Origin: Bacillota bacterium
Lineage (GTDB): Bacteria; Bacillota; Sulfobacillia; Sulfobacillales; Sulfobacillaceae
Assembly: GCA_021797635.1 (NCBI GenBank)
Contig: JAJZZI010000023.1
Coordinates: 1-52,611 of the forward strand
DNA: 52,611 nt
Direction of reading: 5' to 3'
Shown here: positions 1-52,611 of the stretch, piece after piece
Layout: every line of letters starts with the position of its first letter
Position numbering within the stretch: the stretch's first letter is position 1
Program-made: the position numbers and the translations under genes
Notes under the pieces: generated by a model
The model's database searches: none
What the model saw: the letters and a program-made list of their open reading frames with translations, nothing else
Told to the model about the DNA's origin: nothing

Positions 1-205
1 CATAGTTTGGCATGATTTCCGCCATGTCCTGACCCACTTTCTTCTGGAAATGAGTTGTATGGTGTAAATTAGGCTGTCCTAGAAAAGGAAAAGCATGCGA
101 GGAAGCAGTGAGGGGTGGTAGGTCCAAGGGGGGAGATTGGCTCGCGATGGTGATCGACGTGCTGGTGTCCACCTCGCGCGAAGACGTGGTCTAAACGTAT
201 GAGGG
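1..205. other. left edge, no supportable gene
   Basis: I see no convincing coding region here. One plus-strand frame is open from about 54 to a TAA ending at 191, but it has no ribosome binding site and unremarkable composition, so it is probably chance. The TauE/SafE-like gene on the minus strand ends at 206. Confidence 0.4.
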
Positions 206-955
206 TCACCATAGCATGATGCTGGCGCCTACGACGGGGACGAGGACCATGGCCAACTTGAGGACGTTCTGGGGCAGACGGCGGGTAAACTTCGCGCCCA
301 CATAGGTACCTAAAACCATGCTAAGAGCTACTTCAGCCAAAAGCGGAAAGTCGAGGTAGCCCGCATGATAATACCCGATGGCACCGGCAATGGCCGTGGG
401 CACGATAACCAGCATGGTGGTACCAGGAACTTTGATGAGCGGTATGCCTAGGATCCAGAGCAAGCCCAGCTGAATGAAAGGCGCGGCGCCAATGCCAAAC
501 ATACCCGAGATCGAACCGACGAAAAGGCCAAGAATTAGCGCTTTTGTCCAAAACCGGAAGTCCCTCGGGCGCAAGCGGGAGTGCAAGGGGCGCTTTTCCG
601 GTGAAAGGAGCACAAGGCGCGCCGCCATGACGAGGGCGGATAGGAACAGCACAGAAGCCGTCAGCACTTTCAGTTCATGGGCGGGGAGATGAGCGGCGAC
701 ATGCGAGGTAATCAGTGCGCCAACCGCCCCGGCACTGCCTATCCCTAGTCCGGGAGCTAGAGCCACTTGGCGGGAGCGGAAATGGCTGTATGCGCCCGAT
801 AGCGAGCTGAAAACCATAGCCGCTAAGGCGGTGCCTGAGGCAATGTGGATGGAATATCCGAATATTACGGTGAGCAAGGCGACGATAAACCCACTGCCAC
901 CTGCGCCCACGAATCCCAAGAAAAGTCCCAAAACAACCATGGTGCCTACCAGCAT
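206..955 (-). CDS. TauE/SafE (TSUP) family membrane anion exporter
   Basis: A 249-residue, very hydrophobic protein with about eight predicted membrane segments, the usual size for the TSUP family. The N-terminus holds the glycine-rich stretch GLFLGFVGAGGSGF typical of the first TSUP repeat, and a related FVGSISGMFGIGAAPF stretch near residues 145-160 marks the second repeat. TSUP proteins move sulfite, sulfonates or other small organosulfur anions across the cytoplasmic membrane. The substrate cannot be told from sequence. It is divergent from metA, so a link to sulfur metabolism is possible but only inferred. The ATG at 955 has a weak ribosome binding site; an ATG about five codons in is an alternative. 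Confidence 0.85.
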   Translation of the reverse strand: MLVGTMVVLGLFLGFVGAGGSGFIVALLTVIFGYSIHIASGTALAAMVFSSLSGAYSHFRSRQVALAPGLGIGSAGAVGALITSHVAAHLPAHELKVLTASVLFLSALVMAARLVLLSPEKRPLHSRLRPRDFRFWTKALILGLFVGSISGMFGIGAAPFIQLGLLWILGIPLIKVPGTTMLVIVPTAIAGAIGYYHAGYLDFPLLAEVALSMVLGTYVGAKFTRRLPQNVLKLAMVLVPVVGASIMLW

Positions 956-1324
956 CTCATTTGATTGTCACGGCGTGGAACGCCGATTCTCCCTTCCTCT
1001 GCAGGACCTAGGCTCCAGGCATATCTAGACCATCGGTTCCGCTGGCGCGGCCGAAAAGAACGTTAGCGCTTTTGGGTTGCCCATCTTTCAGGGGCGTGAT
1101 GGAGGAGAAACCTCACTGAGCAGATGGCTTACCGGCCTTGTGGCTATCACCGTTGCGCAGGCTCTGCGTTTCGGATAGAGCTAACCCCCAACCGACCCTA
1201 TCATAACCGTTAACCATGGGCAGACCAATAGTCTGCCGATATTTTGGAGTTCTCTCCAAGGGCCGGGCATGATACCCTACCCATATCACGCGATATCAGC
1301 ATGGCGGTGAAGGGAGGGGTCGAA
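956..1324. other. divergent intergenic region / metA leader
   Basis: About 370 bases separate the exporter start from the metA start, so both promoters should lie here. I could not match a SAM-I core (no GATGAA..CGGCAACC pattern) or another known riboswitch. The only clear structure is a pair of perfect hairpins just ahead of metA, listed separately. Confidence 0.5.
1219..1259 (+). promoter_or_regulatory. two tandem hairpins in the metA leader
   Basis: The first hairpin has a perfect 7-bp stem, GGCAGAC at 1219-1225 pairing with GTCTGCC at 1231-1237 across a 5-base loop. The second has a perfect 6-bp stem, TTGGAG at 1244-1249 pairing with CTCCAA at 1254-1259 across TTCT. They sit 66 bases before the proposed metA start. 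No T-run follows, so they are not ordinary terminators. A role in transcript stability or translational control of metA is inference. Confidence 0.4.
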
Positions 1325-2236
1325 TTGCCGATTAAAGTACCGGATCACCTTCCGGCCAAAGAAATCTTGGAACGCGAGGACATTTTTGTGATGACGGAAG
1401 ACCGCGCGTACCATCAAGACATTCGTCCGTTGCACATTGTGATTTTAAACTTGATGCCGATCAAGGAGACGGCAGAGACCCAGATCCTGCGACTTCTCGC
1501 GAACACGCCGCTCCAACTGGAGATCTCGTTTTTGCGGATGCGCACGCACGAGTCGAAAAACACCTCGACTCAGCATTTAGCGGCTTTTTACAAGACGGTA
1601 GAAGAAATTGAGGAACGCTATTTCGATGGCATGATTGTGACCGGAGCCCCTATCGAACATCTTCCCTTTGAAGCGGTGGGCTACTGGTCGGAATTTCAGG
1701 GGATCATGAATTGGCGAAAAAGCCACGTGACCTCAACCCTGTTCGTTTGTTGGGCGGCCATGGCTGGCCTTTACCACGACTTCGGCGTGCCAAAACATGC
1801 TTTACCCACAAAGCTCTTTGGAGTATTCGAACATGAGGTGACGGCCCAAAGGAAGTTGGTGAGAGGCTTTGACGACCGTTTTCTGGTTCCCCATTCGCGA
1901 AACGCCGAACTTCGTTTGCGTGACCTGGAAGCGGTCAAGGAATTGGAAGTGTTGTCCGTCTCGGATGAGGCGGGGGTCTATATGGTGGCGACCAAAGACG
2001 GACGGCAGATTTACGTGACGGGCCATCCCGAGTATGAGGTCACTACCCTATATGAGGAATACCGCCGGGACGTAAGTCGGGGCCTTGCGGCCTCCCTGCC
2101 CGCCCACTATTTTCCTAACGAGGACCCGGCCAGCCAACCGCGCTACTCGTGGAGATCCCATGCCAGCCTCTTGGTTTCAAATTGGCTAAACTATTATGTG
2201 TATCAAGAAACCCCCTACCAACTGGGTGCGCGATGA
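1325..2236 (+). CDS. metA: homoserine O-acetyltransferase, MetA family
   Basis: Acylates L-homoserine in the first committed step of methionine synthesis. I choose the TTG at 1325 because AGGGAGGGG lies about six bases before it and the product then begins [10 protein letters not shown], the standard MetA N-terminus. This gives 303 residues, the family's normal length. With this start the nucleophile falls at Cys142 (in [11 protein letters not shown]), the catalytic GHPE His/Glu lies near residues 235-237, and the acyl-specificity position is Glu111 (in TGAPIEHLP). In characterised MetA enzymes Glu111 goes with acetyl-CoA use and Gly111 with succinyl-CoA, so acetyl transfer is predicted. Upstream in-frame starts at 1244 (TTG) and 1301 (ATG) lack the family N-terminus. 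Confidence 0.93.
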
Positions 2237-2385
2237 TGTTTATTGATCGAGGCCGGACCCTCTGATGCCCGTCTTACATGCAGACTTTGAAAGCTGATCG
2301 CAAGTTGGGCTGAGGCTTTGACGACATCTGTACGAAAACGGCGGCCAAGCACGTTGAGGCATCATGCCAGGAAGGTGGACTCACT

Positions 2386-2886
2386 ATGAGAACGAAAGAC
2401 CTGACCCATCTAAATTCGGCGGGCCGGGTGCATATGATCGACGTGTCGGAAAAAACCGATACTGAGCGCCGCGCCTCGGCCGAAGGCCGGTTGTTCGCTT
2501 CTCCCGAGGTGCTTCACACGGTTTTGACGGGGACGGCGGTGAAAGGAGACGTGCTCGCGGTAACACGGATCGCAGCGATTATGGCGGCAAAGCGAACGGC
2601 CGAGTGGATTCCCTTGTGCCACCCTATCTCCCTTTCCGGAATCGACGTAGCCATTGAGCTTGAAGCCGATGCCATTCGGGTGGTGACCGAAGTGGCCACG
2701 ACGGCAGCGACGGGCGTTGAAATGGAGGCCTTGACCGGGGTTAACGCGGCTCTCTTGACGCTATACGACATGTTGAAGAGCGTCGATCGAGGCATGCATT
2801 TAGGCGGAATTCGTCTGCTTAGTAAGTCGGGAGGACGAAGCGGATCCTATCGGGCCCCCGGGGATGGGTTGAGAGGAGAAGAATAA
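2386..2886 (+). CDS. moaC: cyclic pyranopterin monophosphate synthase MoaC
   Basis: Converts 3',8-cyclo-GTP to cyclic pyranopterin monophosphate in molybdenum cofactor synthesis. The 166-residue protein carries the family signatures IPLCHPI (about residues 76-82), GVEMEALTGV (about 110-119) and the active-site KSVDRGM near residue 130. The ATG at 2386 follows AGGAAGGTGG. It is one base away from the mogA-like gene, with which it probably forms an operon. The C-terminal tail is slightly longer than typical. Confidence 0.95.
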   Translation: MRTKDLTHLNSAGRVHMIDVSEKTDTERRASAEGRLFASPEVLHTVLTGTAVKGDVLAVTRIAAIMAAKRTAEWIPLCHPISLSGIDVAIELEADAIRVVTEVATTAATGVEMEALTGVNAALLTLYDMLKSVDRGMHLGGIRLLSKSGGRSGSYRAPGDGLRGEE

Positions 2887-2887
2887 G

Positions 2888-3361
2888 GTGTACTTCGGGG
2901 TGCTAACCATTAGCGATAGCGTGTCTCAAGGAACGCGGGTCGACACGGCAGGAAACTGGCTATGCGAACACTGTGCGCTCATAGGCATGGTGGAGAGGAA
3001 ATGGGTCGCCGACGAAGTGGACCACATTGTAGCGGCACTGCAAACGTGGGTGGACCAAGGTGTCGAAATCATCCTCACTACCGGCGGTACGGGACTTGGT
3101 CCGCGTGATGTCACCCCGGAGGCGACGCGCCTGGTTCTACATAAGGAGGTCCCGGGCATCGCAGAGGCTCTGCGGCAGGCTTCATTGGCATACACACCCT
3201 ATGCGATGTTATCCCGGGGTCTTGCCGGCATTTCAGGCGCCACCTTGATTGTCAATCTTCCTGGTTCTCCCAGGGCGGTAGAGCAACTCTACCCTCTGTT
3301 AGAGCCCATCTTTGCCCATGCCCGTAGCCTGTTGGCGGGTCAGACAAGTCATGAAAAATGA
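2888..3361 (+). CDS. mogA: molybdopterin adenylyltransferase, MogA/MoaB family
   Basis: Adenylates molybdopterin before metal insertion. This is a 157-residue single-domain MoCF-binding protein. It has the motif LTTGGTGLGPRDVTPEAT (about residues 59-76), the hallmark of MogA/MoaB, and ends with NLPGSPRAVEQ, also conserved. It starts at GTG 2888 behind GAGAGGAG and lies immediately after moaC. Whether it acts as MogA or MoaB cannot be decided from sequence alone. No other cofactor gene (moaA, moaD/E, moeA) is in the window. Confidence 0.9.
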   Translation: MYFGVLTISDSVSQGTRVDTAGNWLCEHCALIGMVERKWVADEVDHIVAALQTWVDQGVEIILTTGGTGLGPRDVTPEATRLVLHKEVPGIAEALRQASLAYTPYAMLSRGLAGISGATLIVNLPGSPRAVEQLYPLLEPIFAHARSLLAGQTSHEK

Positions 3362-3444
3362 CGTATGGTAAAGTTAACCGAAGAAAATTCGCAATTTCCG
3401 GTGATAACCAGCGATATCCAGGATTCTCCTTGGCAGAGAATAAT

Positions 3445-3473
3445 TTGACTCAGGTTGGAGTTATGGGTACACT
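3445..3473 (+). promoter_or_regulatory. sigma-A promoter of groES-groEL
   Basis: TTGACT at 3445-3450, a 17-base spacer, and TACACT at 3468-3473. The predicted transcription start near 3480 falls just before the CIRCE element, the usual arrangement for HrcA-controlled heat-shock operons. Confidence 0.8.
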
Positions 3474-3486
3474 CACTGGTGAATGG

Positions 3487-3513
3487 TTGGCACTCACCAA
3501 CAACGAGTGCTAA
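3487..3513 (+). promoter_or_regulatory. CIRCE operator (HrcA binding site)
   Basis: TTGGCACTC at 3487-3495, a 9-base spacer, and GAGTGCTAA at 3505-3513. This matches the consensus TTAGCACTC-N9-GAGTGCTAA with one mismatch in the left arm. It lies between the promoter and groES. HrcA should repress the operon here at normal temperature; hrcA itself is not in the window. Confidence 0.93.
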
Positions 3514-3551
3514 CACAAGGAAATGTTGGTGGAAAGGGGCGTCGATGGTTC

Positions 3552-3854
3552 ATGGATGTGCGTCCATTAGCGGATAATGTCGTGGTCGAAGTGCTGAATC
3601 AAGAGACTACGGTGGCTGGCATCGTATTGCCGGACACGGCCAAAGATCAACTCCAAAAGGCCCGCGTGGTAGCGGTGGGTAGCGGGCATCTCTTGGAGAA
3701 CGGGGCGCGTGCAGCCTTGGAAGTTGCGGCGGACGACGTGGTTTTGTTCGAAGCTCAGCGTGGAACCAAGGTGCGGGTAGGCTCAAACGAGTACCTACTG
3801 TTACGCGAATCGGACATTCTGGCCGTGCTCAATGGGGCTCCGGTTTTAGCCTAG
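3552..3854 (+). CDS. groES: co-chaperonin GroES
   Basis: Heptameric lid of the GroEL chamber. I start it at ATG 3552, which gives MDVRPLADNVVVEVLN and 100 residues, close to the family's 94-98. An upstream in-frame start at 3483 would begin inside the CIRCE element and is unlikely. The mobile-loop region (residues about 16-30, ETTVAGIVLPDTAKD) and the conserved C-terminal strand with ESDILAVL are recognisable. groEL follows 36 bases downstream in the same transcript. Confidence 0.95.
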   Translation: MDVRPLADNVVVEVLNQETTVAGIVLPDTAKDQLQKARVVAVGSGHLLENGARAALEVAADDVVLFEAQRGTKVRVGSNEYLLLRESDILAVLNGAPVLA

Positions 3855-3866
3855 GTAGTTAGTTAA

Positions 3867-5522
<1,656 letters not shown>

Positions 5523-5530
5523 TTGGAGTT

Positions 5531-5567
5531 CAAAAACCCCGACGCCACCATGACGTCGGGGTTTTTG
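5531..5567 (+). terminator. intrinsic terminator of groESL
   Basis: A perfect 14-bp inverted repeat, CAAAAACCCCGACG at 5531-5544 and CGTCGGGGTTTTTG at 5554-5567, with a 9-base loop and a T-tract on the 3' side. It is nine bases after the groEL stop. The A-run on the other side means it could also work on the opposite strand. Confidence 0.92.
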
Positions 5568-6204
5568 ATGTGCCCGGCCTGTCGTCTATGCATTTCACCA
5601 TCTGGCGTCCGGTCGTGTAGTAGCGCTATCAGAACATATCGGTGTTACCCCATGGGAGGCCGGACCTTCTGCAGTAACGTGCTATCTGGGGCGGTCGAAC
5701 CCGATCGCCACATGCGCTTGGGGTGAAATTCTGAGAAAGCCCCGTCGCGACCGCGTGAACCGCGCCGGCTTTTTTCGTTAAAATTGAGGAAAGTCCAATT
5801 CGCTGGTCCGAAACCCTTTACTACGTGTTTTACCACAACGAGAAATAGCTTGAACCGGGAGACACGGTGTTTTCGCCTCACCCGGGTAGTTGATCTTGGT
5901 GACAGGGTACCGGCCGTTGGTCTTCACGAAGGAGATATCGGAGGGCCTACGCCCCCTTTGTTCCATGGAGGCGAGGACCTTAAAGCTATATTGGAGGAAT
6001 TGGGTCACGATCGGGAGCAGGGGCATTTGCTTAACCCCTAGCCGCCTAAGGTTGCGATTTCCCGACGGATCGCTAGCCCCATGGCCGTCTCATCCCGAGT
6101 GATTCGTAAGTAGCCCTATCCGAGCCTGCAACCTTTGGTCGTCAAGTTATTTTGACGGATCCCTGCAAGAATCCAAACCCTGAATTGATGACCCTTGCGG
6201 GGTG

Positions 6205-6270
6205 GGCGCCTTATTTCTTCGCCCCTCTGGTCCTTGGCGCAATCCAAGGACCAGAGGGGTTTTAGGCGCC
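6205..6270 (+). terminator. strong nested hairpin, terminator-like
   Basis: An inner, perfect 16-bp stem has CCCCTCTGGTCCTTGG at 6222-6237 pairing with CCAAGGACCAGAGGGG at 6244-6259 across a 6-base loop, followed directly by TTTT. An outer 7-bp stem (GGCGCCT at 6205-6211 with AGGCGCC at 6264-6270) encloses it. The inner stem plus T-run is a good intrinsic terminator, yet no gene ends just before it. Confidence 0.7.
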
Positions 6271-6645
6271 TCTGATTAACAGCATGGGTGAGCGCTTCCC
6301 TTCCACATATCTTGGTGCCTGCCGTACCTCGGGGCTTGGCGTGGGTAGGGATCTTCTCCCCTCGGGGTCGTATGAGTCTGTGGCTTCGCCTCGATGCAGT
6401 ACGACCGGAGCCGGTCGCGGTGTACGCCAAGCGCGTCGTCAGCGCCATCATTCGCGTTCCCTGACCACCCCCGCGTTTCGGGCTCAGGCTCTCAACTAAG
6501 GTGGGGTCTTTGGTATTCGAATGCGTACGGTCGAGCGTGGCCTGGATCGGCTGGCTCAGCGCTAGCGCCGGCGGGTCCAAGGTGGCTGTTCGCGCTAAAG
6601 TTCATCGGCGTTAGCTGGCAATAACTTGATCCCATTGGGTTTGAA

Positions 6646-6674
6646 TTGATGGGAATGGGGAATGCTGGTAAATG
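6646..6674 (+). promoter_or_regulatory. candidate promoter of the coiled-coil gene
   Basis: TTGATG at 6646-6651, a 17-base spacer, and TAAATG at 6669-6674 preceded by TGG (extended -10 style). It lies about 30 bases before the ribosome binding site of the gene starting at 6703. The -10 match is only partial. Confidence 0.35.
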
Positions 6675-6702
6675 TTAACCGGGAATTTGAGGAGGTATTG
6701 TG

Positions 6703-7209
6703 ATGGAAGTTACCTTAAGCCAAGTGATGGAACTCGTGCCAGAAATGGCACAAACTCTTCGCGAAGATATCCGCACGGGGAAACTGGTGGCCGAGCGCAA
6801 GACGGGGATGGCGGGACGACCCTACGTCATTTCGTCCGATGTTCTGGCCCAATCAGACCGGGAGATCTATCGACAGTTGGCTAAACGGATTGAACAGTCG
6901 CTCGGAGTCAAGGCTCGACTTCGCCATCGTGGGGACATCGTTCGCAGTGAGCGATGGATAGGGGAGGATAACCCCTCCGAAAATGTTGACCATTGGTACC
7001 CACTGGTCAAAGTCATGGAGTCGCAACACCAGATGGTGCGTGAAATGGTCGAGCTCTTGAGCCAGGAACTCGCTAGACGCAATGACCGCATGGATCGTCA
7101 GGCGGACGAAATCCAGCAACTTTCATTTAAGTTGGGGCAAGCCCATCAAGAGGTAGGGCGCTTGGAACGACAACTGGCGAGCAATTCAAGCCTGGCTCGG
7201 GCCGAATAG
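6703..7209 (+). CDS. uncharacterised protein, HTH-like N-terminus and C-terminal coiled coil
   Basis: I do not recognise a named family. The 168-residue product has a likely start at ATG 6703, seven bases after GGAGG; a GTG one codon earlier is in frame. Residues about 3-45 (TLSQVMELVPEMAQTLRED) look like a small helix-turn-helix, MerR-like DNA-binding segment. Residues about 105-160 are charged heptad-like sequence consistent with a coiled coil. There are no membrane segments. It is monocistronic, with its own candidate promoter and a terminator downstream. A small DNA-binding or nucleoid-associated role is possible but is inference. Confidence 0.75.
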   Translation: MEVTLSQVMELVPEMAQTLREDIRTGKLVAERKTGMAGRPYVISSDVLAQSDREIYRQLAKRIEQSLGVKARLRHRGDIVRSERWIGEDNPSENVDHWYPLVKVMESQHQMVREMVELLSQELARRNDRMDRQADEIQQLSFKLGQAHQEVGRLERQLASNSSLARAE

Positions 7210-7400
7210 ACCAGGCGCGCCCGTGTCGAACCAAAACATTCATTGCTCCGTCGCTTTCTGCCGATTCAACGAACATGGCGAGCGCTGCAGTCTCACTCAG
7301 ATCACGGTCACCCCTCAGGCTCGCCGTGGAGCCGAGCAAAGTCACGAGTTTGTGGAGGCCGCTGATACGTCCTGTGCATCCTTTCAGCCAAAGTAGCCTG

Positions 7401-7441
7401 AGCCAAGAACGTCGACGATTCCTTGACGTTCTTGGCTATTT
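7401..7441 (+). terminator. intrinsic terminator
   Basis: A perfect 13-bp stem, AGCCAAGAACGTC at 7401-7413 with GACGTTCTTGGCT at 7425-7437, has an 11-base loop and is followed by ATTTTGTT. It closes the coiled-coil gene's transcript, about 190 bases after its stop, and separates it from the merR-hpt-guaA operon. Confidence 0.85.
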
Positions 7442-7461
7442 TGTTGCGCTGCAAAATCCGA

Positions 7462-7480
7462 TAAGATAGGCTCAGTCTTA
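7462..7480. promoter_or_regulatory. candidate MerR-type operator
   Basis: The inverted repeat TAAGA-N9-TCTTA lies about 28 bases before the merR-type gene start, and TAAGAT here could itself be a -10 hexamer. Autoregulators of this family bind such dyads overlapping their promoter. Assignment is by position and symmetry only. Confidence 0.4.
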
Positions 7481-7508
7481 GAATTTTTTGGGCGAACGGA
7501 GGGGACCA

Positions 7509-7913
7509 GTGAAACCGCAGGGGCAAGCCCAGTTTCATTCTATCGGGGACGTGAAGATAGCCACTGGTTTGAGCGAACGACGCATTCGCTATTACGAGAC
7601 GCTTGAGCTTATTTCTCCGCAGCGAACCACGGGCAACCAAAGAGTGTATACGGACCATGATGTTGAACGGCTCAAGTTGATCAAAGAGCTTTTAGACCAG
7701 GGCGAAAGCTTGCGTCACGTGCGTGAGCGACTCAAGGAAGCTGACCTAGCGACGCGCCGCGACGATGGGCACGATCTCGAACGCGATGCGGAAAGTTATT
7801 TTGAAGGTAAACGGATTGCTCGCGGAGAGGACCGCCGAGGAGCAACGTTCGATCGGCAGGCGTTGCTGCGACGCATAAAGCGAGAGCATGCTTACGACGA
7901 GGGAGATGAATAG
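7509..7913 (+). CDS. MerR/GlnR-like transcriptional regulator
   Basis: A 134-residue DNA-binding protein starting at GTG 7509 behind GGAGGGG. The N-terminal winged-helix domain (about residues 10-80) is clear: LSERRIRYYETLELISPQRT followed by GNQRVYTDHDVERL, resembling GlnR-type repressors. The C-terminal 50 residues are charged, with no metal-binding cysteine cluster, so a metal sensor is unlikely. It ends one base before the hpt start, so it is translationally coupled to purine salvage. Control of hpt-guaA by this protein is a reasonable inference, and its ligand is unknown. Confidence 0.88.
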   Translation: MKPQGQAQFHSIGDVKIATGLSERRIRYYETLELISPQRTTGNQRVYTDHDVERLKLIKELLDQGESLRHVRERLKEADLATRRDDGHDLERDAESYFEGKRIARGEDRRGATFDRQALLRRIKREHAYDEGDE

Positions 7914-7914
7914 G

Positions 7915-8475
7915 GTGCAAGCACGTCCGGGAGAGTCACTGGAGGTGTTGTTGCCCGAAGCCGACATTCAGGCGCGGGTGAGAGCCCTAGGGGAGCAAAT
8001 TTCTCAGGACTACGAAGGTAAGCCGCTCCTTCTGGTCGGCATACTTCGAGGGTCTTTTGTTTTTTTAGGTGATTTGATCCGCTGTGTGGATGGCTTAATG
8101 GCCGTCGATTTTATGGCGATTTCCTCCTACGGAGCATCAACGCAGTCCTCCGGTGTGGTGCGGATTTTGAAGGATCTCGATGAGGAACTGCAGAATCGTC
8201 ATGTGGTTGTGGTCGAGGATATTGTCGATACCGGTCTTACTTTAAACTATATCTATAGCCAGCTGGTGGCACGCGGTGCGGCCAGTGTGGCCATTTGTAC
8301 GTTGTTGGACAAGCCGACCCGCAGGCGGGTCGATGTGCATATAGACTATCTGGGCTTTCAAATTCCCGACGAATTTGTTGTGGGTTATGGTTTGGATTTT
8401 GATGAATACTATCGCAACTTGCCGAATGTGTGCCGCTTAAAGATACACCGTCCATCGAAGGAGGCCAACGGGTGA
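7915..8475 (+). CDS. hpt: hypoxanthine phosphoribosyltransferase
   Basis: Joins hypoxanthine or guanine to PRPP to make IMP or GMP. I prefer GTG 7915, about nine bases after AGGGAG and one base after the merR stop; ATG 7906 has that site touching it. This gives 186 residues, normal for the family. The PRPP-binding loop is VVVVEDIVDTGLTL (about residues 100-113), with GILRGSFVFLGDL upstream and VVGYGLDFDEYYRNLP near the C-terminus, all typical of bacterial HPRT. Its stop overlaps the guaA start. Confidence 0.95.
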   Translation: MQARPGESLEVLLPEADIQARVRALGEQISQDYEGKPLLLVGILRGSFVFLGDLIRCVDGLMAVDFMAISSYGASTQSSGVVRILKDLDEELQNRHVVVVEDIVDTGLTLNYIYSQLVARGAASVAICTLLDKPTRRRVDVHIDYLGFQIPDEFVVGYGLDFDEYYRNLPNVCRLKIHRPSKEANG

Positions 8476-9995
8476 CGCAGTCGTCAGTGCTCGTGCTGGA
8501 TTTTGGGGCGCAGTACAATCATCTGATTGCCCGCCGGATCCGCGAATTGGAAGTGTTTTGCGAGGTGCTCCCTTTTGACACTTCGATTGAGGTTATCCGC
8601 CAGAAATCCCCAAAGGCCATCGTGTTGTCAGGCGGACCATCCAGTGTGGTGGGCGAGGGAGTTCCCTTGCCCGATCGAGCGATCTTTGATCTAGGCGTGC
8701 CCGTGTTGGGTATTTGTTACGGGATGCAGCTCATGACGCGCATGCTGGGTGGCGACGTGTCGCGCGCTGAAAGACCGGAATACGGACGAAGGTTCCTACA
8801 TCAGGAGACCCCTAGTCCGTTGTTGGCGGACCTGCCTGATGAGGTGCCGGTATGGATGAGCCATGGCGATCGCGTAGAAGTGGTTCCGCCAGGATTTAGC
8901 GTGTTGGCCACCACCGAGACCACGCCAGTGGCAGCTATGGGCGACTTCCAGCGAAACTTTTGGGCAGTTCAATTTCATCCGGAAGTGTCCCATACGCCTC
9001 TAGGGGCTCGCATCTTATCGGCGTTTTTGTTCACCATTGCCAAGTTGCAGGCGAATTGGAAAGCCAGCGACGTGCTGGCCGACGCCGTGTCTATGATCCA
9101 AGCGGCAGTCCCTCAGGGCAGGGCTTTGGTGGCCCTTTCGGGAGGCGTGGATTCTGCCGTGGCGGCTAAGTTGGCGGAACACGCCCTGGGCGATCGCGTG
9201 CAGGCGGTGCTCATTGACCATGGCCTCTTGCGCGCAGGCGAAGTCGAAGAGGTGCGAAGGGCCTTTAGCCAAATCGACTTGCTGGTGGTCGATGCTCGCC
9301 AGGAGTTCATGACCGCACTGTTAGGGGTATCCGATCCCGAACAAAAACGCAAGATTATTGGCCGCGAATTCATTCACGCCTTTGAGCACGTGCGCGAGCG
9401 TCTAGGTCTAGCGGAGGTTCTGATCCAAGGCACGGTCTATCCCGATGTCATTGAGTCGGGGGGGCGCGGTGCGCACACGATTAAATCGCATCACAATGTA
9501 GGCGGTTTACCGGAAACGATGCGCATGCGGGTGGTGGAACCCCTACGCTGGCTTTTTAAAGACGAAGTGCGTAAGGTAGGTCTGCGACTGGGACTGCCTG
9601 AAAGTTTGGTGTGGCGCCAACCCTTTCCTGGTCCTGGATTGGCCGTGCGCATCGTCGGCGAGATTACTCCGGAGCGGATTGAGATGGTCCGTGGGGCCGA
9701 TACCATTGTGCGCGAAGAAGTGGATCGCATTGACCCCGACCATCGCATCTGGCAGGCTTTTTCGGTGCTTTTAAGCGTGAGCTCGGTGGGGGTTATGGGT
9801 GACCGGCGCACCTATGCGCATCCGGTGGTGGTGCGCGTGGTGGAAAGCGAAGATGGAATGACCGCCGATTGGGCTAGGCTGCCGGAAGACACCTTGGAAC
9901 GCATCAGCCAAAGAATTGTCGCGGAGGTCTCTGGAGTGAACCGAGTGGTATACGATATAACTTCGAAGCCGCCGGGCACGATAGAATGGGAATAG
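8472..9995 (+). CDS. guaA: GMP synthase (glutamine-hydrolysing)
   Basis: Converts XMP to GMP using glutamine and ATP. It starts at GTG 8472, overlapping the hpt stop as GTGA, with GGAGG upstream; the product is 507 residues. The class I glutamine amidotransferase domain (about 1-190) has the nucleophile Cys82 in GICYGMQ and HPEVSHT. The ATP pyrophosphatase domain has the P-loop LSGGVDSAVAAKLAE near residue 220. The C-terminal dimerisation domain ends with the classic VVYDITSKPPGTIEWE. It is the last gene of merR-hpt-guaA; no clear terminator was seen downstream. Confidence 0.97.
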   Translation: MTQSSVLVLDFGAQYNHLIARRIRELEVFCEVLPFDTSIEVIRQKSPKAIVLSGGPSSVVGEGVPLPDRAIFDLGVPVLGICYGMQLMTRMLGGDVSRAERPEYGRRFLHQETPSPLLADLPDEVPVWMSHGDRVEVVPPGFSVLATTETTPVAAMGDFQRNFWAVQFHPEVSHTPLGARILSAFLFTIAKLQANWKASDVLADAVSMIQAAVPQGRALVALSGGVDSAVAAKLAEHALGDRVQAVLIDHGLLRAGEVEEVRRAFSQIDLLVVDARQEFMTALLGVSDPEQKRKIIGREFIHAFEHVRERLGLAEVLIQGTVYPDVIESGGRGAHTIKSHHNVGGLPETMRMRVVEPLRWLFKDEVRKVGLRLGLPESLVWRQPFPGPGLAVRIVGEITPERIEMVRGADTIVREEVDRIDPDHRIWQAFSVLLSVSSVGVMGDRRTYAHPVVVRVVESEDGMTADWARLPEDTLERISQRIVAEVSGVNRVVYDITSKPPGTIEWE

Positions 9996-10305
9996 AGACT
10001 ATGCGGGGCGTATAACCAGGCATCAGGTTTTGGGGCAGGCGCGCGCTGGCGGATCTATACTCGATCATGGTGGGGCACGATGAGGAATCCACTTGCCGCC
10101 GCCATGGCCCATGATTCGGCATCAAATGGCAAGCCATCTCTAAGACAATGGGGAGCGGCATGTCCCGAAAGAGGGGCTAAACTGAGAGATCCCCGTCAAG
10201 CTCGGCTACCGGAGGCATCATCGGGACATTCTACCGAGAGCGTTTGAACATGCTCAGCCGTAGTGCGCTTGATGGACTGGGGAACTCCGCGAAGATCGGA
10301 TGCGG
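9996..10305. other. intergenic region before the purine operon
   Basis: No gene is supported in these 310 bases. I searched by eye for a purine (guanine-type) riboswitch between guaA and purB and found no matching core, nor a clean terminator after guaA. A candidate promoter for purB starts at 10306. Confidence 0.5.
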
Positions 10306-10335
10306 TTGACCGCTCCCGAATGTTTCATCTAAGAT
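10306..10335 (+). promoter_or_regulatory. candidate promoter of the pur operon
   Basis: TTGACC at 10306-10311, an 18-base spacer, and TAAGAT at 10330-10335, about 33 bases before the purB start. No PurR box pair was identified with confidence. Confidence 0.55.
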
Positions 10336-10367
10336 TAGGGTATAACGTTCGGAAAAGGGGTGCCCTC

Positions 10368-11687
10368 GTGATTCATCGATACAGTCGAGAGGCCATGAGG
10401 CAGTTGTGGTCAGACGATAACCGATACCGTCGCTGGCTCAAGGTGGAAGTGCTCGCCGTGGCAGCGTGGGAAAGCCTAGGCGAAGTCCCTAAGGGTGTTG
10501 CCGAACGCCTCAAACGAGCTAGCGTCTCTTCGGCGCGCGTGGACTTTTATGAAAGCGAATATCATCACGACGTCTTGGCGTTTCTCAGTGCCGCCAGCGA
10601 GACGGTCGCGCCAGAAGACGCGAAATACCTACATTTTGGTATGACCTCGACCGATGTGGTGGATACCGCGCTGGCCTCATTGATGACGGAGGCTCTTGAC
10701 CTTATCATCGGCGGCCTCGATGAGCTTCGAGCCAGCCTGCAGACATTGGCCCTTCGCTACCGCCATACCCCGATTATGGGCAGGACGCACGGCATGCACG
10801 CCGAACCAACCAGCGTGGGGCTGAAATTCGCGCTCTGGTGGCTAGACCTCGGGCGCGACCGGCAGCGGCTCGAGCATGCTCGAGGACGGATGGGAGTGGT
10901 CAAGCTTTCCGGTGCTGTGGGTAATTATGCCAATGTACCGTCTGCCGTGGAGGCCTACGTGGCCGAGGCGCTGGGACTGGTTCCAGCGCCGCTGGCGACT
11001 CAGGTGCTGCAACGCGACGGCCACGCCGAAGTCGTGAGTGCCTTGGCGATTATGGCCAGTGATCTCGATAAGATGGCCACCGAAGTTCGCCACCTGCAGC
11101 GCTCCGAGGTAGGCGAAATGGAGGAGCCGTTCGCCAGCGGTCAACGGGGTTCAAGCGCCATGCCGCACAAGCGAAATCCGGTCAAATGTGAGCAGATTAG
11201 TGGACTTGCCAGAGTGTTGCGTGGCTATGTGGTGCCGGCTCTGGAGGACATTGGGCTTTGGCACGAGCGAGATATTTCGCATTCCTCGGTCGAGCGCATT
11301 ATTCTTCCCGACGCGACCATGCTGGCGGATTACCTCTTGTATTCCATGAAGTTCGTCATGGATGGATTACGTGTGAACGACCAGCGTATGCGCGAAAACA
11401 TCGAATCCTCCGGCGGATTGGTGTTTTCACAAAAAGTATTGCTTGCTCTGATCGAGACCGGGCTCACGCGAGACGAAGCGTACAAATTAGTCCAATCTCA
11501 CGCCATGGCGGCCCTGGCTCATCCGCAACAGTCGTTTGCCGCGCGCCTCAGGCGCGATCCGGAGGTGACGTCGCGAATAGCAGCCGACCGGCTTTCAGCG
11601 TTGTTCGAGGTTGCCCCGTATCTAGCTCAGGTCGATGAAATCTATGCACGAATCGGGATTTTGCCGAACGGTGATCCCACCCGATAG
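10368..11687 (+). CDS. purB: adenylosuccinate lyase
   Basis: Catalyses two fumarate-releasing steps, SAICAR to AICAR and adenylosuccinate to AMP. GTG 10368 (MIHRYSREAM) follows AAGGGG and gives 439 residues, the standard Firmicute length; the 35 upstream in-frame codons are not homologous. Signatures are KYLHFGMTSTDVVDTALA (about 83-100), GRTHGMHAEP with the catalytic His near 141-150, and the family signature GSSAMPHKRNP near residues 262-272. It is the first gene of a ten-gene purine operon. Confidence 0.96.
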   Translation: MIHRYSREAMRQLWSDDNRYRRWLKVEVLAVAAWESLGEVPKGVAERLKRASVSSARVDFYESEYHHDVLAFLSAASETVAPEDAKYLHFGMTSTDVVDTALASLMTEALDLIIGGLDELRASLQTLALRYRHTPIMGRTHGMHAEPTSVGLKFALWWLDLGRDRQRLEHARGRMGVVKLSGAVGNYANVPSAVEAYVAEALGLVPAPLATQVLQRDGHAEVVSALAIMASDLDKMATEVRHLQRSEVGEMEEPFASGQRGSSAMPHKRNPVKCEQISGLARVLRGYVVPALEDIGLWHERDISHSSVERIILPDATMLADYLLYSMKFVMDGLRVNDQRMRENIESSGGLVFSQKVLLALIETGLTRDEAYKLVQSHAMAALAHPQQSFAARLRRDPEVTSRIAADRLSALFEVAPYLAQVDEIYARIGILPNGDPTR

Positions 11688-11720
11688 AGTGGGACGCTAC
11701 CCTAGCCTAAGGAGGCGAGC

Positions 11721-12422
11721 ATGGATAAGAAGTTGTTATACGAGGGCAAGGCCAAACGTGTTTTCCAGGCGGACCAAGAGGACGCCGTCATCATGGAGTT
11801 CAAGGATGATGCGACGGCATTTAATGGACAAAAGCGCGGGCAAATCGCCGACAAAGGGGTGATTAATTGTGCGCTAACCGCGCGACTATATCGCTACCTG
11901 GAAGACAGGCGAATCCCCACGCATCTTTTGGAAGCCTTGGACGAGCGGCGACTCTTAGTGCGGCGCCTGACCATGATTCCCCTGGAAGTGGTGGTTCGAA
12001 ACCGCGTGGCCGGATCCCTTAGTCAGCGAACGGGATTAGAAGAGGGCACGGAACTGGCGTCTTGCGTGGTGGAATTCTACTTTAAAAACGATGCCTTGGG
12101 AGATCCCCTCTTCAATGAGGATCACATCCGCGCGTTGGGACTGGCCGATGACAACACCATCGCGGAGTTAAAGGCGTTGGCCCTACGGGTTAATCGGGTC
12201 TTGTCGCCATTTTTACTGGAACGCCAGTTGATATTGGTAGACTTTAAATTGGAATTTGGGCGGTTTCAAGGCCGACTGCTGCTGGGCGATGAAATCACCC
12301 CTGACACCTGTCGCCTTTGGGATGCGTCGAGCCTCGAAAAACTGGATAAGGACCGATTTCGCCGAGACCTCGGTGATGTTGAAGGGGCGTATCAAGAAGT
12401 GTGGAAGAGGGTGCAAAAGTGA
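11721..12422 (+). CDS. purC: SAICAR synthetase
   Basis: Joins aspartate to CAIR with ATP. The 233 residues fit the compact bacterial form. It opens with KKLLYEGKAKRVFQAD and holds ATP-site residues, then LEVVVRNRVAGSLSQR and LVDFKLEFGR, all conserved in PurC. ATG 11721 follows AAGGAGG. It needs CAIR from PurE/PurK, whose genes are not in this operon. Its stop overlaps the purS start (GTGA). Confidence 0.96.
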   Translation: MDKKLLYEGKAKRVFQADQEDAVIMEFKDDATAFNGQKRGQIADKGVINCALTARLYRYLEDRRIPTHLLEALDERRLLVRRLTMIPLEVVVRNRVAGSLSQRTGLEEGTELASCVVEFYFKNDALGDPLFNEDHIRALGLADDNTIAELKALALRVNRVLSPFLLERQLILVDFKLEFGRFQGRLLLGDEITPDTCRLWDASSLEKLDKDRFRRDLGDVEGAYQEVWKRVQK

Positions 12423-12679
12423 GCCAATACCGACTACGCATGGCGGTCACTTTAAAACCGGAGGTGCTGGACCCCGCGGGCCAGGCCACGCAAAAGGTCG
12501 TGGCCGAAAGGGGCTATCCCGGGGTGGTATCGTTAAGGATTGGCAAGCTGGTGGACCTTTGGGTGGATGCTTCTTCGGCGGAGGCGGCGATGGCTCTGGC
12601 CCAGACCCTAGGTCAGGATTTTTTGGCTAATCCCGTCCTCGAGCGATTTGAGGTGTGGGTGATCAACGATGAAGACTAA
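12419..12679 (+). CDS. purS: FGAM synthase subunit PurS
   Basis: Small structural subunit that bridges PurL and PurQ in formylglycinamidine ribonucleotide synthase. It starts at GTG 12419 within the purC stop; the product is 86 residues. The pattern RMAVTLKPEVLDPAGQA and VSLRIGKLVDL is characteristic of PurS. It overlaps purQ by 11 bases. Confidence 0.94.
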   Translation: MSQYRLRMAVTLKPEVLDPAGQATQKVVAERGYPGVVSLRIGKLVDLWVDASSAEAAMALAQTLGQDFLANPVLERFEVWVINDED

Positions 12680-13352
12680 GGTGGCCGTCATCCGCTTCCC
12701 AGGATCAAACTGTGACCACGACACGGTATTGGCCTTGGAGCGTATCGGTGCGGAGCCGGTGACATTGCTCCATCACGCCGACAATTTAAGGGGACTCCGT
12801 TATGTCGTGTTGCCAGGAGGCTTTTCCTATGGCGATTACCTTAGGGCGGGGGCGCTGGCGGCTCATGCCCCCATCATGGATGCCTTGCAGGAAGCCGTGG
12901 AGCGCGATCAGGTCCGGGTATTGGGAATTTGCAACGGGTTTCAGATTTTATGCGAACGAGGGATCTTACCGGGAGCCTTGCATGCTAACGTGTCGGGAGA
13001 GTTTCGTTGCCGAATGGAGTGGATCGAAGTGGTGTCAACGCCGGCGGCTTGGCCGGGTTTTACGCCGGGAATGCGTTTCCGGTTACCCATTGCACACGCT
13101 GACGGGGCCTATCGCATCGCCGAGGGCGAACGAAAAACCTTGTGGGAGAGCCATTCTGTCTTTCTTCGATACCACGACCCCGTGAATGATAGCCAGGAGT
13201 ATAGCCCTAATGGCTCGGTCGATGCCATTGCCGGAATTAGCCAAGGATCGGTGATGGCGCTCATGCCCCATCCCGAGCGGGCCATGGAGCAGTGGATGGG
13301 CTCTGATGACGGCCGGCGCTTCTTATCGCTTTGGCTGGAGGTGAATCGGTGA
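12669..13352 (+). CDS. purQ: FGAM synthase glutaminase subunit PurQ
   Basis: Class I glutamine amidotransferase that supplies ammonia to PurL. The 227 residues include VIRFPGSNCDHDT at the N-terminus, VLPGGFSYGDYLRAGA, the nucleophile Cys in GICNGFQIL (about residue 85), and the catalytic His/Glu in MPHPERAME near residue 200. It lies between purS and purL with overlapping ends, so the three subunits are made together. Confidence 0.96.
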   Translation: MKTKVAVIRFPGSNCDHDTVLALERIGAEPVTLLHHADNLRGLRYVVLPGGFSYGDYLRAGALAAHAPIMDALQEAVERDQVRVLGICNGFQILCERGILPGALHANVSGEFRCRMEWIEVVSTPAAWPGFTPGMRFRLPIAHADGAYRIAEGERKTLWESHSVFLRYHDPVNDSQEYSPNGSVDAIAGISQGSVMALMPHPERAMEQWMGSDDGRRFLSLWLEVNR

Positions 13353-15544
13353 ATCCCCAAGCAGTAGGTCTCAGTGCTAGTGAAGCCCAAGTCGCACGCC
13401 AGTTAGTTGGCCGGGAGCCCAATGACCTGGAATGGGGCCTATTTGGTGCCTTGTGGTCAGAACATTGCAGCTATAAAAGCTCTAGACGGGTCCTAGCATG
13501 GTTGCCCAAGGCGGGAGCAGCCGTGGTCGCGGGGCCAGGGGGCAACGCGGGCGTCGTGCGCCTAGATGATGAGGTCGAGGTCGCCTTCAAAGTGGAGTCG
13601 CACAATCACCCGTCGTATGTGGAGCCAGTTCAAGGGGCAGCCACCGGAGTAGGGGGGATTATTCGTGACATCGTGGCCATGGGGGCCAGGCCCGTAGCCC
13701 TGATGGATTCCCTGCGGTTTGGCGATGACGATCGTGCCCATCGGCTCCTAAACGGCGTGGTGGCTGGAGTCGGCGGGTACGGAAACGCCATTGGCGTGCC
13801 CACCGTAGGGGGGGAGGTGTATTACGGTCCAGGGTATGACAAAAACCCCCTGGTCAACGTACTTTGTGTGGGCACCCGGCAAAGTGGCCGGGACGTGGGT
13901 GCCCGAGGCGCACGGGTGGGGCAAACGGTCTATTTGCTGGGTCAGGCGACGGGAAGAGATGGCATTCATGGAGCCAGCCTCTTGGCGTCGCGCGACTTTT
14001 CGGCAGAGGACCAAGACATGCGCCCCACCGTTCAGGTCGGCGACCCCTACACCGGGAAATTACTCATGGAAGCGACGTTAGCAGCGATTGAGACCGGCGG
14101 CGTCGCGGCCGTGCAAGATCTGGGTGCCGCGGGACTCGCTTCCTCCTCCTCGGAACTGGCCGTGCAGTCGGGAGTTGGGCTCGAATTAGATTTGGATCAG
14201 GTGCCCTGTCGTGAGTTGCATATGAGCGCTTACGAAATCATGCTTTCGGAGACCCAAGAACGCATGTTGTTGGTCTTCAATGCCGAACGGGGCAAGGAGG
14301 CCCTGGCGGCCATTTCGGCTTGGGGCCTCACGGCTCAACCGATCGGTCGGGTGGTGGCTGGTGGCCGTTACGTATTACGCTATGAAGGCATCGAAGTGGC
14401 CAACCTGGAAGCGTCGTGGCTGGTGGATGGCTGCCCTTTGGTAGCGGCTGGTTCCATGGTGCCCAGCGTGGCTCCCGAGGTGGGGCAGGCTGCGGAATCC
14501 GTCTCGTTTGAGGGGCGCGATTTGCTGGCTATTTTGGGGGATCCGGATTGTCGTGATCGCCAGCCCATTTATCAGCGCTACGACTCGATGATTCAAACCG
14601 CCACCGTGTGGGGACCCGAGCACGACGTGGCGATTTTGGCGCTTAAGGGTACGCGCTACGGCCTTTATCTAGCGATATCTGGGCCCGGCCGCTGGGCTGC
14701 AGTCGATGCCTATGCTGGGGGCAGAGCGGCCGTGGCCCTCGTGGTGGCCCGCTTGGCTACCCAAGGTGCCGTTCCCTTAGGACTTACAGACGGTCTTAAC
14801 TTAGGCAATCCTGACAAGCCGGAGGTTAAGGCAGCGTTTGAACAAATGATTTTGGGTATTCGTGAGGCGGCGCTCGCACTGGACGTGCCGGTGACCGGAG
14901 GCAATGTTTCATTTCATAACGAGACGGATGGCCAAGCGATATGGCCGACGCCGGTCATTGGCGGGGTAGGACGGAGAGAGCGGCCCACAGCCCCTTGGTC
15001 GGATGGGTTGAGCGGTGAAAATTTGAGGTTGATCTTGGTGAACGCGCCTTTGGTGCCAACCCTCGGGGGAAGTGTTGGGGAGCGGCTTCACGGAATACTT
15101 CGTGCCTATCCCCGTGTCCGCCTGCAAGACCTAGCCCGAAGCGCAGCTTGGCTGCGCCAGCTCTCCCAAAACGCCGGTGGGGTGCGAGCGGTGCGAGCCG
15201 TGGCCGATGGCGGAGTTTGGCTGGCAGTAGTGAAAATGTGGTTGGCCGGGTCGGCAGGGGTGGGGGTTCGCTTGGATTTGGACGAATCCGCGCTTAGTTG
15301 GCCACGACTTCTATGCGAAGAGGTCGGACAGTTTTTAGTGGCCGTGGACGAGAGTGACGTGAGGATCGTGCTCGACCAGTTAGCGCTCCATGGCCTTCAG
15401 ACGAGAAACCTCGGCCAGAGTGTGGCCGGCACGCATCTGACACTTCGAGTCAACGGGGACGAGGTCGGGTGCTGGCCGCGCCAGGAAATCAGCGCAGCCT
15501 GGCGCTCGTGGGAAGGAGAGCGTGGTGGCCAACGAACTTCATGA
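13349..15544 (+). CDS. purL: FGAM synthase large subunit PurL
   Basis: Synthetase subunit that converts FGAR to FGAM with ATP and ammonia. It starts at GTG 13349 overlapping the purQ stop (GTGA), seven bases after GGAGG, giving 731 residues, the size of the small PurSQL-type enzyme rather than the 1,300-residue fused form. Recognisable stretches are LWSEHCSYKSS, KVESHNHPSYVEP, GVGGIIRDIVAMGARP and DLGAAGLASSSSE. It overlaps purF by 23 bases. Confidence 0.96.
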   Translation: MNPQAVGLSASEAQVARQLVGREPNDLEWGLFGALWSEHCSYKSSRRVLAWLPKAGAAVVAGPGGNAGVVRLDDEVEVAFKVESHNHPSYVEPVQGAATGVGGIIRDIVAMGARPVALMDSLRFGDDDRAHRLLNGVVAGVGGYGNAIGVPTVGGEVYYGPGYDKNPLVNVLCVGTRQSGRDVGARGARVGQTVYLLGQATGRDGIHGASLLASRDFSAEDQDMRPTVQVGDPYTGKLLMEATLAAIETGGVAAVQDLGAAGLASSSSELAVQSGVGLELDLDQVPCRELHMSAYEIMLSETQERMLLVFNAERGKEALAAISAWGLTAQPIGRVVAGGRYVLRYEGIEVANLEASWLVDGCPLVAAGSMVPSVAPEVGQAAESVSFEGRDLLAILGDPDCRDRQPIYQRYDSMIQTATVWGPEHDVAILALKGTRYGLYLAISGPGRWAAVDAYAGGRAAVALVVARLATQGAVPLGLTDGLNLGNPDKPEVKAAFEQMILGIREAALALDVPVTGGNVSFHNETDGQAIWPTPVIGGVGRRERPTAPWSDGLSGENLRLILVNAPLVPTLGGSVGERLHGILRAYPRVRLQDLARSAAWLRQLSQNAGGVRAVRAVADGGVWLAVVKMWLAGSAGVGVRLDLDESALSWPRLLCEEVGQFLVAVDESDVRIVLDQLALHGLQTRNLGQSVAGTHLTLRVNGDEVGCWPRQEISAAWRSWEGERGGQRTS

Positions 15545-16913
15545 GGAATGCGGCGTGTTCGGCATCTATAACGAGGCAGAAGCGGTTAGCGAGACCTATT
15601 GGGGAATCTTTAGCCTGCAGCATCGTGGGCAAGAGAGCGCGGGCATCGCTGTTTTGGGCGAGGACCACCGGATCGTAGTGCGAAAGGGAATGGGTTTGGT
15701 CACGGAAGTGCTTAACCCGGTCCTGTCCGAACTGCCTACCGGGCAGACGGCCATTGGTCATGTCCGCTACTCTACGACCGGGGAATCGGAGGCATTTAAT
15801 GCTCAGCCCCTATTGATGCGCACCCGATTTGGACCCATTGCTTTGGCCCATAACGGCAATGTGGTCAATGCCCAAGCACTTCGTGAGGGCTTGGAGGCCG
15901 GTGGCGCGGTGTTTCAAGGCACCAGCGACAGCGAGATTTTGGCCCATATGATAGCCAAAAGCTCCAAGGAGCATCTCGTGGATGCCCTGGTGGAGGCGGT
16001 ATCGGCCCTGTCTGGAGGTTATGCCTTCGTCTTGTTGCATGATACCGGCCTCTATGCGGTGCGCGATGCTCACGGGATCCGGCCCCTAGTCTTGGGCCGC
16101 ACCCGTTCCGGTGAAGGATACGTGATCGCCTCGGAAACGTGTGCCCTGGACATCGTAAATGCCCGGTACTTACATGACGTAGAGCCAGGAGAGATTGTAG
16201 CCGTCGGGTCGAAGGGACTCGACCGTCGGCGCGTCCAGAAAGGATTGCCCATTCGCGACTGTGCCTTTGAGTCGATTTACTTTGCGCGCGCAGACTCCAA
16301 GATTCGTGGGGAGAGCGCACAGATGTCGCGGCGTCGGCTCGGTCGCGTTCTAGCCCTCGAGGCTCCGGCGGCCGCTGACGTGGTGGTGGGAGTGCCAGAT
16401 TCGAGTTTGCCGCACGCCATGGGCTATGCGGAAGCTTCCCACATTCCCTTTGATTTTGGATTGGTTAAAAACCGCTACATTGGACGGACCTTCATTATGC
16501 CTCGGCAGTCCGATCGAACTCGATCGGTGCAATTGAAATTGTCTGCGGTGGCTGAGGTGGTGGACGGCAAGCGGGTCGTGTTGGTCGACGATTCCTTGGT
16601 GCGGGGAACCAACTCCCGCTACCTTATCCAGCTATTGCGGCGGTCCGGAGCTACGGAAGTGCATATGCGCATTGCCTCACCGCCCTACACCGATCCCTGC
16701 TATTACGGGATCGATACCTCTAGGGCTACGGAGCTTGCAGCTCGGGCGAAGTCCATGGAGGAAATTCGCGTGATGGTAGGAGCGGATTCCCTCGCCTATC
16801 TATCTTTAGAGGGGCTTCGTTCCGGACTAAAGGATGAAGGCTGGTGTTTGGCATGTTTTGGCGGGGGATATCCCGTGGTGCCGCCTGAGTTGAAGGAGGA
16901 TCATGATGAGTGA
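15522..16913 (+). CDS. purF: amidophosphoribosyltransferase (FeS type)
   Basis: First committed purine step: PRPP plus glutamine to phosphoribosylamine. Translation from GTG 15522 (or GTG 15525) gives a short propeptide ending EE before the N-terminal nucleophile Cys10 in ECGVFGIYN, as in B. subtilis. The C-terminal PRT domain has the PRPP loop RVVLVDDSLVRGTN. Cysteines in IRDCAFES, TDPCYYG and GWCLACFGG match the four ligands of the Bacillus-type 4Fe-4S cluster. Length is 463 residues, normal. Confidence 0.96.
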   Translation: MVANELHEECGVFGIYNEAEAVSETYWGIFSLQHRGQESAGIAVLGEDHRIVVRKGMGLVTEVLNPVLSELPTGQTAIGHVRYSTTGESEAFNAQPLLMRTRFGPIALAHNGNVVNAQALREGLEAGGAVFQGTSDSEILAHMIAKSSKEHLVDALVEAVSALSGGYAFVLLHDTGLYAVRDAHGIRPLVLGRTRSGEGYVIASETCALDIVNARYLHDVEPGEIVAVGSKGLDRRRVQKGLPIRDCAFESIYFARADSKIRGESAQMSRRRLGRVLALEAPAAADVVVGVPDSSLPHAMGYAEASHIPFDFGLVKNRYIGRTFIMPRQSDRTRSVQLKLSAVAEVVDGKRVVLVDDSLVRGTNSRYLIQLLRRSGATEVHMRIASPPYTDPCYYGIDTSRATELAARAKSMEEIRVMVGADSLAYLSLEGLRSGLKDEGWCLACFGGGYPVVPPELKEDHDE

Positions 16914-17940
16914 CCGAAACGTAAAATCGCCAGGAGGGGCATATGACCAAGCTGGCGTGGGACTGGACCGAGCGGACCAGGCCGTCGACCGGATTCGCGA
17001 CCTACTCGCATCGCGTGTAACTCAGGCGGACGGAGTCTCGTCCATCGGGAAATTTGCCGGAGCATATCACTTGGGCGAGGGGGTGACCCTGCTCACGGGA
17101 GCCGATGGGGTGGGCACGAAAATTCTGGTGGCCAAGGCTATGGGCCAAAGCCGGGACCTAGGAATCGATTTGGTGGCCATGAACGTTAACGATGTCTTGG
17201 CATCGGGAGGACGCCCCCTGTTTTTCCTCGATTACATCGCTGCTTCGCATTTAGAGGTCGAACTAGTGGCTTCGTTAGTGGAGGGCATGCTCGATGGCTG
17301 CGATCAGGCGGGGTGCCTGCTTTTGGGCGGAGAGACGGCGGAGATGCCCGGAATGTATGGATCCGGAGACTACGATTTGGCTGGATTTTCGGTGGGCGTT
17401 CAGGTGCACCAGGAGCGATCCAGCGAGGTGGGCGATGTGGTCCTTGGGATTTTGTCTCAGGACTTTCATAGCAACGGCTTCAGCTTGGTGCGTAAGATCG
17501 TGGATGACGCTCATCTGGACTATCATGCGCGCTACCCTCAAATTGACCATCACGTATTAGGCAATCGTCTTCTGGCTCCGACCCCCATCTATGTACGCCC
17601 TGTCTTGGCCGCTTTGAATCGCTTTGGAGACGACATCAAGAGCATGGCCCATATCACGGGAGGCGGCTTGGTGGGGAATCTGCCTCGGGCGCTTTCGCCG
17701 TCCGTCGGAGTCGAACTCGACCGCGATGCATGGGATCTTCCTCCGCTGCTTTCGTGGTTTCAGGAACTGGCGGGCCTTAGCTTTGAGGAGATGGTATCCA
17801 GTTTTAACGGAGGCATCGGGTTTGCGTTGGTCGTGCGGGCTGATGCTAAGTCGCGGATTATCGCTGAGCTTTCTCGCCACCAACTATCGGTTCGGCCAAT
17901 TGGACGCGTGGTGTCGGCGCCAGGCGTGCATTGGACATGA
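16906..17940 (+). CDS. purM: AIR synthetase (FGAM cyclo-ligase)
   Basis: ATP-dependent closure of the imidazole ring, FGAM to AIR. ATG 16906 lies six bases after GGAGG inside the end of purF; ATG 16903 is one codon earlier. The 344 residues contain GADGVGTKILVA, DLVAMNVNDVLASGG, GGETAEMPGMY and ITGGGLVGNLPRAL, all diagnostic of PurM. Its stop overlaps the purN start as ATGA. Confidence 0.96.
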   Translation: MSDRNVKSPGGAYDQAGVGLDRADQAVDRIRDLLASRVTQADGVSSIGKFAGAYHLGEGVTLLTGADGVGTKILVAKAMGQSRDLGIDLVAMNVNDVLASGGRPLFFLDYIAASHLEVELVASLVEGMLDGCDQAGCLLLGGETAEMPGMYGSGDYDLAGFSVGVQVHQERSSEVGDVVLGILSQDFHSNGFSLVRKIVDDAHLDYHARYPQIDHHVLGNRLLAPTPIYVRPVLAALNRFGDDIKSMAHITGGGLVGNLPRALSPSVGVELDRDAWDLPPLLSWFQELAGLSFEEMVSSFNGGIGFALVVRADAKSRIIAELSRHQLSVRPIGRVVSAPGVHWT

Positions 17941-18575
17941 AATGGGCGGTCCTCGTAGGGGGGACGGGCAGTAATCTTAGAGCGCTCTTGGAACAGTCGT
18001 TAACGGTGGGACTGGTCATCTCTCATCGTGCGGATGCGGGTGCGCTTGACATCGCTCGAAGCCATGGTATCGCCGTCTGCACGCTCTTGCCCCGCGACTA
18101 TCCCAGTCGGGCGAGCTATGGCCAGGCGCTACGCCACCAGTTGACGCAAGCCAAGATTGATGCGATCGCCCTCGCGGGGTTCATGCGCTGGTTAGATGGC
18201 GATACGGTGCAGGCTTGGTGGGGAAAGATTTTTAATATTCATCCATCGTTGCTGCCCGCCTTCAGTGGCCTCCATGCGGTCCGACAAGCCTTGGCTTACG
18301 GTGTCAGCTGGACTGGCGTCACCGTGCATGTGGTCGATCAGGGAGAAGACAGTGGCCCGATCGTGGCTCAGATACCCATTGCGGTGTTGCCTGGTGACAG
18401 TGAAGAATCGCTTTCCGAGCGAATTCACCAAGTGGAGCACCGACTGTATGCGGCGGTGCTAAAGGCCTTTGAGGCAGGAAGTTTTTATGTGGACGGCAGA
18501 CAAGTCGTGTGGAACCGGCCGGTGCCGGGCCTGGAAAGGGGTAACTATGCAGTGGGCATTGATCAGTGTCACTGA
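17937..18575 (+). CDS. purN: phosphoribosylglycinamide formyltransferase
   Basis: Transfers formyl from 10-formyltetrahydrofolate to GAR. ATG 17937 overlaps the purM stop (ATGA). Residues fit PurN: LVGGTGSNLRALLEQ at the N-terminus, the catalytic Asn/His in IFNIHPSLLPAFSG, and the Asp in VDQGEDSGPIVAQ. Length is 212 residues. The last 29 bases overlap purH. Confidence 0.95.
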   Translation: MKWAVLVGGTGSNLRALLEQSLTVGLVISHRADAGALDIARSHGIAVCTLLPRDYPSRASYGQALRHQLTQAKIDAIALAGFMRWLDGDTVQAWWGKIFNIHPSLLPAFSGLHAVRQALAYGVSWTGVTVHVVDQGEDSGPIVAQIPIAVLPGDSEESLSERIHQVEHRLYAAVLKAFEAGSFYVDGRQVVWNRPVPGLERGNYAVGIDQCH

Positions 18576-20061
18576 CAAGACTGGGGTGGATACGCTCGCT
18601 CATGGTCTGAAGGCCCAAGGATATGGCATTTTGGCCAGCGGTGGTACCGCGCGTTATCTGCAGGGGGCGGGCGTGGAGGTTCGTCGATTAGAGGACTTGA
18701 CCGGATTTGAGGCGTTGCTCGAGGGTCGGGTCAAGACCTTGCATCCCGTGGTCTATGCTGGCATTTTATCGCAAGAGACGGAAAAGGACCGCGCTGATCG
18801 GGAAAGCGTCAAGGCACCCGAAATTTCGGTGGTGGTGGTGAATCTATACGATTTTGAATCCACCTTAGCCCATCATCCGGAGGATCCGCAAGCTGTAATC
18901 GAGGCCATTGATATTGGAGGAGTCTCCTTAATTCGGGCTGCGGCTAAGAATTTTGCCCGGGTCGTGGTGGCAACCCATCCAGACCAGTATGGGGAGTTGC
19001 TAGAGAGACCCCTAACTGACTGGACGGTCGCCCAACGACGGGCGTATGCCGCGAAGGCGTTTCAGCATATGGCCTATTACGACGCAATGATTGGCAACGC
19101 CCTGGCGCCAGCGGGGGAATGGGGCACCTATGTCACCATTGCTGGCAAGGCAGAATCAGCCCCGCTCCGCTACGGGGAAAATCCTCATCAACGGGCTGGC
19201 TGGTATCGCCTGCCAGCGGGACGAGGATTCGCCCAAGGCAAGCTTCTACAAGGCAAGCCGCTCTCGTATAACAATGTGCTCGATGCCGAGGCCGCCTGGC
19301 AAGTAGCATTGGAGTTGCCGGATGGCGCGGTGGTTGCCGTGAAGCATCAGATACCTTGTGGCGTCGCTCTTGGCCGTACGGCGCTGGAAAGTTATCTTAA
19401 GGTGTTGGAATCCGATCCGGTTTCGATCTTTGGTGGGATCGTGGCCGTGAAGGGCAAAGTCGAGGAAGATCTGGCTACGTCATTGATTGAGACGTTTCTT
19501 GAAGTGGTCATTGCCGTGGAGTTTACCCCCCAAGCGCTCAATATCTTTCGTCAGAAGAAAAATCTTCGCGTCCTAGAAATGCCGAGCGATGGTCACCGTC
19601 CCTTCGAGCTGCGGATGATCTCAGGCGGATTTTTGGTGCAGGAGCCCGATCGCCTGATCCGTCCCATCCAGGAGTTTCGGCATCTTGCCGGGCCAGCCCT
19701 TGAAGCGGGCAGCAAAATCTTAGCCGACGTGCAATTGGCTTGGACCACCGTGGCTCACGTGCGTTCCAATGCCATTGTCATCGCCCGACGTGGTCATACC
19801 GTCGGCATCGGCGGGGGCGAGACCAACCGTATCGATGCCGCGCGCCATGCGCTGGAGCGTGCAGGTGAGCGGGCACAGGGGGCAGTGTTAGCCTCAGATG
19901 GATTTTTTCCCTTCGGTGACGTGGTCGCCGAAGCGGCAAAATACGGAGTCGCGGTGGTGGTGGAACCAGGAGGGGCTCTGCGTGACCGCGAAAGCGTGGC
20001 TGCGGCCGAACAAGCAGGTGTTACTTTGCTATTCAGCGATGAACGCCATTTCCGACACTAG
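18547..20061 (+). CDS. purH: bifunctional AICAR transformylase / IMP cyclohydrolase
   Basis: Performs the last two steps to IMP. ATG 18547 (MQWALISVTDKTG) lies seven to eight bases after AAAGGGG, giving 504 residues. The MGS-like cyclohydrolase domain (about 1-190) has LLEGRVKTLHPVVYAGIL and IDIGGVSLIRAAAKN. The transformylase domain has the catalytic Lys-His in KHQIPCGVALG. This motif is usually KHTNPCG, so the Asn is replaced by Ile here; the Lys and His are kept, so activity is still expected. Confidence 0.95.
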   Translation: MQWALISVTDKTGVDTLAHGLKAQGYGILASGGTARYLQGAGVEVRRLEDLTGFEALLEGRVKTLHPVVYAGILSQETEKDRADRESVKAPEISVVVVNLYDFESTLAHHPEDPQAVIEAIDIGGVSLIRAAAKNFARVVVATHPDQYGELLERPLTDWTVAQRRAYAAKAFQHMAYYDAMIGNALAPAGEWGTYVTIAGKAESAPLRYGENPHQRAGWYRLPAGRGFAQGKLLQGKPLSYNNVLDAEAAWQVALELPDGAVVAVKHQIPCGVALGRTALESYLKVLESDPVSIFGGIVAVKGKVEEDLATSLIETFLEVVIAVEFTPQALNIFRQKKNLRVLEMPSDGHRPFELRMISGGFLVQEPDRLIRPIQEFRHLAGPALEAGSKILADVQLAWTTVAHVRSNAIVIARRGHTVGIGGGETNRIDAARHALERAGERAQGAVLASDGFFPFGDVVAEAAKYGVAVVVEPGGALRDRESVAAAEQAGVTLLFSDERHFRH

Positions 20062-20083
20062 TCGTGGTTAGGGGGGCAGTGCA

Positions 20084-21334
20084 ATGGAACGTCAAAACGT
20101 GTTGGTCATTGGTCAAGGAGCGCGAGAACATGCCCTATGCCAGGCACTTGCGATGAGTCCCTGGGTCGACAAAATGTGGGCTTCCCCCGGAAATCCCGGC
20201 ATGGCCGAATTAGCTCATTTGGATGCGCGCGAGGGACTTTCCGCTTGGTTAAACCTTGCCCAGGAAGCCAATGCCCTGACCGTGGTGGGCCCGGAAGTTC
20301 CTTTGGCCGCTGGATTGTCGGATGCCTTACGGGCGCGAGGGCTCGCGGTAGTGGGCCCGTCTCGGGCGGGTGCCCGCCTGGAAAGCAGTAAGAGTTATGC
20401 CAAAGAGGTCATGCGTCAATGCGGCATCCCGACTGCACGCTCGATGACAGTGGATGGCTTGGATGCGGTCAAAGCCCTGGTGGCGTCTGAGTGGGGGCTG
20501 CCGGTGGTGATTAAAGAAGACGGCTTGGCTCAAGGCAAAGGGGTCTTTGTCATTACCAACGAGGGCCAGTGGCAACGATTCCTTGGACAGGCGCGGGAGA
20601 ATCAGGGACCTTTTATTGTGGAAGAGTATCTGGAAGGTCGCGAAATATCGGTTGAAGTCTTTACCAATGGCCGCGATTATGTCTGGCTTCCGCCCGCGGT
20701 CGATCACAAACGCTTAAGTGCAGACCAAGAGAGCCCCAATACGGGCGGGATGGGCGCTTACAGTCCGGTCCCTTGGCTAAGCCAAAGTCAATGTCAGACC
20801 ATTGATCGTCAAATTCTTGAACCCATCGTAGGGTATTTGGGCGAGCAAAGCATCGACTATCGTGGCGTGCTCTATGTCGGCCTGATGATGACCACTTCGG
20901 GCCCTTACGTTTTGGAATTTAACGTGCGCTTGGGAGATCCCGAAGCGGAAGTGGTGCTGCCCTTATTAGCCGACGATCTCTACCCGTGGCTGGCCGAGCT
21001 TGCTCAAGGCCGTCTGCTGAAGTCGAAAATAGCGGACACGGGGAAGCGAGCGGTAGGGGTGGTCATGGCGGCAGAAGGTTATCCTGAACATCCCGTGGCC
21101 GGACGCACTCTCGAGATCTCCACGAGGGTGCCAGGCACGCGAATTTTCCAAGCTGGCACGGAAATGGTCGATGGTCATCTGAGGAGTCGTGGTGGCCGGG
21201 TGCTCACGGTGGTCGGCCTTGGAGATGATTTTAGCGAGGCCAGAGCGATAGCTTATCGGCAGATTTCCGCCGTCGAGTTTCCCGGGGCACAGTTCCGTGA
21301 CGATATTGCCGAGGATTTGTCAAAGCACGGCTAA
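20084..21334 (+). CDS. purD: phosphoribosylamine-glycine ligase
   Basis: ATP-grasp enzyme joining glycine to phosphoribosylamine. The 416 residues begin with NVLVIGQGAREHALCQAL and include VVIKEDGLAQGKGV, FIVEEYLEGREISVE, NTGGMGAYSPVPWL and LEFNVRLGDPEAEVVLPLL, the classic PurD set. It starts at ATG 20084, 22 bases after purH, behind a G-rich site. It is the last pathway gene of the operon. Confidence 0.96.
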   Translation: MERQNVLVIGQGAREHALCQALAMSPWVDKMWASPGNPGMAELAHLDAREGLSAWLNLAQEANALTVVGPEVPLAAGLSDALRARGLAVVGPSRAGARLESSKSYAKEVMRQCGIPTARSMTVDGLDAVKALVASEWGLPVVIKEDGLAQGKGVFVITNEGQWQRFLGQARENQGPFIVEEYLEGREISVEVFTNGRDYVWLPPAVDHKRLSADQESPNTGGMGAYSPVPWLSQSQCQTIDRQILEPIVGYLGEQSIDYRGVLYVGLMMTTSGPYVLEFNVRLGDPEAEVVLPLLADDLYPWLAELAQGRLLKSKIADTGKRAVGVVMAAEGYPEHPVAGRTLEISTRVPGTRIFQAGTEMVDGHLRSRGGRVLTVVGLGDDFSEARAIAYRQISAVEFPGAQFRDDIAEDLSKHG

Positions 21335-21389
21335 AACGATGCATAGGCGACCACACTAGGCAAAAGAATTAAAGAGGGGGTGGTTGCTA

Positions 21390-22061
21390 GTGCGTCGCAA
21401 GCTTTGGATAGCCATGGGGGCAATCACGGCGACAGCGTATCTCAGCGGATGCTCGGTATCCATGGGGGAACCAGCAGCGGACAAGGGCACATCGTCGTCG
21501 GTGCACCACGGCTCGTCGGGATCATCGAGCAAGGGATCGAGCGGATCGTCATCGAGCAAAGGCTCAGGATCGGGTGGATCCTCAGGTGGCAGTTCGTCCG
21601 GATCGAGTGGCAGTTCGTCCGGATCGAGTGGTAGCTCATCGAGTTCCGCCATACAAAAAGCCGTGCAAGATGAGCTTTCCACCCCAAGGATGCAGAAACT
21701 TATCGGCGAATCGATTTCCACGACTAAGTTGGAAACGGCATTAATGACACCACTGGGTCAATCTACCATGACCAAGGCTCTCCAAAGCGTCATTAGTAGC
21801 CCGACCATGCAAACCATGATTGAGGCTGGGGTGATGAAGGGAATGTCCTCGTCCATGGTAAAAACGGTTATCGATCAAGCGGTACGCACGACGCTCATGT
21901 CGATGGCGTCTTCGCCGTCGAGCAGTTCTAGTTCCAAGTCTTCCTCGGGATCAGGGGGATCGTCGTCGGGAGGTTCCTCTTCGGGTGGTGGCGGGTCTTC
22001 TTCAGGTAGTGGTGGATCGTCGTCGGGGGGCGGCGGGTCTTCTTCAGGGGGGGGTGGTTGA
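21390..22061 (+). CDS. Ser/Gly-repeat lipoprotein, possibly GerD-like
   Basis: I do not recognise it with certainty. GTG 21390 behind GAGGGGG gives 223 residues; TTG 21384 is an alternative. The N-terminus is a lipoprotein signal with lipobox YLSGC (Cys about residue 20). Two low-complexity Ser/Gly tracts (about 33-85 and 172-223) flank a folded-looking segment (about 87-170) with short helical repeats such as STPRMQKLI, MTPLGQSTM and SSPTMQTMI. Lipid anchor, helical repeats and Gly/Ser-rich tail recall the spore germination lipoprotein GerD, but the match is by general pattern only. It is 55 bases after purD and could be transcribed with it. Confidence 0.8.
   Translation: MRRKLWIAMGAITATAYLSGCSVSMGEPAADKGTSSSVHHGSSGSSSKGSSGSSSSKGSGSGGSSGGSSSGSSGSSSGSSGSSSSSAIQKAVQDELSTPRMQKLIGESISTTKLETALMTPLGQSTMTKALQSVISSPTMQTMIEAGVMKGMSSSMVKTVIDQAVRTTLMSMASSPSSSSSSKSSSGSGGSSSGGSSSGGGGSSSGSGGSSSGGGGSSSGGGG
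21588..21629 (+). repeat. tandem 21-bp repeat in the Ser/Gly tract
   Basis: Two exact, adjacent copies of a 21-base unit at 21588-21608 and 21609-21629, each encoding seven Ser/Gly-rich residues of the lipoprotein. Similar but imperfect Ser/Gly codon repeats make up the 3' end of the same gene (about 21,940-22,058). Such tracts can change length by slippage. Confidence 0.85.
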
Positions 22062-22360
22062 ATCAGATGCGGCTCTGTGATTACGTGGACGTCGTGTGTT
22101 AAATAGTGAAGAACGTTCAACGCGAGCCCGAACCTTTGATTGCCCGCGAGGCTAAAAGATGTAAACTAGGAGCGTGGGTCGCTTTGGTCGGCGCTGATGG
22201 TGAGTCTCTTGGCTCGAGTGGGTGCGGCCAGCATGACCGCCTTTGAGACTGACCTCGAATGCAAAAAATCAGGAGCGCGGCATCCCCCACTCGGAATGCG
22301 ATTCGGGCGCTTGGGCCCCCGAAAACATTTCTTGCGCTTAATGAAACGGAGGATGGTCTT
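22062..22360. other. intergenic region before yerC
   Basis: Nothing firm seen in these 300 bases apart from a weak promoter-like TTGATT at 22136 with an overlong spacer to TAAACT at 22162. The reading frame of yerC continues upstream to 22259 but without the family sequence or ribosome binding site. Confidence 0.4.
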
Positions 22361-22735
22361 ATGTTTAAAGATGCGCCGCCGCCTGGCGACAACGTGCCTG
22401 CTACCCCAGGATTCAAGGCGGGGGCTAGTCGTGGGGTGAATCCCAAGCTGACTAGCGCGGAATCAGAAGCGCTTTTTCAAGCCATCCTATGCCTAGCGTC
22501 GGTCGAAGAGTGCTACGCATTTTTTGAAGATATCCTAACCACGGCAGAACTCCATTCCATCGCGCAACGATGGCAGGTGGCCCGTCTTCTTGATCAAGGA
22601 CAAACATACGATGATGTGGCGCGCAGCACCGGAGCTTCTTCCACCACCATTTCTCGAGTCAACCGATCCTTGCGCTTTGGCGCTGACGGCTACCGTCTCA
22701 TATTGGATCGACTGCGAACGCAAGCCGACGGTTAG
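22361..22735 (+). CDS. yerC: TrpR/YerC-family DNA-binding protein
   Basis: ATG 22361 lies eight bases after GGAGG and gives 124 residues. Residues about 30-120 match the YerC/YecD TrpR-like family: LFQAILCLASVEECYAFFED, then LHSIAQRWQVARLL and a helix-turn-helix TYDDVARSTGASSTTISRVN. These proteins are repressor-like with no established universal target. The position just ahead of pcrA-ligA is the same as in B. subtilis, where pcrB lies in between; pcrB is absent here. Confidence 0.9.
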   Translation: MFKDAPPPGDNVPATPGFKAGASRGVNPKLTSAESEALFQAILCLASVEECYAFFEDILTTAELHSIAQRWQVARLLDQGQTYDDVARSTGASSTTISRVNRSLRFGADGYRLILDRLRTQADG

Positions 22736-22757
22736 CCCTCGTCCTCGTCCTAGTGGA

Positions 22758-22766
22758 TGGTATAAT
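22758..22766 (+). promoter_or_regulatory. extended -10 promoter of pcrA
   Basis: TGG directly followed by a perfect TATAAT (22761-22766), the TGn extended -10 form. No good -35 hexamer is visible at the right distance. It lies in the 61 bases between yerC and pcrA, so pcrA-ligA can be transcribed separately from yerC. Confidence 0.65.
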
Positions 22767-22796
22767 GATACTAGTATAGGGCGGGGGGATCCGGAA

Positions 22797-24932
22797 ATGG
22801 ATTTGTTAACGGAATTAAACGAACCACAGCGGACGGCATGCGCCCTAACTGAGGGCCCGGTGTTAATCTTGGCTGGTGCAGGCAGCGGAAAGACTCGAAC
22901 CCTTACTTACCGCGTGGCTCACTTGATTCATAACTTAGGAGTGGACGCAGGTTCGATCTTGGCCTTCACCTTTACCAACAAAGCCGCTCGAGAGATGATA
23001 GACCGCATCGAGCAACTGGTAGGATCCGACAGCAAGCGAATGTGGGTGGGTACGTTTCACGCCATTTGCGTGAGAATCCTGAGGCAGGATATTGAGCGCT
23101 TGGGGTACGACCCCCGATTTTTGATTTATGACAGCGACGATCAGAAGGCATTAATGCGCTCCATCGTTCGTGATTTAAATTGGGATGAAAAGAAATTTCC
23201 GGCCGGAATGCTTCTGTCTCAAATTAGTCGGGCCAAAAACAGTTTCATCGACCCGGAGCATTGGCATGATACTTCGTATATGGGCTTACGCGTGCAGGAA
23301 GCGTTCCAGCGCTATCAGCAGCGGCTTCGGGCATTGAATGCGCTAGATTTTGATGACCTTATATATTTTACGGTGAAGCTCCTTGATCAGTACGAAGATG
23401 TGCTTTCGCGCTACCATCGCCGCTTTGAACACGTCATGGTGGACGAGTACCAAGACACGAATATGGCGCAGTATCGAATGATTGAATTGCTGGCCCGAGG
23501 CCACGGTAATCTGTGCGTGGTGGGCGACGATGACCAAGCCATATACGGTTGGCGTGGAGCCGATATGCGTAATATTCTGGAGTTTCAAAAACACTTTTCA
23601 GGCGCGACGGTCGTGCGTTTAGAGGAAAACTACCGCTCGACCGCAGTCATTTTAGAGGCCGCCAATGCCGTGGTGGAGCACAATCGTGAACGGTTGGGAA
23701 AGGAACTGTGGACCAGTCGTCTGGGCGGATCCAAGGTACGATGGCATCAGGCCACGGATGAGGAGAGTGAGGCCTGGTATGCGGCGGAAGTGATCCACGA
23801 GGCCGTGGGCAGAGGACTATCGCCGGGAGACTGTGCCGTTCTTTACCGAACGAATGCCCAGTCTCGGGCGCTGGAGATGGCTCTAGCCCGTGCTGGCATC
23901 GGGTATCGCTTAGTCGGAGGTAAACGCTTCTATGAGCGTAAGGAAGTCAAGGATCTGTTGGCTTACCTAAAGGTGATCTATAACTCCCAAGATGACGTCT
24001 CTTTATCCCGGATTATTAACTTTCCCCGTCGCGGTATTGGCGACGTGGCGATTAGCCATTTGATTCAAGCAAGCCAGGACCGTCATCTATCCTTGTTTGA
24101 CACCTTAGGAGACGCCACGACCATCGCTGGACTAACGCCAGCAGCGCAAAAGGCGGCTCTGGAACTGTGGGCACAATTCAAGAAGTGGAGCCAATCCGGT
24201 CCTGAGAGGCTGACCCAATTGGTTGAACGCGTGGCCAATGAGAGTGGATTAATGCGACAATTCTCATCGGAAGGTGGACGCGAAGGCGAAGAACGCGTCG
24301 AAAACATGGGCGAGCTTATCTCGGAAGCCAAGCGCTTTGAAGAGAGCGAAGGAGTGGACGATCTCGGGGCTTTTTTGGGATTTTTGGCGTTGGTGTCTGA
24401 CTGGGAGGCCACCGAGGATCGCGGTCAAGGGGCTTGGCTGATGACGGTGCACAGCGCCAAAGGTTTAGAATTTCCGTTGGTGGTGTTGGTGGGCATGGAA
24501 GAGGGCGTGTTTCCTCACCTGCGTTCCATGGAGGAGGATCGGGTGGAAGAAGAGCGGCGGCTTTGCTATGTGGCCCTTACCCGCGCTCGCGACGAACTGT
24601 ACCTCACGGCGGCTGAAACCCGGACGATGATGGGGCGAACCGAGGCCCATCCCGTATCGCGCTTCGTCGCGGAGATTCCCGCCCACTTGATCGAGCAAGG
24701 AGGCCAACGAGGGTCGGGCCAATCAGGCCAGGGGGTAAGGCGGACGACGGTGCCCGAAGGTGGATACCAGGTGGGAGATCGACTGCGCCATCCCCGCTTC
24801 GGTTGGGGCACGGTGGTCAGTCAGCGAGGCCATGGTGAGGAGTTAGAGCTTACCATTGCCTTTCCTGGGGGAGGCATTCGTTCGTTTTTAGCAAAGTATG
24901 CCCAATTGGGGAGAGAACAGGAAGAAGCCTAA
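22797..24932 (+). CDS. pcrA: ATP-dependent DNA helicase PcrA
   Basis: UvrD/Rep-type 3'-5' helicase for repair and rolling-circle replication. ATG 22797 (MDLLTELNEPQ) gives 711 residues; the open frame extends 69 codons upstream but into yerC. Helicase motifs are in order: Walker A LAGAGSGKTRTL (Lys32), motif Ia TFTNKAAREM, motif II VDEYQDTN, motif III VGDDDQAIYGWRG, motif IV LEENYRS, motif V TVHSAKGLEFPLVVLVG, and motif VI YVALTRARDELYLT. The C-terminal tail has the PcrA-type Tudor-like region (GDRLRHPRFGWGTVVS). It is followed immediately by ligA. Confidence 0.97.
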   Translation: MDLLTELNEPQRTACALTEGPVLILAGAGSGKTRTLTYRVAHLIHNLGVDAGSILAFTFTNKAAREMIDRIEQLVGSDSKRMWVGTFHAICVRILRQDIERLGYDPRFLIYDSDDQKALMRSIVRDLNWDEKKFPAGMLLSQISRAKNSFIDPEHWHDTSYMGLRVQEAFQRYQQRLRALNALDFDDLIYFTVKLLDQYEDVLSRYHRRFEHVMVDEYQDTNMAQYRMIELLARGHGNLCVVGDDDQAIYGWRGADMRNILEFQKHFSGATVVRLEENYRSTAVILEAANAVVEHNRERLGKELWTSRLGGSKVRWHQATDEESEAWYAAEVIHEAVGRGLSPGDCAVLYRTNAQSRALEMALARAGIGYRLVGGKRFYERKEVKDLLAYLKVIYNSQDDVSLSRIINFPRRGIGDVAISHLIQASQDRHLSLFDTLGDATTIAGLTPAAQKAALELWAQFKKWSQSGPERLTQLVERVANESGLMRQFSSEGGREGEERVENMGELISEAKRFEESEGVDDLGAFLGFLALVSDWEATEDRGQGAWLMTVHSAKGLEFPLVVLVGMEEGVFPHLRSMEEDRVEEERRLCYVALTRARDELYLTAAETRTMMGRTEAHPVSRFVAEIPAHLIEQGGQRGSGQSGQGVRRTTVPEGGYQVGDRLRHPRFGWGTVVSQRGHGEELELTIAFPGGGIRSFLAKYAQLGREQEEA

Positions 24933-26945
<2,013 letters not shown>

Positions 26946-26964
26946 TGCTTAGAGGAGGGGGATC

Positions 26965-27954
26965 GTGGATCGAATCCTAGAGGTTAAACGGCTAAGAACG
27001 CACTTTTTCACCGAAGAAGGGGTTGTGCCCTCGGTCAACGGGGTCAGTGTGCATATTGATGCCGAAGAGACCTTGGGCCTGGTGGGAGAGTCGGGATGTG
27101 GCAAGAGCGTGACCTCACTTTCCATCATGCGCTTGATTCCTAGCCCCCCTGGCCGGATCGTGGGTGGAGAAGTCCTATTCCGCGGGCGTGATTTATTGCA
27201 AATGCCTATGGACCAAATGCGGCGTATTCGAGGCAATGACATTGCCATGATTTTTCAGGAGCCGATGACGTCACTGAACCCCGTGTACCCGGTGGGTGAC
27301 CAAATCGCGGAAGCGGTGATTCTTCATCAAAACGTGAAGAGACGTGAGGCGCTCGATCGAGCGGTGGAGATGCTGCGACTTGTCGGCATTTCGTCGCCGG
27401 CAGAACGGCTCTACCAGTATCCACACCAAATGTCAGGGGGAATGCGCCAAAGAATTATGATTGCCATGGCGCTGTCTTGCAACCCGCAATTGTTGATTGC
27501 TGATGAGCCGACCACCGCCTTGGACGTGACGATTCAAGCCCAAATTCTGGAGCTGATGAAAGACATGCGACAAAAATTCCATAGTGCCATCCTGCTCATC
27601 ACCCATGATTTGGGGGTCGTGGCTGAAATGACGGACCGGGTAGCGGTGATGTATGCGGGCAAGGTGGTGGAAGAGGCATCTACCAAAGACTTGTTCCGAC
27701 GCCCCCTTCATCCCTATACGACCGGGCTCATGGAGTCCATTCCGCGGGTCGATACCCCAGCTGGAACGCGGCTCCATGTCATTGACGGAGTCGTTCCCAA
27801 TCTTTTGCGCTTGCCAAGCGGATGCGCATTTGCCCCACGCTGTCCCAAGGCCATGGATGTGTGTCGCGTCGAGGAACCCAGGCTGGCTGAGGTGGAACCA
27901 GATCGCCAAGTCTCCTGCTGGTTGTATGGAAGTCCAAGCCAGGAGGCGGTGTGA
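26965..27954 (+). CDS. oligopeptide/dipeptide ABC transporter ATPase, OppD-like
   Basis: ATP-binding subunit of a peptide- or nickel-type importer. The 329 residues begin at GTG 26965 behind AGGAGGGGG. Walker A is [13 protein letters not shown] (about residue 42), the signature is [10 protein letters not shown], and Walker B is [14 protein letters not shown]. The C-terminal oligopeptide-transport motif region with GCAFAPRCP marks the OppD/DppD subfamily. It forms a pair with the next gene, but no permease or binding protein lies beside them. Confidence 0.92.
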
Positions 27955-28946
27955 TGAGTATGGCGAGCCCGGTCCCCACGACGCGACCAAAATTGCTATC
28001 CGTGAAAAATCTAAAGAAACACTTTCCGATCACCGGGGGCATCTTTTCGCAGGTGGTCGGTCAGGTGCGGGCTGTCGATGGGGTGAGCTTTGAGGTCGAT
28101 ACCGGCGAGACCTTGGGCTTGGTAGGCGAATCGGGATGTGGCAAGACGACAACTGGACGCGCGGTGCTACGCTTAGTGGAACCGACCGCGGGCCGTGTGG
28201 AGTTTGAGGGGAAAAATATTTTGGAATTCAGTGCTGGCGAAATGCGTAAGGTTCGACGGCAAATGCAAATCATCTTTCAGGATCCTTTTGGCTCGTTGAA
28301 TCCGCGCATGTCGGTGAGAGACATTATTCAGGAGCCGCTGATCATTCATGGTCAAGGCAATCGCTCCCAACGTGAACAGCGGGTGAAGGAGTTGCTGGAC
28401 GTCGTCGGTTTGGCGTCCTATCACATGCAACGGTTTCCGCACGAGTTCTCTGGAGGTCAGCGTCAGCGCATCGGCATTGCGCGAGCGCTGGCTTTGAAGC
28501 CCAAACTCATTGTCGCCGATGAACCGGTGTCTGCGTTGGATGTCTCCATTCAGTCGCAAATTTTAAACCTGCTCGAAGACTTGCAACAGGAATTTGGCTT
28601 GACCTATCTCTTTATTGCGCATGGTCTTAATGTGATTCGTCATATCTCTGATCGGGTTGCCGTGATGTATCTTGGGGTGATGGTGGAGATGGCGGATTCC
28701 CTGGAGATCTACCAACGTCCGCTTCACCCGTATACCGAGGCCCTGTTTTCCGCCATTCCTATACCCAATCCCGAATTGCAGCGCTCGCGGATGGTCTTGC
28801 CAGGCGATGTGCCTAGTCCTGCGCATCCGCCCTCAGGTTGCCGTTTTCACACTCGCTGTCCCATCGCCCAAGACCGGTGTCGCACAGAAGTTCCCAAGTG
28901 GAAAGAATCGAAGCCGGGCCACTTTGTGGCTTGCCACTTTCGCTGA
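27954..28946 (+). CDS. oligopeptide/dipeptide ABC transporter ATPase, OppF-like
   Basis: Second ATPase of the pair. ATG 27954 shares its A with the stop codon of the previous gene, giving 330 residues. It has Walker [15 protein letters not shown], signature [14 protein letters not shown], Walker [15 protein letters not shown], and the C-terminal [15 protein letters not shown] of OppF/DppF proteins. It is probably transcribed with the upstream ATPase; gatCAB downstream has its own -10 element. Confidence 0.92.
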
Positions 28947-28961
28947 GCCCCGGCAGTGCCA

Positions 28962-28970
28962 TGATATAAT
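28962..28970 (+). promoter_or_regulatory. extended -10 promoter of gatCAB
   Basis: TGA directly followed by a perfect TATAAT (28965-28970), the TGn extended -10 form, 27 bases before the gatC start. No good -35 hexamer is visible. Confidence 0.6.
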
Positions 28971-28997
28971 GAGGCTCTAGTGGGGAGGATTTTACTT

Positions 28998-29297
28998 TTG
29001 CGACTATCGAAGGAAATTGTAGATCATGTAGCAGATTTAGCTCAAATTCGCCTCAAAGGGGAAGAACGTGAGCGAGTGGCGAGCGAGTTGAGCCGGGTTT
29101 TAGAGTATGTGGCCATCTTGGACGGTGCCGATATCGAAGGCGTGGAAGCATCATGGCACGGTCCAAGGGCCAGTGTGACCCGGATGGACGCGCCCAGGCC
29201 GTCTTTGACGCGTGCCCAGGCGTTGGCGAACGCACCCAAGGTGCGTGAAGGAATGTTCCAGATCCCCCGGATTTTGGGGGAAGGAGAGGAGGGCTAG
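28998..29297 (+). CDS. gatC: Asp-tRNA(Asn)/Glu-tRNA(Gln) amidotransferase subunit C
   Basis: Small subunit that stabilises GatA within the transamidosome. I choose TTG 28998, eight bases after GGGGAGGA, giving 99 residues starting MRLSKEIVDHVADLAQIRL, the normal GatC opening. The next conserved block is VLEYVAILDGADIEGVEA. Its stop codon shares a base with the gatA start. Confidence 0.93.
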   Translation: MRLSKEIVDHVADLAQIRLKGEERERVASELSRVLEYVAILDGADIEGVEASWHGPRASVTRMDAPRPSLTRAQALANAPKVREGMFQIPRILGEGEEG

Positions 29298-30748
29298 TGT
29301 CGCCCGTGGATGATTCGGTTAAGGGTATGGCTGAACGGGTGAAGACGGGCCAGATTTCGGCTCAGTCGCTGGTTTCCTCCTGTTTTCAATACATTCGTCA
29401 AGTGGAACCAAAGGTCCACGCCCTCCTCGCTCATGATGAAGAGCTAGCTATGGAAAAGGCGCGCGCTTTGGACCGCTTGCCGTTAAGTGAGCGCAGAGAA
29501 TTGCGTTTGGCAGGCATTCCCTTGGTGGTTAAAGATAACCTTGTGACCGAGGACCTGGACACGACCGCCGGATCGCGTATTCTTGAGGGATTTCGCTCGC
29601 CTTATACGGCGAGTGTCGTCAAGCGGGCCGAGGAGCAGGGAGCCATCGTGGTCGCTAAGAGCAATTTGGACGAGTTTGGCATGGGATCATCCACGGAACA
29701 CTCCGTGTACGGTCCGACCATGAATCCATGGGATTTCAGTCGAGTGCCGGGAGGCTCGAGCGGCGGATCGGCTGCGGCGGTCGCCGCCGGGATGGCTCCC
29801 TTAGCGCTTGGTTCGGACACGGGCGGATCGATTCGACAGCCGGCGGCATTCTGCGGAATCGTGGGGATTAAGCCTACATATGGAAGGGTTTCACGGTACG
29901 GTCTGATTGCCTACGCATCCAGTCTGGATCAAGTAGGGCCGCTGGCACGGACGGTGGAAGACACGGCCTTGCTGCTGCAGGTCATCAGTGGACATGATCC
30001 GCTGGATGCCACCAGTGCCCAGATGCCCGTGCCTGACTATCTCGCCCAACTGGATCGCCCGCTCCAGGGCCTACGGGTAGGGGTGCCTCGAGAGTACTTT
30101 GGCGACGGCATCGATGCCAACGTTAAAATGGTGGTTGAGGACGTATTGGAACGGCTTAAGCAAGAGGGTGTCTCGATGGTGGAGATCGACATGCCGCATA
30201 CCCAATATGCCGTCGCCGCCTACTACCTGCTAGCCCCGGCGGAGGCATCGTCTAACCTCTCCCGCTTTGACGGAGTTCGCTATGGACTTCGAGTGCCTGC
30301 TGGCGATTTGCGTACCTTGTATCAAAGAACGCGAGCGCAAGGCATGGGGGATGAAGTACGCCGGCGCGTGTTATTGGGGACGCATGTTCTTTCGGCCGGA
30401 TACTACGACCAATATTACGTGAGGGCCCAGAAAGTGCGCGCGTTAATTCGTCGAGACTTTGAAAGGGCGTTTGAGCAGGTGGACTTGGTGGTGACACCTA
30501 GCGCGCCAGAACTGCCCTTTGCCTTGGGCTCGCGCGCGGATGATCCGATGAAGATGTACCTTTCCGATATTTGCACCGTGACCGCTAATTTAGCTGGATT
30601 GCCGGCCTTGTCCGTTCCGGCGGGATTCGAATCGGGGCTGCCGGTAGGCATTCAGTGGATAGGTCCGGCGTGGTCGGAGGACCTATTACTTCGGGTCGGA
30701 CGCATGGTCGAACGCGTGGTGGTTCGACCGCCGTGGCCAAAACTATAG
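29297..30748 (+). CDS. gatA: Asp-tRNA(Asn)/Glu-tRNA(Gln) amidotransferase subunit A
   Basis: Amidase-signature subunit that releases ammonia from glutamine. The 483 residues start at GTG 29297, overlapping the gatC stop by one base. The catalytic Lys lies in LVVKDNLVT (about residue 77) and the amidase signature GGSSGGSAAAVAAG with both catalytic serines lies at about 150-175. The C-terminal VTANLAGLPALSVPAGF is typical. Its presence implies indirect Gln-tRNA and/or Asn-tRNA formation, as in most Firmicutes. Confidence 0.96.
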   Translation: MSPVDDSVKGMAERVKTGQISAQSLVSSCFQYIRQVEPKVHALLAHDEELAMEKARALDRLPLSERRELRLAGIPLVVKDNLVTEDLDTTAGSRILEGFRSPYTASVVKRAEEQGAIVVAKSNLDEFGMGSSTEHSVYGPTMNPWDFSRVPGGSSGGSAAAVAAGMAPLALGSDTGGSIRQPAAFCGIVGIKPTYGRVSRYGLIAYASSLDQVGPLARTVEDTALLLQVISGHDPLDATSAQMPVPDYLAQLDRPLQGLRVGVPREYFGDGIDANVKMVVEDVLERLKQEGVSMVEIDMPHTQYAVAAYYLLAPAEASSNLSRFDGVRYGLRVPAGDLRTLYQRTRAQGMGDEVRRRVLLGTHVLSAGYYDQYYVRAQKVRALIRRDFERAFEQVDLVVTPSAPELPFALGSRADDPMKMYLSDICTVTANLAGLPALSVPAGFESGLPVGIQWIGPAWSEDLLLRVGRMVERVVVRPPWPKL

Positions 30749-30782
30749 GGCGGCGAGAGTTTCGATGACGGGAGGAGAGACT

Positions 30783-32240
30783 TTGCCGTATCAAGTAGTG
30801 GTGGGGCTTGAGGTGCATGTGGAATTAAAGACGAAGACGAAACTCTTTTGTCAGTGCGCCAATGCATTTGGCTCGGAACCGAACACACACACCTGCCCCG
30901 TGTGTCTTGCGATGCCAGGCGCGTTACCGGTGTTGAATCAAGCGGCGGTGGAGTTGGCGGTAAAAGCGGGAATCGCCCTGCAATGTACGATTCATTGCCA
31001 TTCCAAGTTTGACCGCAAGCAATATTTTTACCCCGATCTGCCGAAGGCTTACCAAATTTCGCAGTATGATCTTCCGTTTGCGGAGTGGGGTCACGTCAAC
31101 ATTGTCGCAGATGGCCAGAGAAAACAAGTGCGCATTCGTCGCATTCATATGGAGGAAGACGCAGGCAAGCTCAACCACCTCGGGCAAAGCTTAGAGCAAT
31201 CGGAGGGCTCACTTGTCGACCTAAACCGAGCTGGAGTGCCTTTGATCGAGATCGTTTCCGAACCTGACATGACTTCGGCGGACGAAGCCCGCCGGTATCT
31301 GACCGAATTGCGCGCGGTGTTAAGTTATTTGGACGTGTCGGACTTGCGGATGGAAGAGGGTTCCATGCGCTGTGATGCAAATGTCTCGCTGAAGCCCGAG
31401 GACTATACCGGGTCGCTCGAAGACTTACCGCGGGTTGAGGTGAAGAATGTGAACTCGATCCGAAACGTCGGTCGTGCCATTGAGTATGAAATTGAACGCC
31501 AAAGCGAGCGCCTTGCTCAGGGCCAACGGATCATTAAAGAAACCCGTGGCTTTGATGATGCTCGGGGTCGGACGTATAGTCAGAGAAGCAAAGAGGAAGC
31601 CAACGATTATCGATATTTTCCAGAACCAGATTTGCCCCCTTTAGTGCTCGATTCATCGTGGTTAGCGCGGCTGCAGGCAGCCTTGCCGATGTTGCCGGAT
31701 GCCTGGAGAGAGCGGTTGGAGAGCCTTGGCCTATCGGCTAACGAGATCGAAGTGCTGGTCCAAGATCCAAGCCAAATCCAGTTTCTTCAGGAAGCCATGG
31801 AGATGACCACTGAGGTCCGTGCGCTTACGCGCTGGATGTTGGCGGATATGCTCCGGCTCTTGAATGAGCGCGGCCTATCGTTTGCCCAAAGCCCGGTTCG
31901 CCCCGCGCAACTGGTCGAGCTCCTGAACTTCATCGCGGACGGCCGCATTTCGGGACGGATGGCCAAAGAAATTTTGGAAAACATGTTTGTCAGTGGCGAG
32001 TCCGCCGGGCAGCTGGTGGATCGGCTGGGAATGGCTCAGATTAGCGATGATGCGGTGCTGCGGGGGCAAGTGGCGGAAGTCATCGCCGAGCATGGTAAGG
32101 TCGTTGATGATTACCACTCCGGCAAGGAACGGGCCCTAGGGTTTTTGGTGGGCCAGGTCATGAAGCGCACCCGAGGGCAGGCGAGCCCCGAAGTGGTGAA
32201 CCGCCTGTTGAAAGAGGCACTGGGCAGCAGTGTCAGCTAG
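30783..32240 (+). CDS. gatB: Asp-tRNA(Asn)/Glu-tRNA(Gln) amidotransferase subunit B
   Basis: Kinase and tRNA-binding subunit of the transamidosome. I prefer TTG 30783, just after GGAGGAGA, giving 485 residues opening MPYQVVVGLEVHVEL, the standard GatB start; ATG 30765 adds six residues. It carries zinc-site cysteines (FCQCANAF and CPVCLAMPG), HCHSKFDRKQYFYPDLPK, and the C-terminal YqeY-like tail domain ending near GRMAKEILENMF. It is the last gat gene and overlaps the next gene by 11 bases. Confidence 0.95.
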   Translation: MPYQVVVGLEVHVELKTKTKLFCQCANAFGSEPNTHTCPVCLAMPGALPVLNQAAVELAVKAGIALQCTIHCHSKFDRKQYFYPDLPKAYQISQYDLPFAEWGHVNIVADGQRKQVRIRRIHMEEDAGKLNHLGQSLEQSEGSLVDLNRAGVPLIEIVSEPDMTSADEARRYLTELRAVLSYLDVSDLRMEEGSMRCDANVSLKPEDYTGSLEDLPRVEVKNVNSIRNVGRAIEYEIERQSERLAQGQRIIKETRGFDDARGRTYSQRSKEEANDYRYFPEPDLPPLVLDSSWLARLQAALPMLPDAWRERLESLGLSANEIEVLVQDPSQIQFLQEAMEMTTEVRALTRWMLADMLRLLNERGLSFAQSPVRPAQLVELLNFIADGRISGRMAKEILENMFVSGESAGQLVDRLGMAQISDDAVLRGQVAEVIAEHGKVVDDYHSGKERALGFLVGQVMKRTRGQASPEVVNRLLKEALGSSVS

Positions 32241-33147
32241 ACGTCCGCCTGCACTACGGCCAGGTTCACGTATTCGCATCGTAGCACCGGCTGGCGCGGT
32301 TAGCCGGGCGCGCCTAGAGGAGAGCTTTTTAAGCTTAAAGAGCCTGGGATTTGTGGTCAGCCTGGGGGATCACCTATGGCAACGCCAAGGTTATTTGGCG
32401 GGCAGCGACGCCATGAGGGCGCACGACCTTGAGATGGCGTTAACGGACGACGCCATCGACGGCGTGTTCTTGGCCAGAGGGGGATGGGGCACGATGCGAA
32501 GCTTGGCTTTGGTCGATGTTCAGCGAGTGGCGGGGTCGCGTCCCAAGGTGGTGCTCGGCTATAGTGATATCACGGCGCTGCACGCCTTTTTAGAGCGGTT
32601 GGGATGGGTGACTTTTCATGGACCGATGGCGGAAGCGGACTGGCAAACATTCAATGGTCAAGAGGCGCTGCGGATCCTGCAAGGGGGGTCTGGGCTGATT
32701 GGCTCGAGTGCTTTGGAGCATTTGTGCCAAGGAAGCCAGCCGTCTGCCGAGGTATGTGCCCCATTTGTGGGAGGGAACCTTTCCGTGGTTTGTTCTCTTC
32801 TCAAGACCCCGTTTGAAATCGCCGTGGCCGACCGGGTTTTGTACCTAGAGGAAGTGAACGAGCCGCCCTATCGCATTGATAGGATGATGACGCAACTTCG
32901 CCTAGCGGGCATTTTGAACCGAGCGCGGGCCGTGGTTTTTGGTGAAGCCACGAATTGCCGGGCCGATCCGGAATTGGAAGATTATAGCGCAAAAGATGTC
33001 GTGGTCCAGCAGTGCCAAGCAGCGGGGGTCGACTTGTTTTGGGGCCTTGCCGCAGGACATGGGCCCGTCAAGTGGACGCTTCCACTGTCATGGCCGCTGA
33101 CCATTGAAAACGGATGGGTGCGGTTGGAGGAGCCTTCAGTCATTTGA
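32230..33147 (+). CDS. LD-carboxypeptidase, S66 family (LdcA/MccF-like)
   Basis: Serine peptidase that trims the terminal D-Ala from murein tetrapeptides, or in the MccF branch cleaves peptide-nucleotide antibiotics. The 305 residues have the S66 triad: nucleophile Ser112 in LGYSDITAL, Glu207 in LYLEEVNEPPYRIDRM, and His277 in AAGHGPVKW. There is no signal peptide, so it is cytoplasmic and probably serves wall recycling. It starts at GTG 32230 within the end of gatB, an unexpected operon partner. Sequence alone does not separate the LdcA and MccF roles. Confidence 0.92.
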   Translation: MSARRPPALRPGSRIRIVAPAGAVSRARLEESFLSLKSLGFVVSLGDHLWQRQGYLAGSDAMRAHDLEMALTDDAIDGVFLARGGWGTMRSLALVDVQRVAGSRPKVVLGYSDITALHAFLERLGWVTFHGPMAEADWQTFNGQEALRILQGGSGLIGSSALEHLCQGSQPSAEVCAPFVGGNLSVVCSLLKTPFEIAVADRVLYLEEVNEPPYRIDRMMTQLRLAGILNRARAVVFGEATNCRADPELEDYSAKDVVVQQCQAAGVDLFWGLAAGHGPVKWTLPLSWPLTIENGWVRLEEPSVI

Positions 33148-34505
33148 TGAAGCCTAGTCAGCAAGAACTGACCATTTTACGGATGGGTCAAAATGGCGAG
33201 GGCGTGGCTGCCTTGGTCGACGGGCGCGTGGCCTTTGTTTCTGGGGCGTTGCCGGGGGAGCAGGTAACGGCCGAGGTCACCGAGGTCCGTAAAAACTTTG
33301 TGAGGGCTCGTACGCTACGACGGCATACGTCGAGCCCCGATCGCGAAATCCCACCTTGTCCCGTGTTTGAATCTTGCGGCGGATGCGCGTTCCAGCACTG
33401 GGCCTATGCCTCTGAACTAAAGTATAAGGAGTCTCGGATTAAGGAGAGCTTAAAGCGAATTGGTCACTTTGACCAGGTTGCCATCGCTCCCATAATCGGT
33501 GCCCAGCACCCATACAACTATCGCAATAAGGGGCAATTTCCGTGGGCAATAGGACCAGACGGACGGGCGATGCTGGGTCTGTTCGCCCGTGGTAGTCACC
33601 AGGTGGTCGAGGTGCAAGAATGCGCCATCCAGGATGGCCTTACCAATCGCGTGCTTGCGGCTGCATCCAAGATCGCCAACCGGATGGTTTTGCCCGTCTA
33701 CCAGGAAACCGCCGATGCGGGAGTTTTGCGCCATCTGTTAGTGCGGAGCAGTAAGGATGGAAAGAGAGCGTTGGCGGCTCTGGTCGTTCGCCGATGGGAC
33801 GCTCGTGTCGTCGCTATGGCCCAGCACCTGATGGAGGCCGTTCCCCAACTGGTGGGGGTGGTGGCTAATCTTAATCCTCGTCAGACCAATGTGGTGCTGG
33901 GACGGGAGACGATACCCTTAGCGGGTGAGTCATCGCTGGTCGATGAAATTTTAGGCCAACGCTTTCGACTTTCGGCAAGTACGTTTTTTCAGGTGAACCC
34001 TGAGCAGGTGGAACCCCTGTACCGGACGGTGCAAAACGCCATTCAGCCCGGTACCGCGAGGGTCTGGGATTTGTACGCCGGGGTCGGTACCCTGGCCTGT
34101 CTGGTGGCTCCGCAGGTCGAAAGCGTCTGGGCGGTGGAGGTCAATCCTGAGTCTGTGGATGCCGCTCGGGCGAACGCCGAGTTAAACGGACTAAAGAATC
34201 TTGCCGTCGAAGCGATGCCCGTGGAAATGGCCCTGCGAAAGATCCCCTCGTCAGCGCCCCAGCCTGACGCGGTCATCGTGGACCCTCCTCGAAGCGGACT
34301 CCGGCAAGAGACGTTGGAGGGAATGGTCGGGCTCAAAGCACGGCAGTTGATCTATGTTAGTTGTAATCCCAATACCTTGGCGCGAGACCTAGAAAAACTA
34401 CACGATGGCGGCTATCGCATCGAGGGAGTTCAGCCCGTGGACATGTTTCCGCGTACGGACCATGTGGAATCGGTCACGGTGCTGCGACGTCCTTCGCTCG
34501 CTTAG
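33147..34505 (+). CDS. 23S rRNA (uracil-C5)-methyltransferase, RlmCD/RumA family
   Basis: SAM-dependent enzyme making 5-methyluridine in 23S rRNA. ATG 33147 shares its A with the upstream stop (TGATG) and gives 452 residues. An N-terminal TRAM domain (about 1-60) is followed by the 4Fe-4S motif with Cys71, Cys77 and Cys80 (CPVFESCGGC) and a later Cys in EVQECAIQ. The SAM site is LYAGVGTLACL, with DPPRSGL and the catalytic Cys in YVSCNPNTLARDL. Bacillus RlmCD methylates two sites; which uridines this one modifies is not known. It converges on the permease gene and shares bases with its stop. Confidence 0.93.
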   Translation: MKPSQQELTILRMGQNGEGVAALVDGRVAFVSGALPGEQVTAEVTEVRKNFVRARTLRRHTSSPDREIPPCPVFESCGGCAFQHWAYASELKYKESRIKESLKRIGHFDQVAIAPIIGAQHPYNYRNKGQFPWAIGPDGRAMLGLFARGSHQVVEVQECAIQDGLTNRVLAAASKIANRMVLPVYQETADAGVLRHLLVRSSKDGKRALAALVVRRWDARVVAMAQHLMEAVPQLVGVVANLNPRQTNVVLGRETIPLAGESSLVDEILGQRFRLSASTFFQVNPEQVEPLYRTVQNAIQPGTARVWDLYAGVGTLACLVAPQVESVWAVEVNPESVDAARANAELNGLKNLAVEAMPVEMALRKIPSSAPQPDAVIVDPPRSGLRQETLEGMVGLKARQLIYVSCNPNTLARDLEKLHDGGYRIEGVQPVDMFPRTDHVESVTVLRRPSLA

Positions 34506-35923
34506 CCAGCACCATGGTGACGAATGATGCGGTGGCCAAAGAGAATCCAGACAGCCCAGGTCAAGCCGATTACCCCAATACCGACTACGACCCCAACGAG
34601 TTCCCCCTTGGCCAGGAAGGCAAATCCCATGGCCATGATGACGAAGACCATGACCAAGATGGTGCTCACCGGAAAGCCCAGTTGTCGATATTTTAGATGG
34701 TGAGGATGGTGCTTTTGGAGATATGGACGATATTTGAGTTGGGTGAGTAAGACCATGAGCCAGATGAACATGGCCTGAAAACCCGTGGCCGTGACCAAAT
34801 AGGCATAAGCCTGTTTTGGAAGGGCGTAAGCCAGCCCGATGGTGAAGGCAAGCAGGCCGGCGCTGGCCAAGATAGCAAAAGCAGGTTGCCCCTTCGCATT
34901 CAACTTGCCTAGCCAAGGTGGGGCTTGATGGTCCTTGGCCAGTCGGTAGAGAACGCGCACGTTGGAGTACAGTGCGGCATTCATGGTGGACAGCACGGCA
35001 AATAACAAAACCAGGTTCATGGCGAAAGCTGCCCCGGGGACGGAAACGGATTTTAGCGCGATAGTAAATGGGCTGACGTTGGGCACGTAGCGATTCCACG
35101 GCATCAAACTGAGAATTAGGAAGATGGAGCCGAGATAAAGCACAAAGACGATGATCGAGGTGCTACGCACGGCGGTCGGGATGACCTTGGCCGGACTTTT
35201 GCTCTCTGCCGCAGCCAGCCCGATGACTCCGGTGCCAGCATAGGCAAACAGCACCAAGAGCATGGTCGGAGCGGCAGCCAGCCAGCCGTGCGGCAACCAG
35301 CCTCCGTGTGCGGTAATGTCGATGAGCGGATTCATCGAGAGATGCGTATGGGCAGAGGCAGGCAGGATGTGGAGCAAGGCGCCGATGCCGACCGCCAGGA
35401 AAAGCGCAACCGCTAAAGTCTTGACTCCCGCCATCACGTCCTCAATGGTGCCAAATCCCCGGACGCTAAGGAAGTTTACGCCAATAATGAGCGCGGAGTA
35501 GACTAGCGACCATATCCAAAGGGCCACCCCTGGGAACCAGAACTTGGTAAAGAGTGCAGCGGCGGTAACTTCACTAGACATGGTTAAGACGCTGGAAAAC
35601 CAGAAGATCCAGCCAGAGACAAATGTCCACCCCGGACCCAACACCTTTTCCGTATAGACGAGGAACGAGCCCGGGCTGGGCGTGGCGACAGACATTTCGG
35701 CGAGGGCCGTGATTTCAAAATACATGGCCACCACGGCAACCCCAAAGAAGATGAGAATCACCGGTCCGGCGCTGCGAATGGCAAGACCACTAGCTAGAAA
35801 GAGACCGGAACCCATGATACCGCCGATAGTCAGTAAGGTCAGCGTGGGTGCGGTGAGATCGCGTTGAAATGTGTGGTGTTTATGTTTAGACTGAGGTTTA
35901 AGGCCTTTATGCTTGATGCTCAT
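34502..35923 (-). CDS. APC-family amino acid permease
   Basis: A 473-residue protein with about twelve membrane segments. I start it at the ATG complementary to 35921-35923, behind a GGGGG-type site; the open frame extends further but into hydrophilic non-homologous sequence. The conserved TM1 motif LTIGGIMGSGLFLASG and TM3-like AEMSVATPSPGSFLVYTEKV mark the APC amino acid/polyamine superfamily. Substrate is not predictable. It is divergent from the thioesterase and its TAA lies within the TAG of the convergent methyltransferase. Confidence 0.92.
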   Translation of the reverse strand: MSIKHKGLKPQSKHKHHTFQRDLTAPTLTLLTIGGIMGSGLFLASGLAIRSAGPVILIFFGVAVVAMYFEITALAEMSVATPSPGSFLVYTEKVLGPGWTFVSGWIFWFSSVLTMSSEVTAAALFTKFWFPGVALWIWSLVYSALIIGVNFLSVRGFGTIEDVMAGVKTLAVALFLAVGIGALLHILPASAHTHLSMNPLIDITAHGGWLPHGWLAAAPTMLLVLFAYAGTGVIGLAAAESKSPAKVIPTAVRSTSIIVFVLYLGSIFLILSLMPWNRYVPNVSPFTIALKSVSVPGAAFAMNLVLLFAVLSTMNAALYSNVRVLYRLAKDHQAPPWLGKLNAKGQPAFAILASAGLLAFTIGLAYALPKQAYAYLVTATGFQAMFIWLMVLLTQLKYRPYLQKHHPHHLKYRQLGFPVSTILVMVFVIMAMGFAFLAKGELVGVVVGIGVIGLTWAVWILFGHRIIRHHGAG

Positions 35924-36008
35924 AGCAATCCCCCTAGGTCGTCTTGCCTGGCTACCTTTAGCATGAGAGTTTTGTTTGGACCTTATTCTCTGAGATCGGG
36001 GATGACCG

Positions 36009-36500
36009 ATGCTGCAATCGCCCAAGACGGTGGCTGAGTCGCGAACGGAGATGACGGAGTTGGCTTTGCCCGGCGATGCCAATCCGCTGGGCAATATCTT
36101 AGGTGGGCGCGTCATGCACTGGATCGACTTAGCTGCAGCGATGGCGGCGGCGCGCCATGCTGGTCAAGTCGCCGTGACGGCATCGATGGATCGTGTCAAC
36201 TTTCTAAATCCCATCAAAGTAGGCCAAGTGGTGCATCTGGTGGCGGAACTGACGTGGGTTGGACGCACGTCGATGGAAGTAAGGGTTGAGGTTTCTAGCG
36301 AAGATCTATTGAGCGGTCGAGTGCAGCCCACTAGCACGGCCTTTTTAAGTTTTGTCGCCGTTGCAGGGGACGGTCAGCCCGTCTTGGTACCGAGGCTGCG
36401 GTTGATTTCGCCTAAAGAGGAAGAACGGTTTCGTGCTGCGGAACGCAGGCAACAGGAACGACTGCGCGATCGCAACAAGCCGGATGACCCGCCCTCCTGA
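36009..36500 (+). CDS. acyl-CoA thioesterase, hotdog fold
   Basis: Hydrolyses acyl-CoA to free acid and CoA. The 163 residues hold one hotdog domain with the family pattern LPGDANPLGNILGGRVMHWID (catalytic Asn/Asp region, about 20-40) and RVNFLNPIKVGQVVHL, as in YkhA/YciA-type thioesterases. The C-terminus is a charged tail (PKEEERFRAAERRQQER). ATG 36009 is likely. It is divergent from the permease; chain-length preference is unknown. Confidence 0.9.
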   Translation: MLQSPKTVAESRTEMTELALPGDANPLGNILGGRVMHWIDLAAAMAAARHAGQVAVTASMDRVNFLNPIKVGQVVHLVAELTWVGRTSMEVRVEVSSEDLLSGRVQPTSTAFLSFVAVAGDGQPVLVPRLRLISPKEEERFRAAERRQQERLRDRNKPDDPPS

Positions 36501-37300
36501 GGAGCAAGGCAGTTGTAACCTTAAGCGATCACTAGTCTCTTGGTCCTTCAACCCGGAGCTGCTCTGAAATGTCTTGTCGAATCCTCCATAAACCCCAAAT
36601 AGTCCATCCATCGGCAAACCCAAAAACTCATCCATGAGACCTGTAGGAATATGCAGGTATCACTGTGGCTCGAAAGTTCCCGCATTCTTAGTTGGCGGAG
36701 GGTTAAGGATCGGAGGAGCGGTGCATTTTGATGCCGTCTAGCCTTGGTCGTGTCATCTAACCTCAGCGATCGATAACGATAACGTACCTAGCTCCTTGCC
36801 TTGGCCGATTGAGCCAAGAAACCACGGGGCTTGTTCCTTTATCGCCACAGGGACGGGGGGTTGCCACCGTGGCCGACAATGCACCAAGAGTCCAAAGGAT
36901 GACCCACATTCGAGAAAAAACACGATATCAGATGATGAATGGTACTCCGCCAGTTCTGAACGGCGCATTGGTTTTGGGGGGTTCGCTTGCAAGACTCAAG
37001 GCAAGAAAACGATGGACATAAGGTGCGGGTTGTCGACCAAGCGACCATTCCCGACATTGACTTGAGGTTCGGGTCGTCGCCGAGGAGAATAGGGCGAAGG
37101 GTGGTCCAAAAAGGTTCCATAATGATCCAAAGTGGTGCGTGATTGCCTAAAGCGCAACAAGAAGGAGATTTGCTACAGGTAGCGAATTACTCTCCTGCCG
37201 ACGATGGGTGAAGCAGCCTGGCTCATGAGTACCACCATGAACCTGCTTTACGCGAATACCGCGCCACAGCTGTCGTACGGCCTAGGAGGGTTTACGAGCG
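36501..37300. other. 800-bp gap with no supportable gene
   Basis: No frame shows a ribosome binding site with consistent coding bias. Around 37105-37146 a roughly 21-base imperfect direct repeat (units beginning TCCAAA at 37105 and 37126) recalls the repeated ends of IS21-type elements, but no transposase is present. The solute-binding protein's ribosome binding site AGGAGGG lies near 37283. Confidence 0.45.
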
Positions 37301-38962
37301 ATGAAAGCAACAATCGCGATGGGAGCAGCCTTAACCTCATCATTACTCTTGATTGGGGCAGGCATGGGCGTCGTTGGCGCTAAGACGGTCAGCGCTGCCA
37401 ACGGCATGGGCAAGAGGGCGTTGGTCGTGGGTGACCAAGATGGATCCCCGGGATATACGGAGAACTTTAACCCCTTTTCGGTGAATGCGCTAAACGGCAT
37501 CATGTTTATGTATGAGCCCATGTACGAGGTGGATGGCATCACGGGAAAGCAAATTCCGTGGCTGGCCACCGCTTACAAATGGGTGAACAACACGACCTTG
37601 CAATTTACCATGCGACAGGGCGTCAAGTGGTCGAACGGAAAACCGTTTACGGCGCAAGATGTCGTGTTTACGTTTAACCTACTCAAAAAATATAAAGCAG
37701 CCGACGTCAATGGCATCTGGACTTTCCTAAAGTCGGTGTCGTCTTCGGGGAACGTGGTGACGTTTAATTTCTCCAGGCCTAATGTGCCTGGTTGGCAATA
37801 TATCGCTCAACAGCAGATCGTCTATCCTCCGCAGTTTCAACATGTAAACCCCGTAACCTTTACCGACACCCATCCCGTAGTCACCGGGCCTTATGTGGTG
37901 GGATCCTTCAATCCCAGCCAATATACGTTGAGGATGAATCCTCTGTATTGGCAGCGCAACCTCATTAAGGTTCCTGCGGTCACGGAAATCGCGCTCTCCA
38001 GCAACCAAACCAGCGACTTGCAAATGTCTCAGGGGAAATTTGACGAAGCTATCTTGTTTGAACCAGGTATTCAAAAGGCGTACGTAGATAAGAACCCGAA
38101 GGCGTACCACTATTGGTTTCCTTTGTCCTCGCCTACGGCGCTGTCCTTCAATTTGACCAAGGCGCCGTTTAACAATGTCAAATTTCGGCAGGCAATGGCA
38201 TACGCCATTAACAAACAGGCGATTTACAAACAGGGCGAATATGGCTATGAGCCACCCGCAAACCAGTCGTTGTTGCCACCAGAGCTAAACAAAAAGTGGT
38301 TGAATCCGAGTTTAGCCAAGAAATATGCCTACAACTACAACCCGAAAAAAGCGCTGTCCCTTCTGGAGTCGATCGGCTATCACAAGAAGAACGGCCAATT
38401 GGTTGGGGCGAACGGTAAACAGGTGAGCTTTACCCTAGAGTGTCCGACGGGATGGACGGACTATATTCAGGACATGGCCATCATCCAAGGGGATCTCGCT
38501 AAACTAGGCATCAAGGTCATCACCGAGACGCCGTCGGTGGCGACCGATTACAATGATGTGGAGACGGGGCACTACCAGGCGGCGATGGTCTACGGTTGGA
38601 CGGAGTCAAACCCCTACTACGTGTACGACTACATCATGTCATCGTCGGCATCAGCGCCAGTAGGCCAGGCCACGACCTTTAATGCCAACAGCGAGCGCTT
38701 TAATAATCCTGCCGCGAACAAGCTGATTGCCGAGTTGGCAGCGACGACCAATGTGGCTAAGCAGCACCAAATCGTCACCCAGTTGGAAAAGATCAGTTTC
38801 ACTCAAGTTCCCATTGTGGCCTTGGTGTCGGGGGCAGCCTGGAATGAGTACCAGACCAATCATTACGTCGGCTGGCCCACCGCCAAGAACCCCTACGCTA
38901 ATCCTCAACTAAGCACCATCAACGCATTGTTGGTCATCACGCACCTTCGCCCGGTAAAATAG
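37301..38962 (+). CDS. extracellular solute-binding protein family 5 (peptide/nickel type)
   Basis: Ligand-capture subunit of an Opp/Dpp-type ABC importer. The 553 residues begin with a signal peptide whose cleavage is predicted after VSAANG or nearby; there is no lipobox cysteine, so it is not an ordinary lipoprotein. Family 5 features are WLATAYKWVNNTTLQFTMRQ, GVKWSNGKPFTAQDVVFTF, and the later AYAINKQAIYKQGEYG. It is monocistronic with its own terminator. It may work with the OppD/OppF-like pair at 26,965-28,946, but the permeases must lie elsewhere. Confidence 0.92.
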   Translation: MKATIAMGAALTSSLLLIGAGMGVVGAKTVSAANGMGKRALVVGDQDGSPGYTENFNPFSVNALNGIMFMYEPMYEVDGITGKQIPWLATAYKWVNNTTLQFTMRQGVKWSNGKPFTAQDVVFTFNLLKKYKAADVNGIWTFLKSVSSSGNVVTFNFSRPNVPGWQYIAQQQIVYPPQFQHVNPVTFTDTHPVVTGPYVVGSFNPSQYTLRMNPLYWQRNLIKVPAVTEIALSSNQTSDLQMSQGKFDEAILFEPGIQKAYVDKNPKAYHYWFPLSSPTALSFNLTKAPFNNVKFRQAMAYAINKQAIYKQGEYGYEPPANQSLLPPELNKKWLNPSLAKKYAYNYNPKKALSLLESIGYHKKNGQLVGANGKQVSFTLECPTGWTDYIQDMAIIQGDLAKLGIKVITETPSVATDYNDVETGHYQAAMVYGWTESNPYYVYDYIMSSSASAPVGQATTFNANSERFNNPAANKLIAELAATTNVAKQHQIVTQLEKISFTQVPIVALVSGAAWNEYQTNHYVGWPTAKNPYANPQLSTINALLVITHLRPVK

Positions 38963-38972
38963 TCAGATTGAC

Positions 38973-39007
38973 AACGACTCGGACCTGCCCTAGCGGTCCG
39001 AGTCGTT
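38973..39007 (+). terminator. intrinsic terminator of the binding-protein gene
   Basis: A perfect 13-bp stem, AACGACTCGGACC at 38973-38985 with GGTCCGAGTCGTT at 38995-39007, followed by TGTTGTT. It starts 11 bases after the stop codon. Confidence 0.88.
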
Positions 39008-39965
39008 TGTTGTTCGAAATCCGACCAGTGGCAAACCCGATGTCAACGTGGAGCGGGGAGCAGCCGTTGAAACTGGCCGATTAGAAGAATGACTCCAATG
39101 AGGAAATGTTTTCGGCAAGCGATGGAGCTTTGCTCGTAATCCGTCCATAGTTGACTCTACGGCGAGCTCTTCGATACGGCATGGCCAAAACCCCTTCGGG
39201 TTAGCCGATTTCCAAAACCTGTACGGCAAGCCAAGGGGCCCGACTTCCCCCCAGGTCAGGGACACACCACGATGGGAAGTGGGGCCGCTATGGAGCCTGT
39301 CCATGGCATCTTTGCCCGTGTCGCTTAGCGGTGGTAGTTTCTCGTGTACAAATTGGCCCTAGCGTTTTTCCGTGGTGGACGCCGGCAAGGCCTGGCCCAT
39401 GTGTGCTTACGTTGAGTCTTACGTTGGATGATAGATCGATAAGACGGGCCGTCCCCTTACTGTTAGGGTCTCGGTGCCGACCCCATGGCTAAGGGATATG
39501 ATCCGTAAGACCGCTGGCAACCGGTCGGTCGCTCGCGATGGAGGCACGCCGCCTTGAGGGAGGGTGGTGGTTTGAAGTCCTTCGTGCCAACGGGTCAGCC
39601 AGGCGTATATCCGACGGGCAAATTCTAACAAATTCACCCGGTCTCACCTGGATAGCCCGATGCGGATTAAAGGCGACCAGATCGTCGTGAAGTGGGCTCA
39701 AATGCGGCGGCTTAGGATGCTCTAATCGGTCGCCATACCTCTTTTCTGTATGAGACGGTTTATGAAATATCCCGCCGATCTCGTCCTAAAGTCCCAAGCG
39801 GCACCGATTTAGGGCCATATCAAAGTTTCAGTCGACCCAGAAAATTGGGCAGGGTTTATGCAATGGCTACTCGTTAAGATGAGCGTGTGCTTGAAGTACA
39901 ACCTCTCTGAATAATAGAACCAGCACAAAGATCAGTGGCAAATGAAAGCCAGGAGGAGGCGACGG
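39008..39965. other. 960-bp gap with no supportable gene
   Basis: Only short open frames are seen on both strands, none with a ribosome binding site or recognisable product. The longest minus-strand frames (around 39,419-39,701) adjoin in different frames, which could mean a decayed gene. The end of this gap should contain the promoter of the secretion-like operon; the best I see is TTGAAG at 39891 with TAATAG at 39912, spaced only 15 bases. Confidence 0.4.
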
Positions 39966-40199
39966 ATGCCAACGACGGCCTTGATGGACCTGTTTTCGCG
40001 ATCGACTTCCATTCTGATTGACGTGGCCGGGGCAGTGTTCACCCTGGTAATGGTTTACGGAGGGATACGTCTGATGCTGGCCCATAACCCGAAGGCGGTC
40101 CAGGGATCTAAAGAAATTCTGGGAAGGGCGGCCATTGGATTGATCTTAATTCTGATGGTCGACGCATTGAAGAGCTTGTTGCAGTACATCGCGTCTTGA
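39966..40199 (+). CDS. VirB2/TrbC-like small membrane protein
   Basis: ATG 39966 lies directly downstream of AGGAGGAGG; the product is 77 residues with two membrane segments (about 20-40 and 55-74) separated by the short polar loop AHNPKAVQGSKEILGRAA. This is the size and layout of VirB2/TrbC-type pilin or pore subunits in Gram-positive type IV secretion systems, where the loop commonly reads G-D-P-x-K-V-x-x-A-K. The match is by architecture and context, not a firm motif. It opens the operon whose next genes are VirB6-, VirB3- and VirB4-like. Confidence 0.75.
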   Translation: MPTTALMDLFSRSTSILIDVAGAVFTLVMVYGGIRLMLAHNPKAVQGSKEILGRAAIGLILILMVDALKSLLQYIAS

Positions 40200-40211
40200 G
40201 GAGTCATGCTG

Positions 40212-40976
40212 ATGCTGTCGTCGTTTTCTCATTGGCTGACCCAATGGATTTTAAACCAGACCACCCACCTGAGTCTCGTGGTTTTCCGGCAGGTGATATT
40301 TGCTCCCTTGGCGTGGTCGAGTGGGGTCACAACGCTCTTTCATATCACTCGGGGGGTCGTCATGGCAGGCCTCGCGGCGGTGGCCGGTTGGGGATTTCTG
40401 TCCACGCTCTGGCCAGCTCTTTGGCCAGGTGGAGTCGCGCCCTCGCCGCTTAGAATGCTGCAGCGCGTGCTGACGGCAGCCATATTGACCTGGTTGGTCG
40501 TGCCGGCCGTTCAGTGGATGCTGGAGGTAAACAACGCCATCGTGCGCGAGATTCTCGCCAGCGCTCAGGGGTTTGCTCCTACCATCACAACTGGCCAGGC
40601 TTTGCTCTCCCCACTGCTGTCAGGGCTAATCGTCATCGTTTCGGCCCTGCTTCTGGTGTATCTAGGTATCTTTTATGCATTGCGGGTGGTGGAGATCTTC
40701 GTGCTTACCGCCCTATCACCGGTGATGTTGGCCTGGTGGGGCGTAACCGGAGACGCCAACGGGCTTGGCCGATGGGGTCGTGAAGTGCTAATTGCCATCT
40801 TCATTCAGTCCATCCATGCTGCCGTGTTTTGGCTCTATTTACACCTCGTCTATAGCACGGAGATTTCACAGTTTGAAGCGGTCGGGGTGCTTTTCTATAT
40901 GACCCGTGTTCCAGAGCAAGTTAGGCGACTATTAGGGTCCCCTGGGGTGGGGAGCGTGTTGATGCCATGGCGGTAA
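40212..40976 (+). CDS. VirB6/TrbL-like polytopic membrane protein
   Basis: About 254 residues with five or six membrane segments. ATG 40212 is eight bases after GGAG; ATG 40206 is in frame but very close to it. The region LRVVEIFVLTALSPVMLAWW followed by GRWGREVLIAIFIQSIHAAVF (about 160-205) is the conserved core seen in VirB6/TrbL and Gram-positive T4SS channel proteins. It probably forms the inner-membrane channel with the VirB3- and VirB4-like products. It overlaps the next gene by ten bases. Confidence 0.75.
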   Translation: MLSSFSHWLTQWILNQTTHLSLVVFRQVIFAPLAWSSGVTTLFHITRGVVMAGLAAVAGWGFLSTLWPALWPGGVAPSPLRMLQRVLTAAILTWLVVPAVQWMLEVNNAIVREILASAQGFAPTITTGQALLSPLLSGLIVIVSALLLVYLGIFYALRVVEIFVLTALSPVMLAWWGVTGDANGLGRWGREVLIAIFIQSIHAAVFWLYLHLVYSTEISQFEAVGVLFYMTRVPEQVRRLLGSPGVGSVLMPWR

Positions 40977-41254
40977 GACGCGTGGTACCGGTGCCACTGG
41001 AGCACCACCCCGAACTACTTTGGGGGCTTCGTACCATCGATCTTCCCTGGGTCGCCGGAGCGGTCATCATCAACGTCGTGTTGTGGCACCAGGATCTAGG
41101 TGGTTTAGAGGCCCGGCTGACGTTGATGGCGATACCTTCCGGCGTGGGAGTTGCCCTGGCCTGGATTCGCCTTTCTTCCCGTAGCCTGCCCGAGTGGATC
41201 TGGCTGTGGGCGCGATATCAACTTCGGCCCAAACGCTATGTCCACGGTGAATAG
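40967..41254 (+). CDS. PrgI/VirB3-like membrane protein
   Basis: A 95-residue protein from ATG 40967. A short cytoplasmic N-terminus with VPVPLEHHPELLWGLRTIDL is followed by two membrane segments (about 27-45 and 52-70) and a basic C-terminus YQLRPKRYVHGE. This matches the PrgI family that precedes VirB4 in Gram-positive T4SS loci and resembles VirB3. The assignment rests mostly on the layout and its position just before the VirB4-like genes. Confidence 0.7.
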   Translation: MAVRRVVPVPLEHHPELLWGLRTIDLPWVAGAVIINVVLWHQDLGGLEARLTLMAIPSGVGVALAWIRLSSRSLPEWIWLWARYQLRPKRYVHGE

Positions 41255-41275
41255 CCGCTTCGAAACAGGGCCACG

Positions 41276-41914
41276 GTGTACCCCAAGTGGCAGCTTGACC
41301 ACATTAGTGAAAGGATCGTGTTGGCTATGGTGACGATGAACAGACTGTTTCCCATTCGGGCGATAGGCCAAGGTATTTGTCTTCTCGATCGGGACCGCTT
41401 TACGGCCATCTTTGAGGCCGTTCCCATTACTTTCGCCCTGAAGTCCCCCAAAGAGCAAGATCGCTTGGTACAAAGTTATGTGCGTTTTTTGAACGGCCTT
41501 AACTTTCCCGTGGAGGTGTTGGTGCGGGCCGACAGCCTGCGCATGGACGACTATGTGGCGCAACTCAAGGCACACGAAAATGAGATTGAGGCTCATCTGC
41601 GCCCCTCCCTGGGTGACTACATCGAGTTCATTCAACAGAGTGCGTCGGTGCGCCATCTCATACGCCGACGATTTTATGTTTTGCTGTCATGGCGAGGCCA
41701 GGACACCAGGACACGCCCCTTGCAGCGCGGTGAGCGCTTGTGGGAAGAGGCGGAAAGGGAGTTGATTCGCAGGCAAGAGTTGGTGGAGCAGGGCCTACGG
41801 GATTTGGGCATCCGTCTGCGAGCGCTTAATGCCGAAGAGACCTTTTGCTTTGTCTACGCTGGCCTCGGGGGCGGAAACCCTCTGCCCAAAGGAGTAAGTT
41901 GGGCATGGGAATGA
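41276..41914 (+). CDS. VirB4 N-terminal domain-like protein (split VirB4)
   Basis: The 212 residues start at GTG 41276; ATG 41327 is an alternative. The sequence FPIRAIGQGICLLDRDRFTA then ALKSPKEQDRLVQSYVRFLN followed by a long amphipathic region resembles the N-terminal domain of VirB4/TraC-type ATPases, in which the element recurs ahead of the motor domain. The next gene overlaps its stop by a few bases and supplies the ATPase domain, so the usual single VirB4 polypeptide seems split in two. It has no P-loop. Function independent of VirB4 is possible. Confidence 0.65.
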   Translation: MYPKWQLDHISERIVLAMVTMNRLFPIRAIGQGICLLDRDRFTAIFEAVPITFALKSPKEQDRLVQSYVRFLNGLNFPVEVLVRADSLRMDDYVAQLKAHENEIEAHLRPSLGDYIEFIQQSASVRHLIRRRFYVLLSWRGQDTRTRPLQRGERLWEEAERELIRRQELVEQGLRDLGIRLRALNAEETFCFVYAGLGGGNPLPKGVSWAWE

Positions 41915-43584
41915 ACTGGCAGCCGGGGAACCGCCGTCACCAGAGCCCTGATTTAAGCCGCCTATGGCCTTCGTCTATTGAGTTTTTTCCGACGGAAGTT
42001 AAGCTGGGCGAGCGTTGGCTTCGAGTTTATTGTGCCGTAGGCTTCCCCCGAAACGTGGAACCAGGCTGGATGCTTCCTCTGTTTAGGTTTTCCCGCCCCC
42101 ATACCTTGCGATTTTACACGAGGGTTTTAGATTCGGGGGAGAGTCTCGGGCAGATGAAACGCCGCCTTATCATACAACGAGGAAGTGAGGCGGCCAACGT
42201 CAGCCTTGGCCGGTTGTCTAACCCTTTAATCTCTCAAGCCTTGGAGGACACGGATAGACTGCGCTATGAGGTGGCGCGGGGCGATAGCAAAATGGCCGAC
42301 GTATCACTGATCGCGGCCATTTGGGAAGATTCTCGACAAGCGTTGGAAGCTTCCGCACAACTCCTCCTCGGCGTTGCCGATGGTATGATGCTCGAACTCC
42401 GCTGCCTACGCTATCAACAGGAGAGTGGTTTATTGAATCTCCTCCCTGGCGGAAAATGGCCGGAACCCGTTCGTGAAATGGATACTGGGGCTTGGGCTAC
42501 GGGGTTTCCCTTTACTGGTGACGAGATTATGCATCAAAGCGGCCAAATCTGGGGAGATCACGGCATGAATCCATCGTGGGTTATCATCGATAGATTTCAA
42601 ATGCCCTCACCGCACTCCGTGATTTTGGGATGGTCGGGATCAGGCAAGAGTTATTTTGCCAAACTAGAGGCCCTGCGTAGCCGATATCGGGGCATACAAG
42701 TCGCGGTCATTGACCCCGAGGGCGAATACCAGGTGTTGCGTAAAGGCGGGGCCAGGTTGGTGAGAATAGGAATTGCGGGCGAAGAGCTTGGGTTCGACCC
42801 CTTTTCTTTGGATCCAAGTCAGAGTGAAAATTTCGACGGACAAGTGGAATTCATCCTGCGATTGTTACCTCGGCTCGTCGACGGCTGGTCAGATAGAAAC
42901 CAAAGTCGGGTGCTCCAGGTGATCTACCGCGACCAAGAATCGGAAGCGATGTCCTCTTCGCCTCGGGCCTGGATCGATCGCTTGTCGGAGATAGACGCTG
43001 ATACTGCTCAGTTGGCGGCAACGGCGATGGGCCGCTGGCACCAAGTAGCCGGTCGACCGCTTCTGGGTGTGAAGGCCAAACAGACAATCAGTGACGCCTT
43101 TGTAATCTACGACCTGAGTCACGTAAGCGATCGCTTGAAAAGTGCCGTGTATTTGGCGTTGGCGGAAATGCTTTCGCGGTCTATCGCTGACGGCCAGCGC
43201 CGTCTGATCATCATCGATGAAGCCTGGTATCTAGTGAACGACCCGGACACCGTGCCCTACCTCGAGACTTTGTTTCGGCGTGCTCGCAAGTGGGGTACTG
43301 CCATATCGCTGATTAGCCAAGACTTTGGCGATTTTACTCGAAGCCAATCAGCCGAGGTGTGTCTGAGAAATTCTCCGCTCGTATTGCTGCTTCGCCAACA
43401 TTCTCAGAGTCTAAACCAACTGGCCGAGGCACTCCACCTAAGTGCAACCGAGATCGAATGGCTGGCGAGTGCCGGTACCGGCCAAGGTTTGCTATTAGCC
43501 TCAGACGACCATGTGCCGTTAAACATTTGGTCGACCGAGTTGGAAGCTCGTGTCCTGGGAGCCCAGGAGCAAGGAGACAAGTAA
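41905..43584 (+). CDS. VirB4-like secretion ATPase
   Basis: Cytoplasmic motor ATPase of type IV secretion systems. ATG 41905 is about ten bases after GGAG; ATG 41911 forms an ATGA overlap with the upstream stop. The product is 559 residues. Walker A is LGWSGSGKSYFAKLE (about residue 240), followed by VIDPEGEYQVL, Walker B with LIIIDEAWYLVND, and the arginine-finger-like region FRRARKWGTAISLISQDFGDF, all as in VirB4/TraC. The N-terminal 200 residues are less conserved. No VirD4 coupling protein or relaxase is near. Confidence 0.88.
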   Translation: MGMNWQPGNRRHQSPDLSRLWPSSIEFFPTEVKLGERWLRVYCAVGFPRNVEPGWMLPLFRFSRPHTLRFYTRVLDSGESLGQMKRRLIIQRGSEAANVSLGRLSNPLISQALEDTDRLRYEVARGDSKMADVSLIAAIWEDSRQALEASAQLLLGVADGMMLELRCLRYQQESGLLNLLPGGKWPEPVREMDTGAWATGFPFTGDEIMHQSGQIWGDHGMNPSWVIIDRFQMPSPHSVILGWSGSGKSYFAKLEALRSRYRGIQVAVIDPEGEYQVLRKGGARLVRIGIAGEELGFDPFSLDPSQSENFDGQVEFILRLLPRLVDGWSDRNQSRVLQVIYRDQESEAMSSSPRAWIDRLSEIDADTAQLAATAMGRWHQVAGRPLLGVKAKQTISDAFVIYDLSHVSDRLKSAVYLALAEMLSRSIADGQRRLIIIDEAWYLVNDPDTVPYLETLFRRARKWGTAISLISQDFGDFTRSQSAEVCLRNSPLVLLLRQHSQSLNQLAEALHLSATEIEWLASAGTGQGLLLASDDHVPLNIWSTELEARVLGAQEQGDK

Positions 43585-43585
43585 C

Positions 43586-44143
43586 ATGACTAGTCGTGGT
43601 AAACTTCGTCAAACGGCGCCGATTGTGGCCACTTTGGTCACGGCGGCGACCATGGCCGGGGTAATGCTGCCGGGTTGGATTACCCCGGTTCCCCGCCTTC
43701 CCGTGGTAACCGCCACCGTGCCCGCGGGAACCCCGTTGACGGCGGCTGATTTTCGCTGGATTAAGGCCAATAAGGTACCGAGCTATCCCATGGGAAAGTC
43801 CGGCCCTGTGGCCCGATCGACCTTAACCGCCGGCGAAGTGCTGACCGCCGCCCTAGTGTCGACAGGTCGTCACGGTACCAAACCCCGCACGTTGGTGGAA
43901 GTGACTCCTAGCGTCAGTGCCGAAGCCAACTTGGGAAAGTGGGTCGATCGCGTCGAGGTGCTGGTCGTCAAGGCGGGTAGGATTATTTGGAACTCCGGTC
44001 CCTGTTCGGTGGTTTCATCGCCCACCTCCCTGTTAAGTGCAGGGTCGTCCACGATTGGCGTGTGGCTAAGTCCCAAGGCTGCGCTGACCTATACCAAGAC
44101 CGAGGGACTAGGCACCGTCAGCGTCATAGGTATCGCACCATGA
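43586..44143 (+). CDS. SAF-domain protein, CpaB/RcpC-like
   Basis: ATG 43586 follows AAGGAGA; the product is 185 residues. One N-terminal membrane segment (about 10-28) precedes a SAF domain with VVTATVPAGTPLTAADFRWI and the characteristic RSTLTAGEVLTAALVS (about 38-95), as in CpaB/RcpC proteins of Tad pilus assembly. The remaining C-terminal half is unusual. It marks the switch from T4SS-like to Tad-like genes in one overlapping transcription unit. Confidence 0.78.
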   Translation: MTSRGKLRQTAPIVATLVTAATMAGVMLPGWITPVPRLPVVTATVPAGTPLTAADFRWIKANKVPSYPMGKSGPVARSTLTAGEVLTAALVSTGRHGTKPRTLVEVTPSVSAEANLGKWVDRVEVLVVKAGRIIWNSGPCSVVSSPTSLLSAGSSTIGVWLSPKAALTYTKTEGLGTVSVIGIAP

Positions 44144-45141
44144 TTGTGGTAGCGAGTGGACACCAGGGCGTCGACGGCTACGTACAAGACCGGCCTAAGA
44201 GCGACGAGGTGATTATAGCCCGCCACTGGAACGAAGTGCTGGATGCAAAGGACCAGATGGATGCGCTCTTTTTAGGGAGAGACTTGCCGGGCTTGCCTTC
44301 TCCCCAGGTGGTATCCCAAGCGTTGCCGTCGGTAGAAACGGTGATTTGGGTCGACGAGCAAGAGGCTCGAACATGGTCTGAGGCAGCCGCTGAACAGTGG
44401 CAGATTTGGGCAGGATCCCTGGATCAAGGCCAGCTCGACAGTTGGTTAGACCGAAGTCGGCGTTCGAAGATGCGATTGGAATCATGTTGGGCGGTGGCGG
44501 CCGTCAGCGGCCAGATGTCACGGGAAGCTACCGTGGGATGGTTGGTGGAAATGTCGCTCGCGCAAGGTGGTCAAGGCGTTCTGGTCGACCTGGATTGGAA
44601 CGATCCCCAGACGACCTGGCACAGTCCCTGGGGAAGACCTGGATCCGATCTAACCGGGTACGAACATCTTGCAGCGGTACGCATGCCCTATGGCGTATTC
44701 GTTCCCGCGCCACCGCCCTGGATGATGCTGTTGGCACGGCCTGGACGCGAGGAGTTGCAGCGGCTACGCATGCACTATCCCGAGCATTGGCTCGGTTTTG
44801 ATATGGGTTCCGATCTACGAAACCCGCTGTGGACCACCGTGGCGGGTATGGTGGAACGGGTATACCTGGTGTGCCCAGGACGACCGTGGGCCAAAGCGTT
44901 AGCAGACGTCATCTCACTGTTTGAAGACCTTCGCTCAGAGCTGCGTTTGACTTTGTTAACACGATCTGGTGACCACGGTGAGTGGTTGCAGGCGTTTCGG
45001 AGTGAAACGCGTCAAGTGCTTGCCATAGGCGATCATGGCAGCGTGGCCGCTTCGTTGTGCGAAGTAACTAGCAAGCCTCAGAAGCGGAATTCGCGGTCCG
45101 TTTTCTCACGAATTGCAAAGGTCTGGCGGAAGACGACGTAG
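44140..45141 (+). CDS. TadZ/CpaE-like ParA-type protein with degenerate P-loop
   Basis: ATG 44140 overlaps the upstream stop (ATGA), giving 333 residues. The pattern CWAVAAVSGQMSREATVGWL and QGVLVDLDWNDPQTTWH (about 118-165) corresponds to the Walker A region and the following DLD motif of TadZ/CpaE proteins, which localise Tad machines at the cell pole. The canonical GGxGKT is replaced by AVSGQMSREAT, with no P-loop lysine, so ATP binding is doubtful. The first 110 residues are a receiver-like region without clear phospho-acceptor. Identification depends on context as well as pattern. Confidence 0.65.
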   Translation: MIVVASGHQGVDGYVQDRPKSDEVIIARHWNEVLDAKDQMDALFLGRDLPGLPSPQVVSQALPSVETVIWVDEQEARTWSEAAAEQWQIWAGSLDQGQLDSWLDRSRRSKMRLESCWAVAAVSGQMSREATVGWLVEMSLAQGGQGVLVDLDWNDPQTTWHSPWGRPGSDLTGYEHLAAVRMPYGVFVPAPPPWMMLLARPGREELQRLRMHYPEHWLGFDMGSDLRNPLWTTVAGMVERVYLVCPGRPWAKALADVISLFEDLRSELRLTLLTRSGDHGEWLQAFRSETRQVLAIGDHGSVAASLCEVTSKPQKRNSRSVFSRIAKVWRKTT

Positions 45142-45231
45142 CCTAAGTCGTCTGCCCTGCGTTATCCAGGGCGTTCAGCATGCTTTGGTACCAGTCCCTT
45201 TGGCAGGTAGGCGTGGATGCCGTGAAAGACC

Positions 45232-45432
45232 ATGAATGGCATTGTTTCCTCCCTCGTGTTGACGGGTGCCGACGCCGCGCATGCCGCCTTCTCTTGTGGC
45301 TTTCATGGGACCGGGCAGGAATCATGCGACGCCTTGTCGAACGTTGCTGGCAGGGCAATCAACGGCATCATCGGGTGGGGTACAGCGAGCGCATTGGCAA
45401 GGAGACCGAGGCATGCGAGTTTTGTGGCTTAG
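45232..45432 (+). CDS. candidate small protein between the TadZ-like and GGDEF genes
   Basis: I do not recognise it. The 66-residue frame starts at ATG 45232 with only a weak ribosome binding site. It is rich in Gly/Ala/Ser, has two cysteines (about residues 22 and 32), and its first fifty codons favour G/C at the third position, as in neighbouring genes. A possible short membrane segment is GRAINGIIGWGTASAL. The last seven codons overlap the cyclase start. It may be a chance frame. Confidence 0.35.
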   Translation: MNGIVSSLVLTGADAAHAAFSCGFHGTGQESCDALSNVAGRAINGIIGWGTASALARRPRHASFVA

Positions 45433-47017
45433 CGCGTTGTTTGGCGTTCCTATCATATGGATCTTTCATTGGAGTATGGTCACTTTCATCAACAACATTC
45501 AAACGACGGTGGCGCGCCTGGTAACCTTCATCCACTGGACGTTTTTAGGTATGCTGGCAGCAGTCTTCGCGATGCAGGTGTTGCCGGTCAAGGATGCCGC
45601 GTGGATTGCCATCTATGTGATCGGAACGCTGGGGGTCTTTTTGGCGGCCTTTGGCAGCCATCTACACTTAAACCTTTTAGGTTGGATCGAGCGATGGCCG
45701 CGGGGCCTGGGGGTGGCGATGGCCTATCTCTGGATATTGCCGGGGTTGTGGACACTGATATCCCGGCATAACCTATTTAATGCCGATATATTTTCTCGAA
45801 GAGGGTTTTGGGTAGTCCCCACCTATAATCGGCCATTTCATGTGGCGATGATCCTCGCGGTTGTGCTAACGGGTTCATTACTGGTGGGTCTGTGGACGGT
45901 GTGGAGGCACCAGGGCGGGCATCGCAGAGCCAAGACGCTGACAGGATTATTCTGGGGAATGGCAGGATTGTCTGCTTGCCTTTTGGTTATGGGAGCGCTG
46001 TTGCCTCAGACGGCACCCATCTGGATGCCCCCCTATCCCTACTTGATAGGCATGCTGTGGTGGGCGGCAACCATTCGTTGGACCATCGTGCGCTATGAGT
46101 TGTTGCCCTCTCACTTGCAGCGGTACCGCGCCTTATTCACGCTCAGCCCCGTTCCCATCATCATGGTCGAGCGAAGTGGGCGTATTGTAGATCAAAATCC
46201 GGCGGCGTCCACGCTGTTCACCGGGAACTACCGTTCGTGGGCGGATATTTGTGCCAAGAGCCTTCCAGAGGACACGTGGTCTCGGTTTCGCGGTGCGTGG
46301 GCGCACCGGAGTCCCATCGAGGCATGGTCGCTGGAGTGGCAACAAGAAGACGGTAATCTTCGCACGCTCGTCGTGGATGGACAATACTTATCCATCGGCG
46401 AGCGGACCTACTGCATTCTGGCGCTTCATGACCATACGATGCAAGCAAAAGCCCACGAAACCTTAGTGAGGATGGTGGACCAAGACCCGCTCACGGGCGT
46501 GTTGAATCGACGCGCGTTTCAACGCCGCCTAGAAGAGGCCATCCGTGACCACGATGCCTCCTGGGAGCAGTTCGCGGTGTTCTTTGTCGATTGTGATGAT
46601 TTCAAGCATTTTAATGACGAGAGTGGCCATTTGATGGGGGATATTGTGCTTCAGGAGGTGGCCGCACGGCTCCACGCGGGTTTGCGACCGATAGATTGTG
46701 TCAGTCGATTTGGCGGGGATGAGTTTACTGTGTTGGTCTCTAACATTCGGAGTGTGGACGAGGGCCTTTTGGTTCGCGATCGGATTTTGCAGCGATGTAT
46801 GGAACCGATTATGGTGGAGGAGGGAAGGTCGGAAGTGATTTCCATAAGTGTGGGATGGAGTCGCTATCCCGATGATGGGCAAAATGTCGAAGCGCTTCTG
46901 GATGCGGCAGACCGTGGAATGTATCGGATGAAGCGGAGAAGGCAGAGCATGGGGGAGAATTACTTAGCACCGATGCCAGAGGTTCCCGAGGCACCTGGGT
47001 CGGCCGCTCCCTCTTAA
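45413..47017 (+). CDS. seven-TM PAS-GGDEF diguanylate cyclase
   Basis: Makes c-di-GMP from two GTP. ATG 45413 lies seven bases after AAGGAGA; the product is 534 residues. Residues about 1-235 form seven membrane segments (a 7TM sensor-like module). A PAS-like domain (about 240-345, FTLSPVPIIMVERSGRIVDQ) follows. The GGDEF domain starts near DQDPLTGVLNRRAF and has an intact active site RFGGDEF. An inhibitory I-site, RPID, lies five residues before GGDEF, so product feedback is likely. Between the Tad-like genes, it may control the secretion machine. Confidence 0.9.
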   Translation: MRVLWLSALFGVPIIWIFHWSMVTFINNIQTTVARLVTFIHWTFLGMLAAVFAMQVLPVKDAAWIAIYVIGTLGVFLAAFGSHLHLNLLGWIERWPRGLGVAMAYLWILPGLWTLISRHNLFNADIFSRRGFWVVPTYNRPFHVAMILAVVLTGSLLVGLWTVWRHQGGHRRAKTLTGLFWGMAGLSACLLVMGALLPQTAPIWMPPYPYLIGMLWWAATIRWTIVRYELLPSHLQRYRALFTLSPVPIIMVERSGRIVDQNPAASTLFTGNYRSWADICAKSLPEDTWSRFRGAWAHRSPIEAWSLEWQQEDGNLRTLVVDGQYLSIGERTYCILALHDHTMQAKAHETLVRMVDQDPLTGVLNRRAFQRRLEEAIRDHDASWEQFAVFFVDCDDFKHFNDESGHLMGDIVLQEVAARLHAGLRPIDCVSRFGGDEFTVLVSNIRSVDEGLLVRDRILQRCMEPIMVEEGRSEVISISVGWSRYPDDGQNVEALLDAADRGMYRMKRRRQSMGENYLAPMPEVPEAPGSAAPS

Positions 47018-47570
47018 ATAGGGGCATTGAACATAATACCCGCGTATGCCCCCTGCTAGGCGAAGCTGGAGGGGGTCTTAAAGACTACCACGCTGACGTG
47101 GTGATTGCCGATTGGAGAGCCGGAGAGCCGATGACCCCCACGAGCTAGAACGGTCCTAAATCGCGCCTGGCGAGCTTTGGCGCTGGTGGCGAAATCCGCG
47201 ACCTAATATTGTCGCGCGTTACGTCGTGCACGCGGCGATAAATCACCATTTCTCAATCCGAATGTTTATTGGAAAAGATTTGTGGGTATCTGGCGACGAG
47301 TTTTGGCTAGGCGGATATGCCAGTAATCGCGGTATCCAGATTGCCGTTCTTCACGACAGGAGTCTTGTTGAATGGCCTGGACCTCCCGTCAAGATCATGA
47401 TCAGGGGTCCACGTGAATCCCTCGAAAGCTTCGGTACCCAAGTTATGGGTAGCCAGTTTGCTGATAATCTCCGTCTCCTTCGTTCACATCTGGACAACCG
47501 TGAGGTCTGGCCCTCTCAGATTGGCAAAGTCCAAGACTTGGCGAAAGTGTCGGCACGTCTCGTGATGTCA

Positions 47571-47750
47571 TCAAGTAGTGGTGCCATCGGCGATGGTGAA
47601 GCGGACGTAGACACGCTGCACTGGGCCGGCTGAGGCATAGCCACGGCACAAAGTGACCCCGAGGTACGCAGAGCGGTAGAGGTTGTGGTGCCATCGGTAG
47701 ATCAGGATGGTTTGATATGGGCCATGGAACGTGATGTTCTTCACAAACAC
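47571..47750 (-). CDS. candidate 59-residue ORF, strongly C-ending codons
   Basis: Minus-strand frame from GTG (complement of 47748-47750) to TGA at 47571-47573. I recognise no family; the product is aromatic-rich (ILIYRWHHNLYRSAYLG) with a beta-like pattern. Its codons end in C or G far more often than the opposing plus-strand frame, suggesting real or once-real coding sequence. There is no good ribosome binding site, and an adjoining minus-strand frame upstream ends a few bases into it, so it may be the 3' part of a frameshifted gene. Confidence 0.3.
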   Translation of the reverse strand: MFVKNITFHGPYQTILIYRWHHNLYRSAYLGVTLCRGYASAGPVQRVYVRFTIADGTTT

Positions 47751-47980
47751 TGACTAATCAGGAAACCTACGAGGATGAACATCGCTGCTGGCGCCCCACC
47801 TTTGACCTTAATACGAAGACCATACGTGGGGAGAGTGACCTGACTACACGGTGCGTCTCGGAACCTAGACGAAGCGGCCAGGAGCCAGGCTTGGTCACAT
47901 ACGGGGTGGCCACTACTGCACTCGGAAGAAAAGATCGGGCGTCCTTCACGGCCGCCGCCCCCTTTACCCCACCCGGCCTG

Positions 47981-48456
47981 GTAGGCCGGAAGAATGGACC
48001 TCCCGCCTCCTAAACATTCCGGACGTGGGCCTCTCGACGCATCCGGCTCCTGCGAGCCATTCACGGCGCCAAGCGACGCAGAGCTCCCCCGGCCCTTCCC
48101 GAAGGGTGCCAGGGGTCTCGTTGAGTTCGCCAGCCCCCTTTGCGCCCGGCGCATTACACGCCCTTCTTGACGACGACGGGATGGTCCGCCTCTGGCGAGA
48201 GCATCGATCCTTTCCTCACTTTCGGGTACGATCGCCTTGTTGGACACCAGGTATAGGGGGTTCGCTTCGCATCGCCGCCAGCTTCTCACCTTCTACGCTT
48301 AAGCCCAAACCAGTGCGTGCCCACTTGACGCTGACTACCGCGAAGGCTGTAAGGAGGGGTCGCCCTCGCTCTTCTGGAGAGATGAACAAACCCTCCATTT
48401 CGATATATTTTGACATCGTCGGACTGTACTTGCGACGCTGACATGGGCCTTTGCAC
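47981..48456 (-). mobile_element. ORF-less group II intron-like element (probable)
   Basis: On the minus strand a domain V-like hairpin (48015-48049) is preceded by about 400 bases of G-rich structured sequence and followed by a DVI-like stem (with GGCGGGAGG and TTCTTCCGGCC) ending near CCTAC at 47981. A GUGC-type 5' end fits GTGCAA at 48456, giving about 475 bases, the size of an intron lacking its reverse transcriptase. There is no reverse-transcriptase frame inside. The ends are inferred; only the domain V is well supported, and even that is imperfect. Confidence 0.5.
48015..48049 (-). ncRNA. group II intron domain V-like hairpin
   Basis: Read on the minus strand it begins GAGCCGGATGC, has a GAGA (GNRA) loop, and returns with CCCACGTCCGG. 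This is the layout of bacterial domain V: AGC catalytic triad near the 5' end, the stem CCGGA/TCCGG, the ACG bulge side, and a tetraloop. One apical pair is mismatched and the bottom of the 3' strand (AATG rather than TTC) is divergent, so it may be inactive. Confidence 0.6.
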
Positions 48457-49028
48457 GCCCCTTTATGGTCCATACCTGACCTCTCATGAAGCCTTTTTCC
48501 TCACGGTCGCGGCCGAGGCCGTTGTGCCTCAGCCGGGCCTCCCCTCACCTCGAGTATACCGTCGTGACGCAATATTCGCGGTGAAGCTCACCTCGCGGCT
48601 TTGCCTGGGAAAGGGAATGCGTGGGTGAGGGCGTGTCATACGGATTTTGTGTATGCTCCGCCACGCTATGTAGATACTTCGCCATCATCTCGAAGGCCGG
48701 TTTGATCCGGCACTGCATTATACAAAACGATGGCCCGCCGTGTTCCGAACGGGCGTTGTGCTCCCGCTGCATGCGGCATCCAAACTGCGGATTTTGGCTA
48801 AGGAGCGCGTTGTCCTCACCTTCGGCCATCGAGTCGACCACGGTGTGCTGCGGCGGCGGCGGGAAACCAACCCGGCAAGAAAATTTGGACAGGTTTTCTG
48901 GAAATAGTTCTCGCTAAGATGAATGCATTGTCGGCCCTAAGATACTACCAAGGCATGGACGTACGCCGGGTCGACTCGCTTAGGGATCCAAATTGACGAG
49001 AACAAGAGTATGGAATGGGGCGGACACG

Positions 49029-50240
49029 ATGGCATACTTTCATCAACAGTGGAATCCAAAGGCCAAGCCTGGGAAAGGCGCTGAGACGGCTCAAGAAGAG
49101 GTTACCGACCTCGGTCGGGCGGTTGTTCGTTGGCAGGAAAGCTTGCAAGAGCAATACCCAGACCTTCTTGGTCACTTGGTCTGGAACGGGGAACGGCTTG
49201 CCGAATTGGAACGGGCCGCCCAGCACATCATTGAGAATGACCCGTGGGTTGACGGAAATTTGGTGTCTCTTTATCGGCGCTCGCTGATTAATCGTGTGAC
49301 AGGCTTGGGCCCATTAGATGAGCTGCTCTTGGATGAATCGGTTAACGATATCATGGTTAATGGGCCTGACCGCGTCTTTTGCGATAGGAACGGGGTGATT
49401 GAACCCGTCTCCTTGCAATTTGGAGACGCCCAGGCGGTGATTTCTCTGGCGCAGCGGCTTGCTGCTCGGGCAGGGAGAATGGTTAATACGGAGGTGCCGC
49501 TGTGTGACGCTGAGCTTTTCGACGGGTCCAGGATTCACTGTGCAATGCCTCCGGTCGCGGACGTACCCTGCATTACCATCCGCCGTGGCCGACAAATTCC
49601 CCTCACCGTCGAACATTGTTTGGCCAGCGGAACCTTTAGCCCCGAGCTCTGGCACGACTTGCACCAAATGGTCGCCGAGCGGCTGAATATCATTGTGGCA
49701 GGGGGTGCGGGGTCAGGGAAGACGTCGTTGCTGCGCCTGTTGGCCAGCGCTATTTCGCCATCGGAGCGGATCGTCGTGATTGAAGACGTACGTGAATTGA
49801 AACTATCGCAAAAGAATCTGGTGAGTTTGGAGACGACGGATCGCTATGGGTCCGAAGCATTATTGAATAACGCGCTACGCATGCGTCCTGACCGCATCTT
49901 GGTGGGGGAGGTGCGTGGCGCCGAGGTTTTGGCGTTGATGGAGGCAATGTCGACGGGCCATCCTGGGTCATTGTCAACCGTGCATAGCCGGGCGGGAGGT
50001 ATCGAGACCCTACAGCGTTTAGCGCGCATCGCGGTCCGTCATGGTAGTGGACTGGGTTTCACGGAAATGATGCAACAGGTTCGGAATACCGTCGATGTCA
50101 TCGTGTACACCACGAGGTACGGCGACGGCAGCCGGAGGGTATCGGACGTCAGTTTGGTAGGCCCCGATCAAATTCAACCGCTGTGGCAGTATCAAAGTGT
50201 TTCTGGAGAGTTTGTACGGTTTGGAAAGCTTCCATGTTAG
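49029..50240 (+). CDS. CpaF/TadA-type secretion ATPase (VirB11 superfamily)
   Basis: Hexameric motor for Tad pilus or type II/IV secretion. ATG 49029 gives 403 residues; TTG 48993 extends it without homology. The N-terminal domain contains GLGPLDELLLDESVNDIMVN (about 85-105), the CpaF hallmark. Walker A is IVAGGAGSGKTSLLRLL (near residue 225), then VVIEDVRELKL, the Walker B/Asp box ALRMRPDRILVGEVRGAE, and the His box STGHPGSLSTVHS. It is overlapped by tadB. It follows a 2-kb gap from the rest of the locus. Confidence 0.93.
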   Translation: MAYFHQQWNPKAKPGKGAETAQEEVTDLGRAVVRWQESLQEQYPDLLGHLVWNGERLAELERAAQHIIENDPWVDGNLVSLYRRSLINRVTGLGPLDELLLDESVNDIMVNGPDRVFCDRNGVIEPVSLQFGDAQAVISLAQRLAARAGRMVNTEVPLCDAELFDGSRIHCAMPPVADVPCITIRRGRQIPLTVEHCLASGTFSPELWHDLHQMVAERLNIIVAGGAGSGKTSLLRLLASAISPSERIVVIEDVRELKLSQKNLVSLETTDRYGSEALLNNALRMRPDRILVGEVRGAEVLALMEAMSTGHPGSLSTVHSRAGGIETLQRLARIAVRHGSGLGFTEMMQQVRNTVDVIVYTTRYGDGSRRVSDVSLVGPDQIQPLWQYQSVSGEFVRFGKLPC

Positions 50241-50929
50241 AGACCCTCGAATTCTCCCTATTTGTGGGACTAGGCGTATGGCAATGGCTTGAGTGCCGTT
50301 GGTGGTCTTGGGTCTTTCCCGCATCGCTTTTGGTAGGAGCTCTGGTGGGCAACGGTTGGATCGTGCTGTGGTTTGGCACTTTCGGCCTCTCGGTTTCGCG
50401 GCTGTTGGCGGCGTTGCGTTTGGAAGCCACTCAAAACCGCAATCAAATCCGAACCGAGGTGTTCTTGCAGCGCCTTCGGCAGAATGTCTCGATTTCCAGG
50501 GGAGGGTTAACTTCGGCATTGGCTGCCGTCTCCCTTCCAGCAGGAATTACCCCGAGCGAGCCGACGCTGGTGTTAAATCAGTTGGCTACCATCTGGGATT
50601 CGGAACCCTTACGCCGCTTAGGTGCCATCGTCGATGCGGCAAGGCACCATGGCGGGTCCCTTGCCTTGGTTATCGACGGTCTGTTAGCGCGGATGATGCG
50701 TGATCGTCGCCGGCGGCAGAGTCATCGGGCCGAAGAGGCTGCTCAGCGGAGCAGTGTTCTTGTCTTGGGTGTTGTACCCATACCGATATTCCTGAGTTTT
50801 TCTTGGTTTGCGCCCGAATTTCATCGCGTGCTGCAAAATTCCTGGTCTGGCCATCTAGCCATCTTGTGGATAGCGGTATCGACGTTTATTGCGAACGAAA
50901 TCTTACGCTGGCACGTTGTCGAACGATGA
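50234..50929 (+). CDS. TadB-like type II secretion F-domain protein
   Basis: ATG 50234 overlaps the cpaF stop by seven bases; the product is 231 residues. The N-terminus has two membrane segments, then a cytoplasmic T2SSF region (about 75-165) with the pattern LGAIVDAARHHGGSLALVID, close to the TadB signature, and two C-terminal membrane segments. It is the inner-membrane platform partner of CpaF and TadC. Confidence 0.85.
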   Translation: MLETLEFSLFVGLGVWQWLECRWWSWVFPASLLVGALVGNGWIVLWFGTFGLSVSRLLAALRLEATQNRNQIRTEVFLQRLRQNVSISRGGLTSALAAVSLPAGITPSEPTLVLNQLATIWDSEPLRRLGAIVDAARHHGGSLALVIDGLLARMMRDRRRRQSHRAEEAAQRSSVLVLGVVPIPIFLSFSWFAPEFHRVLQNSWSGHLAILWIAVSTFIANEILRWHVVER

Positions 50930-50944
50930 GGGAGGTAGACCTAC

Positions 50945-51583
50945 GTGGCATGGATAGCCAGTCTTGGTGCAGGACTGTTGTGGCTTCAGTTCTTTGGGGC
51001 TAACCTTGCCTCCGCACTGTGGCTGCCCTTGGGATGGAGCGTTTGGGCTGCCCTTACGCGCCACTGGTTATGGCTTTGCATCAGTCTCGTGGTTCCCGGC
51101 CTGGGACTAGGCAGGCGTCGACCAAGACCGGGGAATCTCAGGACGCGCCGTCGGCAACTGATTGAGCTGTGGGCGATGGTGGGGCTTTACCTTACGGCCG
51201 GTATGGACTTATGGTCAGCGGTAGAAGAGGCAGTCGCTATCGGGCCATTAGTTGAGTCAGAGATTCGGGAATTTAGTCACCGAATCGCGGTAGAGCGCGA
51301 CCCGGTGGAAGCCATTGCCGAGTTTTGCGCCCGCATCCCTGGGCCCGAATCCGAAGTCGTGGCCACCATGATTCATCACGGCTACCATCATGGTATTGCC
51401 ACCAGTGACGTAATCGCTCAGGCGGGCGAAATGGAAGATCATTTGGCCTTTGAGAGCGAGTTGCAGCGTCGACAGGATCCGCTTTGGCTCACGATTATTC
51501 CTGCGGTGATGCTGCTCAATGTTCTGGCTGTGTTTGCTATGCCTATGGCAGTGACCATGTTGCACTCCTGGCATGGCATTTGA
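50945..51583 (+). CDS. TadC-like type II secretion F-domain protein
   Basis: GTG 50945 follows GGGAGG; the product is 212 residues. Two N-terminal membrane segments precede a cytoplasmic T2SSF region (about 75-180) with LTAGMDLWSAVEEAV and HHGYHHGIATSDVIAQ, then a C-terminal membrane segment. It pairs with TadB as the platform of the machine and is the last recognisable gene of the locus. No TadE/F, Flp pilin or prepilin peptidase follows before the convergent cyclophilin gene. Confidence 0.85.
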   Translation: MAWIASLGAGLLWLQFFGANLASALWLPLGWSVWAALTRHWLWLCISLVVPGLGLGRRRPRPGNLRTRRRQLIELWAMVGLYLTAGMDLWSAVEEAVAIGPLVESEIREFSHRIAVERDPVEAIAEFCARIPGPESEVVATMIHHGYHHGIATSDVIAQAGEMEDHLAFESELQRRQDPLWLTIIPAVMLLNVLAVFAMPMAVTMLHSWHGI

Positions 51584-51926
51584 ACTTTCTGGCGGTGGCG
51601 GATGCAGAGAAGGCCTTTAGGGACCATCGTAGCGCGAAAGGAAGCTCCGATGGATTTTTAGTCGGCGATCTTCTAATATAAAGCCCTGCGCGGAGCGATG
51701 GCGCCGGAGCGACACCTTGACGTCCCCGCCATCGCGCATATAGGTCTTTCAGCAAGGGCGGGCACCCAGAAAATGGAGAAACGGGCGATCGCAGGTGCGC
51801 TATGAGGCGCCCCGCTTGTTCGTAGAATAGGGCATGGGCCCATACACGAGTCTTTTGTCCTGCGTCGTGTATGGGCGAGTTGAAATCGACTCGTTAAGGG
51901 TGACCATTTTTCCCGGCCAAGCGGGC
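51584..51926. other. intergenic region with an 11-bp hairpin
   Basis: No gene seen. A perfect stem, CCCATACACGA at 51839-51849 with TCGTGTATGGG at 51865-51875 and a 15-base loop, lies between the convergent tadC and cyclophilin genes. It lacks a T-tract on either strand, so it is only a possible terminator. Confidence 0.5.
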
Positions 51927-52370
51927 TTAACTTCCAGGCGCGTCGTCTTCAGTAATCGTGACGTGCGTCATGTGATCCCCTTGCTGAATGGAATCTAGCA
52001 CATCAAATCCTTCCACGACCTTACCAAATACGGTATGGACTCCGTCAAGGTGCGCTTGCGGACTATGACAAATAAAGAATTGGCTACCCCCGGTGTCTTT
52101 GCCAGCATGAGCCATCGATAAAGACCCCCGCTGGTGGCGGTGGGGGTTGCCCTCAGTCTCGCATTTGATGGTGTACCCGGGGCCGCCGGTACCGTCTCCT
52201 CGCGGACATCCCCCTTGGATGACAAAGTTGGGAATGACGCGATGAAAGGATAGCCCGTCATAAAAGCCTGACTGGGCTAACTGAGAAAAGTTGTGAACGG
52301 TCGCTGGCGCCTCGTTTGGGTATAGGTCTAAGACCATTCGACCTCGATCCGTGTCTATCACTGCCTGCAC
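51927..52370 (-). CDS. ppiB: peptidyl-prolyl cis-trans isomerase, cyclophilin type
   Basis: Speeds proline isomerisation in folding proteins. It starts at a GTG (complement of 52368-52370) behind GGAGGGA; the product is 147 residues, the usual size of cytoplasmic bacterial cyclophilins. Active-site signatures are [19 protein letters not shown] (catalytic Arg about residue 44), [15 protein letters not shown] and [12 protein letters not shown]. There is no signal peptide, so it acts in the cytoplasm. It is convergent with tadC. Confidence 0.94.
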
Positions 52371-52456
52371 AAAAATCCCTCCAAAATCGCTTATTGCCTA
52401 CATCATCTGCTTGGTGCGCACCAAGTCGATGCCTACCATCATAGCTCAAATTTAAA

Positions 52457-52549
52457 GGCCTTGCTCAAGGCCCTTATGACCGGATAGCCTCGCTGAAAAA
52501 CCGGGTTATCCGCCTTGAGACTAAATTTGGCGGATGGTAACGGTTTTGT
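52457..52549. promoter_or_regulatory. hairpins upstream of the right-edge gene
   Basis: A 6-bp stem GGCCTT/AAGGCC with a GCTC loop at 52457-52472, then an imperfect stem pairing AACCG...ATCCGCC (52499-52514) with GGCGGAT...CGGTT (52529-52545), followed by TTG. They lie between the divergent cyclophilin gene and the next start. They could be a leader attenuator or operator. TACACT at 52563 may be a -10 element. Confidence 0.35.
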
Positions 52550-52608
52550 AATAAAGATTGGGTACACTCTGGCCAAGAGATTTTTCGGTGTTAAGGGAGT
52601 GTGGTGAA

Positions 52609-52611
52609 ATG
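52609..52611 (+). CDS. start of a truncated gene at the window edge
   Basis: An ATG occupies the last three bases, about ten bases after AAGGGAG. Only the start codon is inside the window, so the product cannot be named; GTG 52601 or 52604 could also serve as the start. Confidence 0.4.

Follow-up and report, generated by a model that had tools for sequence, protein, structure and literature searches.

What does a monoderm bacterium do with an operon in which genes of a type IV secretion system (T4SS) run straight into those of a Tad pilus? The question is raised by a stretch of 52,611 nucleotides (the window) from a member of the Sulfobacillales. In it an initial annotation had described a VirB2/VirB6/VirB3/VirB4 set joined to a CpaB/TadZ/CpaF/TadB/TadC set, and had proposed that the two form a distinct apparatus. 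A review describes VirB11 homologs as universally missing from Gram-positive T4SSs (PMC12857230), and according to work on the archaeal Ced and Ted systems, a domesticated conjugation apparatus for DNA transfer is not known outside the archaea (PMC9905601). The hybrid operon bears on both points, and does so across a whole order.

Results

A T4SS core and a Tad motor share one operon

A translocon core of the trs/MPF_FATA-like type and a Tad motor (CpaB, TadZ, CpaF, TadB and TadC) are encoded in one operon. All of the named genes lie on the forward strand where the initial annotation had placed them, and those from 39,966 to 45,141 touch or overlap. The hybrid gene set is present as described, with profile support in the window that becomes firmer through family alignments. 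GC content is uniform across the window at ~56%, and no Rfam families were found in 36.0-52.6 kb.

The first gene (39966..40199) encodes a VirB2-like T4SS pilin. The window copy exceeds the PF18895 cut-off, and PF18895 was found in 37/37 rows of the family alignment. The protein is exactly 77 aa long in the window and in most genomes of the order, within which its identity is ~50-94%, and it is the most constrained product of the locus (dN/dS 0-0.05). Its AF2 model (pLDDT 79) predicts a helical hairpin, with helices at residues 2-40 and 42-76; a Foldseek search with this model gave no match. The polytopic membrane protein that follows (40206..40976, 256 aa) is VirB6/TrbL-like. The TrbL_4 model (PF19597) matches it at E=9e-6 and 25.7 bits, slightly below the cut-off of 27, and was found in 21/32 family members. 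Sequence matches for the small VirB3/PrgI-like membrane protein (40967..41254, 95 aa) are weak, with the N-terminal PrgI/VirB3 region of SCO6880 found in 17/31 rows, but the gene has the expected size and keeps a constant place between VirB6 and VirB4.

VirB4 is encoded by two genes. The N-terminal half (41336..41914) is a separate TrsD-like protein matching residues 12-159 of the CD1110 VirB4, with the TrsD model found in 14/30 family rows and CD1110 in 15/30. The ATPase half (41905..43584) matches CD1110 residues 192-734 at 214.6 bits, and its Walker A lysine and Walker B DE are invariant (37/37). The two genes occupy different reading frames in 34/35 genomes, and an AAAGGAG motif lies ahead of the ATG of the ATPase half, within the 3' end of the preceding gene. 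We rejected a frameshift or sequencing error as the cause of this split, since it occurs in all relatives and in the plasmid pL15 and a ribosome-binding site precedes the second gene. PDB sequence searches using the family profiles gave nothing useful. The products of 39,966-43,584 are placed in T4SS families by profiles (VirB2, VirB6/TrbL, VirB4), and the locus has the T4SS signature ATPase VirB4 with intact motifs as well as a VirB6/TrbL channel protein.

On the Tad side, the CpaB/RcpC-like protein (43586..44143) has a bare SAF match in the window (PF08666, at cut-off), and the CpaB model TIGR03177 was found in 8/34 family members (best 3e-7). The adjoining TadZ/CpaE-like protein (44140..45141) and TadC have no profile hits in the window itself. 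By its architecture the former appears TadZ-like, with a receiver-like N-terminus followed by a degenerate ParA-like part. The predicted N-terminus resembles Spo0F/CheY (AF2 and Foldseek, TMt ~0.6) in a model of low overall confidence that is weak past the first 110 residues; the ParA-like part has no conserved Walker A motif, and one Asp is invariant (37/37).

CpaF/TadA (49029..50240), an ATPase of the VirB11 superfamily, is identified by TIGR03819 (8e-71) and by the VirB11 model TIGR02788 (188 bits). Its GxGKT motif is invariant in 35/35, and it is the sole T2SSE-type ATPase found in the source genome (G000) and in G101. The presence of such an enzyme departs from the rule that Gram-positive T4SSs have no VirB11-type ATPase. 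The TadB-like platform protein (50234..50929) has a weak T2SSF match in the window, and T2SSF was found in 15/29 members of its family (best 1.6e-6) and in 12/30 of the family of the TadC-like platform protein (50945..51583; best 4.3e-6). The locus thus combines CpaF/TadA, TadB and TadC with CpaB/RcpC and TadZ, for which the model is of low confidence. A membrane-PAS-GGDEF protein (45413..47017; GGDEF 1.7e-38) lies outside the conserved machine: this gene and the 2-kb gap separate tadZ from cpaF in the source genome only and are absent there in relatives such as G143 and G135.

The operon is conserved across the order

The two halves co-occur in relatives. Neither outcome that the initial annotation had named as refuting its proposal, a lack of placement in T4SS families or of co-occurrence, was observed. 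We found the same arrangement in 37/39 genomes of the order, spanning three families and ~11 genera or more. The order B2-B6-B3-B4N-B4C-CpaB-TadZ is kept in 35/37 of these, the remaining two being interrupted by contig ends. The VirB4 ATPase half and CpaB are neighbours in 37/37 and CpaB and TadZ in 36/37. This junction persists even when CpaF-TadB-TadC, which stands apart in roughly a dozen genomes, sits 24-30 kb distant or on a separate contig. CpaF is present in 35/37 locus-bearing genomes and was not found in G130 or G140, both of which have the T4SS half.

The chromosomal site is syntenic, after gatA-gatB, and in relatives those neighbouring genes that carry an annotation have housekeeping roles. 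The hybrid CpaF forms a single clade (support 100/100), separate from the classical TadA of the same genomes, and its distances correlate with those of VirB4 (r=0.87; 0/500 permutations). Across all ten genes dN/dS is ~0-0.26, and the catalytic motifs of both ATPases are intact. The locus is one conserved, vertically inherited chromosomal operon under strong purifying selection. Gene order and dN/dS rule out chance adjacency or operon decay, and the absence of foreign composition together with the syntenic housekeeping flanks rules out a recent mobile element. The proposal of a distinct monoderm hybrid apparatus, with VirB4 and CpaF motors in one locus, is borne out by this order-wide gene order, inheritance and selection.

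Further components lie outside the locus

The initial annotation held that Flp pilin, TadE/F and prepilin peptidase are absent. This is correct for the locus, where we found neither Flp pilin nor TadE/TadF, but not for the lineage. An A24 prepilin peptidase is present in 30/30 genomes, the source-genome copy lying between aroE and aroC (G000:C95), unlinked to the locus. An ultra-conserved, unannotated class-III pilin without a Pfam match accompanies TadE/TadF in 37/39 genomes of the order, again unlinked. The mature form of this pilin would have 43 residues, and several genomes have it in a split or decayed form. This pilin-TadE-TadF set was not found in the window's own assembly. The 77-residue VirB2-like protein, which the initial annotation put forward as a possible subunit, is probably not the sole filament subunit; the order also has the orphan prepilin, TadE/TadF and the peptidase. 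Several genomes additionally carry a separate classical Tad locus. We rejected a hidden classical Flp locus driven by the hybrid CpaF in the source genome, which has no Flp_Fap/TadE match and a single T2SSE ATPase.

The reported absence of relaxase and VirD4 likewise holds at the locus: no relaxase gene was recognised among all ORFs >50 aa in 36.0-52.6 kb, and no coupling protein, VirB1/wall hydrolase or VirB8 was recognised at the locus. A weak VirD4-like candidate does, however, occur elsewhere in the source genome (PF02534, G000:C77:7863-8738, in a 539-aa frame), with similar frames in most genomes of the order. ComEC was not found in 30/30 genomes searched, which indicates that there is no standard transformation route and led us to reject a competence pilus supplying ComEC.

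The hybrid has mobile relatives

Earlier work by Deane and Rawlings in 2011 is reportedly tied to the Sulfobacillus plasmid or Kr1 plasmid-like conjugation region. The Sulfobacillus plasmids pL15 and pY0017 were previously described with homologs of "both T4SS and T2SS", including CpaF/TadB/TadC (PMC6803676). Like the present locus, S. thermotolerans pL15/pY0017 and the Kr1 plasmid-like region have VirB6/TrbL, a VirB3-like protein and a split VirB4 (TrsD-like plus TraC), and CpaF, TadB, TadC and CpaB-like genes share that one element. The pL15 plasmid differs in adding the relaxase MobL, VirD4, a transglycosylase and pilin-like genes of its own; the genes follow an order unlike that of the chromosomal locus, and the plasmid VirB4 is only ~24% identical and falls in another VirB4 clade. 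The hybrid is not without precedent; it is the version on the chromosome, free of a relaxase and spread through the order, that appears not to have been described before. Similar T4SS-Tad loci occur elsewhere in the phylum, and VirB4 trees suggest that the pairing, which is also seen on pL15 and in several VirB4 lineages besides this one, arose or persisted in several lineages.

Discussion

From this architecture and its conservation we infer a function. Tentatively, and with slightly less than even confidence, we read the operon as a domesticated conjugation machine that lacks a relaxase, possesses a Tad motor of its own and probably serves contact-dependent DNA exchange. Both halves would function as a single apparatus. 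CpaF with TadB and TadC, positioned by TadZ and CpaB, would extend, and perhaps retract, a thin class-III filament whose subunits, the orphan pilin and TadE/TadF, would first be cleaved by the A24 peptidase; even in genomes with a classical Tad system, the orphan pilin would depend on the hybrid. Once this filament had drawn cells together, VirB4 would act with VirB6, VirB3 and the hairpin pilin VirB2 to carry a polymer through the membrane. The most likely cargo would be chromosomal DNA in single-stranded form, passed between kin cells.

The mobile counterpart on pL15, which adds a relaxase and VirD4 to the same set, counts for this reading, as do the orphan pilin-TadE-TadF set and the peptidase in the order and the lack of ComEC in the 30 genomes searched. 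Counting against it, no relaxase, VirB1 or VirB8 was recognised at the locus, and the one candidate for a VirD4-like protein is a weak match away from it. The orphan pilin was not found in the source assembly and is broken up or degenerate in several genomes, and CpaF was not found in G130 or G140. CpaF-TadB-TadC can also be relocated without loss, so a tight coupling of the halves is at most probable.

An adhesion or aggregation appendage is possible but somewhat unlikely. Filaments of VirB2 type, class III or both would attach to minerals or serve in biofilm, with VirB4 and VirB6 assembling the pilus only and moving no DNA. The strong constraint on VirB2 and the lack of recognised conjugation partners at the locus (relaxase, coupling protein, VirB1, VirB8) are consistent with this role, Tad pili are typically adhesive, and some T4SSs make adhesive pili without VirD4 (PMC12857230). 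The GGDEF gene inserted in the window also belongs to a class often linked to adhesion. However, several genomes own a separate classical Tad locus that could already serve adhesion, the ATPase half of VirB4 is entirely conserved, and the nearest relative among mobile elements is the gene set of a conjugative plasmid.

Exporters of protein occur among both T4SSs and type IV filament systems, and no DNA-processing genes lie nearby, so the T4SS core might be a protein exporter in which the Tad part acts as the piston of a pseudopilus. We consider this improbable, as no conserved cargo-like gene accompanies the operon, which also lacks a T4CP for substrate recruitment. It seems distinctly improbable that two unrelated machines share the operon by chance or regulation, physically uncoupled, with the Tad motor serving distant pilins. 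The detachment of CpaF-TadB-TadC in some genomes and the lack of linkage to the pilin and peptidase genes would fit this. However, CpaB and TadZ, which would have no use in the absence of a Tad motor, remain beside VirB4, and the pairing recurs in other VirB4 lineages and on pL15. A decaying relic of an integrated conjugative element, to which the missing relaxase, VirD4 and lysin and an apparently degenerating second copy of the locus in G079 might point, is very improbable: dN/dS is low and the motifs are intact across 37 genomes from three families, the site is syntenic and the GC content of the window is uniform. For the order taken together, purifying selection already refutes it.

The DNA exchange machine that we favour would find its archaeal analogue in a pair of systems: Ups, a type IV filament for aggregation, and Ced, a VirB2/4/6-like DNA importer. 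Ced and Ted are domesticated VirB2/4/6 sets with no known relaxase, and Ced cooperates with a type IV filament (PMC9905601). The likeness lies in a chromosomal VirB2/VirB4/VirB6-like trio, vertically kept here and without a relaxase at the locus, in a ParA/MinD-like partner (Ted) and in a type IV filament as partner, known for Ced (Ups) and proposed here. The hybrid differs in being bacterial and in joining both halves in a single operon, and no direct relationship is recognised. A bolder proposal, which we regard as possible though doubtful, is that the order uses this T4SS-Tad machine for DNA exchange instead of ComEC-type competence, as a counterpart of Ups and Ced; it would then be the first T4SS on a monoderm chromosome for which operation with an ATPase of the VirB11 superfamily has been shown. 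The nearly invariant, unannotated class-III pilin, together with an order whose searched genomes yielded no ComEC, supplies material that makes DNA exchange among these acid-loving Gram-positive bacteria directly testable.

Compared with monoderm MPF_FATA/trs-type T4SSs, the hybrid shares the VirB4 split into TrsD and ATPase, the TrbL-like VirB6 and, by weak matches, the PrgI/VirB3-like protein, but differs in having an additional ATPase, of the VirB11 superfamily, and a VirB2 pilin, and in the lack of relaxase, VirB1 and VirB8 at the locus. With Tad/Flp pili it shares CpaF-TadB-TadC, CpaB and TadZ, and the lineage has a class-III pilin, TadE/F and A24 peptidase; in contrast, its motor genes share an operon with VirB2/3/4/6, the pilins are unlinked, the lineage pilin has no Pfam match and TadZ has no Walker A motif. 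The T4SSs of Patescibacteria are also monoderm, chromosomal and mostly relaxase-free, with VirB2-like pilins (including PF18895), VirB4, TrsD, PrgI and VirB6, whereas Tad is unmentioned in the text of that report (PMC12102498). The Flp-pilus plasmid of Cutibacterium acnes is a further monoderm case of a Tad locus alongside a VirB4-family gene (PMC5696575), although there the two loci are separate and plasmid-borne.

Gene content of the hybrid locus

Between 39,966 and 45,141 (+ strand) seven genes touch or overlap, and encode a 77-residue VirB2-type pilin (the first, from 39,966), a VirB6/TrbL protein, a VirB3/PrgI-like protein, VirB4 as two genes, a SAF/CpaB protein and a TadZ-like protein. 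CpaF, TadB and TadC follow on the same strand, separated from the TadZ-like gene by a GGDEF gene and by 2 kb that lack conserved genes. The gene listing bears out the gene set and close packing described in the initial annotation. When the window sequences were searched alone, the pilin, VirB4 and CpaF gave firm profile matches; those of VirB6 and CpaB were marginal, those of TadB and of the VirB3-like protein were weak, and TadZ and TadC had none. Family alignments strengthened these assignments: PF18895 was matched in 37/37 pilins, TrbL_4 in 21 of 32 VirB6 rows, the TrsD and CD1110 VirB4 models in roughly half the VirB4 N-half rows, the SCO6880 PrgI region in 17 of 31 VirB3-like rows, the CpaB model in 8 of 34 CpaB-like rows, and T2SSF in 15 of 29 TadB and 12 of 30 TadC rows.

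The two VirB4 genes (41,336-41,914 and 41,905-43,584, both + strand) match residues 12-159 and 192-734, respectively, of the same VirB4 model, and the second has its own ATG with AAAGGAG ahead of it. VirB4 is encoded by two genes in all relatives of the order, with differing reading frames in 34 of 35, and is likewise split on the Sulfobacillus thermotolerans plasmid pL15. Such a split is already familiar from TrsD/TrsE-type systems, whose TrsD model matches here, and is therefore not novel. The AlphaFold2 model of the TadZ-like protein is good in the first 110 residues only, where it adopts a receiver-like fold; the remainder is ParA-like by weak matches, and the protein has the TadZ/CpaE layout. 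Its Walker A motif has been lost across the order, with one Asp invariant, and it is probably a pseudo-ATPase.

Conservation and inheritance

Our survey covered 151 genomes of the class, 39 of them from the same order. VirB4 ATPase-half (VirB4-C) matches at ≥37% identity were found in 37 of these 39 genomes and CpaF orthologues in 35. The order from VirB2 through VirB6, the VirB3-like gene, both VirB4 genes and CpaB to TadZ is intact in same-order genomes wherever the contig extends far enough, with VirB4-C and CpaB at most 150 bp apart in 37/37 and CpaB and TadZ likewise in 36/37. TadZ and CpaF are adjacent (≤400 bp) in 22 genomes, and since this adjacency reaches into the deep family f3, their contiguity is probably ancestral. 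CpaF-TadB-TadC lies 24-30 kb away in one genus (complete genomes G071, G113 and G132), on a separate contig in other genomes, inverted in G032, and approximately 4 kb away in G127 and the window. The GGDEF gene and gap are private to the window: in its nearest relatives, G143 and G135, tadZ runs into cpaF. This private 3.9-kb stretch (45142-49028) carries a membrane-PAS-GGDEF gene and matches the rest of the window in base composition. Upstream of the locus, many genomes carry gatA-gatB, a methyltransferase, an amino-acid permease and a thioesterase (named by sequence inspection). In one genome, G079 (L092/L093), the whole hybrid operon is duplicated in tandem, and part of the second copy has broken reading frames.

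In phylogenetic trees hybrid CpaF forms a single clade (100/100) that excludes the classical TadA proteins from these genomes, and VirB4-C of the order is also a single clade (100/100). The VirB4-C and CpaF distance matrices are correlated (r=0.87; 0/500 permutations as high); GatB distances correlate at 0.73 with VirB4-C and 0.57 with CpaF. Within-genus dN/dS is approximately 0-0.26 for all ten genes, lowest in the pilin and the VirB4 halves, and ATPase motifs are invariant across relatives. Together these results rule out a relic, and on this sequence evidence the hybrid locus is a working chromosomal system.

Tad components encoded elsewhere

The initial annotation listed several Tad parts as absent, which holds for the locus but not for the lineage, as a peptidase and a pilin cluster occur elsewhere. 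All 30 genomes searched encode an A24 prepilin peptidase, whose gene in the window's genome is flanked by aroE and aroC. Profile searches for TadE and Flp_Fap gave no match in the window's genome or in the compared genome G101. An orphan cluster came to light through TadE matches of low score: a prepilin gene followed by TadE-like and TadF-like genes. The orphan prepilin (64 aa; leader, then G|NVFIENGIWIIVVVLAMIMPIEALRNALVNAFGQITQNLTTIQ) has no Pfam match and was detected by profile search, whole or partial, in 37/39 same-order genomes and 0/7 others. In the assembly that contains the window, neither the profile nor a degenerate DNA pattern recovered it, reflecting either a gap or a loss. The only T2SSE-family ATPase in each of the window's genome and G101 is the hybrid CpaF. 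We infer that the hybrid motor serves the orphan pilin, the best argument being G101, which has the pilin and peptidase and in which no other T2SSE ATPase was found.

The C-terminus of the TadE-like protein, YHHFPMW, is nearly invariant (L196-L201). One possible reason is that this DNA is read twice, since it also specifies the leader (MSTITSRCG) of the TadF-like prepilin, whose gene overlaps that of the TadE-like protein. In several genomes the orphan pilin gene is interrupted within its membrane-segment codons (stretches L246 5850-7578, L247 5797-5892, L248, L249, L250, L252, L253, L256, L257, L258, L260 and L262), with the halves 155 kb apart in G071. In three of these stretches, L246, L258 and L262, a large serine recombinase lies next to the pilin half, with Resolvase/Recombinase domains matched in L246 and L262. 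The split sites bear inverted CCTTACGCGATCA / TGATCGCGTAAGG arms; the gene looks like an attachment site of serine-integrase elements.

Possible function

A search for ComEC/Rec2 (PF03772), with positive controls, had no match in 30 genomes (27 same-order and 3 same-class, the window's included), making ordinary transformation unlikely in the order. The hybrid operon shares its VirB2-VirB4-VirB6 set without relaxase with the archaeal DNA-import systems Ced and Ted, and Ced works jointly with a type IV filament (PMC9905601). Tad pili have also been linked to DNA uptake in Micrococcus luteus (PMC5696575, on Angelov et al.; PMC6370729). These three points lead us tentatively to favour contact-dependent DNA exchange by the hybrid machine over the rival reading, that the operon builds an adhesive appendage, which we consider rather unlikely. 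A weak VirD4-family (PF02534) match in the window's genome (G000:C77:7863-8738) is unlinked to the operon and conserved across the order, most genomes of which have such frames of approximately 480-550 aa. In some of these genomes the classical Tad locus is 10-15 kb distant. This protein is a candidate coupling protein of the hybrid.

The authors of the Ced/Ted study were aware of no other conjugation machinery domesticated to transfer DNA (PMC9905601); chromosomal relaxase-poor T4SSs have since been described in Patescibacteria (PMC12102498). We found no paper on the chromosomal hybrid in the literature searched, whose coverage leaves out most subscription journals.

Related loci

Similar pairings occur elsewhere in the phylum. 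G521 (L182) encodes in a row VirD4, a pilin-like protein, VirB6, a small protein, VirB4 in two pieces and an M23 peptidase, then CpaB, ParA, CpaF, TadB, TadC and TadE-like and TadF-like proteins. The chromosomal loci of G154/G200 (L176/L177) run VirB6-VirB4-SAF-CpaF-TadB-TadC-TadE-like, without VirD4, and G500 (L179) has a similar locus. Among these labels VirB4, VirB6, CpaB, CpaF and TadB/TadC (the last two in G154/G200) were assigned by profile and the others by inspection. Together with pL15 these loci occupy at least four places in the VirB4 tree, in which 'no CpaF' labels refer to the stretches fetched. Plasmid pL15 carries CpaF, TadB, TadC, TadE/F-like and CpaB-like genes together with a relaxase, VirD4, TrbL, a VirB3-like protein, the split VirB4 and a transglycosylase. 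Its VirD4 gene (L289 29675-33856) appears to contain an insertion, probably a group II intron, that carries a reverse transcriptase/maturase gene.
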